64,000 nt of DNA, taken from assembly GCA_014058405.1 (NCBI GenBank), contig CP047423.1, positions 1,178,001 to 1,242,000 on the forward strand, given 5' to 3'. A program made the position numbers and the translations under genes. Under the pieces are notes generated by a model that was not told the DNA's origin, did not search any database, and saw only the letters and a list, made by a program, of their open reading frames with translations. This document shows, in pieces, positions 1 to 64,000 of the stretch (within the stretch, counting starts at the first letter, position 1; each line of letters opens with the position of its first letter). This stretch comes from Candidatus Nitrospira kreftii (lineage in GTDB: Bacteria > Nitrospirota > Nitrospiria > Nitrospirales > Nitrospiraceae).

Positions 1-117
1 AACCGTGTCATCTGGATGGATCACGGCAGGTTGATCTCAGATGGCACACCGGAGGATATTGTGGAACGTTATTTGGCTGGGCGGGTTCAAGTTCCAAGTG
101 TCACGTGCCACGGATAA
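1..117 (+). CDS. C-terminal end of a polysaccharide ABC transporter ATPase (partial)
   Basis: This open frame enters from the left edge and stops at a TAA after 38 codons. The visible residues (NRVIWMDHGRLISDGTPEDI, then VERYLAG) match the end of ABC ATPases of the Wzt/TagH type. In those proteins the stretch after the H-loop reads roughly 'vi.l..G.i...G.p.evi..Y', with the tyrosine ending the nucleotide-binding domain. Such ATPases power export of O-antigen or capsule chains across the inner membrane. That fits the glycosyltransferase cluster that follows. The Walker motifs lie outside the window, so the assignment rests on this tail and its context. There is no extended C-terminal carbohydrate-binding domain: the protein ends about 12 residues after the tyrosine. 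Confidence 0.6.
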   Translation, partial: NRVIWMDHGRLISDGTPEDIVERYLAGRVQVPSVTCHG

Positions 118-124
118 ATGATGA

Positions 125-535
125 CGCAGTTCGGTGTCGACTTACAGCGGCGTGTTGGAACGTGATTTGGTCGATATCGGCCATGCTTGCTAGGAGCTGG
201 ATGGCGACAATATCCGACACGGCTTGAACGGAGCTTTGGGGTTTTCCCACCAGGATCGCACTGAAAGTATCAGACGCATTGCGAAAGTAACCCGCTTGAT
301 GAACAGCGCGGGCTTAACTGTCATCACAGCATTTATCTCGCCGTACCGTGATGATCGACAATTAGCTCGAGAGATTGTTGGTGCAGAGAATTTCGTAGAA
401 GTCTATGTCAACACGCTCATGGAAACATGTGAAGTGCGCGACCCCAAAGGTCTGTACAAGTAGGCAAGGGCTGGCGATATATTAGGATTTACGGGGTTAT
501 GAACATCCCATATCTCCTGACATGGCACGTGATAC
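125..535 (+). pseudogene. cysC: Decayed adenylylsulfate (APS) kinase remnant
   Basis: One reading frame carries APS kinase sequence interrupted by stops. It reads LERDLVDIGHAC, a TAG at 191-193, then [11 protein letters not shown], and continues through ESIRRIAKV and [17 protein letters not shown] to RDPKGLYK. A second TAG follows at 461-463, and the same frame still reads ARAGDILGFTGL before more stops. LDGDN, the IRR region, TAFISP(Y/F)R and DPKGLYK are hallmark CysC blocks. The P-loop (GxSGxGKS) expected at the N-terminus is missing. The gene therefore lost its 5' end and gained at least two nonsense codons while staying in one frame. APS kinase makes PAPS, the sulfate donor for sulfotransferases such as the one at 4390. 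The piece from 224 to 463 is open on its own (TTG start) but lacks the ATP site and is unlikely to work. Confidence 0.8.
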
Positions 536-651
536 TTCCTCTGCCTCTCCTTCGGAATATGCAGACCAGTTGCTTTTCGGAACTATTTCCGCGCATTGCC
601 GTAGCGAAAAGCAGCTTGCTGGCTAACGTTCCTGAGGTCTAGTACACGCGG

Positions 652-2049
652 ATGTCACAAGGCATGGAGAATCGCGCGATCGCGGCTAGGTACACCTCGA
701 GAAAGATGAGGAAGCTTGAACCTCATCAGACGGGGGCGGATATTGTTGCCAGATTGCGCAATGCATGGCCGGGTCGGATCTATACATGCCATTTGAAGCA
801 TCGCGCGCTTGTACGTTGGATCGTCCAGTGGATATGGCGCAATGGGTATCTTAACCTTGTGAATCTTTCTGCCCATCTGTTTCTTTCGAAAGCGAAGAAA
901 TGGCGTTCACTGATCAAGTTGACTGATTATGTGCAAAAAAATGAAACGCCGACGTACAAGTTGGCCGATGCTATGGTTGTCGAAACACCAGCACCAATCG
1001 TCTTCCCTTTATGCGATCAAAGTGTTCTGGTATCACCCCATGGTCGTTACATATTCCCTGAGATATTCGTTACTACCGTCAGAGGCGCGATGACTTACGG
1101 GGGGACGAATCTGATTCTGGCCGATAACGATGTCATTCGCCATGACCTATTTGATTTCGAGCATGATTACACCTCTGAAGAGCTCCATGGCCGCACACTC
1201 ATCGACCCCAAGTCCAGTCGTATCCGGTGGTTGTTGCACGACCAAGTGCCGGAGCCTATCCCTGCGGCCGCGACCTTCGTCGATGCCTGCGCATCAAACT
1301 ATGCCCATTGGATGACCGAGGTCTTGCCTCGAATTGCTATGTTTTGTGCCGAAGATCGGTTTCACGGTGTTCCTGTTGTGGTTAACGACGGACTCCACAA
1401 GAACATCATGGAGTCGCTGTTTCTGGTAGTAGGGGCTGAACGTGAGATCATTACCCTCCCGATTGGCAGAGCTCTGGCCGTCGACGAACTGTTTCTCACA
1501 TCCGTGACCGGATATGTGCCTTTTGACCAGCGGACGGCTAAGCGTTGTGGCCACTCTCATGGTATGTTCAGTCCGCGGGCACTTGAGTCGCTTCGCAACG
1601 ATATGGAGACATTTGATCAACAAGTCGATGATCAAGGCTGGCCAAGGAAGATTTTTCTCCGTCGCAACTCGGGTGTAAGGAAGCTCGTCAATTCGGATCA
1701 GCTCGAGCAGTACATGGTTTCTCGAGGATATGTAATTATCGAACCGGAGAAGTTGACGTTCTTGCAACAGATGCAATTGTTCAGAAACGCCAAATTTATA
1801 TTCGCTCCTACGGGTGCGGCATTATCCAACGCTATTTTCTGCAGACCTGGAGCACAGGTTGCTGTTTTAATGGCAAGGCACAAGCGGATGATTTATCGGT
1901 ATTGGCACAACATGTTAACTCCAATAGGTATTAGCGTTGGTTCCGTACTCGGCAGTATCGTCGAGAATCACGATCTTGGAATGCATGGTGACTTTGCGGT
2001 AGACATCGTCGACGTTATGAATTTATTGGAAGTGATGGAAAATAAATGA
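652..2049 (+). CDS. Glycosyltransferase family 61 protein
   Basis: This 465-residue protein belongs to the DUF563/GT61 type of glycosyltransferases, which act on surface glycans. The characteristic segment with N-Y-A-H-W around residues 216-220 (ASNYAHWMTEVLPR) is followed by the C-terminal block IFLRRNSG near 334-341. Next comes FAPTGAALSN near 384, matching the usual 'h..r....G.h.a.ltN' ending of the family. The N-terminal 100 residues are basic and not typical. No signal peptide is seen, so it is probably cytoplasmic or membrane-associated. The ATG at 652 follows a weak GAGG. The stop overlaps the next start by four bases, so it is translationally coupled to the hexapeptide acyltransferase. 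Donor and acceptor sugars cannot be read from the sequence. Confidence 0.8.
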   Translation: MSQGMENRAIAARYTSRKMRKLEPHQTGADIVARLRNAWPGRIYTCHLKHRALVRWIVQWIWRNGYLNLVNLSAHLFLSKAKKWRSLIKLTDYVQKNETPTYKLADAMVVETPAPIVFPLCDQSVLVSPHGRYIFPEIFVTTVRGAMTYGGTNLILADNDVIRHDLFDFEHDYTSEELHGRTLIDPKSSRIRWLLHDQVPEPIPAAATFVDACASNYAHWMTEVLPRIAMFCAEDRFHGVPVVVNDGLHKNIMESLFLVVGAEREIITLPIGRALAVDELFLTSVTGYVPFDQRTAKRCGHSHGMFSPRALESLRNDMETFDQQVDDQGWPRKIFLRRNSGVRKLVNSDQLEQYMVSRGYVIIEPEKLTFLQQMQLFRNAKFIFAPTGAALSNAIFCRPGAQVAVLMARHKRMIYRYWHNMLTPIGISVGSVLGSIVENHDLGMHGDFAVDIVDVMNLLEVMENK

Positions 2050-2801
2050 CATCCATACATCCATCTTCTTATGTTTCGCCAGAAGCGAAAATTGGTAATG
2101 AAGTTGAAGTCGGCCCATTCTCAATTATTCATGCGAACGTGATTTTGGGTGATCGGGTCAAGGTAGGTGCGTATTGCGAGCTAGGGATACCAACTCGATT
2201 GGGTGATGGTACGCCGCTGCTTATTGGTGCCGACTCATTAATTCGATCGTATTCAGTCTTCTACGAGTCATCTTCGTTTGGAGCTGGTCTAATGACAGGT
2301 CATCGGGTAACGGTTAGAGAAGCAACGACAGCAGGTGTTGGTTTTCAAATAGGCACGTCGAGTGAGATTCAAGGTGATTGTGCTGTAGGAGATTATGTTC
2401 GTTTTCAGTCAAGCGTATTTGTCGGAAAAAGAACTACAATCGGCAACTTTGTTTGGATATTGCCTCGAGTGGTGCTTACCAATGACCCCACTCCACCGAG
2501 TACTGTAGAGATTGGCTGCACCATTGAAGACTATGCAAGTATCGCCGCTGCATCAGTAGTGTTACCAGGAGTAATCGTCGGGCAACACTCATTGGTTGCA
2601 GCCCAAGCATGTGTCACAAAGAATGTTCCGCCTGGCATGATCGTTGCCGGTGTGCCGGCACGCGTAGTTGGAGAAGCAAAATGCCTCAAATTGCGCGATG
2701 GTACCAGTAGGCCAGCATACCCTTGGACACGTCACTTTACACGTGGTTACCCTCCATCAGTAAGCGCCGATTGGACGGCAGAGAGCGGAGAAGAGCCATG
2801 A
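2046..2801 (+). CDS. Left-handed beta-helix (hexapeptide) acetyltransferase, FdtC/QdtC-like
   Basis: This 251-residue protein is made of hexapeptide repeats (for example IGNEVEVGPFSIIHANVILG near the N-terminus, then IGNFVWILPRVVLTNDP). It ends in the IVAGVPARVVG cap typical of sugar N-acetyltransferases. It starts inside the stop of the GT61 gene and overlaps the next gene through ATGA. The next two genes encode an FdtA/QdtA-like ketoisomerase and an FdtB/QdtB-like aminotransferase. In the dTDP-Fuc3NAc and dTDP-Qui3NAc pathways the third enzyme is exactly such a hexapeptide acetyltransferase acting on the 3-amino group. It is therefore the best candidate for that step. The precise sugar (gluco or galacto) is not decidable here. 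Confidence 0.8.
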   Translation: MTSIHPSSYVSPEAKIGNEVEVGPFSIIHANVILGDRVKVGAYCELGIPTRLGDGTPLLIGADSLIRSYSVFYESSSFGAGLMTGHRVTVREATTAGVGFQIGTSSEIQGDCAVGDYVRFQSSVFVGKRTTIGNFVWILPRVVLTNDPTPPSTVEIGCTIEDYASIAAASVVLPGVIVGQHSLVAAQACVTKNVPPGMIVAGVPARVVGEAKCLKLRDGTSRPAYPWTRHFTRGYPPSVSADWTAESGEEP

Positions 2802-3211
2802 TTGAGAAGTGCACAATTATTCAGCTACCAAGAATCAATGATCCACGTGGCAATTTAACGTTCGTCGAATCGCGTCGCCATATTCCTTTCGATATTCGCC
2901 GTGTTTATTATCTTTATGATGTTCCAGGCGGTGCCGAGCGTGGCGGGCATGCGCATAAGGCTCTGCATCAACTAATCATTGCCATGTCAGGTTCATTTGA
3001 TATTCATCTTGATGATGGACACTCGAAAAAGACCATACACATGAACCGGAGTTACTATGGTCTCTACGTGTGCCCTATGATCTGGCGGGGAATTGACAAC
3101 TTCTCGTCCGGTGCGGTCTGCATGGCGATGGTCTCTGAATACTATGATGAGCGTGATTACTACCGCGACTACGACCAGTTTATCAGTGATATTCAGATGA
3201 GGATTAAGTGA
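2798..3211 (+). CDS. FdtA/QdtA-like dTDP-4-oxo-6-deoxyglucose 3,4-ketoisomerase (cupin)
   Basis: This 137-residue single-domain cupin is of the WxcM/FdtA type. It moves the keto group of dTDP-4-keto-6-deoxy-glucose from C4 to C3. Visible marks are the DPRGNLTF N-terminus (residues 15-22), [11 protein letters not shown], and [11 protein letters not shown] at 48-58, the paired-histidine signature of the family. The C-terminal [13 protein letters not shown] also fits. An in-frame start at 2723 exists, but ATG 2798 is chosen. It gives the family's usual length, has GGAGAAG about 7 bases upstream, and forms an ATGA overlap with the previous gene. The stop overlaps the next start (GTGA), so three genes form one coupled cassette. 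Confidence 0.88.
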
Positions 3212-4308
3212 AGTCGATTCCATTTCTTGATCTTGGTCGGTTACATCAATCAATTCGTGGCCCTCTTGAAGAAGCCTACCGTCGGGTTATTGACTCGGGT
3301 TGGTTTATCATGGGGCCAGAGCTGGTCTCCTTTGAGGCAGAATTTGCGAACTATTCAGAGGTCAAGCATTGCATCGGTGTCGGCAATGGGCTGGAAGCGC
3401 TGCACCTTCTGCTGCGGGCTTATGACATTGGTCCTGGTGACGAAGTCATTGTGCCATCGAATACGTTTATTGCCACCTGGCTGGCTGTCACGGAATGTGG
3501 GGCAACCCCCGTGCCGGTAGAGCCCAGCATAGATACCCACAATATCGATCCAGCCCTGATTGCTAATTCAGTCACAAGCCGTACCCGAGCCATCATACCC
3601 GTACACCTATATGGCCAACCGGCAGACATGGATCCAATCAACGCAATTGCCGCCAATCACAGCCTGGTCGTGATAGAGGATGCAGCTCAGGCACAAGGGG
3701 CTCGTTACAAAGGTCGGCGCGCAGGATCTTTAGGTCATGCGGCTGCGACGAGCTTTTATCCAGGTAAAAATTTGGGTGCACTCGGCGATGGCGGCGCAGT
3801 GCTCACCAATGACAATGTGATAGCCGAAAAAGTCAAACAGCTGCGTAACTATGGATCAAAAGTGAAGTATCAGCACGACCTGGCCGGCTATAACAGCCGC
3901 CTGGACGAAATACAGGCAGCTTTTCTCCGTGTGAAACTGGCGGTTCTTGACGAATGGAATGCTCGCCGTCGGGAAGTAGCAGACGGGTATTCTAAGCTCT
4001 TGATTGACACCGATATCGTCACACCGATTGTGCCTCAATACGCTGAACCAGTTTGGCACCTTTACGTTATTCGCGGCAAACAACGTGACGCGTTGAAGCT
4101 CTATTTAGAACAGCAAGGTATATCTACAGTAATTCACTACCCAGTACCGCCGCATCGGCAAGCTTGCTATCAGGGCTTTCGAGGGCACAACTTGCCTATT
4201 ACAGAATCGTTGGCAGGGGAGGTGCTGAGTTTACCAATGTCGCCACAACTTCAGACTGCCGAAGTCGAGCATGTTGTCAGTGAAATAATCGGTTTTCTAA
4301 AATGCTAG
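3208..4308 (+). CDS. FdtB/QdtB-like PLP aminotransferase (DegT/DnrJ/EryC1/StrS family)
   Basis: This 366-residue sugar aminotransferase probably aminates the 3-keto-6-deoxy sugar made by the preceding ketoisomerase. Marks are GNGLEALHL (59-67, phosphate binding), [19 protein letters not shown] (156-165, with the aspartate facing the PLP ring nitrogen) and [15 protein letters not shown] (183-197, with Lys187 as the Schiff-base lysine). Length and architecture are normal for the family. The start is a GTG whose last two bases overlap the previous stop. The downstream gap to the sulfotransferase is about 80 bases, so the coupled cassette ends here. Confidence 0.9.
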
Positions 4309-4389
4309 GCAGGTGGAAAGGAAAACCGCTCATGTGGATAGGATCATCCTATTTTTGATGTTACTTGGTACAGCGCTATGGTGACATAA

Positions 4390-5154
4390 ATGCTGAAAAA
4401 GTTTGTACTTGTAACTCGTGGACGAACTGGTTCAACCGCGGTCCTTGATGAACTTGGCAAATCTAGTCGCTTATGTACAACTCAGGAGTTGTTTCTTCGA
4501 CAGCCGACTAGTGCGAAGAATTGGAATCATTATTACAGCTTATTGCCGCCCTTTGATCTATGGAAACAGCAGGGCGGATGGTGGAAACGAAGGTTCCCCT
4601 ACTATGACAGCGACCGACAACAGGCGCGTCGCTACCTGGTGCATGCGGAAACGTTAGCGCATCGTAAGGGTGTGGAAGGATTTGGCTGGAAGGTGTTGAG
4701 CCACCAGTTCGAAGAGAGACCATTTCTGAGCGAGTTGCTTGAGCGGCATGGCTACCGTGCTATTTATCTGCGGCGCAATAGTGTTCGCCAAGTACTTTCT
4801 GGCATGGTGGCCAATCAGCGCGGGATTTATAACAGTCTTGAAAAAATTGTGGATGAGCGCAGGTACCATATTGAGATTGATAGATTCCAATGGCTTGTGC
4901 GGTGGGAGCGAGAATGCTTAAAAAATGATTGTGTCGGGCTAGCCACAGCGGGATTCGATTTTATTGAGATAAGTTATGAGGATTTTTGCGCGGATCGTCA
5001 CGCGTTCTATGCCAATATTTTCCACTTTCTCAATTTGCCGATGGAGCTGCCCCCCGCGAGCGATTTTGTCAAAGTGATAGATGATCCCAAATCGGTTATT
5101 GAAAATTATGATGAGGTCTCTGCTGCTGCCGTAGCCTTGGGTGAAGCGCTATAA
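4390..5154 (+). CDS. Sulfotransferase (Stf0-like)
   Basis: This 254-residue protein resembles bacterial PAPS-dependent sulfotransferases of the Stf0/LPS type. The N-terminal FVLVTRGRTGSTAV (residues 5-18) is the 5'-phosphosulfate loop. YRAIYLRRNSVRQVLSGMVA, near 120-140, is the 3'-phosphate binding segment with the RxN/S pattern. ISYEDFC near 196-202 is the conserved ExF block. Its place among glycosyltransferases suggests it sulfates the cluster's glycan. The likely donor enzyme, APS kinase, is present only as a ruin at 125-535, so PAPS must come from elsewhere in the genome. AT-rich codon use compared with the housekeeping block suggests transfer of this part of the cluster. Confidence 0.78.
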   Translation: MLKKFVLVTRGRTGSTAVLDELGKSSRLCTTQELFLRQPTSAKNWNHYYSLLPPFDLWKQQGGWWKRRFPYYDSDRQQARRYLVHAETLAHRKGVEGFGWKVLSHQFEERPFLSELLERHGYRAIYLRRNSVRQVLSGMVANQRGIYNSLEKIVDERRYHIEIDRFQWLVRWERECLKNDCVGLATAGFDFIEISYEDFCADRHAFYANIFHFLNLPMELPPASDFVKVIDDPKSVIENYDEVSAAAVALGEAL

Positions 5155-5206
5155 GGTGGCAGCGACAAGCTCACGATAACCTTCATGAGTGAAAAGTAAG
5201 AAAAAT

Positions 5207-6370
5207 ATGGCGAATTTGAGCGGACCGTTGACATTAAGCAATCCATTCACTCGGTTTGATTTACTTGGAGATAAAGAATTATTTTATTCTATTGTTTCTG
5301 ACATGATTGAACACGGCGGTGAACTTGCGCCGTCCGATCATTGGAATTGGAAGTTAGGCGACTGGCATGCTGAACTGCCTAACGATACGACCGGCTATAC
5401 TGCGGAGCTCTTCGATAGAAATTATAGCCAACTCAAAATGATGCTCAATCCGTGGATTGGGATCACTGGCATGAAGCTTGTGGATGAAGATTCTGTTGCG
5501 AGATATGAATGTTTTCTAAGGTCTGTCGAGCACTTAGGATTGTTACCCGATGACATCTTATCTTACGGACGAGCCAATGGCTGGAGAGAGACGGATCTGG
5601 GTACTGTGATGGACGTCAACCTAATTAGAGCATTTTCCGATCATCAGCAGGCTCCCAGAATAGCAGTTTGTGAGGTGGGCGGTGGGTATGGGCGACTTGC
5701 AGAGGTACTGATGATGGGATTATGGGATTCGATGCATTATGTTCTAGTTGATGCAGTGCCTGGCTCCCTAATGTACGCGTATTTGTACGTCAAAACTCAA
5801 CTGCCTCACCTTCAGGTTGGTGCATATTTCAAAGGTGACCGCTACCATGAAAACTACGACTGTTACATAATGCCCGCTTGGCACAGCCATTTGCTTGGGA
5901 GTTCAAGTTTTGATATTTGCGTGAATATTGAAAGCATGCAGGAGATGGAACAGCACCATGTCGATTATTATCTAAAGTTGTTTGATCGATTAACAACGAT
6001 GGACGGGCAAATTTATTTATCTAATGCACGGGACTATGTGTTTAAGGGGAAATGGGCGATTCCTAATCACTGGGAGACGGTATTTTTGAATAATACCCCG
6101 AGGTCTTGGACTGCTGATCACCCCACCCATATATTGCACAAGAAAAGTGGAGACTTTTCCAAGAGGCGGTCGGTTTTAGAAGGAATTTTTAAACAACAAG
6201 TTGAATGTTGGCATAAAGATCGGCTTATAGCGGAGCAAAAACAGCATCTTTCGGATAGAGACAGAATTTGCGCTGAGCTGCAGCAGACCATCAATAGCTT
6301 GAATGGCGAGTCAACGAAAAGCGAATTTCCTCAAGCAATGCGTCGTATTTTGAGCCGTTTCATTCGGTGA
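5207..6370 (+). CDS. Putative sugar O-methyltransferase (SAM-dependent)
   Basis: This protein of about 387 residues has a Rossmann SAM-binding motif (VCEVGGGYGRLAEVL, near residues 155-170). It resembles the 'putative sugar O-methyltransferase' family that occurs in surface glycan clusters. The last 40 residues (AEQKQHLSDRDRICAELQQT) form a likely short coiled coil. Two starts are possible: GTG 5189, adding six residues, and ATG 5207. Neither has a strong ribosome site, and ATG is preferred. An out-of-frame ATG at 5185 ends after four codons. It presumably caps a sugar of the polysaccharide; the acceptor is unknown. Confidence 0.65.
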   Translation: MANLSGPLTLSNPFTRFDLLGDKELFYSIVSDMIEHGGELAPSDHWNWKLGDWHAELPNDTTGYTAELFDRNYSQLKMMLNPWIGITGMKLVDEDSVARYECFLRSVEHLGLLPDDILSYGRANGWRETDLGTVMDVNLIRAFSDHQQAPRIAVCEVGGGYGRLAEVLMMGLWDSMHYVLVDAVPGSLMYAYLYVKTQLPHLQVGAYFKGDRYHENYDCYIMPAWHSHLLGSSSFDICVNIESMQEMEQHHVDYYLKLFDRLTTMDGQIYLSNARDYVFKGKWAIPNHWETVFLNNTPRSWTADHPTHILHKKSGDFSKRRSVLEGIFKQQVECWHKDRLIAEQKQHLSDRDRICAELQQTINSLNGESTKSEFPQAMRRILSRFIR

Positions 6371-6724
6371 GCACTATTTAAGAGCAGCAATACTTTTTTA
6401 GACGTAGCACAGCCTATTTGCTGTGTTATGGCGTAGGCAGGAGCTGGAAACATGTCAGGTTCAATATGAGGAGCGCAGGGGCAATACATAAGGATTGCAG
6501 CAGATCACCCTCTGAGCCATGGGGTGAAGTGCTGTGGATGCGAACTTGTTTATCTTCTGCTGAATGCGATCGGATGCACATGACGGGGACCTTACAAAGG
6601 GTCATTGAGGCAGGACGTATTGCCATAGAGCAATTCCCTGTGAGGCGTCATGGTGCGAAATCAACTCAGCTGAAGACTTGATGGTATATGAAGAACGAAG
6701 GAGGCCGATCGTAACGATTACAAA
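6371..6724. other. 354-bp gap between polysaccharide genes
   Basis: No convincing gene is seen. An 87-codon open frame at 6418-6681 has no recognisable motif, no ribosome site and unusual composition, so it is not called. A GGAGG near 6700 lies about 20 bases before the next ATG, too far for ideal spacing. Confidence 0.5.
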
Positions 6725-8176
6725 ATGATGGGGGAGAAATTTGAATCCGTATACGCATTGAAAGAACGCGTCCCCGCTTTAATAGAGAGAGGTGACCTTA
6801 ATCGGGCGTTAGTATTGATCCATGATTTTGTGGAGCGCATCATTACGGAGCCTCTGTGTACATCACAGGTTTTTGGCTCCAAGGAGCTTGATCGCCTCTG
6901 CCAGCATATTGGAGAAGAAAATTTCATAGCAGTTCGACGAGAAGTCACTGATACACCCCCCAGCCAGAACAGCCAACCCATTGTCTGCTATATAGTTACC
7001 AAACTGCAAAAGTCGGGAGGCCATACCCGAGTTATCGCAGACTTCATCAAGGCCAGGCCAGAAGCTAAGCATGTACTATTGTCGACTGAGCTGGAAGGCG
7101 AATCAGATGCCGACTATCTGACGAATGGATCGATCAGACCTGACAACCTGGTTATTGAGTTGGCACCGAAAGGGAGCTATCACCGAAAGCTGACATGGCT
7201 GCAAAAACGCTTGCTGGAAATCCATCCGGTAAAGGTTTACCTGTTTAACCATCACCAGGACAGCGTGGCTGTTGCTGCAATTCAACCCGATATGGGGCTT
7301 GACGGCAGTTTTTATCACCACGGAGATCACCATTTATGTCTAGGTGTGTATCTGTTTCATCTCGAGCACATTGATCCTCATCCAATGGGGTACCATAATT
7401 GCCGTGATGCGCTAGGGATCAGTAATTCTTATGTTCCGCTCACTGTGGATGACAAGGGAGACCGTCCTGCTGATTGGTCGTTTCTTTCTGACGGGATGCT
7501 CACCACCTGTACCGCGGCCAGGTCAAACAAGATTGAAATCCCCTATTTCGTGAGCTATGTCGAGCTAATGCCCAAGCTGTTGAAGGCAACAAGGGGCAGG
7601 CACATTCATATTGGGCGATTGACTCCCTGGGCGCTTTTCAACATTCGGCGGGAGCTGAAGCGCTTTGGTATTCAGTCTGAACGCTTCATTTATACGCCGT
7701 GGGTTCCCAGCGTATGGAAGAGTCTTCATGATTTTCGAGTTGACTTGTATATTTCATCCTTCCCACATGGAGGAGCCTTGACGTTAATAGAAGCGATGGG
7801 GGCGGGAGTCCCTGTGGTCTTGCATAGGCATCTCTTTTCTCAAGTCTTGAGCGTGATTGACCTTGCCTACCCAGAAGCGTTCTGTTGGCGGTATCCAGAG
7901 GAGTTCATTGATTACTGCTCAGGATTAAAACCTCAAAATCTTAAAGAGCAGAGTATTCTAGGGCGTAGGCAATACGAAACATTTCACAAGTGGGAAACTT
8001 TTAAAGAAGCTGTCGCTGATCCGCGCAAGATGATTGCTCCCTCTAATCTGCCGACATCGTTTAGTCCGCAACCTGACGAATGGGCATGTTGGATGGAAAA
8101 CCAGCTTTCTTGGGAGCGCCTCGCCAATCGCGGAATTTATCGCTTGTTTAAGAAAATCCGCGCTGAATTTTTTTAG
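6725..8176 (+). CDS. Glycosyltransferase (GT-B fold, GT4/GT41-like C-terminus)
   Basis: This 483-residue protein has no signal peptide. The GT-B look comes from CYIVTKLQKSGGHTRVIADF near residue 78-97, a typical 'l.GG.trv' N-domain opening. The C-terminal block SSFPHGGALTLIEAMGAGVP is the donor-site pattern with the conserved glutamate (E in LIEAMG). The two halves are separated by a long middle region with many histidines (YHHGDHHLCLG). It probably extends the surface glycan. Specificity cannot be inferred. The start could also be the second ATG three bases later. Confidence 0.75.
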   Translation: MMGEKFESVYALKERVPALIERGDLNRALVLIHDFVERIITEPLCTSQVFGSKELDRLCQHIGEENFIAVRREVTDTPPSQNSQPIVCYIVTKLQKSGGHTRVIADFIKARPEAKHVLLSTELEGESDADYLTNGSIRPDNLVIELAPKGSYHRKLTWLQKRLLEIHPVKVYLFNHHQDSVAVAAIQPDMGLDGSFYHHGDHHLCLGVYLFHLEHIDPHPMGYHNCRDALGISNSYVPLTVDDKGDRPADWSFLSDGMLTTCTAARSNKIEIPYFVSYVELMPKLLKATRGRHIHIGRLTPWALFNIRRELKRFGIQSERFIYTPWVPSVWKSLHDFRVDLYISSFPHGGALTLIEAMGAGVPVVLHRHLFSQVLSVIDLAYPEAFCWRYPEEFIDYCSGLKPQNLKEQSILGRRQYETFHKWETFKEAVADPRKMIAPSNLPTSFSPQPDEWACWMENQLSWERLANRGIYRLFKKIRAEFF

Positions 8177-8418
8177 TACGTGGTTAATCAAGGCTGCACA
8201 AGAGTCTGTGGGGCATCATGTGGGTTCGGGTACGATGGGCGGGCTGTGTATCATGGACACCGATCGTTCCAGGAAGGTGACGCAATCCCAGACTAAAACT
8301 TGTAGCGCCCAGTCCTGGTTAGCCGGACACTAGGGCATCTACCAGTTGACTTGCTCACCATCTCTAGCCTAGTTTCAAACTTAGGTAAAAGCCTAACGGA
8401 GTTTCGCTAAGGAATGAA

Positions 8419-9393
8419 ATGCTGACGACGACTTCTGGGCAGCAGCTTATCTCATCGTCACCATGTCGCTCGAGCAATCTTGAAAGCAGCTCGAAATGCG
8501 AGACCGTATCGTTGATCATCGTGAATTACAATGCACGCGAATGCATTGTCGCCTGTGTCTCGTCAGCCTTAGCTCAAGTAGACGAACTAATTGTGGTCGA
8601 TAACGCTTCGAACGACGACAGTTTGGCGCAACTTGAAGCAACGTTTCCATCGGAACAGAAGTTAATGATTGTTCGTAATCAAGAGAATCTAGGGTTTGCT
8701 GCAGGCTGCAATATCGGTGTTGAACATTCGGCAGGCAGGTATCTTCTGTTTCTGAACCCTGATTGTGTACTGGAGCCGGATTCTGTCAGGCACCTGTTGC
8801 GGGTGCTTAACGATCGCCAAGACGCGGGAATGGTTGGTGGTCTGCTCGTCAATCCCGATGGCACCGAACAAGCGGGTGGGCGACGGGCCATTCCAACACC
8901 ATGGCGATCGTTTGTGCGGGCATTTGGGTTGTCACGTTTTGCAGATCGATGGCCTAGTCTATTTTTTGATTTTCACCTACACAAGCAGCCGCTGCCGACT
9001 CGCCCCATTGAGGTCGAGGCTATTTCCGGTGCATGCATGTTAGTCAACCGTGCTGCGATACAAAGTGTCGGGCATTGGGACGAGGGCTATTTTTTGCATT
9101 GTGAGGATCTGGATTTTTCCATGACCTTGCGAGGGAAGGGCTGGAAAATCATGTTTGTGCCCGATGCCAGGATCATTCATGACAAAGGGGGCTGCAGCCG
9201 CTCTCGTCCACTATTTGTCGAATGGCATAAGCACCGTGGGATGATGCGGTTTTATCGCAAGTTTTTCAAGCATCAGTACCCAGGCCCATTGATGTGGCTG
9301 GTGGCGCTCGGTATCTGGTTTCGATTCGGCTTGGTCGCTTCATACCTTTCAGCCTTGCGCTTTCTTCGTCATCTTGGGATTCAGCGTGGATGA
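8419..9393 (+). CDS. Glycosyltransferase family 2, rhamnosyltransferase-like (WbbL type)
   Basis: This 324-residue GT2 enzyme carries VSLIIVNYN (31-39), VVDNASNDDS, ENLGFAAGCNIG and LFLNPDCVLEPDS, where NPD stands in for DxD. It also has EAISGACMLVNR and CEDLDFSMTLRGKGWK (catalytic ED). This set is typical of dTDP-rhamnosyl and related transferases. The C-terminus has a hydrophobic stretch (PLMWLVALGIWFRFGLVASYL) that may anchor it to the membrane. The preceding 240 bases hold no gene. The next gene overlaps its end. Confidence 0.85.
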   Translation: MLTTTSGQQLISSSPCRSSNLESSSKCETVSLIIVNYNARECIVACVSSALAQVDELIVVDNASNDDSLAQLEATFPSEQKLMIVRNQENLGFAAGCNIGVEHSAGRYLLFLNPDCVLEPDSVRHLLRVLNDRQDAGMVGGLLVNPDGTEQAGGRRAIPTPWRSFVRAFGLSRFADRWPSLFFDFHLHKQPLPTRPIEVEAISGACMLVNRAAIQSVGHWDEGYFLHCEDLDFSMTLRGKGWKIMFVPDARIIHDKGGCSRSRPLFVEWHKHRGMMRFYRKFFKHQYPGPLMWLVALGIWFRFGLVASYLSALRFLRHLGIQRG

Positions 9394-10255
9394 AAGGGGG
9401 AGCACCGGCTTGCTCGGAGCAACCGGTCTGGTTGGCGAATGCGTAGTCTCACGACTGAGTAAAGATGGCCGTTATACCATTGCGTTCTCCAGACACCCAC
9501 CTGATGGCAACACGAAAGTGGGAGTGACGTGGCTGCGGCTTCCTGCTTCTTCCCCAGACGTTCCTCCGATCAAGGATTGGCTGTGCGTCGCTCCTATCTG
9601 GGTGTTCCCTCAATATTTTGGAATGATTGAGGCCTCCGGTGCACGCCGAGTGGTGGCGCTGTCTTCAACCAGCCTTTTCGTTAAGAAAGATTCGTCCGAT
9701 CATGGGGAGCAGCACATTGCACGTGGTCTGGCCGAGGGAGAACGTGCGTTGCGTGCTTGGGCGGAAGCACGAGGGGTTGAGTGGGTCATTTTGCGTCCCA
9801 CGTTGATCTATGGACATGGGCGTGACAAGAATCTGACGGAGATTGTCCGCTTTGTTCGTCGATGGGGGGTTTTCCCGCTGTTGGGGCAGGCCGATGGCTT
9901 ACGCCAGCCTGTGCATGTAGAGGATGTTGCGATGGCATGCGTGTCCGCGCTGACTGTGCATGCTGCGGCGAACCAGACCTACAATCTCTCAGGCGGGGAG
10001 ACGTTATCATACCGGGAGATGGTCCGCCGTGTCTTTGACGTCGTTGGGAAAGTACCACATCTAGTCACGATACCGCGATGGCTGTTCAGGCTGGCAGTGG
10101 CAGCATTACGCCTGGTGCCACGGTATCGACATTGGACGGTGGAGATGGCGGAGCGCATGAACTGTGACCTAGTATTTGACCATGCCGATGCCGCGCGAGA
10201 CCTCGGCTTTGCACCACGACCCTTTCGAATTTCGCGAGAGGACTTACCAACATGA
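9386..10255 (+). CDS. NAD-dependent epimerase/dehydratase (extended SDR)
   Basis: This is a nucleotide-sugar SDR of about 289 residues. The Rossmann glycine motif is GLLGATGLVGE at the N-terminus. VVALSSTSLF is the strand before the active site, and RPTLIYGHGRD and PVHVEDVA are common SDR blocks. The classic YxxxK is not obvious, so it may be an atypical member (NmrA-like or reductase). The start is uncertain. TTG 9374 and GTG 9386 are in frame, while an ATG at 9390 that overlaps the upstream stop is out of frame. One extra G in the GGGGG run at 9394-9398 would join that ATG to the Rossmann motif. A sequencing or real frameshift at the N-terminus is therefore possible. Confidence 0.7.
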   Translation: MDERGSTGLLGATGLVGECVVSRLSKDGRYTIAFSRHPPDGNTKVGVTWLRLPASSPDVPPIKDWLCVAPIWVFPQYFGMIEASGARRVVALSSTSLFVKKDSSDHGEQHIARGLAEGERALRAWAEARGVEWVILRPTLIYGHGRDKNLTEIVRFVRRWGVFPLLGQADGLRQPVHVEDVAMACVSALTVHAAANQTYNLSGGETLSYREMVRRVFDVVGKVPHLVTIPRWLFRLAVAALRLVPRYRHWTVEMAERMNCDLVFDHADAARDLGFAPRPFRISREDLPT

Positions 10256-10422
10256 ATATTGGGTCGTGGCTGTGCGGGAAGTTGTACAGCGGGTGACGCA
10301 AAAGTCTACGGTCGATTCTGCTGCAACTCTTGATCGGTGGGTCATGTTTTTATTTTGCAATGTTTTGCCTATCGGGTATGATAGGTCTGGTGCTGACGTT
10401 TGTCTAGGTAGACCTCCTAGTC

Positions 10423-10977
10423 TTGTCAATTAAATCAAAACCACGAAGCTCAGTAAGGCAGTGGCCGTCTCGCACGGTACTCAAAGAGATCCGTCTGTTC
10501 GCGACCGATGTGGACGGAGTCCTGACCGATGCCGGTATGTACTATTCCGAGTCCGGTGATGAATGGAAAAAATTCAACACCAGAGACGGAATGGGTATCA
10601 AATTGTTGCAGAAGGCCGGGCTCGTCACGGCGATCGTCACGCAAGAGCGAACCAGGTTGGTAGCCAGACGGGCTGAAAAACTCGCCATTCCCGAGCTTCA
10701 CCAGGGAGTCATGGACAAGTTGTCGGTGATCCGAGACATGGCTGAACGACATGGGATTTCTCTGCACCAAATCGCATATATCGGGGATGACGTGAACGAC
10801 ATGGAGGCGCTGAACGCGGTGGGTTTTTCCGCCGCTCCCGCAGATGGTCTTCCTCAAGTTCGAAAGATCGTTGACTATGTTTGCCGACTAAAGGGTGGAG
10901 AGGGTGCGGTTCGAGAGCTCTCAGAAATGATCTTGCTCTCCCGCAGTGAGACCAAAGTCATTAGAAAGAGACGCTGA
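10423..10977 (+). CDS. KdsC-like HAD phosphatase (3-deoxy-D-manno-octulosonate 8-phosphate phosphatase family)
   Basis: This 184-residue HAD protein is of the C0, capless tetrameric type. FATDVDGVLTDA (27-37, with DxD nucleophile and acid) and GDDVNDMEALNAVG (121-134, motif IV) are clear. The N-terminal 20 residues are an extra basic tail. The family removes phosphate from KDO-8-P or from 9-phosphate nonulosonates. No kdsA or kdsB is next to it, so KDO is the default guess only. The start is a TTG; no better in-frame start is seen before the DVD motif. The gene is nine bases upstream of manC, probably co-transcribed. Confidence 0.8.
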   Translation: MSIKSKPRSSVRQWPSRTVLKEIRLFATDVDGVLTDAGMYYSESGDEWKKFNTRDGMGIKLLQKAGLVTAIVTQERTRLVARRAEKLAIPELHQGVMDKLSVIRDMAERHGISLHQIAYIGDDVNDMEALNAVGFSAAPADGLPQVRKIVDYVCRLKGGEGAVRELSEMILLSRSETKVIRKRR

Positions 10978-10986
10978 GAGGAAATT

Positions 10987-12438
10987 ATGGCGCGCAAGTA
11001 CTCATTGTATCCGGTGATCATGGCAGGAGGCAGTGGGACCAGATTTTGGCCGTTAAGTCGTCATCTATTTCCCAAGCAGCTCTTGCGGATCGGCGGGGAG
11101 CATACCTTGATTCAACAGACCATGCGGCGGGTCTTGGGATGCGCACCGGCTTCGAACGTCTTTATTTCGACGAATGCCGCCCAGGCGGATCTCATTCGTG
11201 CGCAGTTAGTCGATTGGAAGGAGGAGATCACAAATGGGTTCCTCCTGGAGCCGGAAGGACGAAATACCGCACCAGCCATTGCGCTTGCCGCCATTGAAGT
11301 ATTGGTACGAGATCCAGACGGTCTGATGTTGGTAGTCCCAGCCGACCATGTGGTGACCGGACAACGGGATTTTCAAGCTGCGGTTGAGTTGGCTTCAGAA
11401 TTGGCAGCCGGTGGATACTTAGTCACGTTTGGGATCAAGCCGATCCGGCCGGAAACGGGCTACGGCTATATAAAACCCAAGAGCACAGTGCTGCTCGGCA
11501 AGCGCGGAAAATTACGAGGGTACCCTGTCCAAAAATTCGTGGAGAAGCCTAATGTGGCGAAGGCCACCCAGTATCTGAAAGCGGGTCACTATTTTTGGAA
11601 CAGCGGCATGTTTGTCTGGCGTGCAGCAACAATTTTGGAAGAGATCGGTATTCACCAGCCGGCCATTCTGGCTTCGATGGAGCGGATACGGGATCTCAAG
11701 AAGGATGGTGCGACTCAACAGGTGTTGGATGATGTGTATCGCCAAATCAAGCCGGTCTCTATCGATACCGGAGTGATGGAACGGTCATCGAAGGCCGCTG
11801 TCGTACCGGTGACGTTCAAGTGGTCGGATGTCGGAAGTTGGGGCAGTTTGGATGAAGTGGCAGAAAAAAATCGAGCTGGGAATATTATGACCGGGAGAGT
11901 CATTGATCTCGAAAGTAAACAGTCGATTGTCTATGCAGATCGGCGTGTCGTTGCCACGATCGGTCTGCAAGATATGGTGGTGGTAGACACTCCAGACGCC
12001 ACGTTGGTGTGCCCAAAATCCCGCGCACAGGATGTGAAAGCGATTGTTGATATTCTCAAAAAGCAGCAGGCTCCCGAACACTTGGAACATTTGACGGTTC
12101 AAAGGCCGTGGGGCTCTTATACTGTGCTGGAGGAAGGACCGGGATTCAAAGTGAAACGTGTCACGGTCAATCCCGGCGGAAGGCTGTCGCTTCAAATGCA
12201 TCATGAGCGAAGCGAACACTGGGTTGTGATAGCCGGAACGGCACGTGTGACCAGAGACCAAGAAGTTTTTGATTTAAAGGTAGGCGAGAGTACGGGCATT
12301 CCAGTCAAAACTAAACATCGTTTGGAGAATCCTGGGCAGGAGACCGTCCATATTATCGAGGTGCAGAACGGGCCATATCTTGGCGAGGACGATATCGTGA
12401 GGTTTAAGGATGACTATGGCCGGACGGTGAAAGGCTGA
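10987..12438 (+). CDS. manC: Mannose-1-phosphate guanylyltransferase / mannose-6-phosphate isomerase
   Basis: This 483-residue type II bifunctional enzyme makes GDP-mannose. The pyrophosphorylase signature GGSGTRFWPLSRHLFPKQL spans residues 14-32. FVEKP, the sugar-phosphate site, and NSGMFVWRA follow. The C-terminal cupin isomerase domain (about 370-483) has RPWGSY, QMHHERSEHWVVIAGTA and GEDDIVRFKDDYGR, all standard. Length matches AlgA/ManC. With the phosphomannomutase that follows it completes GDP-mannose supply for the polysaccharide. Confidence 0.95.
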   Translation: MARKYSLYPVIMAGGSGTRFWPLSRHLFPKQLLRIGGEHTLIQQTMRRVLGCAPASNVFISTNAAQADLIRAQLVDWKEEITNGFLLEPEGRNTAPAIALAAIEVLVRDPDGLMLVVPADHVVTGQRDFQAAVELASELAAGGYLVTFGIKPIRPETGYGYIKPKSTVLLGKRGKLRGYPVQKFVEKPNVAKATQYLKAGHYFWNSGMFVWRAATILEEIGIHQPAILASMERIRDLKKDGATQQVLDDVYRQIKPVSIDTGVMERSSKAAVVPVTFKWSDVGSWGSLDEVAEKNRAGNIMTGRVIDLESKQSIVYADRRVVATIGLQDMVVVDTPDATLVCPKSRAQDVKAIVDILKKQQAPEHLEHLTVQRPWGSYTVLEEGPGFKVKRVTVNPGGRLSLQMHHERSEHWVVIAGTARVTRDQEVFDLKVGESTGIPVKTKHRLENPGQETVHIIEVQNGPYLGEDDIVRFKDDYGRTVKG

Positions 12439-12561
12439 GAAGTAGGCAAGTTGACAGACTGACGAGTGGATCAGGCCGACAGGCGCTCTTGGACGTGAAG
12501 TATCCAGGTGCTTGCGTGTCCTCCTGTCAGCTTATCAGCAGTCCGACATAGGTGAGGAACT

Positions 12562-13962
12562 ATGGCGTTATTCAGGGAATATGACATCCGGGGAATCGTC
12601 GGCAGCGAATTGACGGAAAACCTCGCTGAACGGTTAGGCCGAGCCTATGCCACGTATGTGAAAACGCGTGGAGTGACGAAGATCAGTCTTGGGCGGGATG
12701 GTCGGTTGAGCTCCCCGGCCCTTCACAAGGCGCTGCTCAAGGGATTGCTGGCCTGTGGTCTTGATGTCATCGACATCGGGATCTGTCCCTCTCCACTGCT
12801 CTACTTCTCCCTGTATACCCTACCGGTCGGTGGCGGCATCATGATTACAGGAAGTCACAACGCGGCAGAGTACAACGGGTTCAAGGTTTGCGTCGGCAAG
12901 ACAGCCATCCATGGAGAGGAAATTCAGGAACTTCGGCGCGTAATGGAAAAGCGCACATTTGTTTCAGGGGAGGGGCGGCTGTCGGAACACCCGATCATCC
13001 CTGATTATCTCGCCTACATTGAAAAGAGTTTTGCGCATGTCAACGCGGATCGATTGCATGTGGTGATCGATAGTGGGAACGGGGCAGCTTCTGTCGTCGC
13101 CAAACATTCGCTCGAGTTGTTAGGGTGCAAAGTAACAGGGCTTTATTGCGATCTCGATGGGCGTTTCCCGAACCATCATCCGGATCCCACCGTGGTGGAG
13201 AACTTGTCAGACCTGATCCAGGCGGTGAAGCACCATAAAGCAGATGTGGGAATTGGGTACGACGGCGATGCCGATCGAATCGGAACCATCGATGAGCAGG
13301 GCAACATACTGTGGGGTGATCGCCTTTTGGTCCTATACTCACGAGATATTCTGGCCGAGAAACCTGGCAGCACCATCATATCGGAAGTGAAGGCATCCCA
13401 AAGTCTCTACGACGATATCGCTAAGCGCGGTGGACGTGGCCTTATGTGGAAGACCGGTCATTCGCTGATTAAAGCGAAGATGAAGGAGGAGTCCGCAGTG
13501 TTGGCCGGTGAAATGTCCGGGCACATGTTTTTTGCGGATCGGTATTTCGGATATGACGATGCCGTGTATGCGTCATGCCGACTGGTTGAAATTCTGGCGA
13601 AAACCCAACAACCGCTATCCGCCTTGATCTCGGATCTTCCATCATCGGCAGTCACTCCTGAGATACGAGTGGATCTCCCTGATGCGGTCAAGTTCGACGT
13701 GATAGAGCAAGTTCAAAAGAAATTTGTGGAATGCTTGAAGACTCAACAAGGTCTCGGACCAAAGAAACTGGTCCTTCGAGACCTGATCCTGATTGACGGC
13801 GTTCGGGCGATTTTCGAGGAAGGATGGGGGCTGATTAGGGCTTCCAATACTCAGCCAGCCTTAGTCTTACGGTTTGAGGCCGTCTCTTCTGCACATCTTG
13901 ATGTCATTCAAGCACTCATTGAAGATGAGCTTATGGAGGCGAAACGAACGCTCGGGTGTTAG
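12562..13962 (+). CDS. manB: Phosphomannomutase / phosphoglucomutase
   Basis: This 466-residue alpha-D-phosphohexomutase is of the AlgC type. Marks are FREYDIRGIVG at the N-terminus, the phosphoserine loop TGSHNAAEYNGFK (96-108, Ser98), the metal loop GYDGDADRIG and GEMSGHMFF for sugar recognition. A C-terminal phosphate loop (IRASNTQPALVLRFEA) is also present. It interconverts mannose-6-P and mannose-1-P, feeding ManC. ATG 12562 follows GGTGAGGAAC. The 123-base gap before it contains imperfect TGACAG/CTGTCA repeats but no gene. The stop overlaps the next start. Confidence 0.93.
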   Translation: MALFREYDIRGIVGSELTENLAERLGRAYATYVKTRGVTKISLGRDGRLSSPALHKALLKGLLACGLDVIDIGICPSPLLYFSLYTLPVGGGIMITGSHNAAEYNGFKVCVGKTAIHGEEIQELRRVMEKRTFVSGEGRLSEHPIIPDYLAYIEKSFAHVNADRLHVVIDSGNGAASVVAKHSLELLGCKVTGLYCDLDGRFPNHHPDPTVVENLSDLIQAVKHHKADVGIGYDGDADRIGTIDEQGNILWGDRLLVLYSRDILAEKPGSTIISEVKASQSLYDDIAKRGGRGLMWKTGHSLIKAKMKEESAVLAGEMSGHMFFADRYFGYDDAVYASCRLVEILAKTQQPLSALISDLPSSAVTPEIRVDLPDAVKFDVIEQVQKKFVECLKTQQGLGPKKLVLRDLILIDGVRAIFEEGWGLIRASNTQPALVLRFEAVSSAHLDVIQALIEDELMEAKRTLGC

Positions 13963-14792
13963 CACATGCCTCTTCCCGGCCTACCTCATTTCGCGCCATT
14001 GGGCGCTTGTATCGGTATGCTGCGGCTGTAGCGGTCATCGTTCTTCTGCCCGTTTCTGCGGACCCCAGCGAATCGAAACCTTGGGGTGAAATGAAACGAC
14101 CGTTTCAGGTCGGTGAACGGCTTACCTACAAGGTTTCCTGGCTCAATATGACGGCGGTTACTGCCGTGATGGAAGTGGCACCGATACCAGCCGTCTCTGA
14201 TCATGGGGTTGCCAGGCTGATGGGAACTGCGCAGTCGACCCCGATCCTTACCAAGTTTTTCCCGGTCGATAGTCGTGTGGAGTCGGAACTAGATCTTGAT
14301 ACCCTTGCCCCGGAACATATGACGTTCCGTCGGCGTGAGGGAAAGAAGAAAGAGGACATTGAGTACACCTTTCACCAAAAAGAAGGGATGGTGACCGCGA
14401 TCCGAGGAGGCATGACCGAGTCGCTCCCTATGCCGGCTGGGACTCAGGACATTCTTTCGTGTCTGTATTACACGCGCACGGTATTGGAGCCAACGCCAGG
14501 CGCCTCTCTCAAGATGAACGTGTATCACGACAAAAAAAATCGTCCGGTTGAAGTGCGTGTGGAGGGGTTAGAGACGATTGAAGGAACATGGGGCCAGGCG
14601 GAGACGGTTCGGGTACTCGTGATTATGCCTTTTCACGGTCTCTTTATGAATCAAGGCAATATCCGCGTGTGGGTCACGACGGATGAGCGGAGAACTCCGT
14701 TACGGATGAAGGCAAAGGTCGTGCTCGGGTCGATTGTTGCGGACCTGGTGGATGGCCTGGTAGAAACCGAAACCGTAAAACACGAAGAGTAA
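13956..14792 (+). CDS. DUF3108 domain secreted protein
   Basis: This 278-residue protein has a basic, hydrophobic N-terminus (RYAAAVAVIVLLPVSA, about 20-35) that looks like a signal peptide. A DUF3108 body follows: PFQVGERLTYKVSWLNMTA, then DTLAPEHMTFRRREGKKKEDIEY-type strands. The family is periplasmic or outer-membrane-associated with no known activity. Its GTG start overlaps the manB stop by seven bases, implying translational coupling. A role in envelope or glycan biology is inference from that coupling. Confidence 0.8.
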   Translation: MLAHASSRPTSFRAIGRLYRYAAAVAVIVLLPVSADPSESKPWGEMKRPFQVGERLTYKVSWLNMTAVTAVMEVAPIPAVSDHGVARLMGTAQSTPILTKFFPVDSRVESELDLDTLAPEHMTFRRREGKKKEDIEYTFHQKEGMVTAIRGGMTESLPMPAGTQDILSCLYYTRTVLEPTPGASLKMNVYHDKKNRPVEVRVEGLETIEGTWGQAETVRVLVIMPFHGLFMNQGNIRVWVTTDERRTPLRMKAKVVLGSIVADLVDGLVETETVKHEE

Positions 14793-14802
14793 GGAGAGGG
14801 TG

Positions 14803-14831
14803 TTGTTCGCACGCACTAAACTCGCTATACT
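14803..14831 (+). promoter_or_regulatory. Sigma70-like promoter for fbp, possibly nearly leaderless
   Basis: TTGTTC at 14803-14808 and TATACT at 14826-14831 are separated by 17 bases. The fbp ATG is at 14841, only ten bases after the -10 box. Transcription would then start within a few bases of the ATG, which also lacks a ribosome site. This is inference from spacing. Confidence 0.45.
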
Positions 14832-14840
14832 GCCAGCAGC

Positions 14841-15845
14841 ATGAGAGAGTTTCCCCTTACGTTAAGCCGCTTTATCATTGAGAGTCAGTCCTCGCACCAG
14901 GGTGCCACAGGCGAATTTTCCAGTCTATTGACTCAAATCGGCCTCGTCGGCAAACTCATCTCGCAGGATCTTCGACGCGCCGGACTGATCAACATACTTG
15001 GAACGACCGGTGACACGAATGTGCAGGGTGAAACGGTCAAGAAACTGGACGCGATCGCCAACGACGATTTCGTCAAAGTCTTTCAATCCAGCGGATACGT
15101 CTGTGCCCTGGCCTCAGAAGAAATGGAGAAGCCCGTTTTCTTACCGGGGAATTGGCCACATGGTAAGTACATGCTGCTCTTCGATCCACTCGATGGTTCC
15201 TCCAATACGGACAACAATATGCCGCTCGGCGCCATCTTTTCGGTACTCAAGTATGACCGGACCGATCGGTTGCCCACGGAAGCGGAATTAATTCGTCGAG
15301 GGACCGAACAAGTTGCGGCCGGATACTTGCTGTACGGACCGAGCACGATGCTGGTGTACACTGTCGGGCAGGGCGTGTACGGGTTTACGCTCGAACCCGC
15401 TATCGGCGAGTATCTGTTGTCGCATGAGCAGATCAGGATTCCAGACAAGGGCAAAGTATACGCTACCAATGAAGGGAACTATAACAAGTGGTCAGAGGGA
15501 GCAAAGAAGTACCTCGATTCGCTGAAAGTGAGCGACAAGCCCACAGGCCGTCCCTACAGTGGCCGGTATTCGGGCTGTTTGGTAGCCGATGTACACCGTC
15601 TGTTGCTCGGAGGTGGAATCTATCTCTATCCCGGGGAAGTAGATAAACCTGAAGGCAAGCTCCGATTGCTCTACGAGGCAAGTCCGCTGGCGTTTATCGT
15701 TGAGCAGGCTGGCGGAAAAGCTTCGACGGGGACCTCAAGAATTTTGGAGGTCGAGGCCAAGAAGCTTCACCAACGCGTGCCCTTGTTTATTGGAAGCCGC
15801 TACGATGTTGAGCAGGCGGAGATGTATATTCAGGGTAGAGCCTAA
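14841..15845 (+). CDS. fbp: Fructose-1,6-bisphosphatase class I
   Basis: This 334-residue enzyme hydrolyses fructose-1,6-bisphosphate to fructose-6-phosphate, the committed gluconeogenic step. ASEEMEKP and LFDPLDGSSN (metal-binding loop) are present. GRPYSGRYSGCLVADVHRLL and the C-terminal YEASPLAFIVEQAGGKAS also match class I FBPases. No cystine regulatory loop of the chloroplast type is seen. It sits directly upstream of the class I aldolase, so the pair supplies hexose phosphate from triose phosphate. Manc and ManB just upstream draw on the same pool. Confidence 0.96.
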   Translation: MREFPLTLSRFIIESQSSHQGATGEFSSLLTQIGLVGKLISQDLRRAGLINILGTTGDTNVQGETVKKLDAIANDDFVKVFQSSGYVCALASEEMEKPVFLPGNWPHGKYMLLFDPLDGSSNTDNNMPLGAIFSVLKYDRTDRLPTEAELIRRGTEQVAAGYLLYGPSTMLVYTVGQGVYGFTLEPAIGEYLLSHEQIRIPDKGKVYATNEGNYNKWSEGAKKYLDSLKVSDKPTGRPYSGRYSGCLVADVHRLLLGGGIYLYPGEVDKPEGKLRLLYEASPLAFIVEQAGGKASTGTSRILEVEAKKLHQRVPLFIGSRYDVEQAEMYIQGRA

Positions 15846-15886
15846 GTGCTCATTTATGTGGTAATGTAATGTCGTCGGAGGAAACT

Positions 15887-16810
15887 ATGGGAGACCGGGT
15901 GCAGGAAATTCTAAGCTGGTACGACAGTGATAATGCCGGTACGAAGACTAATATCGCCCGCTTGTTGCGCTCTGGTAAGTTGGCAGGGACCGGCAGGTTG
16001 GTCATCCTGCCGGTTGATCAAGGTTTTGAGCATGGTCCGGCAAGGAGTTTCGCTCCAAACGCACCTGGCTATAATCCGCACTACCATTTCCAGCTTGCCA
16101 TTGATGCGGGATGTAATGCCTATGCGGCTCCCCTGGGATTTTTGGAGGCCGGCGCAAGCCACTTCGCCGGGCAGATTCCTCTTATCCTAAAACTGAACAA
16201 CCACGATGTACTGCATGATGAGAAGGATCCGCTCCCGTCGGTGACCGGCAGTGTCAACGATGCGCTTCGTTTGGGCTGTTCCGCCGTTGGGTTCACGATC
16301 TATCCGGGTTCTTCCCACTGCAACGCAATGTACGAGCAGCTGCGTGCAATCAGTGAAGAAGCAAAGGAGAGAGGTCTTGCCGTGGTGGTCTGGTCCTATC
16401 CACGTGGGTCGGTCTTGAGCAAAGAAGGTGAAACGGCGATTGACGTGGTGGCCTATGCAGCCCACATCGCCGCCCAACTCGGAGCTCATGTGATCAAGGT
16501 CAAGCTCCCAAGCGCCCATCTTGAACAGGCTGCGGCCAAAAAGGTCTACGAAGCCGAGAAGGTTCCTATTAAGACGCTGGCTGAGCGTGTTAAACACGTG
16601 GTTCAGAGTGCGTTCGATGGCCGCCGAATTGTGATTTTTTCGGGCGGTGCAAAAAGCGAAGATAAGAACGTATTCGACGAAGCGCGAGCCATCAGAGATG
16701 GAGGAGGATTCGGGAGCATCATTGGACGAAATTCGTTCCAACGTCCGAAGCCGGACGCGGTCAAATTTCTCCACACGATCATGGGAATTTACGCCGGCGA
16801 GATTCAGTGA
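15887..16810 (+). CDS. Fructose-bisphosphate aldolase class I (DhnA/archaeal type)
   Basis: This 307-residue aldolase is of the DhnA family. Marks are VILPVDQGFEHGP, PLILKLNNHD, VGFTIYPGS and VVWSYPRGS. HVIKVKLPS is where the Schiff-base lysine is expected, and RIVIFSGGAKS binds phosphate. ATG 15887 is preferred over ATG 15869 because GGAGG ends about six bases before it, and the protein then begins MGDRVQEIL. It works with Fbp in gluconeogenesis, using a metal-independent mechanism. Confidence 0.93.
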   Translation: MGDRVQEILSWYDSDNAGTKTNIARLLRSGKLAGTGRLVILPVDQGFEHGPARSFAPNAPGYNPHYHFQLAIDAGCNAYAAPLGFLEAGASHFAGQIPLILKLNNHDVLHDEKDPLPSVTGSVNDALRLGCSAVGFTIYPGSSHCNAMYEQLRAISEEAKERGLAVVVWSYPRGSVLSKEGETAIDVVAYAAHIAAQLGAHVIKVKLPSAHLEQAAAKKVYEAEKVPIKTLAERVKHVVQSAFDGRRIVIFSGGAKSEDKNVFDEARAIRDGGGFGSIIGRNSFQRPKPDAVKFLHTIMGIYAGEIQ

Positions 16811-16850
16811 GTTTCGTCGTGTCTGTCTTGCATGACATCGAATCGAGGCT

Positions 16851-18401
16851 ATGAATCAGGTGGATGTCGATAAAAAACCGGTGCAGAGGATCAGAAGATG
16901 GATGGTCGCTGCCACCTTGTTGACGGTGGGGATTATTATTGGCGTGGTGGTTGCTTCAGATCTTGGTTGGCTTCCTACGGGACATGCCGTGCCTGATTCA
17001 TCGTCCACTGCTCCATCTCCTCCCGTTGCCAGGCCTGTTTCAACTGCTCCCCAGCCTACGCTCGCCGGTGGCAGTCAAACATTCGTGGACATTGCAAAGT
17101 CGGTGAAGCCGGCGGTCGTCAATATCTATGCGACCAAGAGCGGGCACAGTGGTGGATCGGGCACGACGCCGTTCGATGATCCGTTGTTTCGGAAGTTTTT
17201 TGGCGACGAGTTTTTCAGGAAATTCGACCACCAGAAGGAACGAAAAGAGCGCGGCCTTGGATCCGGCGTGATCGTTGAATCGAATGGCTTGATCATCACC
17301 AACAATCACGTCGTCGGCAAAGCAGATGAAATCCGGGTCACGCTGTCGGACAAGCGTGAGTTCAAAGCGAAACTCATCGGCACCGATCCCAAAACCGATG
17401 TGGCGGTCGTGAAGATCGATGCGACAGGACTCCCCACCGTCTCATGGGCGGATTCCGACAAGCTGGAGGTCGGAGAGTTTGTCCTGGCCGTCGGCAACCC
17501 ATTCGGGTTGACACAGACCGTAACGTTGGGAATTGTCAGTGCGTTGGGGCGAGCGGCCGGCATCGCTGAGTACGAAGATTTCATCCAGACGGATGCAGCC
17601 ATCAATCCCGGCAACTCCGGCGGCGCGCTCGTCAATGTACGGGGCGAATTAGTCGGGATCAATACGGCGATATTCAGTCAGAGCGGCGGCAATATGGGGA
17701 TTGGGTTTGCGGTCCCGAGCAACATGGCTCAGTCAATCATGGGGCAGCTCGTGCAGACGGGAAAAGTTGTCCGCGGTTGGCTCGGCGTCTCAATTCAAGA
17801 GCTGACTCCTGAATTAGCATCTCAATTCGGTGTCGGAGACACAAAAGGCGTGTTGGTCAGTGATGTGATGGATGATAGTCCTGCGAAAAAGGCTGGGTTT
17901 GAACGGGCCGATGTCATCCTCGAGTATGACGGGAAATCGATGGACTCACCGACTCATCTCCGTAACGCCGTCGCCCAGACGCCGGTCGGGAAGAAGGTGA
18001 CGATCAAGTTTATTCGTGACAAAAAGACGAAAACAGTCGACCTTACCATCGTGGAGCAGCCCAAATCGATGTCCCAAATCGGTGAAGACGATGGAGGCGA
18101 ATCCGCCACCGCGACGGGCGTGCTCTCCAGTCTGGATGTTCGAGATCTGAACGAAGAGCTGGCAAATCGGTATGGGCTCAAATCGAGCGAACGCGGCGTG
18201 GTGATCGTCCGAGTCAAGCCCGGCAGTACGGCGGAAGAATTGGGTGTCCGTGAAGGAGATATTGTACTTGAGGTAAACAGGCAAGCCGTGACATCAGTGA
18301 AGGTCTTCGAACGGATTGCCGGGAAATTACCGAATGACCAAGCGGTGTTGCTCTTATTGAAACGGCAGGGTCGGACGATCTATCTTACACTCCGCCCATG
18401 A
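16851..18401 (+). CDS. degP: Do-like periplasmic serine protease HtrA/DegP
   Basis: This 516-residue protein has one N-terminal hydrophobic segment (about 18-38) that serves as anchor or signal. A Ser/Pro/Thr-rich linker follows, then a trypsin-like domain with His153 (TNNHVVG), Asp183 (TDVAVVKID) and Ser256 (NPGNSGGAL). Two PDZ domains (about 300-390 and 420-510) follow. The LA-loop region (FFGDEFFRKFDHQKERKERG) is short. It degrades or refolds misfolded envelope proteins. The gap to the aldolase is 40 bases, and to ispD 50 bases. Confidence 0.95.
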   Translation: MNQVDVDKKPVQRIRRWMVAATLLTVGIIIGVVVASDLGWLPTGHAVPDSSSTAPSPPVARPVSTAPQPTLAGGSQTFVDIAKSVKPAVVNIYATKSGHSGGSGTTPFDDPLFRKFFGDEFFRKFDHQKERKERGLGSGVIVESNGLIITNNHVVGKADEIRVTLSDKREFKAKLIGTDPKTDVAVVKIDATGLPTVSWADSDKLEVGEFVLAVGNPFGLTQTVTLGIVSALGRAAGIAEYEDFIQTDAAINPGNSGGALVNVRGELVGINTAIFSQSGGNMGIGFAVPSNMAQSIMGQLVQTGKVVRGWLGVSIQELTPELASQFGVGDTKGVLVSDVMDDSPAKKAGFERADVILEYDGKSMDSPTHLRNAVAQTPVGKKVTIKFIRDKKTKTVDLTIVEQPKSMSQIGEDDGGESATATGVLSSLDVRDLNEELANRYGLKSSERGVVIVRVKPGSTAEELGVREGDIVLEVNRQAVTSVKVFERIAGKLPNDQAVLLLLKRQGRTIYLTLRP

Positions 18402-18451
18402 TGCGTGTACGAGGCAGTAAGGGGAAGAGTCATGACGTCTAGATTCAATCC

Positions 18452-19162
18452 GTGAGTAATCGCACCGTGGCCCTCGTTCCTGCCGCTGGACGAGGGCTTC
18501 GTATGGGCGGCCAGGTTCCCAAACAGTTCCTCTCGCTCGGGGGCCAACCACTTATTCTTCATTCTCTTCGTGTTCTGCAAGCCTCGTCCGCCATTGATGA
18601 GATCATTCTCGCGGTACCTCAGAACGAGATGGACTATTGCCTCAAGGAAATCGTCGCTCAACATCACTTTACCAAGGTAACCAAAGTGGTGCCTGGAGGT
18701 GCGGAACGGCAAGATTCAGTCCGGCATGCGCTTGAGGCAGTGCATGACGATGTTGATGTGGTGCTTGTGCACGATGCGGTCCGTCCGTTCCTTACCAAGC
18801 GAATGATCGAGGAGGTGGTGTCGAAGGCTCGTACGAAGGGAGCGGCGATTATCGCCCTGCCTATGAAGGATACCGTGAAGCAGGTTGGCCCAGGCCATGT
18901 CATTGAGCGGACGGTCGATCGCACAGGATTGTGGCTGGCTCAGACCCCGCAAGCCTTCCGCCGGGATTGGCTGCTGTCGGCTCATCGAAAAGCGCATGGA
19001 GAGGGAGTCCGCGCAACGGATGACGCCTACTTGATGGAGTGGTGCGGGTATCCGGTTTCGGTGGTCGAAGGGAGCGGAGAGAATATAAAAGTTACCAGGC
19101 CGGAAGATATCGCGATCGGTGAAGCGATCTTGTCGGCGAGGAATAGCAAGAACATAAGCTGA
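18452..19162 (+). CDS. ispD: 2-C-methyl-D-erythritol 4-phosphate cytidylyltransferase
   Basis: This 236-residue enzyme forms CDP-methylerythritol in the MEP isoprenoid pathway. The N-terminal VPAAGRGLRMGGQVPKQFL is the CTP-binding signature. VPGGAERQDSV, VHDAVRPF, TPQAFRR and ATDDAYLME are all standard IspD blocks. The start is GTG 18452; there is no in-frame ATG before the nucleotide loop. ispF follows after 117 bases. Confidence 0.96.
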   Translation: MSNRTVALVPAAGRGLRMGGQVPKQFLSLGGQPLILHSLRVLQASSAIDEIILAVPQNEMDYCLKEIVAQHHFTKVTKVVPGGAERQDSVRHALEAVHDDVDVVLVHDAVRPFLTKRMIEEVVSKARTKGAAIIALPMKDTVKQVGPGHVIERTVDRTGLWLAQTPQAFRRDWLLSAHRKAHGEGVRATDDAYLMEWCGYPVSVVEGSGENIKVTRPEDIAIGEAILSARNSKNIS

Positions 19163-19279
19163 CAAAGGGCGCGGTAACAGGCGTACAGGGGGCCAAGCTC
19201 ATGGGTTATCAGAGTGCCAGCGTTCCCTTGTGTCGGCTCGTCAGCATGTTGGTATGTTAGCTGTATGAGGAGAGGAACC

Positions 19280-19753
19280 ATGCGAATTGGCTATGGCTAC
19301 GACGTCCATCCGCTCGGACCAGATCGCAAATTGATATTGGGTGGCATTGAAATCCCACACACCAAAGGGTTGTTGGGCCATTCCGATTCCGATGTCCTTG
19401 TCCATGCGATCTGCGATGCGCTCTTGGGTGCCATGGGAGAGGGCGATCTCGGTCGGCACTATCCCAGTTCGGATCCTAAGTACAAAGGGATCTCCAGTTT
19501 GAAACTGTTGGAAGACGTCATGGCGAAACTGAGGGACCAGAGGTATCAGGTAGGAAACATCGACACGGTGATTGTGGCTCAAGCGCCTCGCCTCGGCCCG
19601 CATCTTTCGGCGATGCAGAAGAAAATAGCTGAAACGGCCAATATCGCCCCAAACTTAGTTAATGTGAAGGTGAAGAGCGGGGAAAGATTGGATGCGGTCG
19701 GGCATGAAGAGGGAATGGTCGCGCATGCCGTGTGTTTGATTGAGTCGATCTGA
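19280..19753 (+). CDS. ispF: 2-C-methyl-D-erythritol 2,4-cyclodiphosphate synthase
   Basis: This 157-residue enzyme makes the cyclodiphosphate in the MEP pathway. MRIGYGYDVHPLG gives the metal ligands Asp8 and His10. GHSDSDVLVHAICDALLGA and DIGRHYP-like GDLGRHYPSSD follow, then KSGERLDAVGHEEGM at the C-terminus. A longer in-frame start at 19214 exists. ATG 19280 is chosen because GAGGAGAGG precedes it and the family starts at this point. The 117-base gap after ispD holds no gene. Confidence 0.96.
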   Translation: MRIGYGYDVHPLGPDRKLILGGIEIPHTKGLLGHSDSDVLVHAICDALLGAMGEGDLGRHYPSSDPKYKGISSLKLLEDVMAKLRDQRYQVGNIDTVIVAQAPRLGPHLSAMQKKIAETANIAPNLVNVKVKSGERLDAVGHEEGMVAHAVCLIESI

Positions 19754-19773
19754 CGTCGTAAGATATCCGGTAC

Positions 19774-20424
19774 ATGTTTGCTCAGATCAAACAAGATCTC
19801 CAAGCCGTCTTTGATCGAGATCCAGCCGCAACCAGTAAGTTGGAAGTGATTCTCACTTATGCTGGTTTCCATGCGTTGTTGGCGTACCGCATTTCTCACT
19901 GGTTGAAGGCGCGCGGTGTTCCTATCCTGCCACGAGTGCTCTCACAGCTCGCCCGCTGGTTAACCGGTGTAGAGATCCATCCGTCCGCCAGAATCGGCAC
20001 CGGATTTTTCATCGATCATGGCATGGGAGTTGTCATCGGAGAAACAGCGGAGATTGGTGATTACGTGACCCTCTTCCAGGGTGTGACGTTGGGAGGAACA
20101 GGAAAGGAACGTGGCAAGCGGCATCCGACGCTGGGGAACCACGTGGTGGTGGGCGCTGGAGCCAAAATTCTCGGCGGGATCACGATCGGCAACAACGTGA
20201 AGATCGGGGCGAATTCCGTCGTGCTCAAGAATGTCGCAGCTAATTCAACCGTGATCGGCGTGCCGGGTCGCGTGATCAAATCTCTGGGCGAACGCCTGCC
20301 GGATGCGACGATGGACCAAGTTGATTTACCGGACCCCATCAGTGATCGCTTCCTCGCACTCGAGCAGGAATTGATCGAACTTCGCAAAAAAATTGAAAAC
20401 CCGAACGAGCGTTCTGCATCGTAG
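19774..20424 (+). CDS. cysE: Serine O-acetyltransferase
   Basis: This 216-residue CysE acetylates serine for cysteine synthesis. The N-terminal helical part ([17 protein letters not shown]) precedes hexapeptide repeats. These include [22 protein letters not shown]-type sequence, with the catalytic Asp-His pair (DHG), and [17 protein letters not shown]. It is the short form lacking the long N-terminal domain of the enterobacterial enzyme. The gene follows ispF by 20 bases. Confidence 0.94.
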
Positions 20425-20494
20425 CGGTTATCGATACAGGCTACCTTCTTAGCAGGCTGATTTATGTGCGGTATGGGCCGTACCGAATAGACAG

Positions 20495-20815
20495 CTACGC
20501 AGATAGACAGTCACTCATGAACTTCTTCCGGTCATCGCCTTTAAGCTTCTTCTCGCCCGCCTTTTTATTGCATATCTTCATCTTCTGCTGCTGATTGCCT
20601 TTCCCTTTGCCACTTTTCGCCGACCTGGCGGAGAGGCATTCCTTCATAAACGCCATCCGCTCGTCACCTTTCCCCTCACTAAATTCTTTTGCATTCGCCT
20701 GTTCGTTGCAGGTCTTCATCTTGTTCTGCTGAGTGGGCGCAGCAATGGCCCATGGTGTGACTTCGAGACTGAATGCAAAGAACACCAGCGTTAGGGTATG
20801 TACAACTGTCTGCAT
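20495..20815 (-). CDS. PsiF-repeat secreted protein
   Basis: This 106-residue protein has a signal peptide (LTLVFFAFSLEVTPWAIAA) and two PsiF repeats. The repeats read MKTCNEQANAKEFSEGKGDERM...MKECLSA and MKICNKKAGEKKLKGDDRKKF...MSDCLSA. Each holds two cysteines. PsiF proteins are small periplasmic proteins of unknown role, known from phosphate-starvation induction in enterobacteria. ATG 20815 is chosen because AAGGAG lies just upstream; an upstream in-frame ATG at 20851 would add 12 residues before the signal peptide. It lies opposite to cysE. Confidence 0.85.
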   Translation of the reverse strand: MQTVVHTLTLVFFAFSLEVTPWAIAAPTQQNKMKTCNEQANAKEFSEGKGDERMAFMKECLSARSAKSGKGKGNQQQKMKICNKKAGEKKLKGDDRKKFMSDCLSA

Positions 20816-20971
20816 GTCAATCTCCTTTTTGGTGAGAGTGAAGGTAAGCATGGACAGTATCTTAGCAAAGAAATACGTACTTGTCGTTAGGAGATAGTTG
20901 AGGGCTCTGGGACCTGAGAAGATAGGATGATTTCTCGAAAGGAAAAGGATATTCTCTACGGCTGATCAACA

Positions 20972-20993
20972 CATGACCGTGTCGTAGGTCATG
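20972..20993. repeat. Perfect inverted repeat upstream of pepM
   Basis: CATGACC (20972-20978) and GGTCATG (20987-20993) form 7-base arms around an 8-base centre. It lies 33 bases before the pepM start. It could be an operator or a small RNA hairpin in the leader. Confidence 0.5.
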
Positions 20994-21025
20994 GAGCGGT
21001 TCATCTAGAAGAGGGAAGGTGAGGT

Positions 21026-22660
21026 ATGAGTTCAACGCCGAGGGTCACGCCAGCGCGCCAATTTCGAAGCCTTCTCTTGTCCGACCAGCTGGAATTTATC
21101 TGCGAAGCCCATAATGGCCTCAGTGCAAAAATTGTTCAAGAAGCGGGGTTCAAAGGCATTTGGGCCAGCGGTCTTTCCATCTCTGCGCAATTCGGAGTTC
21201 GCGACAACAACGAGGCCAGCTGGACGCAAGTCTTGGAGGACCTAGAATTCATGTCCGACGCAGCCATGATACCGATCCTCCTTGATGGTGATACGGGATA
21301 CGGCAACTTCAATAACATGCAACGGCTCGTCCGCAAACTGGAGCAGCGCCGCATAGCTGCGGTCTGCATTGAAGATAAACTCTTCCCCAAGACGAACAGT
21401 TTCATTAAAGGGGACGCTCAGCCGATGGCGGACATGCACGAGTTTTGCGGCAAGATCAAGGCAGGAAAAGACGCGCAAACGGATCCGGATTTTTGCATTA
21501 TCGCCAGGGTGGAAGCCTTCATTTGTGGATGGGGGTTGGCTGAGGCTCTGCGTCGAGCGGAGGCCTATCGCCAGGCCGGCGCGGATGGGATCCTCATTCA
21601 TAGCGCCTTGTCGGTGCCGGATGAGATCCTTGCGTTCAAGCAGGAATGGGGAAATCGCTGCCCTGTCGTCATCGTGCCGACCAAATACTATGCGACGCCT
21701 ACCGAAGTGTTTCGACAACACGCGATTTCAATGGTCATTTGGGCGAATCACATGTTGCGGGCGGCCGTAGCGGCTATGCAGAAAACTGCCCGTACATTAC
21801 GGGAACAGGAACACCTCCTCTCCATCGAAGATAAAGTCGCGCCGGTGTCTGAAATTTTCCGCTTGCAAAACGCTGCCGAGCTTCAAGAAGCCGAAGAGCG
21901 TTATCTTCCCCGAGGTGCCGAGAATACGAGCGCCATTGTACTGGCTGCCTCGCGCGGTGAAGAACTTCGGGAGCTGACAGAGCATCAACCTAAAACGATG
22001 ATTAAAATTCAAGGCACGCCGATCCTTGCCCACATCGTCGATGCGTACAATGCTGTGGGAATCAAGGACATCACGGTCGTTCGCGGCTATAGGAAAGAGG
22101 CCGTCAACCTGCCCAACCTCACCTACCTCGATAACGATGAGTTTGCAGAAACGGGTGAGTTGGATTCGCTCAACAAAGCGCTGAGCGCACGAAAAGGCCA
22201 GGCCAAGGCTCTGATCATCTCGTACGGCGACGTGTTGTTCAACAAATATATTCCTCAAGCGCTCTGTCAGGAAAAAGAGGACTTTGTAATCTTCGTCGAT
22301 AGCGATTGGCAAAACCAAAGCAGTTATGCTCGTCTTGGCGGCTTTGCCGAATGCTCACTGCCGAATTCCAAAAAATCTTTTAACGCGAAGGTCTATCTCA
22401 AACAGCTCGGGGATATGGTTCCTAAAGAACAGACTCATGGAGTCTGGATGGGGTTTCTCAAAGTCTCTCCCGCTGGACGTGATCTTCTCCACACGATCCT
22501 TGCGACGATGATGGCTGATCCGACTCATCGCAAAGCCGGTATCCCCCACCTGCTGCAAGCACTACTGAACCGTCAGCAGCCTATTCGGGTGCTGTATACG
22601 GTTGGGCACTGGCTTGATATCAACAGCTTGGACGATGTGGTCCAGGCAGGAGAGTTCTGA
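21026..22660 (+). CDS. pepM: Phosphoenolpyruvate mutase fused to a sugar-type nucleotidyltransferase
   Basis: This 544-residue two-domain protein combines PEP mutase with a nucleotidyltransferase. Residues about 1-290 are PEP mutase, which makes phosphonopyruvate, the entry to almost all C-P bond natural products. DGDTGYG (87-93) and [10 protein letters not shown] (116-125, the EDK-x5-NS mutase signature) are both intact. Residues about 305-540 resemble sugar-1-phosphate nucleotidyltransferases: [24 protein letters not shown], then SYGDVLFNK. Fusions of this kind are linked to CMP-activation of phosphonates such as 2-aminoethylphosphonate (PntC-like). The phosphonopyruvate decarboxylase and transaminase expected for AEP are not in the window, so the gene stands alone. 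ATG 21026 follows AGAAGAGGGAAGGTGAGG. Confidence 0.88.
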
Positions 22661-22681
22661 GTTTCCTACCCTAGCTCTGGC

Positions 22682-23419
22682 TTAATCATAATCGACTCGG
22701 ATGAGAAAGAGACCCTGCGATGGTGCCGTCTTTCCGGCAGCAGACCGGTTGAGGGTATGAAGGATCGTCTTGAGGCTGTCCGGTGTGCGTTTGTTCAGAC
22801 CAACTTCGACGAGCGTACCGACGATCGAACGCACCATCTGTTTAAGAAACCGATCAGCGTAAGCTTCGAGCCGTAATCGGTCTCCCTCCCGGTAGACGAC
22901 AAGTCGCTGAAGATGACAGACGGGATCGTCGTTCTCAGTGGGTTGAGTCTGGAACGAAGAAAAATCGTGTGCGCCGATGAGGGCATTCGCCGCCTCATTC
23001 ATCGCAGCATCGTCCAGTGTCTGATGGATATGCCAGCAGTAGGCACGCTCGACCGCCGGGCGCTCCGGGCGGTTGAGGATTCGGTATTCATACAGTTTGC
23101 CTCGTGCCGAGTGTCTCGCATGAAAGGTATCCGGCATGAGTGCGGCTGAGCGCACCACGATGTTGCCAGGGAGATGAGCATTCAGAGCTCTGGTCCATTC
23201 ACGGGGCGTCATGTCTCGGTCAATACGGAAGCTCGCCACTTGCCCTAGCGCGTGAACCCCTGCATCGGTGCGTCCCGCTCCGATGGCCGGGACGTGGGTT
23301 TGCGTGACCCCCACGATGGCCGCCTCTACGGCTTCTTGAATCGTCGGCTGGTCGGGCTGACGTTGCCAGCCGGCATAGCCCGTGCCGTCATACTCAAGGA
23401 TGAGTTTGATTGTAGACAT
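22682..23419 (-). CDS. truA: tRNA pseudouridine(38-40) synthase
   Basis: This 245-residue enzyme isomerises uridines in the anticodon arm of tRNA. LEYDGTGYAGWQRQP at the N-terminus and GAGRTDAGVHALGQVASF (catalytic Asp in RTDAGVH) are diagnostic. RQMVRSIVGTLVEVG-type sequence (QMVRSIVGTLVEVG) follows near the C-terminus. Length is normal. It is convergent with pepM and 42 bases upstream of the amidase gene on the same strand. Confidence 0.96.
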   Translation of the reverse strand: MSTIKLILEYDGTGYAGWQRQPDQPTIQEAVEAAIVGVTQTHVPAIGAGRTDAGVHALGQVASFRIDRDMTPREWTRALNAHLPGNIVVRSAALMPDTFHARHSARGKLYEYRILNRPERPAVERAYCWHIHQTLDDAAMNEAANALIGAHDFSSFQTQPTENDDPVCHLQRLVVYREGDRLRLEAYADRFLKQMVRSIVGTLVEVGLNKRTPDSLKTILHTLNRSAAGKTAPSQGLFLIRVDYD

Positions 23420-23461
23420 GAAGTGAGGGGATTCTGATGATCACGGGAATTATCGATGGCC

Positions 23462-24739
23462 TTACTTGTTATTGACAAGGAACGAGAGGATCCCTTGGTA
23501 GAGTGATTGAGCAACGTCATTGATGAACGTCGGTTTTCGGAGCAGCACCTCTTCGTCGGGGTTAGAGATAAATGCAACCTCCGCCAGTATGCTGGGCATG
23601 CTCGTAAATCTCAACACGTAGAAGGGGGCCGTCTTGACACCGTGGTCGGTGACATCGTATGGCCCATTCATCTTGGTGACCATTGCTTCTTTCGCGTTCC
23701 AGGCGAGCTCCAGTGAAGCCTCGATCTTTTTCGTTGTCAGGAGATCCGCGACGAGAAATTGCCATCCGACTCCGGTGCTGCTGATAGGCGTGCCGTTCTC
23801 TCTTGCCGCCACCTCCAGGGCTCGCTGATCCTTTGCCTCTCCAAAGTGATAGACTTCAAGGCCCTTCACTAAGCGTGAGGGATGCGAATTGACATGGATA
23901 GATACGAACAAATCCGCCCCATGACTATTGGCGAACTTGGCACGTTCTTCCAGCTCAAGAAACACATCACGATCTCGAGTCATCAACACGCGCACGTCCG
24001 GTCGTTTGTGGAGAAGTTCCTTGAGCCGGAGTGCGATTTTCAGTGTGATGTCTTTTTCTGCAGTCCGCCGAAGACCGATCGCGCCTGGGTCCTTTCCCCC
24101 GTGGCCCGGGTCGATCACGATCGTCGTATGGCTCTTTGCGCGAGGCTGAGTCGGCTGGGTACTTGTAGGGTCTACCCTTTGGGGTGTCGGTTGGGCCTCT
24201 TCGCTCGAGGAGGGGCTCTGTTCCAGAGAAGGCACCACATCGATCACCAACCGAGGTGGATCGGATAGCGTGAACTGTTTATAGGTCCGGAAAGCCGTAG
24301 TTGGAAGGGACACGGCAACGGCATGAGTGATCTGAGTGATCACGAAGGGAAATGGGACCGTGCCATCCTCCACCTGTGTTCGCGCAGTTTGACTGAGCAA
24401 GGTATTTGGAAGTGCGATGATCATACGACGTGGATTGTCCGCTTGCTGTTCGGTGACCTCGGGCTGGCGATCTAGATCCAGCACCAGTCTGGTTCCTCTG
24501 GAACTACTCATGGCGCGGAGATTTATGACGGTGGTAGGAGCGAGGGAAGCCGCCCTGCCTTTCACGCGAGACTTTTGTGATGAAGGTGAAAGATTAGAAT
24601 GACGATGATCCTGAGTTCCGGACCAGGCGGCTTGCATCAGCAATGCATCGGCCGAGAAGGCAAGGATGACGCAAGACAAGAAGAACGGAAGGGGTCCGGC
24701 CGACATCAGTCGTGAAACGCAATTCCTCATGGATTTCAT
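23462..24739 (-). CDS. N-acetylmuramoyl-L-alanine amidase (AmiC type, AMIN plus Amidase_3)
   Basis: This 425-residue protein has a signal sequence (LPFFLSCVILAFSADALLM). An AMIN domain (about 65-165; VINLRAMSSSRGTRLVLDL) targets septal peptidoglycan. A Pro/Gln/Thr-rich linker leads to an Amidase_3 zinc domain (about 205-420) with IVIDPGHGGKDPGAIG, RDRDVFLELEER, SIHVNSHP and the catalytic glutamate region SILAEVAFISNPDEE. It cleaves peptide stems during daughter-cell separation. Two starts (24739 and 24730) are close together. It is divergent from the NYN gene. Confidence 0.93.
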   Translation of the reverse strand: MKSMRNCVSRLMSAGPLPFFLSCVILAFSADALLMQAAWSGTQDHRHSNLSPSSQKSRVKGRAASLAPTTVINLRAMSSSRGTRLVLDLDRQPEVTEQQADNPRRMIIALPNTLLSQTARTQVEDGTVPFPFVITQITHAVAVSLPTTAFRTYKQFTLSDPPRLVIDVVPSLEQSPSSSEEAQPTPQRVDPTSTQPTQPRAKSHTTIVIDPGHGGKDPGAIGLRRTAEKDITLKIALRLKELLHKRPDVRVLMTRDRDVFLELEERAKFANSHGADLFVSIHVNSHPSRLVKGLEVYHFGEAKDQRALEVAARENGTPISSTGVGWQFLVADLLTTKKIEASLELAWNAKEAMVTKMNGPYDVTDHGVKTAPFYVLRFTSMPSILAEVAFISNPDEEVLLRKPTFINDVAQSLYQGILSFLVNNK

Positions 24740-24856
24740 CGTAAAAGAATGATTTTAAACTATTCTCAGATGTCCGGCAGCTTGTCAAGAATTACGCCAG
24801 TTGCGCAGTCAGGCATCCGTCTTGACTGTCCGGATCGCGCCGCGGTAGCGTCAGGG

Positions 24857-25381
24857 ATGCCGACGCATCTGATCATCGACGGATATAACCTATTGAGAGG
24901 TAGCGGAGCCCGATCGGGACATTCGGAGTCTTTCCGCGAAATGTTGCTGCATGATTTGGCAGCCTATCGACATCGCAAGCGTCACTCCATCACGGTTGTG
25001 TTCGATGGTTGGCAACAGGGTGGACCCACTGAACAACGGGAGCATCGAGCCGGTGTACAGATCATCTACTCCAAGCGAGGCGAGCGTGCAGACCAGGTCA
25101 TCCAACGATTGGCACGGGAGTATGGGACCGATTGTGCCGTCGTCAGTTCAGACCATGAAATCATCAATGCGGCCAGAGCCCATGGAGCCTTTGTCATGGG
25201 AGCTCAGGAGTTTGCAGGAAAGCTCCGTGGATCATCATCTCCATCATCCGGTGCGCTGCCATATAAAGAATTGGATCCAGGGGATGACGCTCGTTCCGGC
25301 CGTGGACCGGGGAAAAAGGGGAACCCTAGAAAGCTGCCGAAGTCTCAGCGGCAACGGGACCGGCAGTTCAGACGATTTTGA
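24857..25381 (+). CDS. NYN-domain (YacP-like) RNase
   Basis: This 174-residue protein starts MPTHLIIDGYNLLRG. That is the NYN/PIN-like metal-binding opening with the first aspartate at residue 8. VVFDGWQQGG, IIYSKRGERADQVIQRL and VVSSDHEIINAARAHGAFVMG supply the other acidic residues. The basic, Gly/Arg/Lys-rich C-terminus (GRGPGKKGNPRKLPKSQRQR) suggests RNA binding. YacP/Rae1 relatives cut mRNA on the ribosome. A longer in-frame start at 24749 would add 36 residues with no family support, so ATG 24857 is used. The 3' end overlaps tatD on the other strand by 14 bases. Confidence 0.85.
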   Translation: MPTHLIIDGYNLLRGSGARSGHSESFREMLLHDLAAYRHRKRHSITVVFDGWQQGGPTEQREHRAGVQIIYSKRGERADQVIQRLAREYGTDCAVVSSDHEIINAARAHGAFVMGAQEFAGKLRGSSSPSSGALPYKELDPGDDARSGRGPGKKGNPRKLPKSQRQRDRQFRRF

Positions 25382-26150
25382 AGAGTCGCTTTGCGTTGTC
25401 GCTGGTCTGTCTGCCGATTTGTTCAAAAGACAGAGCCGGACTATGAATGGATGCTAATTGCTGTGCGACCTTGGATACATAAGCCGGTTCATTGCGTTTT
25501 CCGCGATAGGGGACCGGGGTGAGATAGGGGCAATCGGTCTCGATGAGCACGCGATCAAGCGGTGTTTGCTTAGCGATCTCGCGTAGCGCCGTCGCGTTTT
25601 GAAACGTCAAAATCCCAGAAAACGACAGATAAAACCCAAGTTTCAGCCCCTCTTTCGCCAACCAGGTATCTCCAGAAAAGCAGTGAAACACCCCGCCGAC
25701 TTCTGAGGCATTCTCTTCTTTCAAAATAGCGATTGTGTCCTCCTGGGCCTCTCTCGTGTGAATGATAAGGGGTAGCCTGAGTTCCCGTGCGAGCTGGATC
25801 TGTTCACGAAAGCGATCTCGCTGTTCTTTCGGTGAAGAATAGTTGTAGTGGTAGTCGAGTCCAATCTCCCCATAGGCCACGACCTTCTTGCTTTTGGCCA
25901 ACAGGCGGAACTCGTCATACCAACGCGGACTGATGTGTTTGACCTCGTGTGGGTGGACCCCGATCGAGGCATGGACAAACAGATGTTGGTCAGCGAGTTG
26001 CACGGCTGCTTCGCTTGTATCCAGATCGCAACCGATCGTCACAAAGGCTTCGACGCCGGCCTCCCGCGCACGGGTGATGACCGCCTCCCGATCGTCGTTG
26101 TAGCGGGCGTCATCGAGATGTGTGTGGGTATCGATCAACATCGGAGGCAT
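25368..26150 (-). CDS. tatD: TatD-family metal-dependent DNase
   Basis: This 260-residue TIM-barrel hydrolase has LIDTHTHLDD (metal ligands), VGVHPHE-like IGVHPHE, YGEIGLDYHY, PLIIHTREA and GVFHCFSGD. It ends with LIETDCPYLTPVPYRGKRNEP. All metal ligands are in place. The family (YcfH/TatD) has 3'-5' exonuclease activity on DNA. The start is ATG 26150 or ATG 26141, three codons later. Upstream lies the intergenic region with the first copy of the repeated RNA module. Confidence 0.94.
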   Translation of the reverse strand: MPPMLIDTHTHLDDARYNDDREAVITRAREAGVEAFVTIGCDLDTSEAAVQLADQHLFVHASIGVHPHEVKHISPRWYDEFRLLAKSKKVVAYGEIGLDYHYNYSSPKEQRDRFREQIQLARELRLPLIIHTREAQEDTIAILKEENASEVGGVFHCFSGDTWLAKEGLKLGFYLSFSGILTFQNATALREIAKQTPLDRVLIETDCPYLTPVPYRGKRNEPAYVSKVAQQLASIHSPALSFEQIGRQTSDNAKRLFKIV

Positions 26151-26318
26151 CGTAACATGACCGGTTCCTGCTGAGAAAGTATCAAAGTATCATAAGAGTA
26201 TCGAATGGTGGACACCCTGGATATCCAGCTGTCGCTGGTCTCGACATCGAGGTTGCGTAGGCGGCAAACCGGCTTTTCTCGCACCGGCTGCTCGAACCAC
26301 TGGCATGGGGGAAGGGGC

Positions 26319-26361
26319 TTGACAGAAGCACGAGCCTTCATGTATTGATAGTAATTATCAA
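26319..26361 (+). promoter_or_regulatory. Promoter with overlapping Fur-box-like palindrome, copy 1
   Basis: TTGACA (26319-26324), an 18-base spacer and TATTGA (26343-26348) form a sigma70-like promoter. The -10 overlaps the palindrome TTGATA-GTAAT-TATCAA (26345-26361). Its AT-rich GATA-like arms resemble Fur operators. The same layout recurs at 40282-40324 (the 16 bases TGATAGTAATTATCAA are identical) and at 45666-45708. Repression by iron-loaded Fur is inference. The target is the RNA module and then the FecI-type sigma gene. Confidence 0.7.
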
Positions 26362-26437
26362 GATCAATAATACATAAGAGGCCAGAGGTCAGTGAAGACC
26401 GGAGCCCAAGGTGTCAGCATGACGCCTTGGGCTTTTT
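26355..26437 (+). ncRNA. Repeated structured RNA / attenuator leader, copy 1 (about 83 nt)
   Basis: The predicted transcript runs from about 26355 (seven bases after the -10) to the T-run at 26437. GAGGCCAGAGGTC (26378-26390) and GAAGACCGGAGCCCA (26394-26408) are shared with copies 2 and 3. GGTC and GACC pair around a 6-base loop. An outer GGC/GCC helix across a CAGA/GGA internal loop can also form, and it would compete with the terminator's 5' arm. A 13-bp terminator ends the module 33 bases before the fecI-type ATG. It is either a cis attenuator or a terminated small RNA. No known family is recognised. Confidence 0.65.
26403..26437 (+). terminator. Intrinsic terminator of RNA module copy 1
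   Basis: AGCCCAAGGTGTC (26403-26415) pairs with GACGCCTTGGGCT (26421-26433) with one G-T wobble. The loop is AGCAT and TTTTT ends at 26437. It lies before the sigma factor gene, so read-through must be allowed for expression from the upstream promoter. Confidence 0.85.
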
Positions 26438-26470
26438 GTTTGGGAAAAGGAACGCTAAAGGAGATATGCG

Positions 26471-27067
26471 ATGAGGACCGAGAGTCTGAATCTCGTCGAA
26501 GTAGAGTCCACGGTCTCGCGCGATGGGCGTGGTCTTGTGGACGATCCCATTGCTCTAACGTATGCGCAGATCGCATACTTGTTTCACCAGTACCGCGAGG
26601 AGCTTACTCGCCGGCTCATCGGCATGGTGAAATCCCGAGAGACCGCCGCTGACCTGGTGCAAGATACCTATCTACGGCTCCTTCGGCTAGGCAATCAGCA
26701 TGTCGTTGAGCAGCCACGTGCCTTGCTCCATAAAATAGCGACCAACCTGGCGATCGACCATTTACGAAAAGAAAAACACAGCGTTCCAGGAATCGATGGT
26801 TTGGACACGGCGATGGCGGTACCCTCTCACGGTCCGTCTCCGGAACGCGAGTTGCTCGGGAAACAACGGTTTCGACTCTTCATGCGAGCGATCGAACATC
26901 TCCCTCCCCGAACTCGTGAGGCGTTTCTACTCTGCCGAGTGTATGGGTACTCCTATCGAGAAATTGCGACACGCATGAACATCTCTGAAAGCGGTGTGGA
27001 AAAGTTGCTCATGCGAGCGCTCGACTGGAGTTGTCAGGCACTGGAGACGATAGACGATACCGAGTGA
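26471..27067 (+). CDS. FecI-type ECF RNA polymerase sigma factor
   Basis: This 198-residue sigma70 protein has regions 2 and 4 only. Region 2 includes LTRRLIGMVKSRETAADLVQ and DTYLRLLRLG. Region 4 includes HLPPRTREAFLLCRVYGYSY and REIATRMNISESGVEKLLMRAL, a helix-turn-helix. Small sigmas next to a FecR and a TonB receptor control iron-siderophore uptake. All three are adjacent here. AAAGGAG at 26457-26463 gives a good ribosome site for ATG 26471. The gene lies directly downstream of RNA module copy 1, which suggests iron-dependent synthesis plus possible attenuation. Confidence 0.92.
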   Translation: MRTESLNLVEVESTVSRDGRGLVDDPIALTYAQIAYLFHQYREELTRRLIGMVKSRETAADLVQDTYLRLLRLGNQHVVEQPRALLHKIATNLAIDHLRKEKHSVPGIDGLDTAMAVPSHGPSPERELLGKQRFRLFMRAIEHLPPRTREAFLLCRVYGYSYREIATRMNISESGVEKLLMRALDWSCQALETIDDTE

Positions 27068-27155
27068 GGAAGTTGGCCTACCGATTCGTCACAATATATA
27101 CTAGCAATAGGTACTAGCCATCGGTTGGTCGGACCTCTGCCGGCGGAGCCGACCC

Positions 27156-28139
27156 ATGCACTGCACAGACGAATCAGGCGACATGGTTCCCTCTGAGAAC
27201 GAACCTCAGCTCAGACAAGAAGCCGTAGCGTGGGTCATTCGATTGCATCGTGGTGGTCTGTCGCCGGAGGACCGGCGGGTATTCGATGCGTGGCACGCCC
27301 AAAGTCCTGCGCACAGCCACATGTTTCAAAAGGTTTTCAGAGTATGGGATAGCCCTGAGCTGCGTGCGGCTGCAACCGTGGCGGCTGAGACTCGCTCGTC
27401 CATCTTCAGCGCAACTCCCAAACGATGTCTGCGATGGTCGATCTTGGCGGCAGCGTCCGTGGCCTTGCTTATGATCGTTGCTGACTCTTTCGAGCTCGCG
27501 ACCTGCTGGCAGGCCGACTACCGGACCGGAGCCGGAGAGCGGCGCACCGTCGAGTTGCCGGACCGCTCGATTGTGACACTCAATACACAATCAGCCATTG
27601 CGTTGTCGTTTGATGGAACAGCTCGACGAGTCCGCTTGCTTTCGGGTGAAGCGTTCTTCACCGTCCAGCAGGACACGGCTCGTCCGTTCGTTGTCGAAGG
27701 CACTGAGGCGACCGTTCGAGCTGTTGGAACGGCATTTGTCGTACGCGCGAAAGCAAGTGGGGTCCACATCACCGTACTCGAAGGCACCGTCGAAGTTAAC
27801 TCCAAAGGTGAGACCATCTCTCCAGTAGCGGTCACAGCCGGATCACAGATCCAAATCGAGAGTGGTCGCTTGGGGTCGTCGTACCCCGTCAATGTGCCGA
27901 CGGCGTCGGCTTGGCTACAGGGACGGCTTGTGGTCAATGGCGTGCCGTTTGCATCGGTGTTGGATGAGTTGCGTCGGTATCACCCGGGCATGATCATCTT
28001 ATGGAATCAGGCTGTTGCTGAAACCAACGTGACGGGAACCTATAACGTGGACGATCCCGTTGCTGCGCTTAAATTGCTGGTCAAAACGGTGCCTATCTCA
28101 ATGATCGGCCTGACCGATCGTCTCATCCTTCTCTTCTAA
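27156..28139 (+). CDS. FecR-family anti-sigma/signal-transducing protein
   Basis: This 327-residue membrane protein has an N-terminal DUF4880 (about 18-60; WVIRLHRGGLSPEDRRVFDAW). One transmembrane segment (about 92-110, ILAAASVALLMIVADSF) follows. The periplasmic FecR domain (about 130-225) contains GAGERRTVELPDRSIVTLN and AVGTAFVVR. A C-terminal STN-like DUF4974 region (VPFASVLDELRRYHPGMIIL) completes it. It relays the substrate-loaded state of the receptor to the sigma factor. Start ATG 27156 is possible, and ATG 27183 is an alternative nine codons in. The receptor follows 100 bases later. Confidence 0.9.
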   Translation: MHCTDESGDMVPSENEPQLRQEAVAWVIRLHRGGLSPEDRRVFDAWHAQSPAHSHMFQKVFRVWDSPELRAAATVAAETRSSIFSATPKRCLRWSILAAASVALLMIVADSFELATCWQADYRTGAGERRTVELPDRSIVTLNTQSAIALSFDGTARRVRLLSGEAFFTVQQDTARPFVVEGTEATVRAVGTAFVVRAKASGVHITVLEGTVEVNSKGETISPVAVTAGSQIQIESGRLGSSYPVNVPTASAWLQGRLVVNGVPFASVLDELRRYHPGMIILWNQAVAETNVTGTYNVDDPVAALKLLVKTVPISMIGLTDRLILLF

Positions 28140-28238
28140 TTCCGTCTCCAAAACATTTTCGCGAAGCGTAATAGGTGAGGGAACGTGTGTTCCTTTCCGT
28201 CTACCGAGAGATGGATCAGAACAGGAGGCGTTGGGGTC

Positions 28239-30854
28239 ATGCAACAGCGAGAATTGAGCGACAATAAGAAATGGGATTCACCAGCTGAAGAACAGAAAGT
28301 ACGGTGGCCGCAGATGTCGTTGTGGAGGCTTGGTTGGGGCTTGCTTCTTTGTATGCACACTATGGCGGCAGCCGGCGACTTGTTCGCACAAGATGGCGTT
28401 TCCTCTGAGGAGCCTATCGCTCCCGTTGAGTTCAATATACCTGCGCAACCGCTTGGGACTGCATTGAATGCCTTCGCTGAAGCAACGGGTTGGCAGGTCA
28501 GTGTTCCGACCGAGTCGATCACGAGCCGCACCTCACCCGGCATCAGCGGAAGTCACCAGCCCGAAGACGCGCTCCAAGCATTGCTGGTTGGGACGGGCAT
28601 CGCATATCGTGTAACCGATACCAATGCCGTTACGCTCGTGCCGGACGGCGCAGAGCCTGGTGCTGTCGTACTGCCGAATAATGAAAGTCAAGTTTCTACG
28701 GAGGAACCGGCAGGCAAACCGTTCGATGTCACCGAACCGAAACCAGTCAAAATCCCTGAAGTTGTGGTGAAAGAGGCCCGCAAGCGGGAAAGCCAGTCCT
28801 ATACCGTCGATGAAGTATCCAGTGCCACCAGGATTCCTGTGCCGGTCCACGACACGCCTCGCTCGGTCGAGGTCGTGACCAAGCAGGCACTGGAGGATCA
28901 AAAGGTGATCCGGTTCAGTGATGCCCTGCGGAATGTGAGCGGGGTGTCTCAATTCAGTACCCAAGGCGGCCAAGCCGGCAGCTTCATGATTCGCGGATTT
29001 GTCTCGGATCTGAATGTCTTTAAGAACGGGTTTCGCGACGATAGCACGTTCAGCTCCCGAGCGCAGCGCGACATCATCAACCTGGAAAGTATTGAAGTGA
29101 TCAAAGGTCCGCCATCCTATTTGTTTGGCCGATCCGACCCGGGAGGGGTGATTAATCAGATTACAAAGGCACCGTTGAAGGATCCGTATTACTCTGCCGA
29201 AATGATTCTCGGCAATTACGATCTCTATCGCCCCACCATTGACATCGGAGGCCCATTGAACGAGAGCAAAACCCTCACCTATCGGTTCAACGGCTTGTAT
29301 GAATCGGCGGGTAGCTATCGAGAGGGAGTTCGCTCGGAACGGATCTTTCTTGCGCCGACCTTTGGATGGGAGCTGGGACCCCGGACGACCTTTCGATTTG
29401 AGGGCGAATATCTCTACGATAATACACCCATCGATCGTGGTTTGGTGGCCATCGGTGGTGGGGTCGTCCCGATTCCCGTGAATCGTTTCCTGGGGGATCC
29501 GACCAGAAAGCTTGAGACGAATCATGGAAAAGCCACACTGACCTTACTGCATGACTTCAATGACATGTTCAGGTGGCGTACTGCGTTTAGAACGGCAGTG
29601 ACGCGTAGTCGATACTCAAGCTTGGAATCCTGGTTTGTCATCGATGAAAACACTGGAATTCTAGATCTGGCGCGATTTGAGATTCCAACGACGGTCCAGA
29701 GCCATTACTTACAGAATGAACTCCACGGAAAGTTTTCAACTGGCCCGCTCAAACACAAGACGATTGTGGGCATTGAATTAGGGCGCGAAGTCTCTTCTGC
29801 GTCGGTATCCGGTGATTTCGGCGGGGATACATCCACTCCGGGTGCCTTTAACTTCATCAATATTTTTAATCCCGCCGACAGGCTGTTCGTGAATACGCCT
29901 CTGACCAAATTCAGCAATACGAAGAACGTCAATGATATTCTGGGTGTCTATTTTGGAGACCATGTCAGCCTCCTCGAAAATCTCCACCTGCACGGAGGCG
30001 GCCGTTTTGATTACTTTAAACAGACGCTGGTCAATCGCCCTCACGATCTGGATCCAAATCAGACGGAGGACAGCCAAACCAATCTCGCGTTCAGTCCATC
30101 GATTGGAATGACCTATCAGCCGTGGAAGCCCGTCGCGCTATTTGCTAACTATACGGAATCCTTCGCTCCACAAACCGCGGGGACCAGAAGCTCTACCGGC
30201 AGTCTGTTTGAGCCGGAGCGCGGAAAAGCCTATGAAGGCGGTATTAAATTCCAATTCTTCGAGAACCGGTTGCGGGCGAAAATAGCTGCATTCCATATCA
30301 AGAAGAAAAATGTGCTGACTGGCGACCCCCTCAATGGATTTCTGTTTTCCGTTGCCACGGGTGAGCAACGCAGCCAAGGTATCGAGTTCGACATAGCGGG
30401 AAGAATTTTGCCCGGGTGGGACATTATCGCCAACTATGCCTATATCGACGCACGGGTCACCGAAGATAATGTATTTCTTGTTGGAAGCCGAGTCCCCAAC
30501 TCAGCTCTCAATCAGGGCAGTCTATGGACCACCTATTTCTTGCAGGATGGTCCGCTGAAAGGGCTTGGCGCTGGACTTGGGATGTTTGCGCAAGGCAAAC
30601 GAACCGGAGTGTTTCAGTGCACGGACCCAGTCAATTGCCAGGCGCCCTTCGAGCTGCCCGGGTACGTTCGGATGGATGCCGCCGTCTACTACCGCAGGCC
30701 GGATGTGTTTACCAGAACGAACTTGTTTGCCGCTCTGAACTTCACCAATGTGTTGGACCAGCGGTACTTTTCAGGCACGCAAAACTTTAGAGAGATCATC
30801 TATACCGGTGCGCCGTTCACCGTGATCGGTTCTGTGAAGCTGGCGTTCAACTGA
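28239..30854 (+). CDS. TonB-dependent siderophore receptor with N-terminal STN signalling domain
   Basis: This outer-membrane receptor of about 871 residues is of the FecA/FpvA type. A signal peptide (LGWGLLLCMHTMAAAGDLFA) precedes a secretin/TonB N-terminal (STN) domain (VEFNIPAQPLGTALNAFAEA). That domain talks to FecR. The plug (about 190-330) carries PRSVEVVTKQALEDQ and IEVIKGPPSYLFGRSDPGG, followed by the 22-stranded barrel. The last residues (GSVKLAFN) form the usual C-terminal aromatic strand. ATG 28239 is chosen because an AGGAGG precedes it; ATG 28185 would add 18 residues. Together with the sigma and FecR genes it forms a cell-surface signalling unit. The siderophore is unknown. Confidence 0.93.
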   Translation: MQQRELSDNKKWDSPAEEQKVRWPQMSLWRLGWGLLLCMHTMAAAGDLFAQDGVSSEEPIAPVEFNIPAQPLGTALNAFAEATGWQVSVPTESITSRTSPGISGSHQPEDALQALLVGTGIAYRVTDTNAVTLVPDGAEPGAVVLPNNESQVSTEEPAGKPFDVTEPKPVKIPEVVVKEARKRESQSYTVDEVSSATRIPVPVHDTPRSVEVVTKQALEDQKVIRFSDALRNVSGVSQFSTQGGQAGSFMIRGFVSDLNVFKNGFRDDSTFSSRAQRDIINLESIEVIKGPPSYLFGRSDPGGVINQITKAPLKDPYYSAEMILGNYDLYRPTIDIGGPLNESKTLTYRFNGLYESAGSYREGVRSERIFLAPTFGWELGPRTTFRFEGEYLYDNTPIDRGLVAIGGGVVPIPVNRFLGDPTRKLETNHGKATLTLLHDFNDMFRWRTAFRTAVTRSRYSSLESWFVIDENTGILDLARFEIPTTVQSHYLQNELHGKFSTGPLKHKTIVGIELGREVSSASVSGDFGGDTSTPGAFNFINIFNPADRLFVNTPLTKFSNTKNVNDILGVYFGDHVSLLENLHLHGGGRFDYFKQTLVNRPHDLDPNQTEDSQTNLAFSPSIGMTYQPWKPVALFANYTESFAPQTAGTRSSTGSLFEPERGKAYEGGIKFQFFENRLRAKIAAFHIKKKNVLTGDPLNGFLFSVATGEQRSQGIEFDIAGRILPGWDIIANYAYIDARVTEDNVFLVGSRVPNSALNQGSLWTTYFLQDGPLKGLGAGLGMFAQGKRTGVFQCTDPVNCQAPFELPGYVRMDAAVYYRRPDVFTRTNLFAALNFTNVLDQRYFSGTQNFREIIYTGAPFTVIGSVKLAFN

Positions 30855-31355
30855 TGGAATAGCTCGCCTTGGGCGGTGATGGAACTTTCATAGTGAACCG
30901 GACTTTACCCGCAAGCAGCATCTTGCCGAACGTGTAGTACATTAGGACTGTTTTCAAACTGCAGGGGGTGAGCCTCTCTCGTAGGCTCACCCATCTTTTT
31001 CCCTAAAGAACTAGTCGTTTCTTCGCCCACACAACTGAGACGATGCGCCATCGGCGCATAATGCGAGACTGCTTCTGGTCACAGAGAACCAGAGCGATGC
31101 TCGCAGGTGAAAATATACTGGTGAGGTGAGGAAAGAACTTCGTGTTCCGTCTATGTAGTACAGAACGACTCAGCCATCAGAGAAGGGGCGCGGTCCCGCT
31201 ATCGCGCTAGTGTTGTTCCCTTCGATCAGATGGCCTTCGAGCTCACCGGCTGAGGCAACGCGAGAAACCCTACAGAGGTTCACTGCGGTTCGGGATGAAA
31301 CGACAAACGACATCCCACGCTCCTGGTGTGTCTTTAACACCCGAGGGAGGCTGCA
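30855..31355. other. 501-bp gap after the receptor operon
   Basis: It holds the terminator at 30966-31000. Two further small hairpins follow: TGCGCC/GGCGCA near 31043-31060 and CTGGT/ACCAG near 31075-31092. An AT-rich patch lies near 31110 (AAAATATACT). No gene is seen. Confidence 0.6.
30966..31000 (+). terminator. Intrinsic terminator after the siderophore receptor
   Basis: GGGTGAGCCT (30966-30975) pairs perfectly with AGGCTCACCC (30983-30992) around a 7-base loop. The sequence ATCTTTTT follows. It closes the sigma-FecR-receptor transcript 110 bases after the stop. Confidence 0.9.
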
Positions 31356-31865
31356 TTGGCATTCGAAGAGCGAAAAAGCGTCGCGACACTCGTCGGTCTC
31401 CTTCGTAAGCGGGCAGATGATCTCGCGGACCACCATGCGTTCATATTTTTAGTGGACGGAGAGACGGAGGCACGTGAGCTGACGTACGGCGAATTAGATC
31501 GTCGTGCGCGCGCCATCGCGGCTTGGCTTCAATCATTGGGAGCTCGCGGTGAGCGGGCGATTCTCTTATATCCTCCGGGTTTGGACTACATTGCGGCATT
31601 CTTTGGATGTTTGTATGCAGACGTCGTTGCCGTACCGGCCTATCCTCCGCAACGGAAGCGAACGTTGGGACGATTGCGCGCTGTGCTTGCGGATTCAGGA
31701 GCGACCATTGCCCTGACCACGGCTAACGTGCGAGCCGGCGTCGATCGGCTTTGTCGGCACGATTCCGGAATAGATGAATTCAGGAAAGTGCAGTGGATCG
31801 AAACCGATGCTCTCCCCAAGAGCATCGAGAGCACCTGGCAGACGCCGTCCGTGAGATGGGGGTAA
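31356..31865 (+). pseudogene. Truncated fatty-acyl-AMP ligase (FAAL) N-terminal fragment
   Basis: This 169-codon frame starts with TTG after GGGAGG. It matches the N-terminus of FAAL/acyl-AMP ligases that load fatty acids onto NRPS or PKS lines: SVATLVGLLRKRA, ELTYGELDRRARAIAAWL, GERAILLYPPGLDYIAAFFG and YADVVAVPAYPPQRKRTLGR. Full enzymes are near 580 residues. The frame stops before the AMP-binding core (the TSGSTG-type P-loop is absent), and no continuation is visible in the other frames. It is a remnant of a larger gene, possibly the lead gene of a lost lipopeptide-siderophore cluster next to the receptor. That link is inference. Confidence 0.8.
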
Positions 31866-32069
31866 TTCCTGGCCAGGCACTCCCTCCAGACAATCAGGCG
31901 GGAGTAGGGTGCACACTCAAGAACTGATTCCACTAGCATCTCGTGACCGAATACGCCAAATACTCAACCCAGGGACCGTTATTGGGTGAGACGAACTGGC
32001 ATCCCAAGCACAGCGCACCGTGCGCGTCAATCCGAATAGTCATAGAGGTATGCCGAGGTCGTGTATTCG

Positions 32070-34010
32070 TCATTTCGCCTTCGCTCGATTAGACCAGATT
32101 CCTCCGGCGATGATGACGAGCATCAGCGCCTGCGGAACAAGGCTTTGCACGGTCGGGTGGATGCCCAGTAGCGGGACTGAGATGAAGTGAACCGTCGTCA
32201 CATCCAGCACACCGGCTTCTTGCAGGGCCGCCATGCCGTTTCCTACAAAGATCACGGCCATCACCGCCAGCAGGCTTGAGGCGACCGTGAAAAACGGTCC
32301 GATCGGCAGACGAACGCTGTAGCGGAGGATCATGCCGCCGATGAGCACCAGCAACAACGCTGCAGTGGCGATGCCCCAGAGCACCGCATCATGCCCGACG
32401 GCTCCGGCCTGGGACCATAAGGTCTCGTAGAACAGGATCACTTCAAACAGCTCGCGGTACACGACGAGAAAGGAGATGCCGGCCATCGCCCAGAGTGTGC
32501 GTCCGGTCAACGCGGTGTTCAGTTGCTCGCGGACATACTGATTCCAGGCTTGCGCATTCGAGTGGCTGTGTAACCACCAGCCCACGTAGAGCAGCATGGC
32601 CGCGGCCAGCAAGGCGGTGATGCCTTCGGTCAGTTCGCGGTTGACGCCTGAAAGACTGAGCATGTACCGGGCGAGAACCCACGTCATGGCGCCCAGCGCC
32701 ATGGCTCCGATCCAACCGAGGTGGATGTAGGGGAGCGCGTCACGCCGGCCGGTCTTGACGACGAAGGCGACGATGGTCGACACGATCAAGATCGATTCCA
32801 GCCCTTCGCGCAGCAAGATCACCAAAGAACTCACGAAGGCCGTATTAGGGGATAAGTTACCGTCGGCGAGCGTATCTGCGGCGTGGTCGAGAAGCATCTT
32901 GATTTTCATCGTCTGTGCGGTCACCGCCTCGGATGGCCACCCCTCGTCGATGGCCGTGCGCAGGACCAGCATCTCGCGCTCCGTGTCCGCGCGCAGCGGT
33001 GCATCGACGTTGCCCAGCGCCGATTCAATCAGCTCGAAACCTTCAAGATAGGCCGTGATGGCAAGTCGCCGAGCCTCGTCCCGGTTACCGTTCACATAGG
33101 CCTGCGCTGCTTCCTCGATCTTGGTGCGCGAGATGGCCAGCGGTTCGTGGGCTGTGCCCTGTAGCGCGCGCGGCTGCCGCGTGAGGTAGGCGCGCACGGC
33201 GTCTATCGGCGAGCCGGCGGGGTCTTGCTGACCAGGTGTTGTTGTTACCAATGCGCGCATACTTTGGAAGGTTGATGTGCCTTCTCCTTCCCCCCATAGC
33301 GACTCGCCTTTTGACACCACGACAGGGTCGGCGCGTAGACTCGCGGCGAAAAAGGCCAGGGCCCAGCGGTCGGCTTCTGAAAATTCCCTGAAAGCGCGCA
33401 TGGCCGTGCCAGGCACGCCTAGCGTGATGGTATTGTAGAGGCCATAGAGGCTGCGCTGGCGCATACGGATGTCATCGTGGAAGTCGCTGGGTGCTGGTTC
33501 CATCCCTCTAGCCAGCGGTCCGTCGCCTCGACCCTGCGAGCCGTGGCACCCAGCGCAGTGCTGCGCAAACAACTTCTCGCCCTGCTGGAGCTCCGGAGGC
33601 TGTCGCGGAACCACAGTCAGCCGCCAGGCCTGAATCACGCCGGTCAACAGCTGATCGGCGTGAGCGGAAATCTCGCTGCCCGACGCCTTAGCCTCAATGC
33701 GGGCCAGCAGCCTGCGTGCCTGCTGCAACAGCATGGCCTGTTCAGGAACAGCGGGTAACTCGCCGAGAAGCGTGATGGATTGGGCTGCGAACTCCCGTTG
33801 TTCTGCGTACTCCTCACTGTTGATCACCTGACCGTCTTGCACGGACTCCGGGTAGTCTACACCGACATAATCGAGCATGTGGACGATGGTCTGCGCCTTC
33901 TCGTCGTCAGTCGGCGTTGCCATGGCGACGCCATGCAGGCTCGCGGCCAACAGCACTGTTGCCAGCCACCATGGAAAGGAGTTTGAGAAGAACATGCGTA
34001 TTGGCTTCAT
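32070..34010 (-). CDS. Cytochrome c-FTR1 iron permease fusion
   Basis: This 646-residue protein has a signal peptide (WWLATVLLAASLHGVAMA) and a periplasmic cytochrome c domain with CAGCH at 152-156. A helical linker leads to an FTR1 permease domain (about 390-640) with seven predicted membrane helices. Its two iron motifs are REGLE (401-405) and RELFE (519-523). FTR1 permeases import ferric iron after oxidation of ferrous iron. Having a heme domain on the same chain suggests coupled redox and transport. ATG 34010 gives a proper signal peptide with GAAGG upstream; the upstream in-frame start at 34124 has no signal-like features. It faces the FAAL fragment. Confidence 0.92.
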   Translation of the reverse strand: MKPIRMFFSNSFPWWLATVLLAASLHGVAMATPTDDEKAQTIVHMLDYVGVDYPESVQDGQVINSEEYAEQREFAAQSITLLGELPAVPEQAMLLQQARRLLARIEAKASGSEISAHADQLLTGVIQAWRLTVVPRQPPELQQGEKLFAQHCAGCHGSQGRGDGPLARGMEPAPSDFHDDIRMRQRSLYGLYNTITLGVPGTAMRAFREFSEADRWALAFFAASLRADPVVVSKGESLWGEGEGTSTFQSMRALVTTTPGQQDPAGSPIDAVRAYLTRQPRALQGTAHEPLAISRTKIEEAAQAYVNGNRDEARRLAITAYLEGFELIESALGNVDAPLRADTEREMLVLRTAIDEGWPSEAVTAQTMKIKMLLDHAADTLADGNLSPNTAFVSSLVILLREGLESILIVSTIVAFVVKTGRRDALPYIHLGWIGAMALGAMTWVLARYMLSLSGVNRELTEGITALLAAAMLLYVGWWLHSHSNAQAWNQYVREQLNTALTGRTLWAMAGISFLVVYRELFEVILFYETLWSQAGAVGHDAVLWGIATAALLLVLIGGMILRYSVRLPIGPFFTVASSLLAVMAVIFVGNGMAALQEAGVLDVTTVHFISVPLLGIHPTVQSLVPQALMLVIIAGGIWSNRAKAK

Positions 34011-34305
34011 GGCATTTCGACCTTCGTCGCGTTTGAGCCCCTCGAATGGGCGATCGGATCTCACTGAGATTCTGCAGAATAGTATGGATCCTCCCATTGA
34101 CCAATCAACAGGTGGCGCGAGCAAAACAGTGCCGTGAAGACTAAAGGAAGAGTGTGGAATTCCGCAAGACTTCGCCGCTGGTTCTCAAGATTTTTAACCC
34201 GAGAGATCCCGGAAGATATGTGAGGTTTCTGGAGGCTCATCCGTCTTACATATGGCTACCTGCGCTGTATCTGTCCGACCATAGATATGAGTTACGACTA
34301 TCGAT

Positions 34306-35373
34306 ATGAAATCGAAAATCCTAGTTGGGATGATCGGAATCAGCGCTGTCATAGCAGGTTTGGCGGTCAAGCTGGGAGGCTGGTCGACGAGCGAGTCATC
34401 GGCTCCAATGCCTGCTGCGGACCAGCCTATGTTGGTGGAAATCGCTCCGGTTACCGTCGGTTCAATAACGGAATCCATCCAGGCCGTGGGGACGCTGGAA
34501 GCGGTCGCGTCGATTACCGTGAGACCGGAGATCGCCGGCGTCATTCGCCGAATCCACTTTCAAGATGGTCAGTCTGTCGAACGCGCAGCTCCGCTGTTGG
34601 AATTAGATCAGGAAGAGCTCCAGTCGCAACTGAATCAGGCGGCGGCGGAGGAGAAAATGGCGTTGGTGACCTATGAGCGGCTGAAGCGGATTGCTGAGCA
34701 GCAAACTGCCATTGTGCCGGCTCAACAGATGGATGAAGCCAGGATGGCGTGGCACGCGGCTGCGGCAAATGGTCGCCTGTACGCGGCTCGTCTCAAGAAA
34801 ACCATCATCCGAGCCCCGTTCGGCGGCACGCTGGGGTTTCGTCGTGTTTCGGTCGGCGATTACCTCCAGCCAGGGCAGGATGTGGTGAACTTAGAAGACT
34901 TGCAGAACCTCCATGTAGATTTCAAAGTTGCTGAGGTGTGGTTGAGCCGCCTGCATGTCGGGCAACTGCTGATCGTGACGACCGATGCCTTTCCAAACAC
35001 CACGTTCGACGGACATGTGACCGCGATCGATCCGAGAGTCGATGCCGTCAATCGCACCGTCGCGGTCCGTGCAGTTATTCCAAATCCAGTGGGCGCCCTC
35101 CGCCCAGGCCTTTTTGTCACTGTTCGGTTGACCCTTGGGGAAGATCCTCGGGCACTGCTCATTCCGGAGGAGGCCGTGTTTCTTCAGCAGGAGAAGAGCA
35201 TGGTGTTTCAGATCGAGGGCCAGACGGTCCGACTGAAAGACGTGACGCTTGGTGCCCGTGAACGGGGCATGGTCCACGTACGTGCAGGATTGAAGGAGGG
35301 GGATTCCGTGGTCAGGACGGGAACCCACAAGGTGCATGACGGCGATCTCGTCTCGATCAGATCAGCTGAGTAA
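34306..35373 (+). CDS. RND efflux periplasmic adaptor (membrane fusion protein)
   Basis: This 355-residue MFP has an N-terminal membrane anchor (ILVGMIGISAVIAGLAVKLG). The lipoyl half-motifs (RPEIAGVIRRIHFQDGQSV and IIRAPFGGTLGFRRVSVGDY) flank a coiled-coil hairpin (LNQAAAEEKMALVTYERLKR). A beta-barrel and a membrane-proximal domain follow. It links the inner-membrane pump (35430) to the outer-membrane channel (38489). The 180 bases between the FTR1 gene and this one hold no recognised operator. The substrate is not readable; siderophore or metal export is a guess from the neighbours. Confidence 0.92.
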   Translation: MKSKILVGMIGISAVIAGLAVKLGGWSTSESSAPMPAADQPMLVEIAPVTVGSITESIQAVGTLEAVASITVRPEIAGVIRRIHFQDGQSVERAAPLLELDQEELQSQLNQAAAEEKMALVTYERLKRIAEQQTAIVPAQQMDEARMAWHAAAANGRLYAARLKKTIIRAPFGGTLGFRRVSVGDYLQPGQDVVNLEDLQNLHVDFKVAEVWLSRLHVGQLLIVTTDAFPNTTFDGHVTAIDPRVDAVNRTVAVRAVIPNPVGALRPGLFVTVRLTLGEDPRALLIPEEAVFLQQEKSMVFQIEGQTVRLKDVTLGARERGMVHVRAGLKEGDSVVRTGTHKVHDGDLVSIRSAE

Positions 35374-35429
35374 CAGCACACCGTCCTGCTCAAGATGAGC
35401 GTGTCTTCCAAATACCATTCAGAGTAGGC

Positions 35430-38400
35430 ATGACCCTTTCCGAGACCTGTATCCATCGGCCTGTATTCGCGATCGTCATGACGCTGCTGCTGATGCTGTT
35501 CGGACTCTTGAGTTTTTTACGATTGCCCGTTCGCGAGTACCCTGACATCAAATCGCCGATTGTCTCGGTCCACACGGTGTACCCGGGCGCCAGCGCATCT
35601 GTTCTGGAGTCGGACGTGACCACGCCGCTCGAAGACGCACTGAGCGGCATTCAGGGGCTTCGGACGATCACCTCAGCCAGCCGCGAAGAAGTCTCCTTGA
35701 TCACGCTGGAATTTGAATTAGGACGAGATCTGGATGTCGCGACCAACGATGTCCGCGATCGTGTCTCACAGATCCGCTCGGTGTTGCCGTTGGGGATTCT
35801 CGAGCCTCATGTTGAAAAGGCCGCAGCGGAGAATACCGAAGCCTTGTTTCTCGCCCTCTCCAGCGAACGTCATTCCGAGTTGGAAATGTCCGACATCGCC
35901 GACCGGTTCGTCAAGGCGCGGCTGGTCATGATCCCCGGCGTGTCGTCGACATACCTCGACGGTGAACGGCGTTATGCTATGCGCATTTGGTTGGATCCCG
36001 ATCGACTCGCGGCCCGTCGCCTGACCGTTCAGGATGTCGAAGAGGCCATACGTAATCAAAACGCATCAATTCCGGCAGGGCGGATCGAGAGCGATCAGAT
36101 GGAATTCAGCGTCTCACTCAAAGGGACGTTACACACTCCGAAGCAGTTCGACTCGCTGATCGTCGCCTACCGGGACGGTTATCCGGTTCGACTGGAGGAT
36201 GTGGCGCGGGTCGAACTGGGCGCGGAAGATACGCGCAAGCTCGTGCGGTTCAACGGTCGATCATCGTTGGGCATTTCGGTATCTCGCCAGTCCAAGGCCA
36301 ACACGTTGGCTGTGGTGCGCGCTATCAAGGACCAACTGCCGTCCATTTCGGCGGGATTGCCGGACGGCATGACCCTGACGGTGGCCTGGGACAGTTCGAC
36401 GCCGATCGAACGCTCGCTGTATGAAGTGTATGTGGCGTTGAGCCTGTCGTTGCTTCTCGTGGTGATGGTGATCTACTGCTTCCTCGGGAGTGTGCGCGCA
36501 ACGATCGTGCCGGCTGTGGCCATCCCGGCCTCGATCGTCGGGACCTGCATAGTCATGTGGATTACTGGGTGTTCGTTGAACGTATTGACTCTCCTGGGTC
36601 TCGTGCTCGCCGTAGGCCTCGTGGTGGATGACGCCATCATCGTTCTCGAGAATATTCATCGCCGCATCGGAGCGGGCATGCCGCCATTGCGGGCGGCCAT
36701 CGAAGGCACGAACGAAATCGCCTTCGCCGTGGTTGCAACGACGATTTCGCTTGTCACCGTGTTCGTTCCCATCGCATTTCTGACCGGCATTGTCGGCCAG
36801 CTGTTTGCGGAATTATCCATCGCAGTCGCGTCGGCGGTGCTCTTGTCCGGCTTCGTGGCGCTGACCCTAACGCCGATGATGTGTGGACGCTTGCTTCGCC
36901 CCGACAGTGGGTTGGCTGGTTTTCGGTTCACCGTACGACTCGCGGACGATGTTGTTCAACGTTACCGTCGTGGACTGACATGGGCCATGCACGCACGAGT
37001 GGTCATTGTGTTCGTGGCGGTTGGAGCGAGCCTGGCGAGTCTGTCCATATTAAACCGACTTCCCTCCGAATTGGCGCCTCTCGAAGACGCAGGATGGTTT
37101 TCCGGCTTTCTCACCGCGCCGCAAGGCGCCACGCTTCGGTATACCAACACCTACGCCAAAGAATTGGAATCATTGCTCCAAACGGTACCTGAGATTGCTC
37201 ACGCGTACACCGTAGTGGCGCGCGGGGATCGACCGACGATGGTGAATCGCGCTGCGAGTTGGGTGACGTTGAAGGATTGGAATGAGCGAACGAGGAGTCA
37301 ACAGGAGATCGTTTCCGGCTTGAATCAAGAGATCGGCAAATTGACTGGGGTGAAAGCGTATTTGTTGAGCCCGCCTTCAATCGAGGAATGGTCGGAGAAG
37401 ACGCCTGTGCAGTTTGTCATCGGGGGATTGGATTATCAGGAACTGCAGCAGGCCGCCGACCAGATGGTCGCGCGGTTGGCCGACCACCCCGGATTTGTGG
37501 CGCCGGAAATCGATATCATGTTGAATGCTCCGCACCTGGCCGTCGAAACGCACCGCGACAAGAGCGCCGACCTTGGGGTGTCCGTCGTCTCCATTGGACG
37601 GACACTGGAGACCTTGCTCAGCGGAAGGCCGGTAGGCACGTTTATACAGAACGGCCGTCAATACAAAGTGATTGTGAAAGTCGACGACCGGCATCGCGAA
37701 AGACCATCCGATATCAGTCAGCTCTATGTGCGAGGGAATGACGGGGCATTGGTCCAGCTCAACAATGTCGTGACGGTCAAGGAGGTACCCGCGCCGGAAG
37801 CCCTAAACCACTTCGATCGCATGCGTGCCGTCACCATCAGCGCGGGATTGGCCGACGGGTACACATTGGGGCAGGCGTTGCCCTACCTGGATGGCACCTC
37901 ACGCGAAATCATCAAGCCTGGTATGCGGACGGCCTACGCCGGAGAATCCAAGACTTTCGCGGAAAGTAATCGAAACCTGTATCTGACATTCGTGTTGGCG
38001 TTGGTGGTCATCTTCCTGGTGCTTGCGGCGCAGTTCGAAAGCTTCCGGCATCCCTGGACGATCTTACTGGCAGTGCTTCCCGCCCTATCGGGGGCAGTGC
38101 TCTCCTTAGCCGCGATCGACGGAACCCTGACCATTTATAGTCAAATTGGGATGGTGATTCTGATTGGGTTGGTCACAAAGAATGCGATTCTCATCGTGGA
38201 ATTTGCCAACCAGCTCCGCGAACGGGGATTCGATGTGCATCAGGCAGTCATTGAAGCAGCCGCGCTGCGGCTTCGTCCGATCCTGATGACGACCTGCGCG
38301 ACGATCCTCGGGGCATTACCGCTTGCATTGGCTACCGGCGCGGGAGCGGCCGGACGTCGTCAGATCGGTGTCGTGATCATCGGTGGGTTGCTGGTGTCGA

Positions 38401-38486
38401 CGCTCGTCACCCTCGTCCTGGTTCCCGCCGGTTATACGATTCTCGCAGGGCGCGTGCGGAATTCTAAGGCGGAGGGAACACCATAG
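35430..38486 (+). CDS. RND efflux pump inner-membrane transporter (HAE1/MexF type)
   Basis: This 1018-residue transporter has 12 predicted helices and two large periplasmic loops. The N-terminus (TLSETCIHRPVFAIVMTLLL) is typical. LVVDDAIIVLENIHRRI in TM4 carries the paired aspartates of proton-driven hydrophobe/amphiphile exporters. VTKNAILIVEFANQLRERG in TM10 is also characteristic. There is no heavy-metal (CusA-like) signature. It is 56 bases after the adaptor and 2 bases before the outer-membrane factor, so the three form an operon. Confidence 0.94.
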   Translation: MTLSETCIHRPVFAIVMTLLLMLFGLLSFLRLPVREYPDIKSPIVSVHTVYPGASASVLESDVTTPLEDALSGIQGLRTITSASREEVSLITLEFELGRDLDVATNDVRDRVSQIRSVLPLGILEPHVEKAAAENTEALFLALSSERHSELEMSDIADRFVKARLVMIPGVSSTYLDGERRYAMRIWLDPDRLAARRLTVQDVEEAIRNQNASIPAGRIESDQMEFSVSLKGTLHTPKQFDSLIVAYRDGYPVRLEDVARVELGAEDTRKLVRFNGRSSLGISVSRQSKANTLAVVRAIKDQLPSISAGLPDGMTLTVAWDSSTPIERSLYEVYVALSLSLLLVVMVIYCFLGSVRATIVPAVAIPASIVGTCIVMWITGCSLNVLTLLGLVLAVGLVVDDAIIVLENIHRRIGAGMPPLRAAIEGTNEIAFAVVATTISLVTVFVPIAFLTGIVGQLFAELSIAVASAVLLSGFVALTLTPMMCGRLLRPDSGLAGFRFTVRLADDVVQRYRRGLTWAMHARVVIVFVAVGASLASLSILNRLPSELAPLEDAGWFSGFLTAPQGATLRYTNTYAKELESLLQTVPEIAHAYTVVARGDRPTMVNRAASWVTLKDWNERTRSQQEIVSGLNQEIGKLTGVKAYLLSPPSIEEWSEKTPVQFVIGGLDYQELQQAADQMVARLADHPGFVAPEIDIMLNAPHLAVETHRDKSADLGVSVVSIGRTLETLLSGRPVGTFIQNGRQYKVIVKVDDRHRERPSDISQLYVRGNDGALVQLNNVVTVKEVPAPEALNHFDRMRAVTISAGLADGYTLGQALPYLDGTSREIIKPGMRTAYAGESKTFAESNRNLYLTFVLALVVIFLVLAAQFESFRHPWTILLAVLPALSGAVLSLAAIDGTLTIYSQIGMVILIGLVTKNAILIVEFANQLRERGFDVHQAVIEAAALRLRPILMTTCATILGALPLALATGAGAAGRRQIGVVIIGGLLVSTLVTLVLVPAGYTILAGRVRNSKAEGTP

Positions 38487-38488
38487 CC

Positions 38489-40051
38489 ATGGAGAACAGA
38501 TCTTCGGTTCGTCGGTGCTTTGCGGCCGTCGTGCTCATCGTGTGGTGGGGGGGTCTGTCGTCACCGCAGAGTTGGGGCCTCGATGTGACCCAACCAACTC
38601 CTTTGGAACGTCATGAAACGGTGTCACTGGCCGATGCGGCCGTCCGCGCTCTGGAAAACAATCTCGACATTAGCCTCAGTCGCCACACCAAGGAAAGTCG
38701 ATTAGCCGACATCGTGATCGAACAAGCAAAGTTCGATCCTACGGTGAGTGTGAATGGTCAGTATCTGCGGACGGTCGACCCTCTCAACCGACCTGTGTTT
38801 GGGGCAACCGGGTTCCAGCTGAACCAAATTACCAAGTTCGACCAGCGTAACCATTCCCTGTCCGTTGATGCCTCGAAGACTCTCATGACCGGTGGCCATG
38901 TCGACATGAACTACAGCCCGGCCAGGAACAGTGTGAACCAGGATCTCGCCGAGGGGTTCCTGTTCAATCCCGCCTGGACCGGAGGCCTATCGTTCACCGT
39001 GACGCAACCGTTGCTCAAGAACGCAGGTGTCGCAGTGAATACCACCTTCATTAAGATTGCCCAAAACAATGCCACCGTCGAGCAGCATATCTTTCGAGAC
39101 CGAGTCTTAACGGTCATCGCCTTGGTCGAACAAAACTACTGGGAACTAGTGTACGCCCTAGAAAACGTGAAAGTCGCCCAAGCGGCGCTGAAGGCTGCTG
39201 AGGAACTGCTCGCCACCAATCGCATCAAGGCCAAAGCCGGCGTGATGTCCGTCGTCGACGTGCTTCAGGCGGAAGCTGCAGTGGCGTCACGTGTGGAGCA
39301 GATCCTGGTAGCCGAGAAAGCTATCCGCGATGAGGAAGATCAACTACGGACGCTTCTGAATCCTGGTGAAGTCGAGCTGCGGCAAACTGTGCGGTTGACC
39401 CCCGTTGATGCGCCCATCACTTATCTCGAGACCCTCAGTCTCGAAGAAGCCATCGAGACCGCGATCGAACAACGCCCGGAAGTCGCTCAGGCCAAAAAAA
39501 ACATCGAATCCAGTCAGCTGAACAAACAGTTTGCCCGCAACCAGTTGCTTCCCACGCTCTCCGTCCAAGGCACGATGGGACTTTCAGGATTAGGGAGTGA
39601 CTACGGAGGCGCGTTCACGAGAAACTTCAGCGGCGATTTCTATAACTATGGCGCGGGGCTGCTGTTCAGCTACCCGCTCGGCAACCGCTCTGCCATCAGT
39701 ACGTATAACAAACGGAAATTGGATGCCAAAAATGCCGAGGTGACCCTTGCAAGCGTCCGTCATCAGATTATTCTTGGTGTTCGCGAGGCCGTGCGTCGTG
39801 TGCAGACCGACTTCAAACGAATTGAGACGACCCGCTCGGCACGTATCTTGGCTGAGAAGCAATTGCAAACCGAGCAGGAACGGTTGAGGGTAGGGCTCAG
39901 CACCACGCGCTTTGTACTCGATTTCCAGCGAGATCTGGCGACTGCGCAAGGCAATGAGTTACGGGCCATCGTCGATTACAACAAATCGCTGTCCAATCTG
40001 GAACGACAGAAAGCCACCACGTTGGATCACTATCATTTGGAATTGTCGTAG
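38489..40051 (+). CDS. TolC-family outer membrane efflux protein
   Basis: This 520-residue protein has a signal peptide (FAAVVLIVWWGGLSSPQSWG). Two OEP repeats show the usual ALENNLDISLSRHTKESRLA opening and the repeated helical coiled-coil regions. LSLEEAIETAIEQRPEVAQA opens the second repeat, and RLRVGLSTTRFVLDFQRDLA closes it. It forms the exit duct of the RND system. The next 400 bases hold only RNA module copy 2. Confidence 0.9.
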   Translation: MENRSSVRRCFAAVVLIVWWGGLSSPQSWGLDVTQPTPLERHETVSLADAAVRALENNLDISLSRHTKESRLADIVIEQAKFDPTVSVNGQYLRTVDPLNRPVFGATGFQLNQITKFDQRNHSLSVDASKTLMTGGHVDMNYSPARNSVNQDLAEGFLFNPAWTGGLSFTVTQPLLKNAGVAVNTTFIKIAQNNATVEQHIFRDRVLTVIALVEQNYWELVYALENVKVAQAALKAAEELLATNRIKAKAGVMSVVDVLQAEAAVASRVEQILVAEKAIRDEEDQLRTLLNPGEVELRQTVRLTPVDAPITYLETLSLEEAIETAIEQRPEVAQAKKNIESSQLNKQFARNQLLPTLSVQGTMGLSGLGSDYGGAFTRNFSGDFYNYGAGLLFSYPLGNRSAISTYNKRKLDAKNAEVTLASVRHQIILGVREAVRRVQTDFKRIETTRSARILAEKQLQTEQERLRVGLSTTRFVLDFQRDLATAQGNELRAIVDYNKSLSNLERQKATTLDHYHLELS

Positions 40052-40281
40052 CTTTCAGTGTGCTCGACCTGATCCATCGGTGGCGCAGCACTCTTGTGCT
40101 GTACACAGGTGAGGTAATCAGCGCCTGATTCGTCTTTATGCAGATGGGTTGTGTTTCTCCGAATACGGGTGGGTGTACGATGAAGTGGCTTCATATCAAG
40201 GCGCAGTTTCAGAAGCAAGGCGCCGCCCAGACTGTGTGTAGGGTAGTGATGCCCCGTCGAGATCACGTCGGATGATGGGGA
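40052..40281. other. 230-bp gap between the TolC gene and RNA module copy 2
   Basis: No gene and no clear terminator are seen here. Together with the RNA module this makes a stretch of about 400 bases without coding sequence. Confidence 0.5.
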
Positions 40282-40324
40282 TTGACAGAAACGTTCTGCG
40301 TCATGTACTGATAGTAATTATCAA
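40282..40324 (+). promoter_or_regulatory. Promoter with overlapping Fur-box-like palindrome, copy 2
   Basis: TTGACA (40282-40287), 18 bases and TACTGA (40306-40311) repeat the geometry of copy 1. The palindrome TGATA-GTAAT-TATCA (40309-40323) is identical in sequence to copy 1. Fur binding is inference. It drives the RNA module before exbB-exbD-tonB. Confidence 0.72.
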
Positions 40325-40431
40325 AATCACTGAAGCTGAGACCGGCCTCTGATCGATGGTCTCAGTCAGAGGCCAGAGGTCGATCAAGACCGGAGCCCAT
40401 GGTTGCCTGGACGGCGGCTATGGGCTTTTTT
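40318..40431 (+). ncRNA. Repeated structured RNA / attenuator leader, copy 2 (about 114 nt)
   Basis: It has the same core as copy 1: GAGGCCAGAGGTC (40369-40381), then ATCAAGACCGGAGCCCA. It has an extra 5' insertion. In the insertion GAGACC (40338-40343) can pair with GGTCTC (40358-40363). Alternatively GGCCTCTGA (40344-40352) can pair with TCAGAGGCC (40366-40374), which would bury the conserved block. The two pairings exclude each other. The module ends in a strong terminator 24 bases before the exbB ATG. Role as in copy 1. Confidence 0.65.
40394..40431 (+). terminator. Intrinsic terminator of RNA module copy 2
   Basis: AGCCCATGGTTGCC (40394-40407) pairs over 14 positions with GGCGGCTATGGGCT (40413-40426), with three wobbles. 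The loop is TGGAC, and six Ts end at 40431. Pair 7 is T-A here but A-T in the other copies, and pair 12 is G-C here but T-A in them. Confidence 0.88.
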
Positions 40432-40454
40432 GATGTCTGAACGAAGGTAGGAAT

Positions 40455-40880
40455 ATGGATGTACTGAAGCATTTGGTGGATTACGGGATTATCGGCCTGC
40501 TGGTGGCGCTCAGCCTATGGGCGCTGGCCGTGGCGGTGGAGCGGTGGCTCTACTATCGGCGGGTGACGCCGGCGCAGTTCGAAAATATACAACTGCTGGA
40601 AATGGCATTGACGAAGCGACTGGTCGTGATCGGCACGGTGGCTGCCAATGCACCCTACATCGGACTACTAGGGACCGTCCTAGGCATCATGTTGACGTTT
40701 CATACGATGGGGACGTCGAGCACGATGGCGGTCGGCACGATTATGGTGGGGCTCAGTCTCGCACTCAAGGCGACAGCCATCGGGTTGTTGGTGGCGATCC
40801 CGTGCGTCGTGTTGAACAATATCTTACGTCGGCGTGTTTCCGAGCTGCTTACACTGTACAAGGTACAGCATGGAGCGTGA
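40455..40880 (+). CDS. exbB: TonB-system proton channel subunit ExbB (type 2)
   Basis: This 141-residue MotA/TolQ/ExbB protein has three membrane helices (about 9-27, 58-85 and 95-120). The channel motif ANAPYIGLLGTVLGIM is typical. The short length matches the type-2 ExbB of epsilonproteobacteria rather than the roughly 240-residue form. It pairs with ExbD and TonB to energise outer-membrane receptors. It begins 24 bases after the RNA module terminator and overlaps exbD. Confidence 0.92.
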   Translation: MDVLKHLVDYGIIGLLVALSLWALAVAVERWLYYRRVTPAQFENIQLLEMALTKRLVVIGTVAANAPYIGLLGTVLGIMLTFHTMGTSSTMAVGTIMVGLSLALKATAIGLLVAIPCVVLNNILRRRVSELLTLYKVQHGA

Positions 40881-41244
40881 ATTAAACCAAATCAACGTCA
40901 TTCCACTCGTGGATGTGATGTTGGTGCTGTTGGTCATTGTTTTGACCACGGCCACGTTCATTTCGACCGGTCAGGTCCCGGTCGAATTGGCGAAAGCCAA
41001 AGAAGTGAATGACCACAAGGATGTGCCGCTGATGATCACCCTGACGGCCGATGATCGGCTCTTCGTGAATGACCAACCCGTTTCGGCTGATGGTCTGACG
41101 GCGATGCTGAACGGACATCCACGCGAGTCGATCGTTGTCCTACGGGCTGATCGCGTCACGATCTTGGAGCGGTTTGTGGGAGTGGTCGATGAGGTCAGGG
41201 GCCTCGGATTTCGACAGGTCAGTTTGGAGGTCCTTCGATCATGA
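40870..41244 (+). CDS. exbD: TonB-system subunit ExbD (type 2)
   Basis: This 124-residue protein has one N-terminal membrane helix. INVIPLVDVMLVLLVIVL includes the essential aspartate of ExbD/TolR. A periplasmic domain follows (LTADDRLFVNDQPVSADGL). ATG 40870 overlaps the exbB stop by 11 bases. The upstream in-frame start at 40834 lies deep in exbB and is not used. The stop overlaps tonB (ATGA). Confidence 0.93.
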   Translation: MERELNQINVIPLVDVMLVLLVIVLTTATFISTGQVPVELAKAKEVNDHKDVPLMITLTADDRLFVNDQPVSADGLTAMLNGHPRESIVVLRADRVTILERFVGVVDEVRGLGFRQVSLEVLRS

Positions 41245-42086
41245 CCACCTTCGAATTCAATCGCATCAACGCGAACGCGATTCCCGAACAGGCACGGGGT
41301 TGGATGGCGTCCGTCATGCTGCATCTCCTGGGTTTTGCCGCTGCGACGCTTGTGATGGCGGAGATTGAGCGTCCTGTTCCACGCGAGTTGTTTCAGTGGG
41401 ATATCTCGATGGTTGACTCGCCGACCCCATCTGAATCGCAGCCGACTGAACCGGTTGTGCAATTGCCTCCCTCTCCTGTCAAGCCGAGTCCTCCCGTCCG
41501 ACAGACAAAACCGACGATTGTCGAGCAACCTCTGCCGAGGGCGCCACAGGAGGTCACGGTTCCGGTGGAAACGACTCAGATGGTCAAGGACGTGGTCACG
41601 AATGCCGAGCCAGTGATGGAATATGCTGCCGTGGAGTCGACAGACCAACCAGTGGTTGCACCGCAAGCTGTTGTGGCGGAACCGGTAGAGTCTTCTGATC
41701 GGCCGATGATCGAACAGGCGCGCATGGTTTCGACAGCGCCAACCTTTGAGCATCGCATGGTGCAATATCGGCCCGTGCGCCATCGGGAGACCAGGACGGA
41801 TTATGGTTGGCTTCGCGATCTCCTCTGGAAACGCATCGAAGAATTAAAACACTATCCAAGGCTCGCGAGAGAGAACCACTGGGAGGGCAGGGTCGTCGTC
41901 CAAGCAGTCATTAAGGCGGACGGCACAGTCGGGGATCTCAGTGTGGCAGAAAGTTCAGGGCATGCCTTGCTGGATCAGGATGCGTTGGTGGTGATGAGGA
42001 AAGCCTCTCCCTTGACGTTGGTACATCAGATGGAGAGAGCGCAGATTACCATTCTAGTTCCGATCAGCTATCGCTTGGAAGGGTAG
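41241..42086 (+). CDS. tonB: Energy transducer TonB
   Basis: This 281-residue protein has an N-terminal membrane helix (MASVMLHLLGFAAATLVMA). A Pro/Glu/Val-rich periplasmic spacer follows (PPSPVKPSPPVRQTKPTIVE), and then a C-terminal TonB domain. The domain contains HYPRLARENHWEGRVVVQAV and VAESSGHALLDQDALVVMRK, with the usual final strand. It reaches through the periplasm to the TonB boxes of receptors. It is the third gene of the exbB-exbD-tonB operon. Confidence 0.92.
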   Translation: MTTFEFNRINANAIPEQARGWMASVMLHLLGFAAATLVMAEIERPVPRELFQWDISMVDSPTPSESQPTEPVVQLPPSPVKPSPPVRQTKPTIVEQPLPRAPQEVTVPVETTQMVKDVVTNAEPVMEYAAVESTDQPVVAPQAVVAEPVESSDRPMIEQARMVSTAPTFEHRMVQYRPVRHRETRTDYGWLRDLLWKRIEELKHYPRLARENHWEGRVVVQAVIKADGTVGDLSVAESSGHALLDQDALVVMRKASPLTLVHQMERAQITILVPISYRLEG

Positions 42087-42136
42087 GAAGTGAACAAGAA
42101 CGTTAATTGATCGGAAGTATGTATAAAAGGAGAAAC

Positions 42137-42598
42137 ATGATGAATCGCCTGACGATCGTCCGTTCGATCATTCGACCCGTCGCGTTGGTATTCTCAGTTG
42201 GCATGGTTTGCCTGCTCGCGGCGCCCGCTTTGGCTCAGAACAAAAGCGAGAAAGCGTTCCATGCCGTGGCGGTCGATGCCAAGAGTGTAGAAACAGACGT
42301 CAAGAACGTCATCTTCTATTACGAAGAAAAAATCAGCGAAACCGCATTCGTCCCCCACGAGATGCGTGAGTTGCCTGTGAAGCGCGGGACGGCCACGGTC
42401 AAAATCAAGTTTGATGGCATCAAACATATTGATCTCAAACCGACCGGTAACGGGTCAGCGCCGAATGTGACCATCACGCTGAACGACGGCAAGACGGGGG
42501 AATTTATCTTGGCCGTCGCAGGCAGTTTCAAAGGACAATCCGATTTCGGAGAAGTTGAACTGCCGGCTGCCGAACTGAAAAAACTTACATTCAAGTAA
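42137..42598 (+). CDS. Secreted protein of unknown function downstream of tonB
   Basis: This 153-residue protein has a signal peptide (ALVFSVGMVCLLAAPALAQ). The mature domain (KAFHAVAVDAKSVETDVKNV, then GTATVKIKFDGIKHIDLK) resembles small beta-rich periplasmic proteins. I do not recognise the family. ATG 42137 is used because AAAAGGAG is eight bases upstream; 42140 is a second ATG. It is 50 bases after tonB and probably in the same transcript, hence likely linked to metal uptake. Confidence 0.75.
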   Translation: MMNRLTIVRSIIRPVALVFSVGMVCLLAAPALAQNKSEKAFHAVAVDAKSVETDVKNVIFYYEEKISETAFVPHEMRELPVKRGTATVKIKFDGIKHIDLKPTGNGSAPNVTITLNDGKTGEFILAVAGSFKGQSDFGEVELPAAELKKLTFK

Positions 42599-42700
42599 CG
42601 CTATTTTCCCATACGATGTGGTCTGACGTGCCCGATGGCATGTGCCCTGGGGAATAACGATTGAACGCACACCGTGCAGCAGAGTGAGCAGGGTAGGACT

Positions 42701-42883
42701 ATGAGCGAATCACGCGCAGCGGTGTCGGGTGTGGACGTTCGGTGCCGCTGTGGGAAGCTGATCGCCCGCTGGGAAGGTGAGAGTCTGGTCATCAAGTGTA
42801 CGCGCTGCCGACGATTCGTCAGGATTCTCGCGTCAGCCATCGGCGGAAGGCCACCTGATCTACAGCCTGGCATACACCGATAG
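42701..42883 (+). CDS. Com-like small zinc-finger protein
   Basis: This 60-residue protein has two CxC/CxxC knuckles: VRCRCGKLIARWEGESLVIK, then CTRCRRFVRI. That resembles the phage Mu Com translational regulator (RCxCxKLL...IKCPRC). It is short and basic at the end. ATG 42701 follows AGGGTAGGACT. It sits between the tonB operon and the PepSY gene. No other phage gene is near, so a nucleic-acid-binding role is inferred only from the motif. Confidence 0.7.
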   Translation: MSESRAAVSGVDVRCRCGKLIARWEGESLVIKCTRCRRFVRILASAIGGRPPDLQPGIHR

Positions 42884-43103
42884 TCTCCCGCCATCGTGGG
42901 TCCACTCTCCAGGATCTAATTCTAGGAGGTTGGCATGGTCTTACTGATTGGGAGAGGCGGAGAGCTCGGCGCCACGTATGTCGTACCCCGTGGGTTGCCG
43001 CGTTGAGAGCCAGGTGGAGGATCGGTGTGTTAGTACGTCTTACTTGAATGGACGGGTCTGTTCAACGCCCGACGACTTACCATGAATTGATTGAGTGATT
43101 GCC

Positions 43104-44333
43104 ATGATGACCGACCGGTTCGGGACCGGCATCGCACAACCGGAGTTGACGAACTCCCTTGAGGAACCAAAAGCCCTCTCCACACCGGCGCCCGCGCAGT
43201 CTCGTCTCAAGCTCAAGAAAGTCTGGCTGAACCTCCATCTCTATCTGGGGCTATTCGGCGGAGCACTATTCGTATTGATGAGTCTCACGGGCAGTTTCTT
43301 AGTGTTCTATAAAGCCATCGACGAATGGCTGAATCCGACACAGATGACGACGAGCGGCTCCGGCTCCTACAGGCCGCTGAATGAGGTGGTGGCGACAGCC
43401 CAGACCGCTGCTCCTCCCGGCGGCTGGTTGGACAGCCTTGAATTGCCCTCCTCTGAGCGCGAGGTTTTTAAAGCCTGGCATAAGGTGCCGACTGACCAGC
43501 TCGACCGCTATCGGTCGTACCTGGTTACGATTGACCCCTACACGGGAGCCGTCTTAAGCCGCGACCGTGAATGGGGCACATATCTCGTCTCGTTCATCTA
43601 TGAGTTGCATGAATCGTTGTTGATCGACGAGCTTGGTCGGACTCTTGTGGGCTTTGTCGCCTTCTTTCTTCTGGTCTCAATCGGCACGGGCCTGTCTCTC
43701 TGGTGGCCCCGGTCGGGGAGAGTACGGCAGGCATTCCTCCCCGTCGCGAGTACAAGCCGGATCCGTCGACACTATCAGTGGCACAAACTCAGTGGGGCGT
43801 ACGGCGCAATCACGCTGGCTGTGCTCGCGCTCACAGGCCTGTACTTAGCGTTTCCTAGCTACGTGGTCCCGCTCGTCTCCATGTTTTCTCCAGTGGATGA
43901 ATCAAGCGATGAAAGCTCTGCGCAATCCCATCCAGTCTCGGGCGTGACATCCCTCACCGTTGAGCAGGCAGTCGGACTTGTCCAGCGCCAGTTTCCGGAT
44001 GGAAGGATCACATACATCGGCATTCCTCGTGAAGTCACAGACGTGTACCACATGACGATGCACCGGCCCGGGGATGTCCGAGAATCGGTCGGAAGCAGCA
44101 CGGTCTGGTTGGACCAATACAGCGGGGCCGTGCTCAAGCTGCGTGATTGGCAAACCTTCTCTGCGGGGGAGACGTTTGTGGCCTGGCTCTTTCCTTTGCA
44201 TAACGGGGAGGCGTTTGGGTTGATTGGTCGGTGGATCGTGTGCGTCACCGGATTCGTCCCGCTGCTGTTGTACGTCACCGCGCTTCGCATGTGGCGGCTG
44301 AAACGGACTGCGTATCGACGGCAATCGGCCTAA
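43104..44333 (+). CDS. PepSY-associated membrane protein (iron-regulated, putative reductase)
   Basis: This protein of about 409 residues has four membrane helices (LYLGLFGGALFVLMSLTGSF; then about 180-205, 235-260 and 360-390). PepSY-like periplasmic domains lie between them. HxxxG-type histidines in the helices (WLNLHLYLGLFGG, FIYELHESLL) could bind heme. This family occurs with TonB siderophore systems and is proposed to reduce ferric siderophores. Three starts are close (GTG 43095, ATG 43104, ATG 43107). It is downstream of the ExbB-ExbD-TonB block. Confidence 0.88.
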   Translation: MMTDRFGTGIAQPELTNSLEEPKALSTPAPAQSRLKLKKVWLNLHLYLGLFGGALFVLMSLTGSFLVFYKAIDEWLNPTQMTTSGSGSYRPLNEVVATAQTAAPPGGWLDSLELPSSEREVFKAWHKVPTDQLDRYRSYLVTIDPYTGAVLSRDREWGTYLVSFIYELHESLLIDELGRTLVGFVAFFLLVSIGTGLSLWWPRSGRVRQAFLPVASTSRIRRHYQWHKLSGAYGAITLAVLALTGLYLAFPSYVVPLVSMFSPVDESSDESSAQSHPVSGVTSLTVEQAVGLVQRQFPDGRITYIGIPREVTDVYHMTMHRPGDVRESVGSSTVWLDQYSGAVLKLRDWQTFSAGETFVAWLFPLHNGEAFGLIGRWIVCVTGFVPLLLYVTALRMWRLKRTAYRRQSA

Positions 44334-44627
44334 CATCGGTCAGGCGCCGACAGATTGGGTCGGACTTTACGACCGTCCGCCGCTCAGTTCCTATTTCTGA
44401 GAAGCGTTCTCAAAACCTCACACGCGCACCGCCTTGAAGGAAGCCGCATCCAAGTAAAGTCGGATCTGGAATCAACCATAGGCAAGGGGGATGCTCATCT
44501 ATAGACTCTTGCCCTTCCAAGCCTGTGCCTCGTCGCACTATCCTAGCGTTCTGTGAGATGCCCCTCTGACGGGTGCCAGGTGGCGGATACGGTGGGCGCT
44601 TAAATTTTTGAACGTTTGAGGTTGTCG
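44334..44627. other. 294-bp gap
   Basis: No gene, repeat or clear terminator is seen between the PepSY gene and the decayed nucleotidyltransferase. Confidence 0.5.
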
Positions 44628-45202
44628 CTACGAGATGTCTTTTAGCAGCTGTTCGAATTCTCCATCGAACGGCTGCGCAAGCGCTTCAGAAAACTGGGAC
44701 AGCCAGCGTCGAATATAGGGAAGAGCTAGTCCGGGGTTTCTCAACATCACATTCTTCACGTCTTCAATGTCTCTCGCTCGATGCGCGAGCATCTTGTGCA
44801 CGATCAAGTCTTCGGCCGTGGCAAACCGAACCTGCGCTTCCCTGATCGTCACGTTGGCCGCCCGGCGAATGGCCTGCTTCTCGTAGGGACTGTGAGAGAA
44901 GATAAAATCCACCCGACTGTCCGTCATAGGATCTTGACAGGGCAATACCATGGTCTGCTTTGTAAACGTCTCAGGATCTACAAGTGGGGTGAGTGGGAGC
45001 TGTGTCGCCAGCGAGAGAAGATCAGAGATTCGATCCACTTCTATGCCCAGCGTGCGTCGATGTCGCGTGTCAATCGCGGCTCGCCGTATATCAGGACGGC
45101 TTGGCCCCCGATAATCATGTAGGGAATCTTGGCCAGGTCGAGTGCCGTTGCCAGGCGTTCAAGCAGGCGTGTGAACAGTAAGAGCCAGGGCCAATCGCAC
45201 AT
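44628..45202 (-). pseudogene. Frameshifted AbiEii/MNT-type nucleotidyltransferase
   Basis: Read from ATG 45202, the frame gives RLLERLATALDLAKIPYMII, then GGQAVLIYGEPRLTRDID and ARWA-stop. The GGxA...DxD pattern is the nucleotidyltransferase (MNT/AbiEii-like) signature. The expected continuation, TLGIEVDRISDLLSLATQLP, lies one base out of register. The protein then continues to 44628 with EAQVRFATAEDLIVHKMLAH and RARDIEDVKNVM. A single missing base at about 45053-45058 (GACG-CACG where GACGTCACG would keep frame) explains it. This is a recent frameshift or a sequencing error. The start overlaps the small partner gene. Such enzymes act in toxin-antitoxin and abortive-infection pairs. Confidence 0.8.
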
Positions 45203-45365
45203 CCGTGTCGATACCGTCGAGCAGATCCTTGGGCGGCCATGCGCCCAAGACCCGAGCCTCGTGAAAAAGGGCTACAACAATCTCGACGTTGCGGGCGTAA
45301 CTATGGGGCGTACGTCTAATCCAGGCTCGCTCGAAGGCTTGAACTATTTCGGGGTGCTGTATCAT
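45159..45365 (-). CDS. Small partner protein upstream of the nucleotidyltransferase
   Basis: This 68-residue protein (VQAFERAWIRRTPHSYARNV, then EARVLGAWPPKDLLDGIDTD) resembles small hypothetical proteins found directly upstream of MNT-like nucleotidyltransferases. It overlaps the downstream gene by 44 bases in another frame, as is common for coupled toxin-antitoxin pairs. Function is not known. The fact that it remains open while the partner is frameshifted is notable. Confidence 0.6.
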   Translation of the reverse strand: MIQHPEIVQAFERAWIRRTPHSYARNVEIVVALFHEARVLGAWPPKDLLDGIDTDVRLALALTVHTPA

Positions 45366-45665
45366 GTCTCGCCTACCCTCTCAGTTTGCAGGCCTCTGCC
45401 AAGGATTGACGGTGATGCGGTTGAATTTCATCGGGCGGGAGTTCCTCGTTTACTCTCACTCTCAGGCCTATCACAGGATGATACCTGTCATGAGGAGGAA
45501 TGGCAACCGAAGCGCACAGCTTTGTCGCTAGCACATCATCTGTCCTACAGGAGGTGCGACGTGCGATTTGAGGAGTTGTATGCACGACGACAGGATCCCT
45601 AGGCCGTCGACGGGGTGTAACCACTCTCGTGGCGTGAGATGGTGACAAAAATCGACGAACGGGGA
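45366..45665. other. 300-bp gap before RNA module copy 3
   Basis: Open frames on both strands lack motifs and ribosome sites, and no repeat is seen. The following 45666-45911 holds RNA module copy 3 and the leader of the LuxR-type gene. Confidence 0.5.
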
Positions 45666-45708
45666 TTGACAGGGTTATATAAATAATGATATTGAGAAAT
45701 CATATCAA
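45666..45708 (+). promoter_or_regulatory. Promoter with overlapping Fur-box-like palindrome, copy 3
   Basis: TTGACA (45666-45671), 18 bases and TATTGA (45690-45695) again keep the same spacing. The 19-base operator region ends in TATCAA, as in the other copies, with diverged middle bases. A TGATAT/ATATCA inverted repeat (45687-45707) spans it. Fur binding is inference. Confidence 0.62.
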
Positions 45709-45813
45709 ATAAGTTGAAGTGGGAAGCGCGCAGAGTACCGAGTGCGCTGTTAGGAGCGAGGCCAGAGGTTGTGAAGACCGGAGCCCAAGGTGTCGAAGGA
45801 TGCCTTGGGCTTT
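45702..45813 (+). ncRNA. Repeated structured RNA / attenuator leader, copy 3 (about 112 nt)
   Basis: The core GAGGCCAGAGGTT (45758-45770) then GTGAAGACCGGAGCCCA is shared with copies 1 and 2. GGTT pairs with GACC through one wobble, so the hairpin is kept despite the base change. A 5' insertion contains an AGCGC/GCGCT hairpin (about 45725-45749). A 13-bp terminator ends the module. The next gene, a LuxR-type HTH protein, starts 98 bases later. Confidence 0.62.
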
Positions 45814-45816
45814 GTG
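45782..45816 (+). terminator. Intrinsic terminator of RNA module copy 3
   Basis: AGCCCAAGGTGTC (45782-45794) pairs with GATGCCTTGGGCT (45799-45811) around GAAG, with two wobbles. The T-tract is weak (TTTGTGTT), so read-through may be higher than in the other copies. Confidence 0.78.
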
Positions 45817-45911
45817 TTATACGCCCTCGCATTCAGCTCCCGGTTAATATCGAGTCAGGCGCAAGGAAGTCGCGGGGTCTAATGCATTTGTATGAAAAGA
45901 GGTGTCGGGCT

Positions 45912-46229
45912 ATGGAACCTTCCCAGAGCTTGGATGATCGGAAGCAACAGGCAATTGATATTCGTCCACGGGTTCGCGTGCTGCTGATCGATGATTCTGT
46001 CGTGACTCTGGATGAAGGCAAGGCTCTCTCCCATCACAAGACGGGGGAATGCTGCTCGATCGAAGATCTGAGGATCCTCGCGCTTGTCGCAGCGGGAAAA
46101 ACCGACAAAGAAATTGCCCACCAACTGGATCTCGCGCCATGCGTTATCACAACTCGTCTGCGAAGGATCTACAAACGTGTGAAGATTACGAGGAGAGCGG
46201 AAGCAGTACAAGTACTTTGCGCAGGCTGA
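45912..46229 (+). CDS. Small LuxR-type helix-turn-helix protein
   Basis: This 105-residue protein has a C-terminal LuxR HTH (about 50-103). EDLRILALVAAGKTDKEIAH and LAPCVITTRLRRIYKRVKIT match the 'l...aG.snkeIA..l..s..tv..h...i..Kl' pattern. There is no receiver domain. The N-terminal 45 residues (VRVLLIDDSVVTLDEGKALS) look like a degenerate start of one. ATG 45912 has AGAGGTG upstream; in-frame starts further up lie in the RNA module and are not used. Its place downstream of RNA module copy 3 suggests control with the iron genes. Confidence 0.72.
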   Translation: MEPSQSLDDRKQQAIDIRPRVRVLLIDDSVVTLDEGKALSHHKTGECCSIEDLRILALVAAGKTDKEIAHQLDLAPCVITTRLRRIYKRVKITRRAEAVQVLCAG

Positions 46230-46350
46230 AAAAGGTTTGGCATCACTAGATGCGAACTGGTTCACGCGCTGCGCGCTGCTGAACGAGAAGTGATGCATCT
46301 GATAGGGGGGCCAGAAGGCTCTCGGAAGAAGGGAAAACTATGGAGGCAAC

Positions 46351-46527
46351 ATGACATCGATCTGTGCCAAATGTGGAGGCTGCATCATCGGCGAGCGGGC
46401 TCTCGATTATTATCAAGCAAAGCGATGGAGATGCATTAACTGTGGCTGGTATCGCGAGGATGCGGCGGCGCGCCCCAGCCGAGCCATCAGCCTGTCTAAA
46501 CGAGGAACCTACCAGCTCAGAGGATAG
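46351..46527 (+). CDS. 58-residue zinc-ribbon protein
   Basis: This short gene has GGAGG six bases before ATG 46351. The protein reads MTSICAKCGGCIIGERALDY, then RWRCINCGWYRED. It has a CxxC knuckle (residues 5-8), further Cys11 and a second CxxC (28-31), making a zinc ribbon. The basic tail (SKRGTYQL) is short. No function is known. It belongs to a run of tiny proteins after the LuxR-type gene. Confidence 0.7.
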   Translation: MTSICAKCGGCIIGERALDYYQAKRWRCINCGWYREDAAARPSRAISLSKRGTYQLRG

Positions 46528-46560
46528 CATAATGGTCGATAGACGGAAGGGATGACCGAC

Positions 46561-46779
46561 ATGAAACAGACATCGAATAAGGATAATCCGATGAAGCTGG
46601 CACTGTGCGGATGCGGAAATCTGCATTTGACTTGCGGCAATGTCACGTTCCACCTCACGCGTGATGAGTTTTTAGTATTTGCGGAGTCGGTGCGGCGCCT
46701 GGCCACGATCGTAGCCCAGCCGTCTCCGAATCAGCCGAGGGCAGCGACGGAATCTGTCCTCAGTCGAGTGTGCCACTAA
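46561..46779 (+). CDS. 72-residue CGCG-motif small protein
   Basis: The core LALCGCGNLHLTCGNVTFHL then TRDEFLVFAESVRRLA looks like a small conserved family with a CxC and a later Cys. It may be a metal-binding beta-hairpin plus helix. ATG 46561 is nine bases after GGAAGGG; ATG 46552 is too close to it. I do not recognise a function. Confidence 0.65.
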   Translation: MKQTSNKDNPMKLALCGCGNLHLTCGNVTFHLTRDEFLVFAESVRRLATIVAQPSPNQPRAATESVLSRVCH

Positions 46780-46850
46780 GCGGGATGCGCCGGTGTTGCG
46801 CCGGAGACAATTGGGTGGTGTGGTGATGAATTCCAAGTGAAGGAAGGTAC

Positions 46851-47015
46851 GTGACAAGACGATCCATTCGAGACAAGGACGATCTCTCCGTGTTGATCAG
46901 TTTGATAGCCTCCATGGCCATAATGATCGGCACTATTGCAGGGATGTGGGTCTGGTCGCTGGTCTCGAAGAACGTGGTCACGGTATCGATAGAAAGGGTC
47001 GTAGATTTTCCGTAG
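46851..47015 (+). CDS. 54-residue single-pass membrane protein
   Basis: A GTG start seven bases after GGAAGG opens a 54-codon frame. A basic/acidic N-terminus (TRRSIRDKDD) precedes one membrane helix (LISLIASMAIMIGTIAGMWV, about 15-38). The frame ends at 47015. It is small but well placed and with a good ribosome site. No family is recognised. Confidence 0.5.
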   Translation: MTRRSIRDKDDLSVLISLIASMAIMIGTIAGMWVWSLVSKNVVTVSIERVVDFP

Positions 47016-47129
47016 AGAACCGACGGCCTTCTTGGGCGTGGCCATGGGACTGATTTCTCAAGCCTGGGTGCGCAACGGACCGTGCTGGGGAACATCACGT
47101 ATCGGTGGTGAAGACTGAGAAAAAGGAAC

Positions 47130-48191
47130 TCAGGAAACCGGCTTTGGTGTGATGGCAGCTGCAAGTTCCTGCAGCAGCTGTTCGGTCTCGCTCCAGCCGA
47201 GACAAGCATCGGTAATGGACACGCCATGAAGGAGAGCCACGCCTTCTTTCCACGCTTGTTTCCCGGGATTCAGGTTGCTTTCGAGCATGAAGCCCATGAT
47301 GGACTGACGGCCTTCCCGAAATTGCTGCAGGACTTCGCGAGCTACAAATCCTTGACGGGTATGATCCTTCTTTGAATTGTCATGCGAACAGTCAACCATG
47401 ATTGGGCGGGCGATCCCTTCTCCGACGACGGCGGCCTCAGCTTTGGCCACATCCTGTGCTTCGTAGTTCGTTCGTCCACCTCCACCGCGGAGCACGATAT
47501 GGCGATCGGGATTACCCATGGTCTTGATGATGGCAGTCTGGCCGTCGGCATTGATGCCGACGAAGTGGTGTGGGGTGCGGGCGGACGTCATGGCATTGAT
47601 GGCGACCTGCAAACTGCCTTCTGTCCCGTTCTTGAATCCGACCGGCATGGAGACCCCGCTGGCCATTTCGCGATGGGTTTGGCTTTCCGTGGTGCGGGCA
47701 CCGATGGCCGCCCAACTGATGAGGTCAGCGACGTACTGCGGGCTGATCGGATCTAGCAGCTCTGTTCCGCAGGGAAGTCCTAATTCATTGATCCGAAGGA
47801 GAATCGCTCGGGCCAACTCCATCCCCGTTGCGATATCGCAGGTGCCATCGAGATGGGGATCATTGATGAGCCCTTTCCACCCCACGGTGGTTCTCGGCTT
47901 TTCGAAGTAGGTTCGCATGACAATGAGGAAACGATCACGCAGGGCATCGGCGATGGGCTTCAGCCTGGCGGCATATTCATACGCGGCATCAGGGTCGTGG
48001 ATGGAGCAGGGGCCGACGATGACCAGGAGCCGGTCACGATCCTGTCCGTGCAGGATTTTTCGAATCGCCTCACGGGTTTCGACAACGAGTGCCGCCGACT
48101 GATCGGTAATCGGGAGTTTGGTCTTGATGGCGCGAGGAGAGGGGAGCGCCTTGATTTCAATGACGTGTTGATTGTCAATCGGCCTATTCAT
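47130..48191 (-). CDS. 3-deoxy-7-phosphoheptulonate synthase (class I DAHP synthase)
   Basis: This 353-residue AroG/AroF/AroH-type enzyme joins PEP and erythrose-4-phosphate at the head of the shikimate pathway. VIVGPCSIHDPDAAYEYAAR-like sequence (IVGPCSIHDPDAAYEYAARL) is the metal and PEP site. RTYFEKPRTTVGWKGLINDP, GARTTESQTHREMASGVSMP and DCSHDNSKKDH are all diagnostic. It is complete and normal in length. It faces away from the next cluster and shares a 170-base upstream region with it. Confidence 0.96.
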   Translation of the reverse strand: MNRPIDNQHVIEIKALPSPRAIKTKLPITDQSAALVVETREAIRKILHGQDRDRLLVIVGPCSIHDPDAAYEYAARLKPIADALRDRFLIVMRTYFEKPRTTVGWKGLINDPHLDGTCDIATGMELARAILLRINELGLPCGTELLDPISPQYVADLISWAAIGARTTESQTHREMASGVSMPVGFKNGTEGSLQVAINAMTSARTPHHFVGINADGQTAIIKTMGNPDRHIVLRGGGGRTNYEAQDVAKAEAAVVGEGIARPIMVDCSHDNSKKDHTRQGFVAREVLQQFREGRQSIMGFMLESNLNPGKQAWKEGVALLHGVSITDACLGWSETEQLLQELAAAITPKPVS

Positions 48192-48362
48192 CGCTAGTCG
48201 TGTCCTTGAGCGGTCTTAACCGCATTGGTTTTGAAGGGTAGATAATCTAACGAATCATGCCAGAAAAGTCCATACCGGTTGCTGATGAGGCTGGATTGAT
48301 TCATCTGGCGAATGATTTCAACGGTTCTTGCAATTCTGACCACGGATGCCTATCCTACGGCC

Positions 48363-48692
48363 ATGTTTTTGAGACGACTGAGAGACCTCTCCTCGTTACT
48401 CCGCTCAGGAGTGGCCTTGGGGATGATCTGCATCATCCTGGGTCTGGCTCCGTTCGCCGTTGCTCAGGATGTCCACCACGAGTTGGCCGCAGCCGATTCG
48501 GATGGGCATGAACATTCGGACACCGACATCTGTCAGTGGGTCCAGCACCACATTGCTGGATCAGTCGATCTCGATGTTCCACGGTTTACCGTTTGCGATA
48601 TTGTCCGACAGCAGGAACTTCCGTCTGAATCCGTATTAGTATCAGCTGCGCTCTCTCTTCTGGGCCCTTCCCGCGCTCCTCCTCAAGTATAG
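48363..48692 (+). CDS. His-rich secreted protein before the second TonB receptor
   Basis: This 109-residue protein has a signal peptide (GVALGMICIILGLAPFAVAQ). A mature region follows with DVHHELAAADSDGHEHSDTD, then ICQWVQHHIAGS, rich in His, Asp and Glu. It resembles DUF2946-like small metal-associated proteins upstream of TonB receptors. Metal binding is inferred from composition. It is followed by the receptor after about 100 bases. ATG 48363 gives a short n-region; the longer frame start at 48312 is less likely. Confidence 0.65.
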   Translation: MFLRRLRDLSSLLRSGVALGMICIILGLAPFAVAQDVHHELAAADSDGHEHSDTDICQWVQHHIAGSVDLDVPRFTVCDIVRQQELPSESVLVSAALSLLGPSRAPPQV

Positions 48693-48799
48693 CTGAGCCA
48701 CCAAATCAAGCCGTCAGGATGGTCGACAGGCGTGTGATCTCGGTACGCCTCGTCCATCCGTTCTCATTGATTATTTGCGGATTTGTGAGGAGGAGTGTG

Positions 48800-51217
48800 A
48801 TGTACTCATTGGTGAAGCGTGTGTTGAATGCGACGTTCGTGACGATCGTCGTGGTGGTCGCTGGAGGTGTGTGTTCGGTCCTTCAGGCGGCTGACAACGA
48901 GCAAAACCAGACGATCAATGGAGTGGTCCAAAACCAGGACCTTCGGCGTGTGCCGCAGGCTGTCATCGAAGTGAAGAATCAAGAGGGTGACATGGTATTG
49001 TCCGGAGTCTCGAACGATGCCGGCGAATTTAAGATTGCCGTCCCCGAGAGCGGTACCTACTCCGTCAGTGCTGTGCAGGAGACTTATCGAAGTGAATATG
49101 TTGTGCTCACGATTGGCGAAGAGCCGGTGAATCCCGTGACCCTGACTCTCTCCAAGACCAATGAGGTGTCGCTGGAGGTGGTGGCACCTTTGCCGCCGAT
49201 CAACACCAAGGCATCCAGCGAGACCTACTCACTCAGTCGGAAGGAAATTAATATTCTTCCTCGAGGCAACAACAACGAGTTACACGACGTGTTGCTGACA
49301 ATCCCGGGCGCGGCCTATGGATCGTTGAAGCAGGTCCATATCAGACAGGACCATGCCAACTTACAGTTGAGAATCGACGGGGTGCCGATTCCCGATACGG
49401 TCTCCTCGACCTTTTCCGATGTCATCACGCCTCGGGCCTGGGAGCGGGCCGAAATTATTCTGGGTGGGATGCCAGCCGAGGTGGGCAACAAAACGGCTGC
49501 GCTCATCGATATTACGACGAAGAGCGGCACGAAGCCGGGATTTGGCTCGGTGCAGATGTTCGGTGGGTCGAATAAAACGATCAACCCGTCATTCGAGTAT
49601 GGAGGCACGATCGGCGAGAAGTTCCGCTATTACTTTTTGAACAGCCATACGGCGACGAATCGAGGGATTGAGCCTCCGACGCTCGGCCATTCGATTTTTC
49701 ATGGCCAGAGCGAGCGGAATCAGACCATGTTTCGCGGCGACTATCAGTACGACAATCACAATAACATTACGCTGTTGTTCTTGAACTCCATCGCGAAATA
49801 TCAGATCCCGACGTCCCCTGGACAGACGGTGAATCCGACTATTCTCGGCTTGTTGCCCGGAGGATTTACGCCGGTGCCGTCGGAAATGGTGGATGAGAAT
49901 CAGAAGGAGAATAACCAATACGGCCATTTGGTTTGGCGGCATGATATCAACACCCGAAACTTTTTCAGTTTGGCCGGATATTTTCGTCACACCAGGGCGA
50001 CCTTCAGGACAGATCCGTTGAATGTTCTCGCCTATGTGCCGGAGGTAGAAGAACCCTTCTCGGCCGGGAGCCAAGACCGTATCGGCTATTCAGGTGGTGT
50101 GCGAATGGATTACACGTACGTCCACAGCAAGGAACACTTAATCAAGGCTGGGTTCCAGATCGATCGCACCCAGGCGATCAACAAGACGAGACTATTTACC
50201 TTTCTCGATGACGGTGTGGGAAACCCAGTCGGAGGTGTCATCAACGCCGGTGGTGACAACCGGCTCGTCGGGTGGCGACAGGAATTCTGGATTCAAGATC
50301 AGTGGACGCCGAATGAACATTGGACCTTCAACCTCGGGGTCCGTGCCGATGTCGTGCAGTATCAGCGTGACGAAGGGCAGATCAGTCCCAGGGTCGGTGT
50401 CACGTACCGATACAATCCAGCCCATGCCTTCCACGCATTCTATGGGCGCATGTTTACCCCCCCAAATCTCGAGCGGGTTGCCTTTACCAGCTTGAATACG
50501 GAGGGCACGAAAGCGAATCCTGAGGATACGACCAATAACCTACCACGGGCTGAGCGGGCCCATTACTTCCAAATCGGCAGCGTCCATGCACTCACGGATT
50601 GGGCGACCCTCCAGCTCACGGGGTATTATAAGCTCGCCAATTATATGTCGGACGCACACCAGTTAGGCACGACGCCCTTGCTGAACTATATTGCCTTTGA
50701 GCGGGGATGGACCAGGGGTGCCGATGCTGCGCTCAAGGTCTGGTTCATGGAGAATCTAACGGGTCGCGCCAACATCGCCTGGGGACAGTGTAAAGGCTAT
50801 GGGTTGCAGTCCGGGCATAATCTGGTGCATTTTGAAGAAATCGCCGATATCAATTCGCGGAGCGGCGTCCATTGCGATCACCAACAGACGTTGACGGCCT
50901 CAGGAATCCTGAGTTACCGGTTGCTCGAGCGGACCACCCTTACCGGGCAGGTGTTGTTTGCGTCAGGACTGCGGACGGCAGCAGAAGGTGCAAAAACCAA
51001 CTCGAGTCATAGCCCGACCTACACGATCTATAACTTTTCGATTTCGCATGTCATCCCATTGCCCTGGCATGGTCAGAAATTCTTGATTGGGTTTGATATT
51101 GTGAATGCGCTCGATCAAAAGTACTTCATCAATCAAGGCGAAGGCAGTATCGGTCTTGGTGTCTCGCATGCCGGCATGCCGCGATCCTTCTTCTTTCGAG
51201 GACAATGGTTCTTCTGA
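48800..51217 (+). CDS. TonB-dependent receptor with N-terminal carboxypeptidase-regulatory-like domain
   Basis: This 805-residue outer-membrane receptor has a signal peptide ending around LQAA. A CarboxypepD_reg-like beta domain (about 35-115; INGVVQNQDLRRVPQAVIEV) replaces an STN domain, so it does not signal to a FecR. The plug includes NNNELHDVLLTIPGAAYGSL and RIDGVPIPDTVSS, followed by the barrel. The last strand (RSFFFRGQWFF) is aromatic. ATG 48800 is chosen because GGAGGAG precedes it. Two His-rich or Cys-poor secreted proteins flank it, so a metal or metallophore substrate is likely; which one is not readable. Confidence 0.88.
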   Translation: MYSLVKRVLNATFVTIVVVVAGGVCSVLQAADNEQNQTINGVVQNQDLRRVPQAVIEVKNQEGDMVLSGVSNDAGEFKIAVPESGTYSVSAVQETYRSEYVVLTIGEEPVNPVTLTLSKTNEVSLEVVAPLPPINTKASSETYSLSRKEINILPRGNNNELHDVLLTIPGAAYGSLKQVHIRQDHANLQLRIDGVPIPDTVSSTFSDVITPRAWERAEIILGGMPAEVGNKTAALIDITTKSGTKPGFGSVQMFGGSNKTINPSFEYGGTIGEKFRYYFLNSHTATNRGIEPPTLGHSIFHGQSERNQTMFRGDYQYDNHNNITLLFLNSIAKYQIPTSPGQTVNPTILGLLPGGFTPVPSEMVDENQKENNQYGHLVWRHDINTRNFFSLAGYFRHTRATFRTDPLNVLAYVPEVEEPFSAGSQDRIGYSGGVRMDYTYVHSKEHLIKAGFQIDRTQAINKTRLFTFLDDGVGNPVGGVINAGGDNRLVGWRQEFWIQDQWTPNEHWTFNLGVRADVVQYQRDEGQISPRVGVTYRYNPAHAFHAFYGRMFTPPNLERVAFTSLNTEGTKANPEDTTNNLPRAERAHYFQIGSVHALTDWATLQLTGYYKLANYMSDAHQLGTTPLLNYIAFERGWTRGADAALKVWFMENLTGRANIAWGQCKGYGLQSGHNLVHFEEIADINSRSGVHCDHQQTLTASGILSYRLLERTTLTGQVLFASGLRTAAEGAKTNSSHSPTYTIYNFSISHVIPLPWHGQKFLIGFDIVNALDQKYFINQGEGSIGLGVSHAGMPRSFFFRGQWFF

Positions 51218-51233
51218 TATATACAGTATCCTC

Positions 51234-51695
51234 ATGAATCTATTGGACGGGACCATAGCTTTGAGTATCAGACAGATGGTGTCGGTCTGTGTACTGTGTG
51301 TGCTACTGAGCCCCGCCGCTGCTCTCGCAGCGGCGGGCGATGAGGCCACGCACGAGAGCGATCATCATGAAGATGTGCTTGAGCTGCCCGAGGTGCACGT
51401 TCACGGATTGCCGCTCAACAAAGATCAGCAATTGGGTCCCGTGGCCAGGTCAACGCCTTGGCCCGGTATTCCTGCCTCGCTCAACGGGCAAGAGATCGAT
51501 GATTGGATGAAGGTTCGTCTCTTGGTCTCCAAAGAGGCGAAGGTCAGCGTGGTCGTGCTGGAGCCCTGCAAACATCGTGAGTTGACCACCGCTGGGGTTC
51601 ATGCGCTCGGCAAATGGACCTTCGATCCTCAGATGAGCGGCGACGACCCGGTGGACGGCGAGCTGAACGTCCGAATCCATTTCCGCACGCGGTGA
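51234..51695 (+). CDS. Secreted TonB-C-terminal-like protein, His-rich linker
   Basis: This 153-residue protein has a signal-like segment (MVSVCVLCVLLSPAAALAAA). An acidic His-rich stretch (DEATHESDHHEDVLELPEVH) follows, and then a domain (IDDWMKVRLLVSKEAKVSVV, ALGKWTFDPQMSGDDPVDGE) like the C-terminal fold of TonB. It lies 17 bases after the receptor stop. It may be a receptor-specific TonB-like partner, or a periplasmic metal chaperone. ATG 51234 is the in-frame start nearest the receptor; 51276 is possible. Confidence 0.6.
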   Translation: MNLLDGTIALSIRQMVSVCVLCVLLSPAAALAAAGDEATHESDHHEDVLELPEVHVHGLPLNKDQQLGPVARSTPWPGIPASLNGQEIDDWMKVRLLVSKEAKVSVVVLEPCKHRELTTAGVHALGKWTFDPQMSGDDPVDGELNVRIHFRTR

Positions 51696-51909
51696 AAACG
51701 CCGTGACCGATTTTGCCTCGCTATCAAAACGCATCATCCTGCTATCCTCCGTCACCCGTGTGATTTGTACTCCTACTCGATGATGGGTTACTCTGAGCTT
51801 CCATCATCTCTCTAAGGGCTCACGCTCGCTTTTGTAATTCGCTCGCTCAATTAGTATCATTGAGGCTCCTGGCTTCAGCTCTGAACTTGCCAGAACCAGG
51901 GGACATGGG

Positions 51910-52953
51910 ATGATCTCCTCCACATTCGAATCGTTGGCGTTTTGGACGGGAATAGTGGCGGTGGGGATTACTGCAACGAGTGCATTATTCGGCTGCTTAT
52001 CCTGGTGGTTCTCTTCCAAGGTCAAATCTTTGAAAGAGGAGATAAGCTTTCAACAGACGACAAAAACTAACGCACCCACTGAAGCGATCTCTCATCAACA
52101 ACGATCTGCGATTCGGACCGGAAAGACTGCCGTCACTTTAGCTGCGGCGGGTGCCCTGTTCGGCTGCTTGTCCTGGTGGTTCGCTTTCACCGTCAGCGAT
52201 ACAAAAGAAGAAGCTCGCATGCGTTTCGAATCCGAATATACAGCGAAGATGAAAGCGGCGGAGCGTGACGTGGTAAAAGCACGCCGGGAGACGGCCAAAG
52301 CACTCGCTGATGTGACGGCAGCGAACGAGCGTGCCGGTAGACTCGAAGTCGAGGCGGTAGGCCTTCGAGAGCAGGCAGCTCGAGCAGAAATCGTAATGAA
52401 AGCCGCAGAGGTGCAGTCGGAGGATGCAAAGAAAGAGGCTGCACGGGCGCGTAAAAGTATCGCCAAAGCACTCGCTGATGTGACGGCAGCGAACGAGCGT
52501 GCCGGTAGACTCGAAGTCGAAGCGGCAGGCCTTCGAGAGCAGGCAGCTCGAGCAGAGATTGACCTTATGAATGTCAAAGAGCGAATGGCGAGAAGAGCCA
52601 TTTCGGACGCGCAGCGCACTCGCTTACTGCAAGATTTGAAACCAATTCCAAAAGGGCCAATAAAAATTATCGCCGTTCTGGGGGATGAAGAAGCAGGCAA
52701 ATTTGCAAAAGAGATGGCTGATGTTCTCAAAGAAGCTGGATGGATCGATGTCCACGTTCGTCGTGGCGTGTTCAGCGGAGGCATCGATGGTTTCGAAATC
52801 CGACTTCGAGACCGCGAGAAGGTCCCAGTTTTTGCTTTGCAAATTGCCAGAGTTTTCGATGCCATTGGATTTGAGCCTGCACTCGTGCTCGATCCATCGG
52901 TAGCGGAAGGAGCAATGGAAATCATCATTGGCATGAACGCAGACTCCGGATAG
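51910..52953 (+). CDS. Membrane-anchored coiled-coil protein with internal duplications
   Basis: This 347-residue protein starts with two similar membrane segments (ALFGCLSWWFSSKV and ALFGCLSWWFAFTV, about 55 residues apart). A long charged coiled coil follows (about 95-240), built of two near-identical 32-residue blocks (AKALADVTAANERAGRLEVE). A globular C-terminal domain (about 255-347) carries KIIAVLGDEEAGKFAKEMAD and PVFALQIARVFDAIGFEPAL. That part resembles small domains seen at the end of signalling or stress proteins. I do not recognise a full-length family. Confidence 0.7.
   Translation: MISSTFESLAFWTGIVAVGITATSALFGCLSWWFSSKVKSLKEEISFQQTTKTNAPTEAISHQQRSAIRTGKTAVTLAAAGALFGCLSWWFAFTVSDTKEEARMRFESEYTAKMKAAERDVVKARRETAKALADVTAANERAGRLEVEAVGLREQAARAEIVMKAAEVQSEDAKKEAARARKSIAKALADVTAANERAGRLEVEAAGLREQAARAEIDLMNVKERMARRAISDAQRTRLLQDLKPIPKGPIKIIAVLGDEEAGKFAKEMADVLKEAGWIDVHVRRGVFSGGIDGFEIRLRDREKVPVFALQIARVFDAIGFEPALVLDPSVAEGAMEIIIGMNADSG
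52294..52389 (+). repeat. 96-bp in-frame repeat, unit 1
   Basis: Nearly identical to 52462-52557, with an offset of 168 bases (56 codons). Only a few bases differ (GAGGCGGTA against GAAGCGGCA is the clearest). This indicates a recent tandem duplication inside the coiled coil. Confidence 0.85.
52462..52557 (+). repeat. 96-bp in-frame repeat, unit 2
   Basis: Second unit of the duplication described at 52294-52389. The reading frame is kept. Confidence 0.85.
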
Positions 52954-53247
52954 ACCTTTCGCATGCTTCTGTTCATTTCCGCTCCACGCCGGCGCTCCTG
53001 CCGCTAGCCTGTCGGACGCCACTGTACATCGTCCTTCGTGAAGAGCGCTGGCTCGATATGTGTCGAGATCGAAAAGCCCAGCTCGATAGAGACGCAATCT
53101 GCTCCGCGAGACGCGCACGAGAAATAGGAACCGCTTTACAGGCGGGACCTCAGGTCTCTTTGACAGTCGTTATTTCGTCCTTGGGGGATTGAACAAGAGA
53201 TCAGTTGATGCTTGACGCTTGCGAAGTAAGGCCTTATCGTCGCATGC

Positions 53248-53832
53248 ATGAGCGTGGACGAGACCCTCTTTTTGGCTATCAACGGATTGGCAGGCCAGTC
53301 CGCGGTGGCCGATTATGTCTTCCTACAACTGGGAAACCGCAGTACGCTCTATTTTCCAGGGGCCTGCGCGATCGCCTATTGGATCTGGAGCAACAGACGA
53401 GAGGCGCTGTTGGGCGGTCCGGTTCTGGGAGCAGCAGTCGGGCTCACTGATTTTTTGGGTGGGCAGCTCAAATGGGTCTTTGAACGCGTTCGACCCTGTC
53501 GGGCCCTCACCGACGCAGTGAAGATTGAGCCGAGCGGCTGTGGTGGGTTGTTCAGCTTCCCGTCGAACCATGCCGCCAACACCGCAGCGCTCGCAGCATT
53601 CCTCCATGTCTTGTACCCCAAGTCAGGCTGGATCACCTGGCCGATTGTGGCATTTGTCGGATTCTCCCGCGTGTTTATCGGCGCTCATTATGTGACGGAC
53701 GTCCTTGGTGGGTGGATACTCGGAGGGGTGATCGGCGGAGGAGCGGCTTGGGCACTGCTTCAATGGCCGATCTTCAGGAAGAAGTTGGAGTCGGTCATCA
53801 CGCCCATTGGAAAGGTTGAAGCCAGATCCTGA
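53248..53832 (+). CDS. PAP2-family membrane phosphatase
   Basis: This 194-residue protein has the three phosphatidic acid phosphatase motifs: KWVFERVRP (KxxxxxxRP), PSNHAANTAA (PSxxH) and SRVFIGAHYVTD (SRxxxxxHxxxD). Several membrane helices carry them. It may dephosphorylate undecaprenyl diphosphate or lipids at the outer face of the inner membrane. ATG 53248 is used. It is convergent with the COG0523 gene. Confidence 0.9.
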   Translation: MSVDETLFLAINGLAGQSAVADYVFLQLGNRSTLYFPGACAIAYWIWSNRREALLGGPVLGAAVGLTDFLGGQLKWVFERVRPCRALTDAVKIEPSGCGGLFSFPSNHAANTAALAAFLHVLYPKSGWITWPIVAFVGFSRVFIGAHYVTDVLGGWILGGVIGGGAAWALLQWPIFRKKLESVITPIGKVEARS

Positions 53833-53835
53833 GGA

Positions 53836-54804
53836 TTACGCAGGCGCTGATGGTTCCTCAAGTGTCGCTAACAGGCCAGCTCGCAGTCGATCGACATCGT
53901 AACCCCGACCAATCAGCACCAGGGCAGACGTTGGCTCATCCAATAAAGTCACCGGTGTAATCGTAGACTGTCCCGGCAGCGCGTATTGGAATTCCTGTAG
54001 CTCCGGTTCCTTGCCGAATCGGAAATATCCTTTCGCACGCTCCAGTTGTTTCGGAATCGTCTTCATCCACGCCAAGAAACGTTGGCGATTCAGCGGACCA
54101 GGTAATGGGACGGTTGTCGCGATAGGATGGTAGTCAGCTCGTTGGACAGACGCCGGTCGTGACGTCCCGAACATCACGTTCGTCGGAGCCGTCGGTTTTA
54201 TTGAGGTATGTGGAGCCAATAACTCAGCGGCATCGAGTCGCGCGTGGGACGTTTCCCACAGCCGCGCATAGGGGTTTTGCTCGACGATCGATGAGCGGAA
54301 TCCTTCCCAGTGGCCAGGGACGTACAGATCTCGCTTATTCAAAATGAGTTCATCGGCGCACCGGATGGCCTGTGTCGTGACATAGGCGCTGGAGTGGCTG
54401 TCATCTGTCGAGACCGGATGCAAGAGCGCGATGACTCGGTCGAGAACAGCCAGTCGTGCCGTGTACGCATCCGTCACCGCATCGACCACTTCCGCGGGAT
54501 CGGCCAGCCCTGAACATTCCAGAATCAGGACATCTGATCCATGATCACGCACCAGCTGGGCAATACCCCACGAGAGATCTTCCTTTGTGTCACAACAGAC
54601 GCAGCCACCGGCCAGGTTCATCACCTGCTCAGCGAGTGTGCCGGCGCGAGGACCATCGATACTGACGGAGCCTGCTTCATTCATCAGGACGCCGGCTCGT
54701 CGACCTTGGGTTTTCCAATGTTCCAGCAACCGCATCAACAATGTGGTCTTGCCGGCACCGAGCGAGCCGCAGAGAATGTAGAAGGGGACAGGCGCTGAAA
54801 GCAT
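53836..54804 (-). CDS. COG0523/CobW-type metal-chaperone GTPase
   Basis: This G3E GTPase of about 322 residues has LCGSLGAGKTTLLMRLLEH (P-loop), NEAGSVSIDG (switch) and GCVCC (the CxCC metal site of the family). ECSGLADPAEVVDAV (Walker B) and LNKRDL (NKxD) follow. The C-terminal CobW_C half is present. Members load Zn, Fe, Co or Ni into target enzymes. TTG 54816 could add four residues; ATG 54804 is used. Confidence 0.88.
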   Translation of the reverse strand: MLSAPVPFYILCGSLGAGKTTLLMRLLEHWKTQGRRAGVLMNEAGSVSIDGPRAGTLAEQVMNLAGGCVCCDTKEDLSWGIAQLVRDHGSDVLILECSGLADPAEVVDAVTDAYTARLAVLDRVIALLHPVSTDDSHSSAYVTTQAIRCADELILNKRDLYVPGHWEGFRSSIVEQNPYARLWETSHARLDAAELLAPHTSIKPTAPTNVMFGTSRPASVQRADYHPIATTVPLPGPLNRQRFLAWMKTIPKQLERAKGYFRFGKEPELQEFQYALPGQSTITPVTLLDEPTSALVLIGRGYDVDRLRAGLLATLEEPSAPA

Positions 54805-54901
54805 ACATCTACTCAATCATGTATGAGGCATTGTACCGAGATTGCACTGGAACATGAAGGGCGGGAGGACATATCACGCGCCGCTTGGGAACTCGTGAGA
54901 C

Positions 54902-55297
54902 TTATCCGCCGGCGAAGACCGGGCGAAATCCCGCGTCCGTGAGAATGAGCGCGACCGCCTCACGCTGATCGCCTTGGATCTCGATCCGTCCCTCTTTGAC
55001 CGTTCCACCTGCTCCACAGGCTTTCTGCATTTGTTTGGCAAGCACTTCCTTTTCCGCCTCGCTGATTCCAACGAACCCTGTGACCACCGTGACGGTCTTG
55101 CCTCCGCGGTGCGCCTTCTGGCGAAGAATATCCACGCGCCCACGATTTTTCTTAGGCGGAGAAGACATTGGCGCAGTCGGGGTGGAAACAGATGAAATAG
55201 GCGAAGCCACTGGCAGTGATGAGTGCTTGAGTGAGGCAAATGGGCTGGTCCACTTGGTCAGTCCACCGTCAGTGGGAAGGCGTTTCTTCTCTTTCAT
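54902..55297 (-). CDS. SUI1/YciH-type translation initiation factor
   Basis: This 131-residue protein has a basic N-terminal extension. The SUI1 domain (about 65-131) follows with VTVVTGFVGISEAEKEVLAK, KACGAGGTVKEGRIEIQG and ILTDAGFRPVFAGG. It resembles bacterial YciH, which affects start-codon fidelity. The start (ATG 55297) is supported by length. It lies downstream of the GTPase gene in the order of the minus strand. Confidence 0.9.
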   Translation of the reverse strand: MKEKKRLPTDGGLTKWTSPFASLKHSSLPVASPISSVSTPTAPMSSPPKKNRGRVDILRQKAHRGGKTVTVVTGFVGISEAEKEVLAKQMQKACGAGGTVKEGRIEIQGDQREAVALILTDAGFRPVFAGG

Positions 55298-55446
55298 CTG
55301 CGAACCATTGCAGCCGAAGGCTACACCGAGACAGACCGTAGAACAAGTGCCTATGAGGCGAAGTTTGAGGGAAAGGTCCCGCTAGACATAGCCATCGAAC
55401 CAACCCCATTTAGGAACCAGAGACGGTGTGCCGACCGGCAGTGTGA

Positions 55447-56409
55447 TCATGTACGTGCCCTCAGCTCGCGCACACCCCGACCAATCTTGCGCCGGATGAG
55501 CGTCCGCAGCGTCACCCCGTTTGCGTAACCCACCTGGGCGGCAATTTGATCAATACTGGTGTTGCTCGTCTGCAGAAGGTGAACCGCGCGCTCGACGCGA
55601 AGATCCTGGAAATATCCGAGCGGGGACTTGCCCATGACCGATTGCAGGCGGCGTGTAAGCGTCCGCGGGCTTGTGGCTATGGCACGAGCGGCATCATGGA
55701 GGGAAAACCCGTCGGCCAACCGGCGACGTGCCCATCGCTCGAACCGCTCGACAAACGGATCCGTGTGAGCGAGATGATCAGGAATCGCAAATGCCGCTTG
55801 CGATGGCCGTGGGTCCACGACGAGGTAGCGCGCCGTCATTGCGGCCAGTGCCGGGCTTCTTCGACGGACTAGCCAGAGCGCCAGATCCAGGTGTCCCAGT
55901 GCAGCACCGGCGGTGATGAAGCGTGAGTCGTGCACAACCATGCGAGATTCATCGAGCATGACATTCGGATATTGCTCACGGAAGAACGGAGCAAGCCACC
56001 AGGACGTCGTGGCATGATAGCCGTTGAGCAGTGACGAGCCCGCAAGCACAAATGTGCTTGTGCAGGCCGCCCCAACGAGCGTACCGGCGGCAGACCAATC
56101 GCGCAACAGCGCTTGCGCGTCTGCCATGTCTCTCCGCTCCAGCGCCATTCGTAACGCATCAGGCATTTTCGCTCCAATGGCAGGAACCAATACAACATCT
56201 GGACGCGCAAGCCGTGTCGCCGACCGCACTGGCACCAACAGTCCTTGGCTTGTGCGCACGCGAGGTCGGACACCGATCATCGTCACATCAAAGCGTGTTG
56301 ACGATACCCCTGTGGATTTCGCCAGTGTGTTCGCAGTGCTGAAGGTGTCGAGAAGGGAAGAGAGGCCCGTGTCGAAGACCTCATGAAGCACCAGCACATA
56401 AATTCGCAT
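55447..56409 (-). CDS. GlxA-type transcriptional regulator (DJ-1/PfpI plus AraC)
   Basis: This 320-residue protein has an N-terminal DJ-1/PfpI domain (about 1-180). GAACTSTFVLAGSSLLNGYH contains the nucleophile-elbow cysteine. A C-terminal AraC HTH pair (about 215-315) follows: SLHDAARAIATSPRTLTRRL and IDQIAAQVGYANGVTLRTLI. Such regulators sense small molecules and control detoxification genes. It is divergent from the ABM monooxygenase gene, with about 105 bases between them. It could control that gene. Confidence 0.92.
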   Translation of the reverse strand: MRIYVLVLHEVFDTGLSSLLDTFSTANTLAKSTGVSSTRFDVTMIGVRPRVRTSQGLLVPVRSATRLARPDVVLVPAIGAKMPDALRMALERRDMADAQALLRDWSAAGTLVGAACTSTFVLAGSSLLNGYHATTSWWLAPFFREQYPNVMLDESRMVVHDSRFITAGAALGHLDLALWLVRRRSPALAAMTARYLVVDPRPSQAAFAIPDHLAHTDPFVERFERWARRRLADGFSLHDAARAIATSPRTLTRRLQSVMGKSPLGYFQDLRVERAVHLLQTSNTSIDQIAAQVGYANGVTLRTLIRRKIGRGVRELRART

Positions 56410-56514
56410 GGCCAGAACTCTATCATAATTGTCATTCTTGCCACTAGCCTGCTATGGAAGGCAACGCTAGAATGCGCCCTCAACAGTGCACAACTTCAGA
56501 AAGGAGCGAATATT

Positions 56515-56817
56515 ATGGTACGAGTCGGATTGTTAGTGAGGTTGCAGGCCAAGCCTGGGAAGGAAGCTGAGGTCGCGAGCTTTCTCGAAAGTGGGCTTGC
56601 TCTGGCCAATCAGGAAGCCGCGACGCCGGTCTGGTTTGCGCTGCAGTTGGGTCCGGCCACATTCGGCATCTTCGACGCATTTGCTGATGAGGCAGGCCGA
56701 AAGGCGCATTTGGGCGGGCAGATTGCGGCGGCCTTGATGGCAAAAGCCGCAGACCTGTTGTCAGAACCACCAAAGATCGAACAGGTTGATGTGCTTGCCG
56801 CAAAGATCACGCGATGA
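56515..56817 (+). CDS. Antibiotic biosynthesis monooxygenase (ABM) domain protein
   Basis: This 100-residue dimeric alpha+beta barrel protein (VGLLVRLQAKPGKEAEVASF, FALQLGPATFGIFDAFADEA) is of the YgiN/ABM type. Members are quinol or polyketide monooxygenases and heme-degrading enzymes. The catalytic residues are not strongly conserved in the family, so activity is open. ATG 56515 has AAGGAG upstream. It faces the GlxA-type regulator. Confidence 0.85.
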   Translation: MVRVGLLVRLQAKPGKEAEVASFLESGLALANQEAATPVWFALQLGPATFGIFDAFADEAGRKAHLGGQIAAALMAKAADLLSEPPKIEQVDVLAAKITR

Positions 56818-56927
56818 AATAGCCATAGCCCGACTGCGAGCCGGCCTATTGGGAATCCTTTCTAGTGTCGGAACGTTCTAAAAAGAACCGGTGGCGACGA
56901 CGTGTAATGTGAACGGAATCGAGTCCT

Positions 56928-56955
56928 CTATGCGGATCGGATTGGGTCCGCATAG
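56928..56955. repeat. Hairpin between the ABM and cupin genes
   Basis: CTATGCGGA (56928-56936) and TCCGCATAG (56947-56955) are perfect 9-base arms with a 10-base loop. It lies 110 bases after the ABM stop, between convergent genes. It may be a weak bidirectional terminator. The 12 bases TATGCGGATCGG recur near 57778. Confidence 0.55.
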
Positions 56956-56991
56956 TTGGTTGTGAAACTTTTGGCCAGCGGTCTTGCTTCC

Positions 56992-57246
56992 TTAGCCGTA
57001 TAGCCACTGAGTCGTGGAGGACGAGATATTCTTCACAGAGTGGCGGACGTTTTTCGGGATAAACACTTCGTCGCCTGGCCTCGCAACGATTTCTTCATCA
57101 CCGATGGTCAGTCTTAGCTTCCCAACCACGACGGTGACGAGTTCGTTCGTCGTGTGGACGAAATCATTTCCACTCTCTGCTGGGAGGATCAGTGAACAGA
57201 TCGCAGGTGTATCCGCGCTTCTTCCAGTCGTGAGCGACCTGATCAT
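56992..57246 (-). CDS. Small cupin-domain protein
   Basis: This 84-residue single cupin (FVHTTNELVTVVVGKLRLTI, EIVARPGDEVFIPKNVRHSV) has the second cupin motif PGDxxxIPxxxxH. In the first motif HxH is replaced by H and a later E (HTTNEL). It may bind one metal. ATG 57246 is used. TTG 57279 would add 11 residues without motif support. The ABM gene is on the other strand. Confidence 0.75.
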   Translation of the reverse strand: MIRSLTTGRSADTPAICSLILPAESGNDFVHTTNELVTVVVGKLRLTIGDEEIVARPGDEVFIPKNVRHSVKNISSSTTQWLYG

Positions 57247-57279
57247 GGTCGAGAGGCACCGAGAATTTATGACGGGCAA

Positions 57280-57929
57280 GATTCGACATGGTCATCTCAC
57301 AGAGGCTTTAGGAAGAGTCCACAAAGCCCGGAGCCTTCTTATCATACCTTCTGAATCTGGATTCAGATACTACCAATAGCTCACGCCATAGCGTTGCTGA
57401 GCCACGCTCTTAGTATCAGATTGGATTCACTCCATGTATCTCTTTCAATACAGGCGAGTGCGATCAGGAGATGTGAATGATGGGTTCATTCTTGGTTAGA
57501 AGTACATCCAACGCTGAAATTGCAGGAGATTGAGGATGACATCCGATGTTCGACACTCTCATTGCATGCTGGCATCTAGCTTGCGATGGACCAATGCAGC
57601 ATCGCTCATGTCGGTCCCATGGTTATGGAAAGGAGGTTGTGGGAGGACGATCCGCCTGCGAGGTAGTGAGGATAACCCAAGCACTGCAATGGGCTGAAGT
57701 GGTGGCTGGGTTTGTCGCGTATGTTTCTGGAGAGCCGACAACGAGTTATATGGGCAGAAAGTGGGAGATCCGGCTTGTATGCGGATCGGCCTAAATATTG
57801 TTAGCCATCAAGTCTGAGAATGGAAAGCCCCAGCGTAGTGGCAGTTGTGGTTTCGTGTCGCACCAGCAGAAAGACGTAGGGAACAACGCAGATGGGAGTT
57901 TGGCCATCAATGCAAATAGGAGAAGAACC
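57280..57929. other. 650-bp gap upstream of the haloperoxidase
   Basis: No family is recognised. An 82-codon frame at 57546-57794 is rich in Cys and Trp but has no ribosome site or motif. The stretch 57798-57929 is in frame with the haloperoxidase but lacks family similarity. An AGGAG then ATG 57930 marks its start. Confidence 0.45.
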
Positions 57930-59618
57930 ATGGCAGTTTTCACAGTCGATCCGAATCGTTTTCAGGCGGCAGGCAGCACGCAAGAGAACGCTGAGAAGCA
58001 TAGGCGCTCAGTGTCAAATCAGGTGGTGGCAAATGTTCGGCCGCCACAACCAGACAACGGAGATTTCGCGCAGGCAGACAAGCGGGGCAGCTTCAGTAAG
58101 GGCTTGAAGCACGACCCAGCTACAGGGTTGGTCAATCCGGCCGCGTTCACGGAGTTCGCGAATGCACTCTCCAGCGATCGTCTGGCGGTGTTTGCCGCCA
58201 TCGAGGCCATCAGCGATGCGCATCGCGGCTTCGGCGCCAATACGCGCAGCTGGGTCAATCCGGTCGCGGGGCGCGCATTTGCCGTGGTCGGCGGTGATCC
58301 GCAGCAGTTCGCCATGCCGTCCGCGCCAAAGTTCGGCAGCGATGAGCTGACGTTCGAGATGGCTGAGAACTACTGGATGGCCGCCCTACGCGACGTACCC
58401 TTCTCTGAATACGCGTCAAACCCAATAGTACAACAAGCCGCGCTCGAACTTACCCAGCTACGGAATGTCGCAGTCGCCGAGCGCATGGACATCGCACGAC
58501 GTCCAGACCTGACCCCTGCTCAACGAAATGAAGAGCTGGCACCGACTGCAGATGGCGCCATCACACCAGAACTACTTTTTCGCGGACTGACACCAGGCGA
58601 TCGCGTTGGCCCGTACATATCACAATTCTTGATTCATCCAGTGCCCTTCGGCGTGCAGGGGTTCCACCAGCGCAACAAGACTCTGCGAGCCGGACAGGAC
58701 TTCATGACCCTCTGGAATGAGTGGCACGCCGTTCAGAACGGCGCGAAGCGCGATTTCGTGCCCAGCCATTTCGACAATGATTTGCACTATGTGCGCAATG
58801 GTCGCGATCTGTCGCAATGGGTGCACATTGATGTACTGTTTCAAGGCTATTTCAATGCGTGTTTGATGCTTCTTCAGGACGCAGGAGCCGCCTCGTCGGT
58901 GGGTGGTGCCATTGGTGCCAAGCCGTCTATAGTTAGCCCATATTCCCCTGTTGGGTTGAAGCAGGAGGGGTTCGGTACGCTCGGCGCCCCGGGCCACATC
59001 GGCATGATGTGCGAAGTAGCGGCGCTGGCACTCAAGGCCGTATGGTTCCAGAAATGGTACGTGCATCTGCGTCTGCGCCCCGAGGTTTACGCCGGACGCA
59101 TCGATTTGGAGCGCCGAATGCCCGGCACCTTCAATCTTCCCGCGAGCCTGATGAACTCAATCGCTGTGCAAGGAAACTTGTTGCGTTATGGCTCAGCCCT
59201 GCTGCCTATGGCATTTCCTGAGGGTTCGCCGATGCACCCCGCCTACGGCGCGGGCCATGCCACGGTGGCCGGCGCTTGCGTGACCATTTTAAAGGCGCTC
59301 TTCGATGTGAGCGGCGCATTCCCGAACCCGGTGGACATGACGGTGGACAAGACCGGTCATGAGACCCTCATGGCCTATACCGGGGGGGTGCTGACGATCG
59401 AAGGCGAATTGAATAAACTCGCCTCGAATATCGCAATCGGACGCAACATCGCTGGCGTACACTGGCGATCCGATGGAACCTACTCGCTGCAGCTCGGTGA
59501 GCAGGTAGCTATCAAGCTGCTCGAAGCCTATGCGCGCAGCTATGCAGAACTGTCCCCTGGCACCTTAGCGTTCCGGTTCACCAAGTTTGATGGAACCCAA
59601 CAGGACGTCAGTGCATAA
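57930..59618 (+). CDS. Vanadium-dependent haloperoxidase (algal bromoperoxidase type)
   Basis: This 562-residue PAP2-superfamily peroxidase carries the vanadate site K375...R383 (QKWYVHLRLRPE), with the eight-residue spacing of algal bromoperoxidases. HPAYGAGHATV follows (His436, Gly442, the acid-base His443), then GRNIAGVHWRSD (Arg505, His511 as the axial ligand). The Ser usually before Gly-His is Ala441 here. It would oxidise bromide or chloride with hydrogen peroxide. ATG 57930 is preceded by AGGAG. The longer frame from 57798 adds 44 residues with no family support. No signal peptide is seen. Confidence 0.85.
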   Translation: MAVFTVDPNRFQAAGSTQENAEKHRRSVSNQVVANVRPPQPDNGDFAQADKRGSFSKGLKHDPATGLVNPAAFTEFANALSSDRLAVFAAIEAISDAHRGFGANTRSWVNPVAGRAFAVVGGDPQQFAMPSAPKFGSDELTFEMAENYWMAALRDVPFSEYASNPIVQQAALELTQLRNVAVAERMDIARRPDLTPAQRNEELAPTADGAITPELLFRGLTPGDRVGPYISQFLIHPVPFGVQGFHQRNKTLRAGQDFMTLWNEWHAVQNGAKRDFVPSHFDNDLHYVRNGRDLSQWVHIDVLFQGYFNACLMLLQDAGAASSVGGAIGAKPSIVSPYSPVGLKQEGFGTLGAPGHIGMMCEVAALALKAVWFQKWYVHLRLRPEVYAGRIDLERRMPGTFNLPASLMNSIAVQGNLLRYGSALLPMAFPEGSPMHPAYGAGHATVAGACVTILKALFDVSGAFPNPVDMTVDKTGHETLMAYTGGVLTIEGELNKLASNIAIGRNIAGVHWRSDGTYSLQLGEQVAIKLLEAYARSYAELSPGTLAFRFTKFDGTQQDVSA

Positions 59619-59642
59619 CCACAAGACTTGATGGCCAACAAC

Positions 59643-59677
59643 AGCAGGCAGCGGACGGCGCTGCGCCGCCGCCTGCT
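59643..59677 (+). terminator. GC-rich hairpin after the haloperoxidase gene
   Basis: AGCAGGC (59643-59649) and GCCTGCT (59671-59677) enclose a CGGCG/CGCCG inner stem. It starts 25 bases after the stop. There is no T-run, so it is a possible transcript end or pause only. Confidence 0.45.
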
Positions 59678-59786
59678 GAGCGTTAATGCAACAGAGCTGA
59701 GGATCGCTTTACGACGGTGCGATCTCGGTGCCGAACATCCGCTCCTGGCCGAAACTTGCCGCTCGATATGCGTGCACTTTGTACAA

Positions 59787-59806
59787 CGTCTGTCAGATCA
59801 AACCTA
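59787..59806 (+). repeat. 20-bp direct repeat, copy A
   Basis: CGTCTGTCAGATCAAACCTA is found again at 60414-60433, 627 bases away. The small membrane gene at 60133-60261 lies between the copies. Confidence 0.75.
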
Positions 59807-60132
59807 CGCTCGCTTCCCTCCGCCGCCCGGCGCACCGATGGATTCGCGCTATGGCGGCGGCTGTCAATGCAGATGCTATCCGACGTCGCCCATCTTTAAG
59901 ATCCGTGAGAGGGGCAACGAGCATCGCTCCTTTGTGCAGCTTGGTTTAATCTGGCACAGATACCAATTGGCCATGGAACTCTCGCGAAGACCTTGATCAC
60001 CTTGGAATGACGACATGTTGCCGGCCCCAACATTCCGCGACATTCAGGCCGTCAGTTTTTCGAAGGAGTCCAGCGGCCGAAAACTCCTCCGTCTCGCGTT
60101 TGGTACCTTTACCGTAACCTGCTCCTCACTGC

Positions 60133-60261
60133 TCATCCCATGAAACCGCCGGAATAGAGCGCAAAGGCAACGATCCCGATAAAAAGCGCCGCATACAAAT
60201 ACACCCATCCTGGCTCGTGGATGAGGTCGTCCTTTACATCCTTTAAATGTAGATCACTCAT
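60133..60261 (-). CDS. 42-residue single-pass membrane protein
   Basis: AAGGAGGTGCTCT lies directly before ATG 60261. The protein reads MSDLHLKDVKDDLIHEPGWV, then YLYAALFIGIVAFALYSGGF and MG. One membrane helix (21-38) follows an acidic, His-containing N-terminus. The ribosome site is the best in the neighbourhood. No family is recognised; small helical subunits of respiratory complexes have such a look, but this is speculation. Confidence 0.7.
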   Translation of the reverse strand: MSDLHLKDVKDDLIHEPGWVYLYAALFIGIVAFALYSGGFMG

Positions 60262-60613
60262 AGAGCACCTCCTTGTTTGAAATATCCTGTTTTCCGTAGA
60301 AGAGTGCTGGATCGTCCTCTATGTTGGATACATAGTAATAGGCGAAGCCTTCCTTCGCCATCGCCTAGAAGAGTGAATTTTCGGCTACACCAAATGGGTG
60401 AGGGGACTTATATCGTCTGTCAGATCAAACCTAACCTTGTGCAAATCAGTACCATCACCGCACCGTCTTCTGCCTTGACACCTCGCGCTTCCTGTCGCAT
60501 GATCCGCAACAACTTGAGGGGATCCGAGCGCACGATTACGCCAGACAATACGCAGGGTCTAGCTAGGTTCGTTGGGCAGGAAGCGCTTGAGAGAATAGAA
60601 GGAACTTTTTTCC
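60262..60613. other. 352-bp gap before the O-methyltransferase
   Basis: Contains the second 20-base repeat copy (60414-60433). A frame from 60277 overlaps the next gene and is not convincing. Confidence 0.45.
60414..60433 (+). repeat. 20-bp direct repeat, copy B
   Basis: Identical to 59787-59806. Neither copy lies in a recognised gene. Confidence 0.75.
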
Positions 60614-61630
60614 ATGGCAAAGAAGCTATCACCACCAGAAATCATGCGGAATCTCGCCATAGGGTATTGGGTGTCGCGTTTAGTTCATGTTGCGGCAAAG
60701 CTCCGATTGGCAGACCTACTAAAAGGCGGCTCCCGGAGTATCGAAGATTTAGCATCGGCCGCCGACGTGCAGCCGGGAGCCCTCTATCGCCTCCTTCGTG
60801 CACTCGCAAGCGTCGGCATCTTTGCAGAAACCAAAGGCCGACGGTTCAAACTCACGCCGCTTGCGGCCACGCTTCAAACCGGCGTCTCCAATTCCATGCA
60901 TGCCTGGGCGCTGATGATCAATGAAAGCTGGATGTGGGACAGCTGGAAGGAGTTACTGCCGGGAGTCAAGACAGGTGAAATGCCGTTTCTGAAGGCACAC
61001 GGAATGCCGATTTTCCAGTATCTTGCGCGTCATCCTGAGGATCTTGAGGTATTCGGCGAATCGATGTCTAGCCTTTCTCAGGCTGAAAATCCGGCGATTA
61101 CGGCTGCGTATACGTTCACAAAAGGTCGGACCATCGTGGACGTGGGCGGCGGGCACGGCAGTCTCCTGGCCGCGATCTTAAAGAAGAACCCTACTCTGAA
61201 GGGAGTGTTGTTTGATCAGGGCGCCGTCATCGCGCGTGCCGAGAACGACAAGCACCTCACGGCAAGAGGTGTTGCGCAACGATGCCGGCTGGAATCAGGA
61301 AGCTTTTTTGAAGCGGTGCCAAAGGGCGGAGACGCGTACATCATGAAGTACATTCTGCATGACTGGAATGATGATGAGTGCGTCCAGATTCTTACCAATT
61401 GCCGGACCGCTATGAATGAAAAGGGGAAAGTGCTGGTGGTTGATAACGTCGTGTCCGCTGGGAACGACCCAAGCTGGGGGAAATTGCTCGACATACAAAT
61501 GCTGATCATCGGAGGGCGTGAGCGTACGAAAGAGGAGTTTGCAGCGTTGTTTGCGGAAGCTGGGTTGAAACTGGTCAGAATTGTGCCGACCAAGTGCCCG
61601 CTCAGCATTGTGGAAGGTGTCAGACTATGA
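60614..61630 (+). CDS. SAM-dependent O-methyltransferase (plant-OMT/hydroxyneurosporene-MT type)
   Basis: This 338-residue enzyme has an N-terminal winged-helix dimerisation domain (VQPGALYRLLRALASVGIFA). A methyltransferase_2 domain follows with IVDVGGGHGSLLAAILKKNP (motif I), GDAYIMKYILHDWNDDE (with the conserved His-Asp of the catalytic region) and KVLVVDNVV. Substrates of this family are phenols, quinones, polyketides and carotenoids. It stands near the haloperoxidase, so a secondary-metabolite role is conceivable but not shown. The ribosome site is AGAAGGAAC. Confidence 0.88.
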   Translation: MAKKLSPPEIMRNLAIGYWVSRLVHVAAKLRLADLLKGGSRSIEDLASAADVQPGALYRLLRALASVGIFAETKGRRFKLTPLAATLQTGVSNSMHAWALMINESWMWDSWKELLPGVKTGEMPFLKAHGMPIFQYLARHPEDLEVFGESMSSLSQAENPAITAAYTFTKGRTIVDVGGGHGSLLAAILKKNPTLKGVLFDQGAVIARAENDKHLTARGVAQRCRLESGSFFEAVPKGGDAYIMKYILHDWNDDECVQILTNCRTAMNEKGKVLVVDNVVSAGNDPSWGKLLDIQMLIIGGRERTKEEFAALFAEAGLKLVRIVPTKCPLSIVEGVRL

Positions 61631-61822
61631 TAGTCAACTATCGTTTAGTGCCAAGTTATAGATCTTGTTCGCTCATTACCGTCCTGGCCCTGTCGTTCAA
61701 CGTGAACCTCACACTGCGAAGATAGAAGATTTTGATCTCGACTTGGTGTACTGTAAGGCCTCGCGTGTGTCGACCACTCTCGATGCGAGTGGTGCAGTGA
61801 GCCTGAAAACCTGGGAGGATGC

Positions 61823-62005
61823 ATGATTGGGTGGTGGCTGCTCGGTGGGGTTGTGACGATGATGGGTGGAGTCCTTGCGTACAAGGTATGGAGACCACGC
61901 CGTCGACTCTCGTCAGGATCCCATACGGTAATGACCAAAACGACGGATGGGGAGCTCCTTCAATTTCTGGTCAGGCCAACCCGCAAGACCGGAAAAGATC
62001 TGTGA
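61823..62005 (+). CDS. 60-residue membrane protein
   Basis: GGGAGG is six bases before ATG 61823. The protein has one membrane helix (IGWWLLGGVVTMMGGVLAYK), then a basic tail (VWRPRRRLSS) and a polar end. No family is recognised. It lies 190 bases after the methyltransferase. Confidence 0.55.
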   Translation: MIGWWLLGGVVTMMGGVLAYKVWRPRRRLSSGSHTVMTKTTDGELLQFLVRPTRKTGKDL

Positions 62006-62380
62006 AAGGCGCAAGGGGGCACAATCACGTTTGAGCGGTCTCTAAGCCATCTGACCGCTGCGCCTCACGTTATAGATATGCGTGTCGACAAGAAGAAAAG
62101 TGGTCCCATCCAGTTTGACCGCGCCAACCGCTAGTTATCTGCTGAGCTAGACACCACACCGTCGATTCCACGGAAGCTGCATCCTTCCCAGCTGTCCGCA
62201 AACGTAGAATAAGAAGATTCGAATCCCTTGTTTTCTGTCACGTGGCGGCAGCGAAGAAAAAGATATGGCAGTGTCGCGGGATTCTGCCAAAGCTCCAGTG
62301 CCATCGATTATGAGACAATTTATCCGCAGACGAGATGTGCCACAACAGCCAGCCGGCGAGGTGCGTCGAGTGAAACCAGG
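62006..62380. other. 375-bp gap
   Basis: Nothing recognised. A tRNA-like stretch on the minus strand near 62120-62155 (TAGCTCAG-like) does not fold into a cloverleaf by eye. Confidence 0.4.
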
Positions 62381-62611
62381 TCAGGAGTTCCGGTTCCGCA
62401 TCCCCTTAATCGAACAGTAAAGCGCATACCCCTGAGCCACCATTCCAGTCACCAGCAATCCAAGTGCGGTCTGTAACCAATGAGAGTCAGGATGATCCAG
62501 CCCATACATCCCGAGGACGAACCCGAGCGCGATGGCAATAATACCGACCGATCGTGCGATGATGGCGCTCAGCCGCCAATTCTTGGGTGATGGGACGGTG
62601 GAAGGCTGCAT
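62381..62611 (-). CDS. 76-residue two-helix membrane protein
   Basis: ATG 62611 follows GGAGAG. Two membrane helices are visible (IIARSVGIIAIALGFVLGMY and TALGLLVTGMVAQGYALYCS). The N-terminus is polar. No function is recognised. It lies 58 bases downstream of the heme-motif lipoprotein on the same strand, and could be co-transcribed with it. Confidence 0.6.
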   Translation of the reverse strand: MQPSTVPSPKNWRLSAIIARSVGIIAIALGFVLGMYGLDHPDSHWLQTALGLLVTGMVAQGYALYCSIKGMRNRNS

Positions 62612-62669
62612 TGATCCACTCTCCGTGTGATTCGAATGAGCGGCGAATTAATCCTTCAACAACAACCAG

Positions 62670-63620
62670 TTATCTCTGATAACAATTTCTCGCTGGATCC
62701 TCATCAGGCGAGTTGGCCGCGCAGTTTGGTCCCATGGGTCGAGGCGCCTTTACGTAGCCTTCAACCGTGTAGTTCTTTTTCAAGATCGCCACATGCAACT
62801 CGTGACAGGATCCTGAACACCCAGGTGCCGTCGGGAGTGGATTGCTGAGCGCAACGGATTGTCCGCTGATCGGGATGAAGCGTGGATAGGTGATGGTGGT
62901 CTTACCGAACGTGAGTTGTCCGTGGTGCGAGGATTGCTCGACACGGGTGGTGAATGTCGGGCGGACCTGTTCTGGTCTCAACACCGTGGCCCAGGTGGGA
63001 TCGTCTGGGGCATAGAGGAAGGCGTTATTCCCACGATGGCATTCGGTGCAGGGCACGGTGCCTGAAGCAAATCCTTGGACAGGATCACGGAGTGAGTCGA
63101 TCGACACTTCGGTCGTCTCGGATGTCCATCGCGTTATTGGTGAGCTCGGGTCGTTGCTCCAAAAACAGGCGTGTCCCGTCGTGGCGCTTTGACAAATGAT
63201 TTGAAACGATCCGTTACTTCTTCCCAGGGCAATGCAGGCACCTCTCACGTCGGGTGCGGCGTACGACCAGACGCTCGCGAATGAGGTATCATCGACCGGA
63301 GTCTGATCGAGTGCATTCGGCGTCAATAATATTACATGAAGATTGCCGTGGCGCTCCCATTCTGATGCGGACGGTGTCCAATCTGGTGGAACCGGAACGC
63401 CTTTATCACGGCATGACGTCAGATAATTACCTTCACTGACAACGGCTACGTGTGCTGGTTCGGTTGTTCCAGACGTGTGAGGCTGGGCTACTTCTTTCGG
63501 CAACTCAATGAGCGAACAGCTTATGAGGAGTACACCAAGCAATGGAAAAATAGATGATCCGAGCGATCTCACAATGACGCCAAGCTCCATGGAATCATCT
63601 CTCATTCGTCCAGGAAACAT
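62670..63620 (-). CDS. Lipoprotein with c-type heme-like motifs
   Basis: This 316-residue protein has a hydrophobic N-terminus ending LGVLLISC, a lipobox. CTECH (CxxCH) and CSGSCH (CxxxCH) are candidate heme-binding sites. Other Cys (SCRDKG, GACIALG, ICQSATTGHACF) may form disulfides. It resembles secreted proteins linked to multiheme respiratory chains. Start choices are 63620 and ATG 63590, which has GAGAG upstream and a cleaner signal. A role in electron transfer is inference. Confidence 0.65.
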   Translation of the reverse strand: MFPGRMRDDSMELGVIVRSLGSSIFPLLGVLLISCSLIELPKEVAQPHTSGTTEPAHVAVVSEGNYLTSCRDKGVPVPPDWTPSASEWERHGNLHVILLTPNALDQTPVDDTSFASVWSYAAPDVRGACIALGRSNGSFQIICQSATTGHACFWSNDPSSPITRWTSETTEVSIDSLRDPVQGFASGTVPCTECHRGNNAFLYAPDDPTWATVLRPEQVRPTFTTRVEQSSHHGQLTFGKTTITYPRFIPISGQSVALSNPLPTAPGCSGSCHELHVAILKKNYTVEGYVKAPRPMGPNCAANSPDEDPARNCYQR

Positions 63621-64000
63621 AAGTCGCGTGATAATACGCTGTGAAGCAGGATGTCAAGGGATACCATCCGAAGAATGATCATCTCAGCAGATGGTGAATG
63701 GTATGACCAGTGTCAGTACGGGCCGCGTTGAAAAAATATCTCTGACCTTCAGAGAAAGATGATTGACAATTTTCCTCACCTAGGATACTGCTCCGGTCGG
63801 AATAGAGAGGGCATGGAAATTCCCACGCAGGCTCGATGAAACGCTCCGCGCAAGCAAAGTTCCGCACCTACTGAGTGATCGTTTCCGTGAAATACTCGAA
63901 GTGCTCTGCTCACGAAACAAGCCCATCAGTCGCCAGGAATCGTGATGATTGCGATGACGTCTCTGAGCCAATAGCACGCCAGCGCGATCTGTCAAAAAAA
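63621..64000. other. 380-bp right edge
   Basis: No gene, repeat or tRNA is recognised. Frames on the minus strand (63679-63867 and 63780-63995) lack motifs. Confidence 0.4.

Follow-up and report, generated by a model that had tools for sequence, protein, structure and literature searches.

The Com protein of phage Mu is a translational activator and not an antiterminator (PMC6483171). Com of the Mu type binds an RNA, IA, which contains CCAGAG, and selection (SELEX) with a Mu-like Com gave the motif GAGNNCC(N)2-3GAGNNCC, in which two cores flank a stem of 3-4 nt (PMC6483171). At the exbB locus of Candidatus Nitrospira kreftii, an RNA element with a CCNGAG half-site on either side of a short hairpin was found together with a gene for a Com-like zinc-ribbon protein.

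The exbB leader, positions 40282-40431 of the window (the whole 64-kb stretch of DNA that was analysed), is flanked by an outer-membrane efflux gene on one side and by exbB on the other. It contains TTGACA, 18 nt, TACTGA, an AT-rich Fur-box-like dyad, an insert of about 35 nt, the core, a terminator and TTTTTT. The core reads GAGGCCAGAGGTC-GATCAA-GACCGGAGCCC and is followed directly by the strong terminator and its TTTTTT. The same promoter layout was seen in element copies 1 and 3. An RND efflux operon (CusB-type HlyD, AcrB and the outer-membrane protein) occupies 34306-40051, directly 5' of the leader. The features of the locus are as follows.

26378-26441, plus strand: element copy 1, upstream of genes for an ECF sigma factor (26471-27067), FecR and a TonB receptor
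40282-40311, plus strand: promoter-like sequence read in the DNA, TTGACA (40282-40287), 18 nt, TACTGA (40306-40311); putative promoter
40306-40328, plus strand: Fur-box-like sequence TACTGATAGTAATTATCAAAATC, by match to the Fur consensus
40336-40365, plus strand: hairpin A (CUGAGACC/GGUCUCAG), upstream of the core and leaving it free; recurs in exbB/tonB leaders
40344-40374, plus strand: rival helix B (GGCCUCUGA/UCAGAGGCC), burying the core; specific to copy 2
40358-40374, plus strand: B2, a third alternative found by folding, GGUCUC/GAGGCC with one U-G pair
40369-40434, plus strand: element copy 2, a predicted attenuator with conserved core, P1 and terminator (covariance model R1, 68.0 bits)
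40373-40378, plus strand: first CCNGAG half-site, CCAGAG
40378-40391, plus strand: P1 hairpin, GGUC/GACC, covarying across the attenuator family
40390-40395, plus strand: second CCNGAG half-site, CCGGAG, overlapping the terminator foot
40394-40431, plus strand: intrinsic terminator AGCCCAUGGUUGCC/GGCGGCUAUGGGCU, then U-tract
40455-40880, plus strand: exbB (Pfam MotA_ExbB, 2.1e-26)
40870-41244, plus strand: exbD (Pfam ExbD, 2.1e-21 on the ORF 40834-41244; the ATG at 40870 was chosen from the sequence)
41241-42086, plus strand: tonB (Pfam TonB_C, 2.9e-17)
42701-42883, plus strand: Com-like Cys4 zinc-ribbon gene, 60 aa, after exbB-exbD-tonB; proposed trans-acting reader
45758-45819, plus strand: element copy 3, upstream of a small GerE/LuxR-type ORF (45882-46229)

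The element is a 63-nt attenuator of the form rGGCCAGAG-[hairpin]-CCRGAGCCC-[terminator]. Its core, GAGGCCAGAGGTC, is identical in copies 1 and 2 and reads GAGGCCAGAGGTT in copy 3. Among 126 distinct sequences all four pairs of P1 covaried (4/4), and for P1 and the terminator together 14 of 17 pairs carried changes on both sides, with 95.6% of cells paired compared to at most 46.7% when the strands were slid. GGCC and AGAGCCC/GGGCU were nearly invariant despite unrelated downstream genes. CCNGAG flanks P1 on both sides; the first half-site was exact in 88 of 122 copies, the second in 97 and both in 79. A covarying intrinsic terminator was present in all copies, with a start codon shortly 3' of it. 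The leader thus has an intrinsic terminator between the promoter-like sequence and the start codon, the arrangement by which a transcription attenuator is recognised, and is predicted to act as one. A sequence-only reading had described the exbB leader as an attenuator with a conserved core and with compensatory changes in the terminator stem. The former is supported, and the latter was recovered as a change from A-U to U-A at alignment pair 32/54. Three degenerate elements (L119:6071, L121:1841 and L090:10399) occur in one clade, upstream of ECF-sigma genes, and have an altered core; in two of these, with a GGACC core, the terminator foot pair G-C is changed to C-G and the stem is kept.

The distribution of the element was determined by a strict pattern search, followed by a covariance model built from 21 copies and a second model built from 68. 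Phyla beyond Nitrospirota were searched by the strict pattern only. The strict pattern gave exactly three copies in the genome, all inside the window, and in a scan of GTDB contigs it occurred only in records of the Nitrospira group. The second model gave six copies in the genome, two of them weak. With the covariance model the element was found in 64 of 79 genomes of the genus and, at an E-value of 1e-4 (E-values being rough), in 145 of 396 Nitrospirota genomes. Genes for ECF sigma factors, ExbB, TonB, TonB-dependent receptors, BFD-type ferredoxin and multicopper oxidase follow the elements, as do genes for small AraC-type regulators, HD-domain proteins, CbiX-like proteins and porins. Where the downstream gene was labelled, 76 of 106 elements were no more than 60 nt from its start, and copy-3-type elements were 50-260 nt from the next gene. 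Fur-box-like sequences were observed upstream of the iron genes exbB (10/11), tonB (10/11) and BFD (9/9). A Fur match of at least 12/19 was present in 10 of 11 exbB leaders, compared to 1.1 expected from shuffles. At HD, porin and receptor genes, Fur-box-like sequences were absent or lay away from the core. No match to Rfam 15 at the gathering threshold was obtained in the window, and in 12 relatives there were only two NsiR1 hits at chance level (E 0.31 and 0.84). In the literature searched, of which coverage was partial, a description of the element was not found. The element is a previously uncatalogued, widespread RNA attenuator of the Nitrospira group.

ECF-sigma leaders L087, L101, L091 and L117 also contain a conserved CTAGG...CCTAG complementarity (tctaggtgagacgg...tttcgggcctag) about 50-100 nt upstream of the elements. 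This stretch occurs in ECF-sigma leaders that have no Fur box beside the core, and it may be another structured domain or a promoter region.

Many elements are accompanied by a small ORF with the pattern RCxCGqLxAR...KCKRCRR. The top Pfam match of the encoded protein was Zn_ribbon_Com (PF10122), with an E-value of 0.059 for the window copy and 4.4e-4 for the best relative, at scores (13.3 and 20.1 bits, respectively) below the gathering cut-off of 22.9. The best PHROG was 'translational regulator', with values down to 3.5e-6, and hhalign against three phage Com proteins gave a probability of 96.9% over 32 columns. Four cysteines are conserved, the first knuckle being CxC and the second CxxC. 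By the hhalign comparison, the protein is distantly homologous to phage Com in its Cys4 zinc-finger region. Foldseek of the predicted structure (pLDDT 74) gave no significant match among viral models, and a profile search of solved structures gave nothing relevant. The genome contains a second Com-like gene (G000:C1:3090612), 3.3 kb upstream of an element at 3094092. Downstream of the Com-like gene in the window, a PepSY_TM membrane protein is encoded at 43095-44333; such proteins often accompany iron-siderophore uptake. At another locus (L153, G000:C1:3096300-3098400) a divergent element (861-926) is preceded, at a distance of about 31 nt, by the end of another small ORF, which is basic and rich in Cys (MTTPTQSTFLICLHCHRPL...). 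This ORF perhaps encodes a second type of partner protein.

The element and the Com-like gene occurred together to a large extent. Among 396 Nitrospirota genomes both were found in 126, the element only in 19, the Com-like gene only in 16 and neither in 235; many of the element-only matches outside the class are weak. After correction for kinship to genus level the association had an odds ratio of 42 (p 3e-16). Of the 56 Com-like genes in 40 genomes, 50 were located no more than 7 kb from an element; 48 shared its strand and 18 were at a distance of 150 nt or less. At seven exbB loci the Com-like gene was 2.3-2.5 kb downstream of the element, and it is therefore possibly read from the same leader. 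In HD_5 loci (L065, L094, L098, L103 and others) the spacing between the Com-like gene and the element that precedes the HD_5 gene was nearly constant at 3.3-3.4 kb. The interval in L065 contains porin O/P-like and FMN-binding genes, and a MauG-like gene follows HD_5.

According to the sequence-only reading, an insertion in the exbB leader allows either GAGACC to pair with GGTCTC or a second pairing that buries the GAGGCC block, and the two were proposed as rival, regulatory helices. Both pairings are present. In helix A, CUGAGACC (40336-40343) pairs with GGUCUCAG (40358-40365) by eight Watson-Crick pairs; in helix B, GGCCUCUGA (40344-40352) pairs with UCAGAGGCC (40366-40374) by nine, and GAGGCC is indeed buried by B. 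They are unlikely to have arisen in copy 2 through chance; any 8-bp helix occurred in only 2.2% of dinucleotide-shuffled leaders, and an 8-bp helix ending on the core in none of 2000 shuffles of the exbB leader. The two helices have no bases in common and together make an H-type pseudoknot with zero-length loops, so that both cannot form fully and they are sterically exclusive, as had been claimed. Enforced energies over 40318-40392 were -23.0 kcal/mol for A, -25.9 for B and -23.6 for B2 (GGUCUC 40358-40363 with GAGGCC 40369-40374). A and B thus differ by less than 3 kcal/mol. Equilibrium folds of growing transcripts were dominated by A at 3' ends 40366-40372 and by B from 40374. The CC of the first half-site is taken up in helix B but stays unpaired with A. 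No competition of A or B with the terminator was observed in the full-length folds tested; the terminator hairpin still formed with A, B or B2 enforced, and the rival helices alone therefore cannot decide between termination and read-through.

Leaders of exbB and tonB were collected from relatives, and 17 were aligned for hairpin A. All 17 had a hairpin at the same place, 3 nt 5' of GAGGCC, with widely diverging sequences, e.g. CCGAGGCC...GGACCTCGG and CCAGATGCC...GGCATCTGG. In the simple eight-pair register five of eight pairs were changed on both sides, and 78.7% of cells, a figure lowered by bulges in some members, were paired compared to at most 61.5% when slid. Support for hairpin A comes from per-sequence folds and pair counts; RNAalifold on A6 preferred another, weak helix set (-1.8 kcal/mol). 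Helix B gave no covariation in relatives beyond shuffles. The close orthologue (L085/G009) lacks the 5' arm of B, and in G076 this arm is weak. Of the two rival helices, A is thus conserved in relatives but B is not. In folding ensembles, pairing of the core with upstream sequence was below that of shuffled leaders (exbB 0.32 vs 0.45, tonB 0.28 vs 0.48), copy 2 being an outlier at 0.99. Because of this low pairing and the recurrence of hairpin A, the upstream hairpin seems to serve as an insulator, holding the core unpaired. Helix B appears to be an idiosyncrasy of copy 2, essentially private to it, and could tune that leader alone, at most by affecting access to the first half-site. Without conservation of B, and with the terminator forming either way, the proposal of a regulatory A/B switch was not supported.

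The following course of events is proposed. Transcription would start at the Fur-box-like promoter, with Fur controlling initiation at iron genes. In the RNA the insulating hairpin A would come first, followed by the core GGCCAGAG-P1-CCRGAGCCC and by the intrinsic terminator, of which the 5' foot is AGCCC at the end of the core. By default, transcription would terminate before exbB. The Com-like protein, whose gene in this genome belongs to the same cluster and lies further downstream, would bind the two CCNGAG half-sites flanking P1. Owing to the overlap of the second half-site with the terminator foot, such binding should prevent the terminator from closing and permit read-through into exbB-exbD-tonB, and probably into com itself. 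The Cys4 site might make binding metal- or redox-sensitive. On balance, it is somewhat probable that the Com-like protein binds the core, blocks the terminator and allows read-through.

The Com-like zinc-ribbon protein acting on the core is a likelier controller than the rivalry of A and B. It is highly improbable that these helices are a switch of their own, setting read-through by hiding or exposing the core with no trans-acting protein: both are real, exclusive and close in energy, and in the first half-site the CC is covered by B, but B lacks covariation and is absent in orthologues, core-upstream pairing in exbB/tonB leaders lies below the shuffled level, and the terminator forms with either helix. 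A compact, nearly invariant core shared by many metal-related genes, next to a covarying P1, could also suggest a riboswitch, in which termination is prevented by direct binding of a metal ion or small metabolite to the core and P1, and the Com-like gene is a mere member of the regulon. This is considered unlikely, as apart from the terminator the element has a single short covarying hairpin, and both the CCNGAG half-sites and the tight linkage to the Com family would be left unexplained. A known riboswitch was rejected, no Rfam hit above chance level having been obtained in the window or in the 12 relatives.

The same linkage evidence also speaks for a Com-like protein that, once bound to the element, stabilises termination or else acts on translation as a repressor or activator, and Mu Com itself acts on translation (PMC6483171). 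Such a role is quite unlikely, given that the second half-site is the terminator foot, so that binding competes with the closed terminator, and that a strong terminator precedes the start codon. Very unlikely is a family of Fur-controlled, trans-acting small RNAs, where the promoter and terminator yield a short RNA with a target elsewhere, and transcription reaches the downstream gene by read-through only. The promoter-like sequence, core and terminator do fall within about 110-150 nt, most iron-gene copies have Fur-like boxes and copy-3-type elements stand 50-260 nt from the next gene. However, most elements are at most 60 nt from a start codon, the downstream genes are many and different, and copies at HD genes follow another gene and have no Fur box near the core.

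If read-through controlled by the Com-like protein is true, the main group of nitrite-oxidising and comammox bacteria would possess a new family of RNA leaders and, with it, a dedicated RNA-binding regulator. For these organisms few genetic tools exist, and little post-initiation regulation has been described. The Com fold, which until now has been known from phage Mu and relatives, would also gain a cellular role. Tentatively, and with less confidence than is placed in the binding and read-through, a phage-type Com may have become a chromosomal metal- or redox-sensing antiterminator in Nitrospirota, which reads a bipartite CCNGAG element in numerous leaders. Fur-regulated iron/TonB genes, as well as HD, AraC and other regulators, would thereby come under a second control at the level of RNA. 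Both partners are small, the protein having 60 aa and the RNA about 60 nt, and the pair is testable in vitro.

Candidate antiterminator structures were also considered. Pairing of GAGGCC with GGCUUU of the terminator 3' strand can be drawn but is too weak to compete with the terminator, and likewise pairing of GGC with GCC of the terminator 5' foot. The invariance of these segments prevents a covariation test of such pairings; degenerate copies L119 and L121 hint at GAGGCC/GGCUUU but are too few. ANTAR-type hexaloops were rejected, the loop length of P1 being variable and a second such hairpin being absent.

Like the riboswitches of Rfam 15, the element is a conserved structured leader upstream of functionally related genes. 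With the leaders read by protein-dependent antiterminators (BglG/LicT, HutP and ANTAR proteins) it shares a recognition site that overlaps an intrinsic terminator and a default state that is predicted to be off. The protein folds and RNA motifs of those systems are unrelated to the Com-like protein and the element, and in contrast to them the Nitrospirota element has no evident alternative antiterminator hairpin. Compared to Mu Com, the Nitrospirota protein is bacterial and its first knuckle is CxC. The target site merges into an intrinsic terminator, unlike that of mom, and belongs to many iron and metal genes, with no mom gene. The spacer is CC-N1-GAG in the Nitrospirota element and CC-N2-3-GAG for Com, and CCNGAG therefore resembles the Com SELEX motif but is not a match to it. 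The two systems are alike in a Cys4 zinc-finger protein of about 60 aa, related to phage Com by the hhalign result above, in an mRNA leader where a short stem is flanked by a bipartite GAG/CC motif, and in the location of the com gene near its target.
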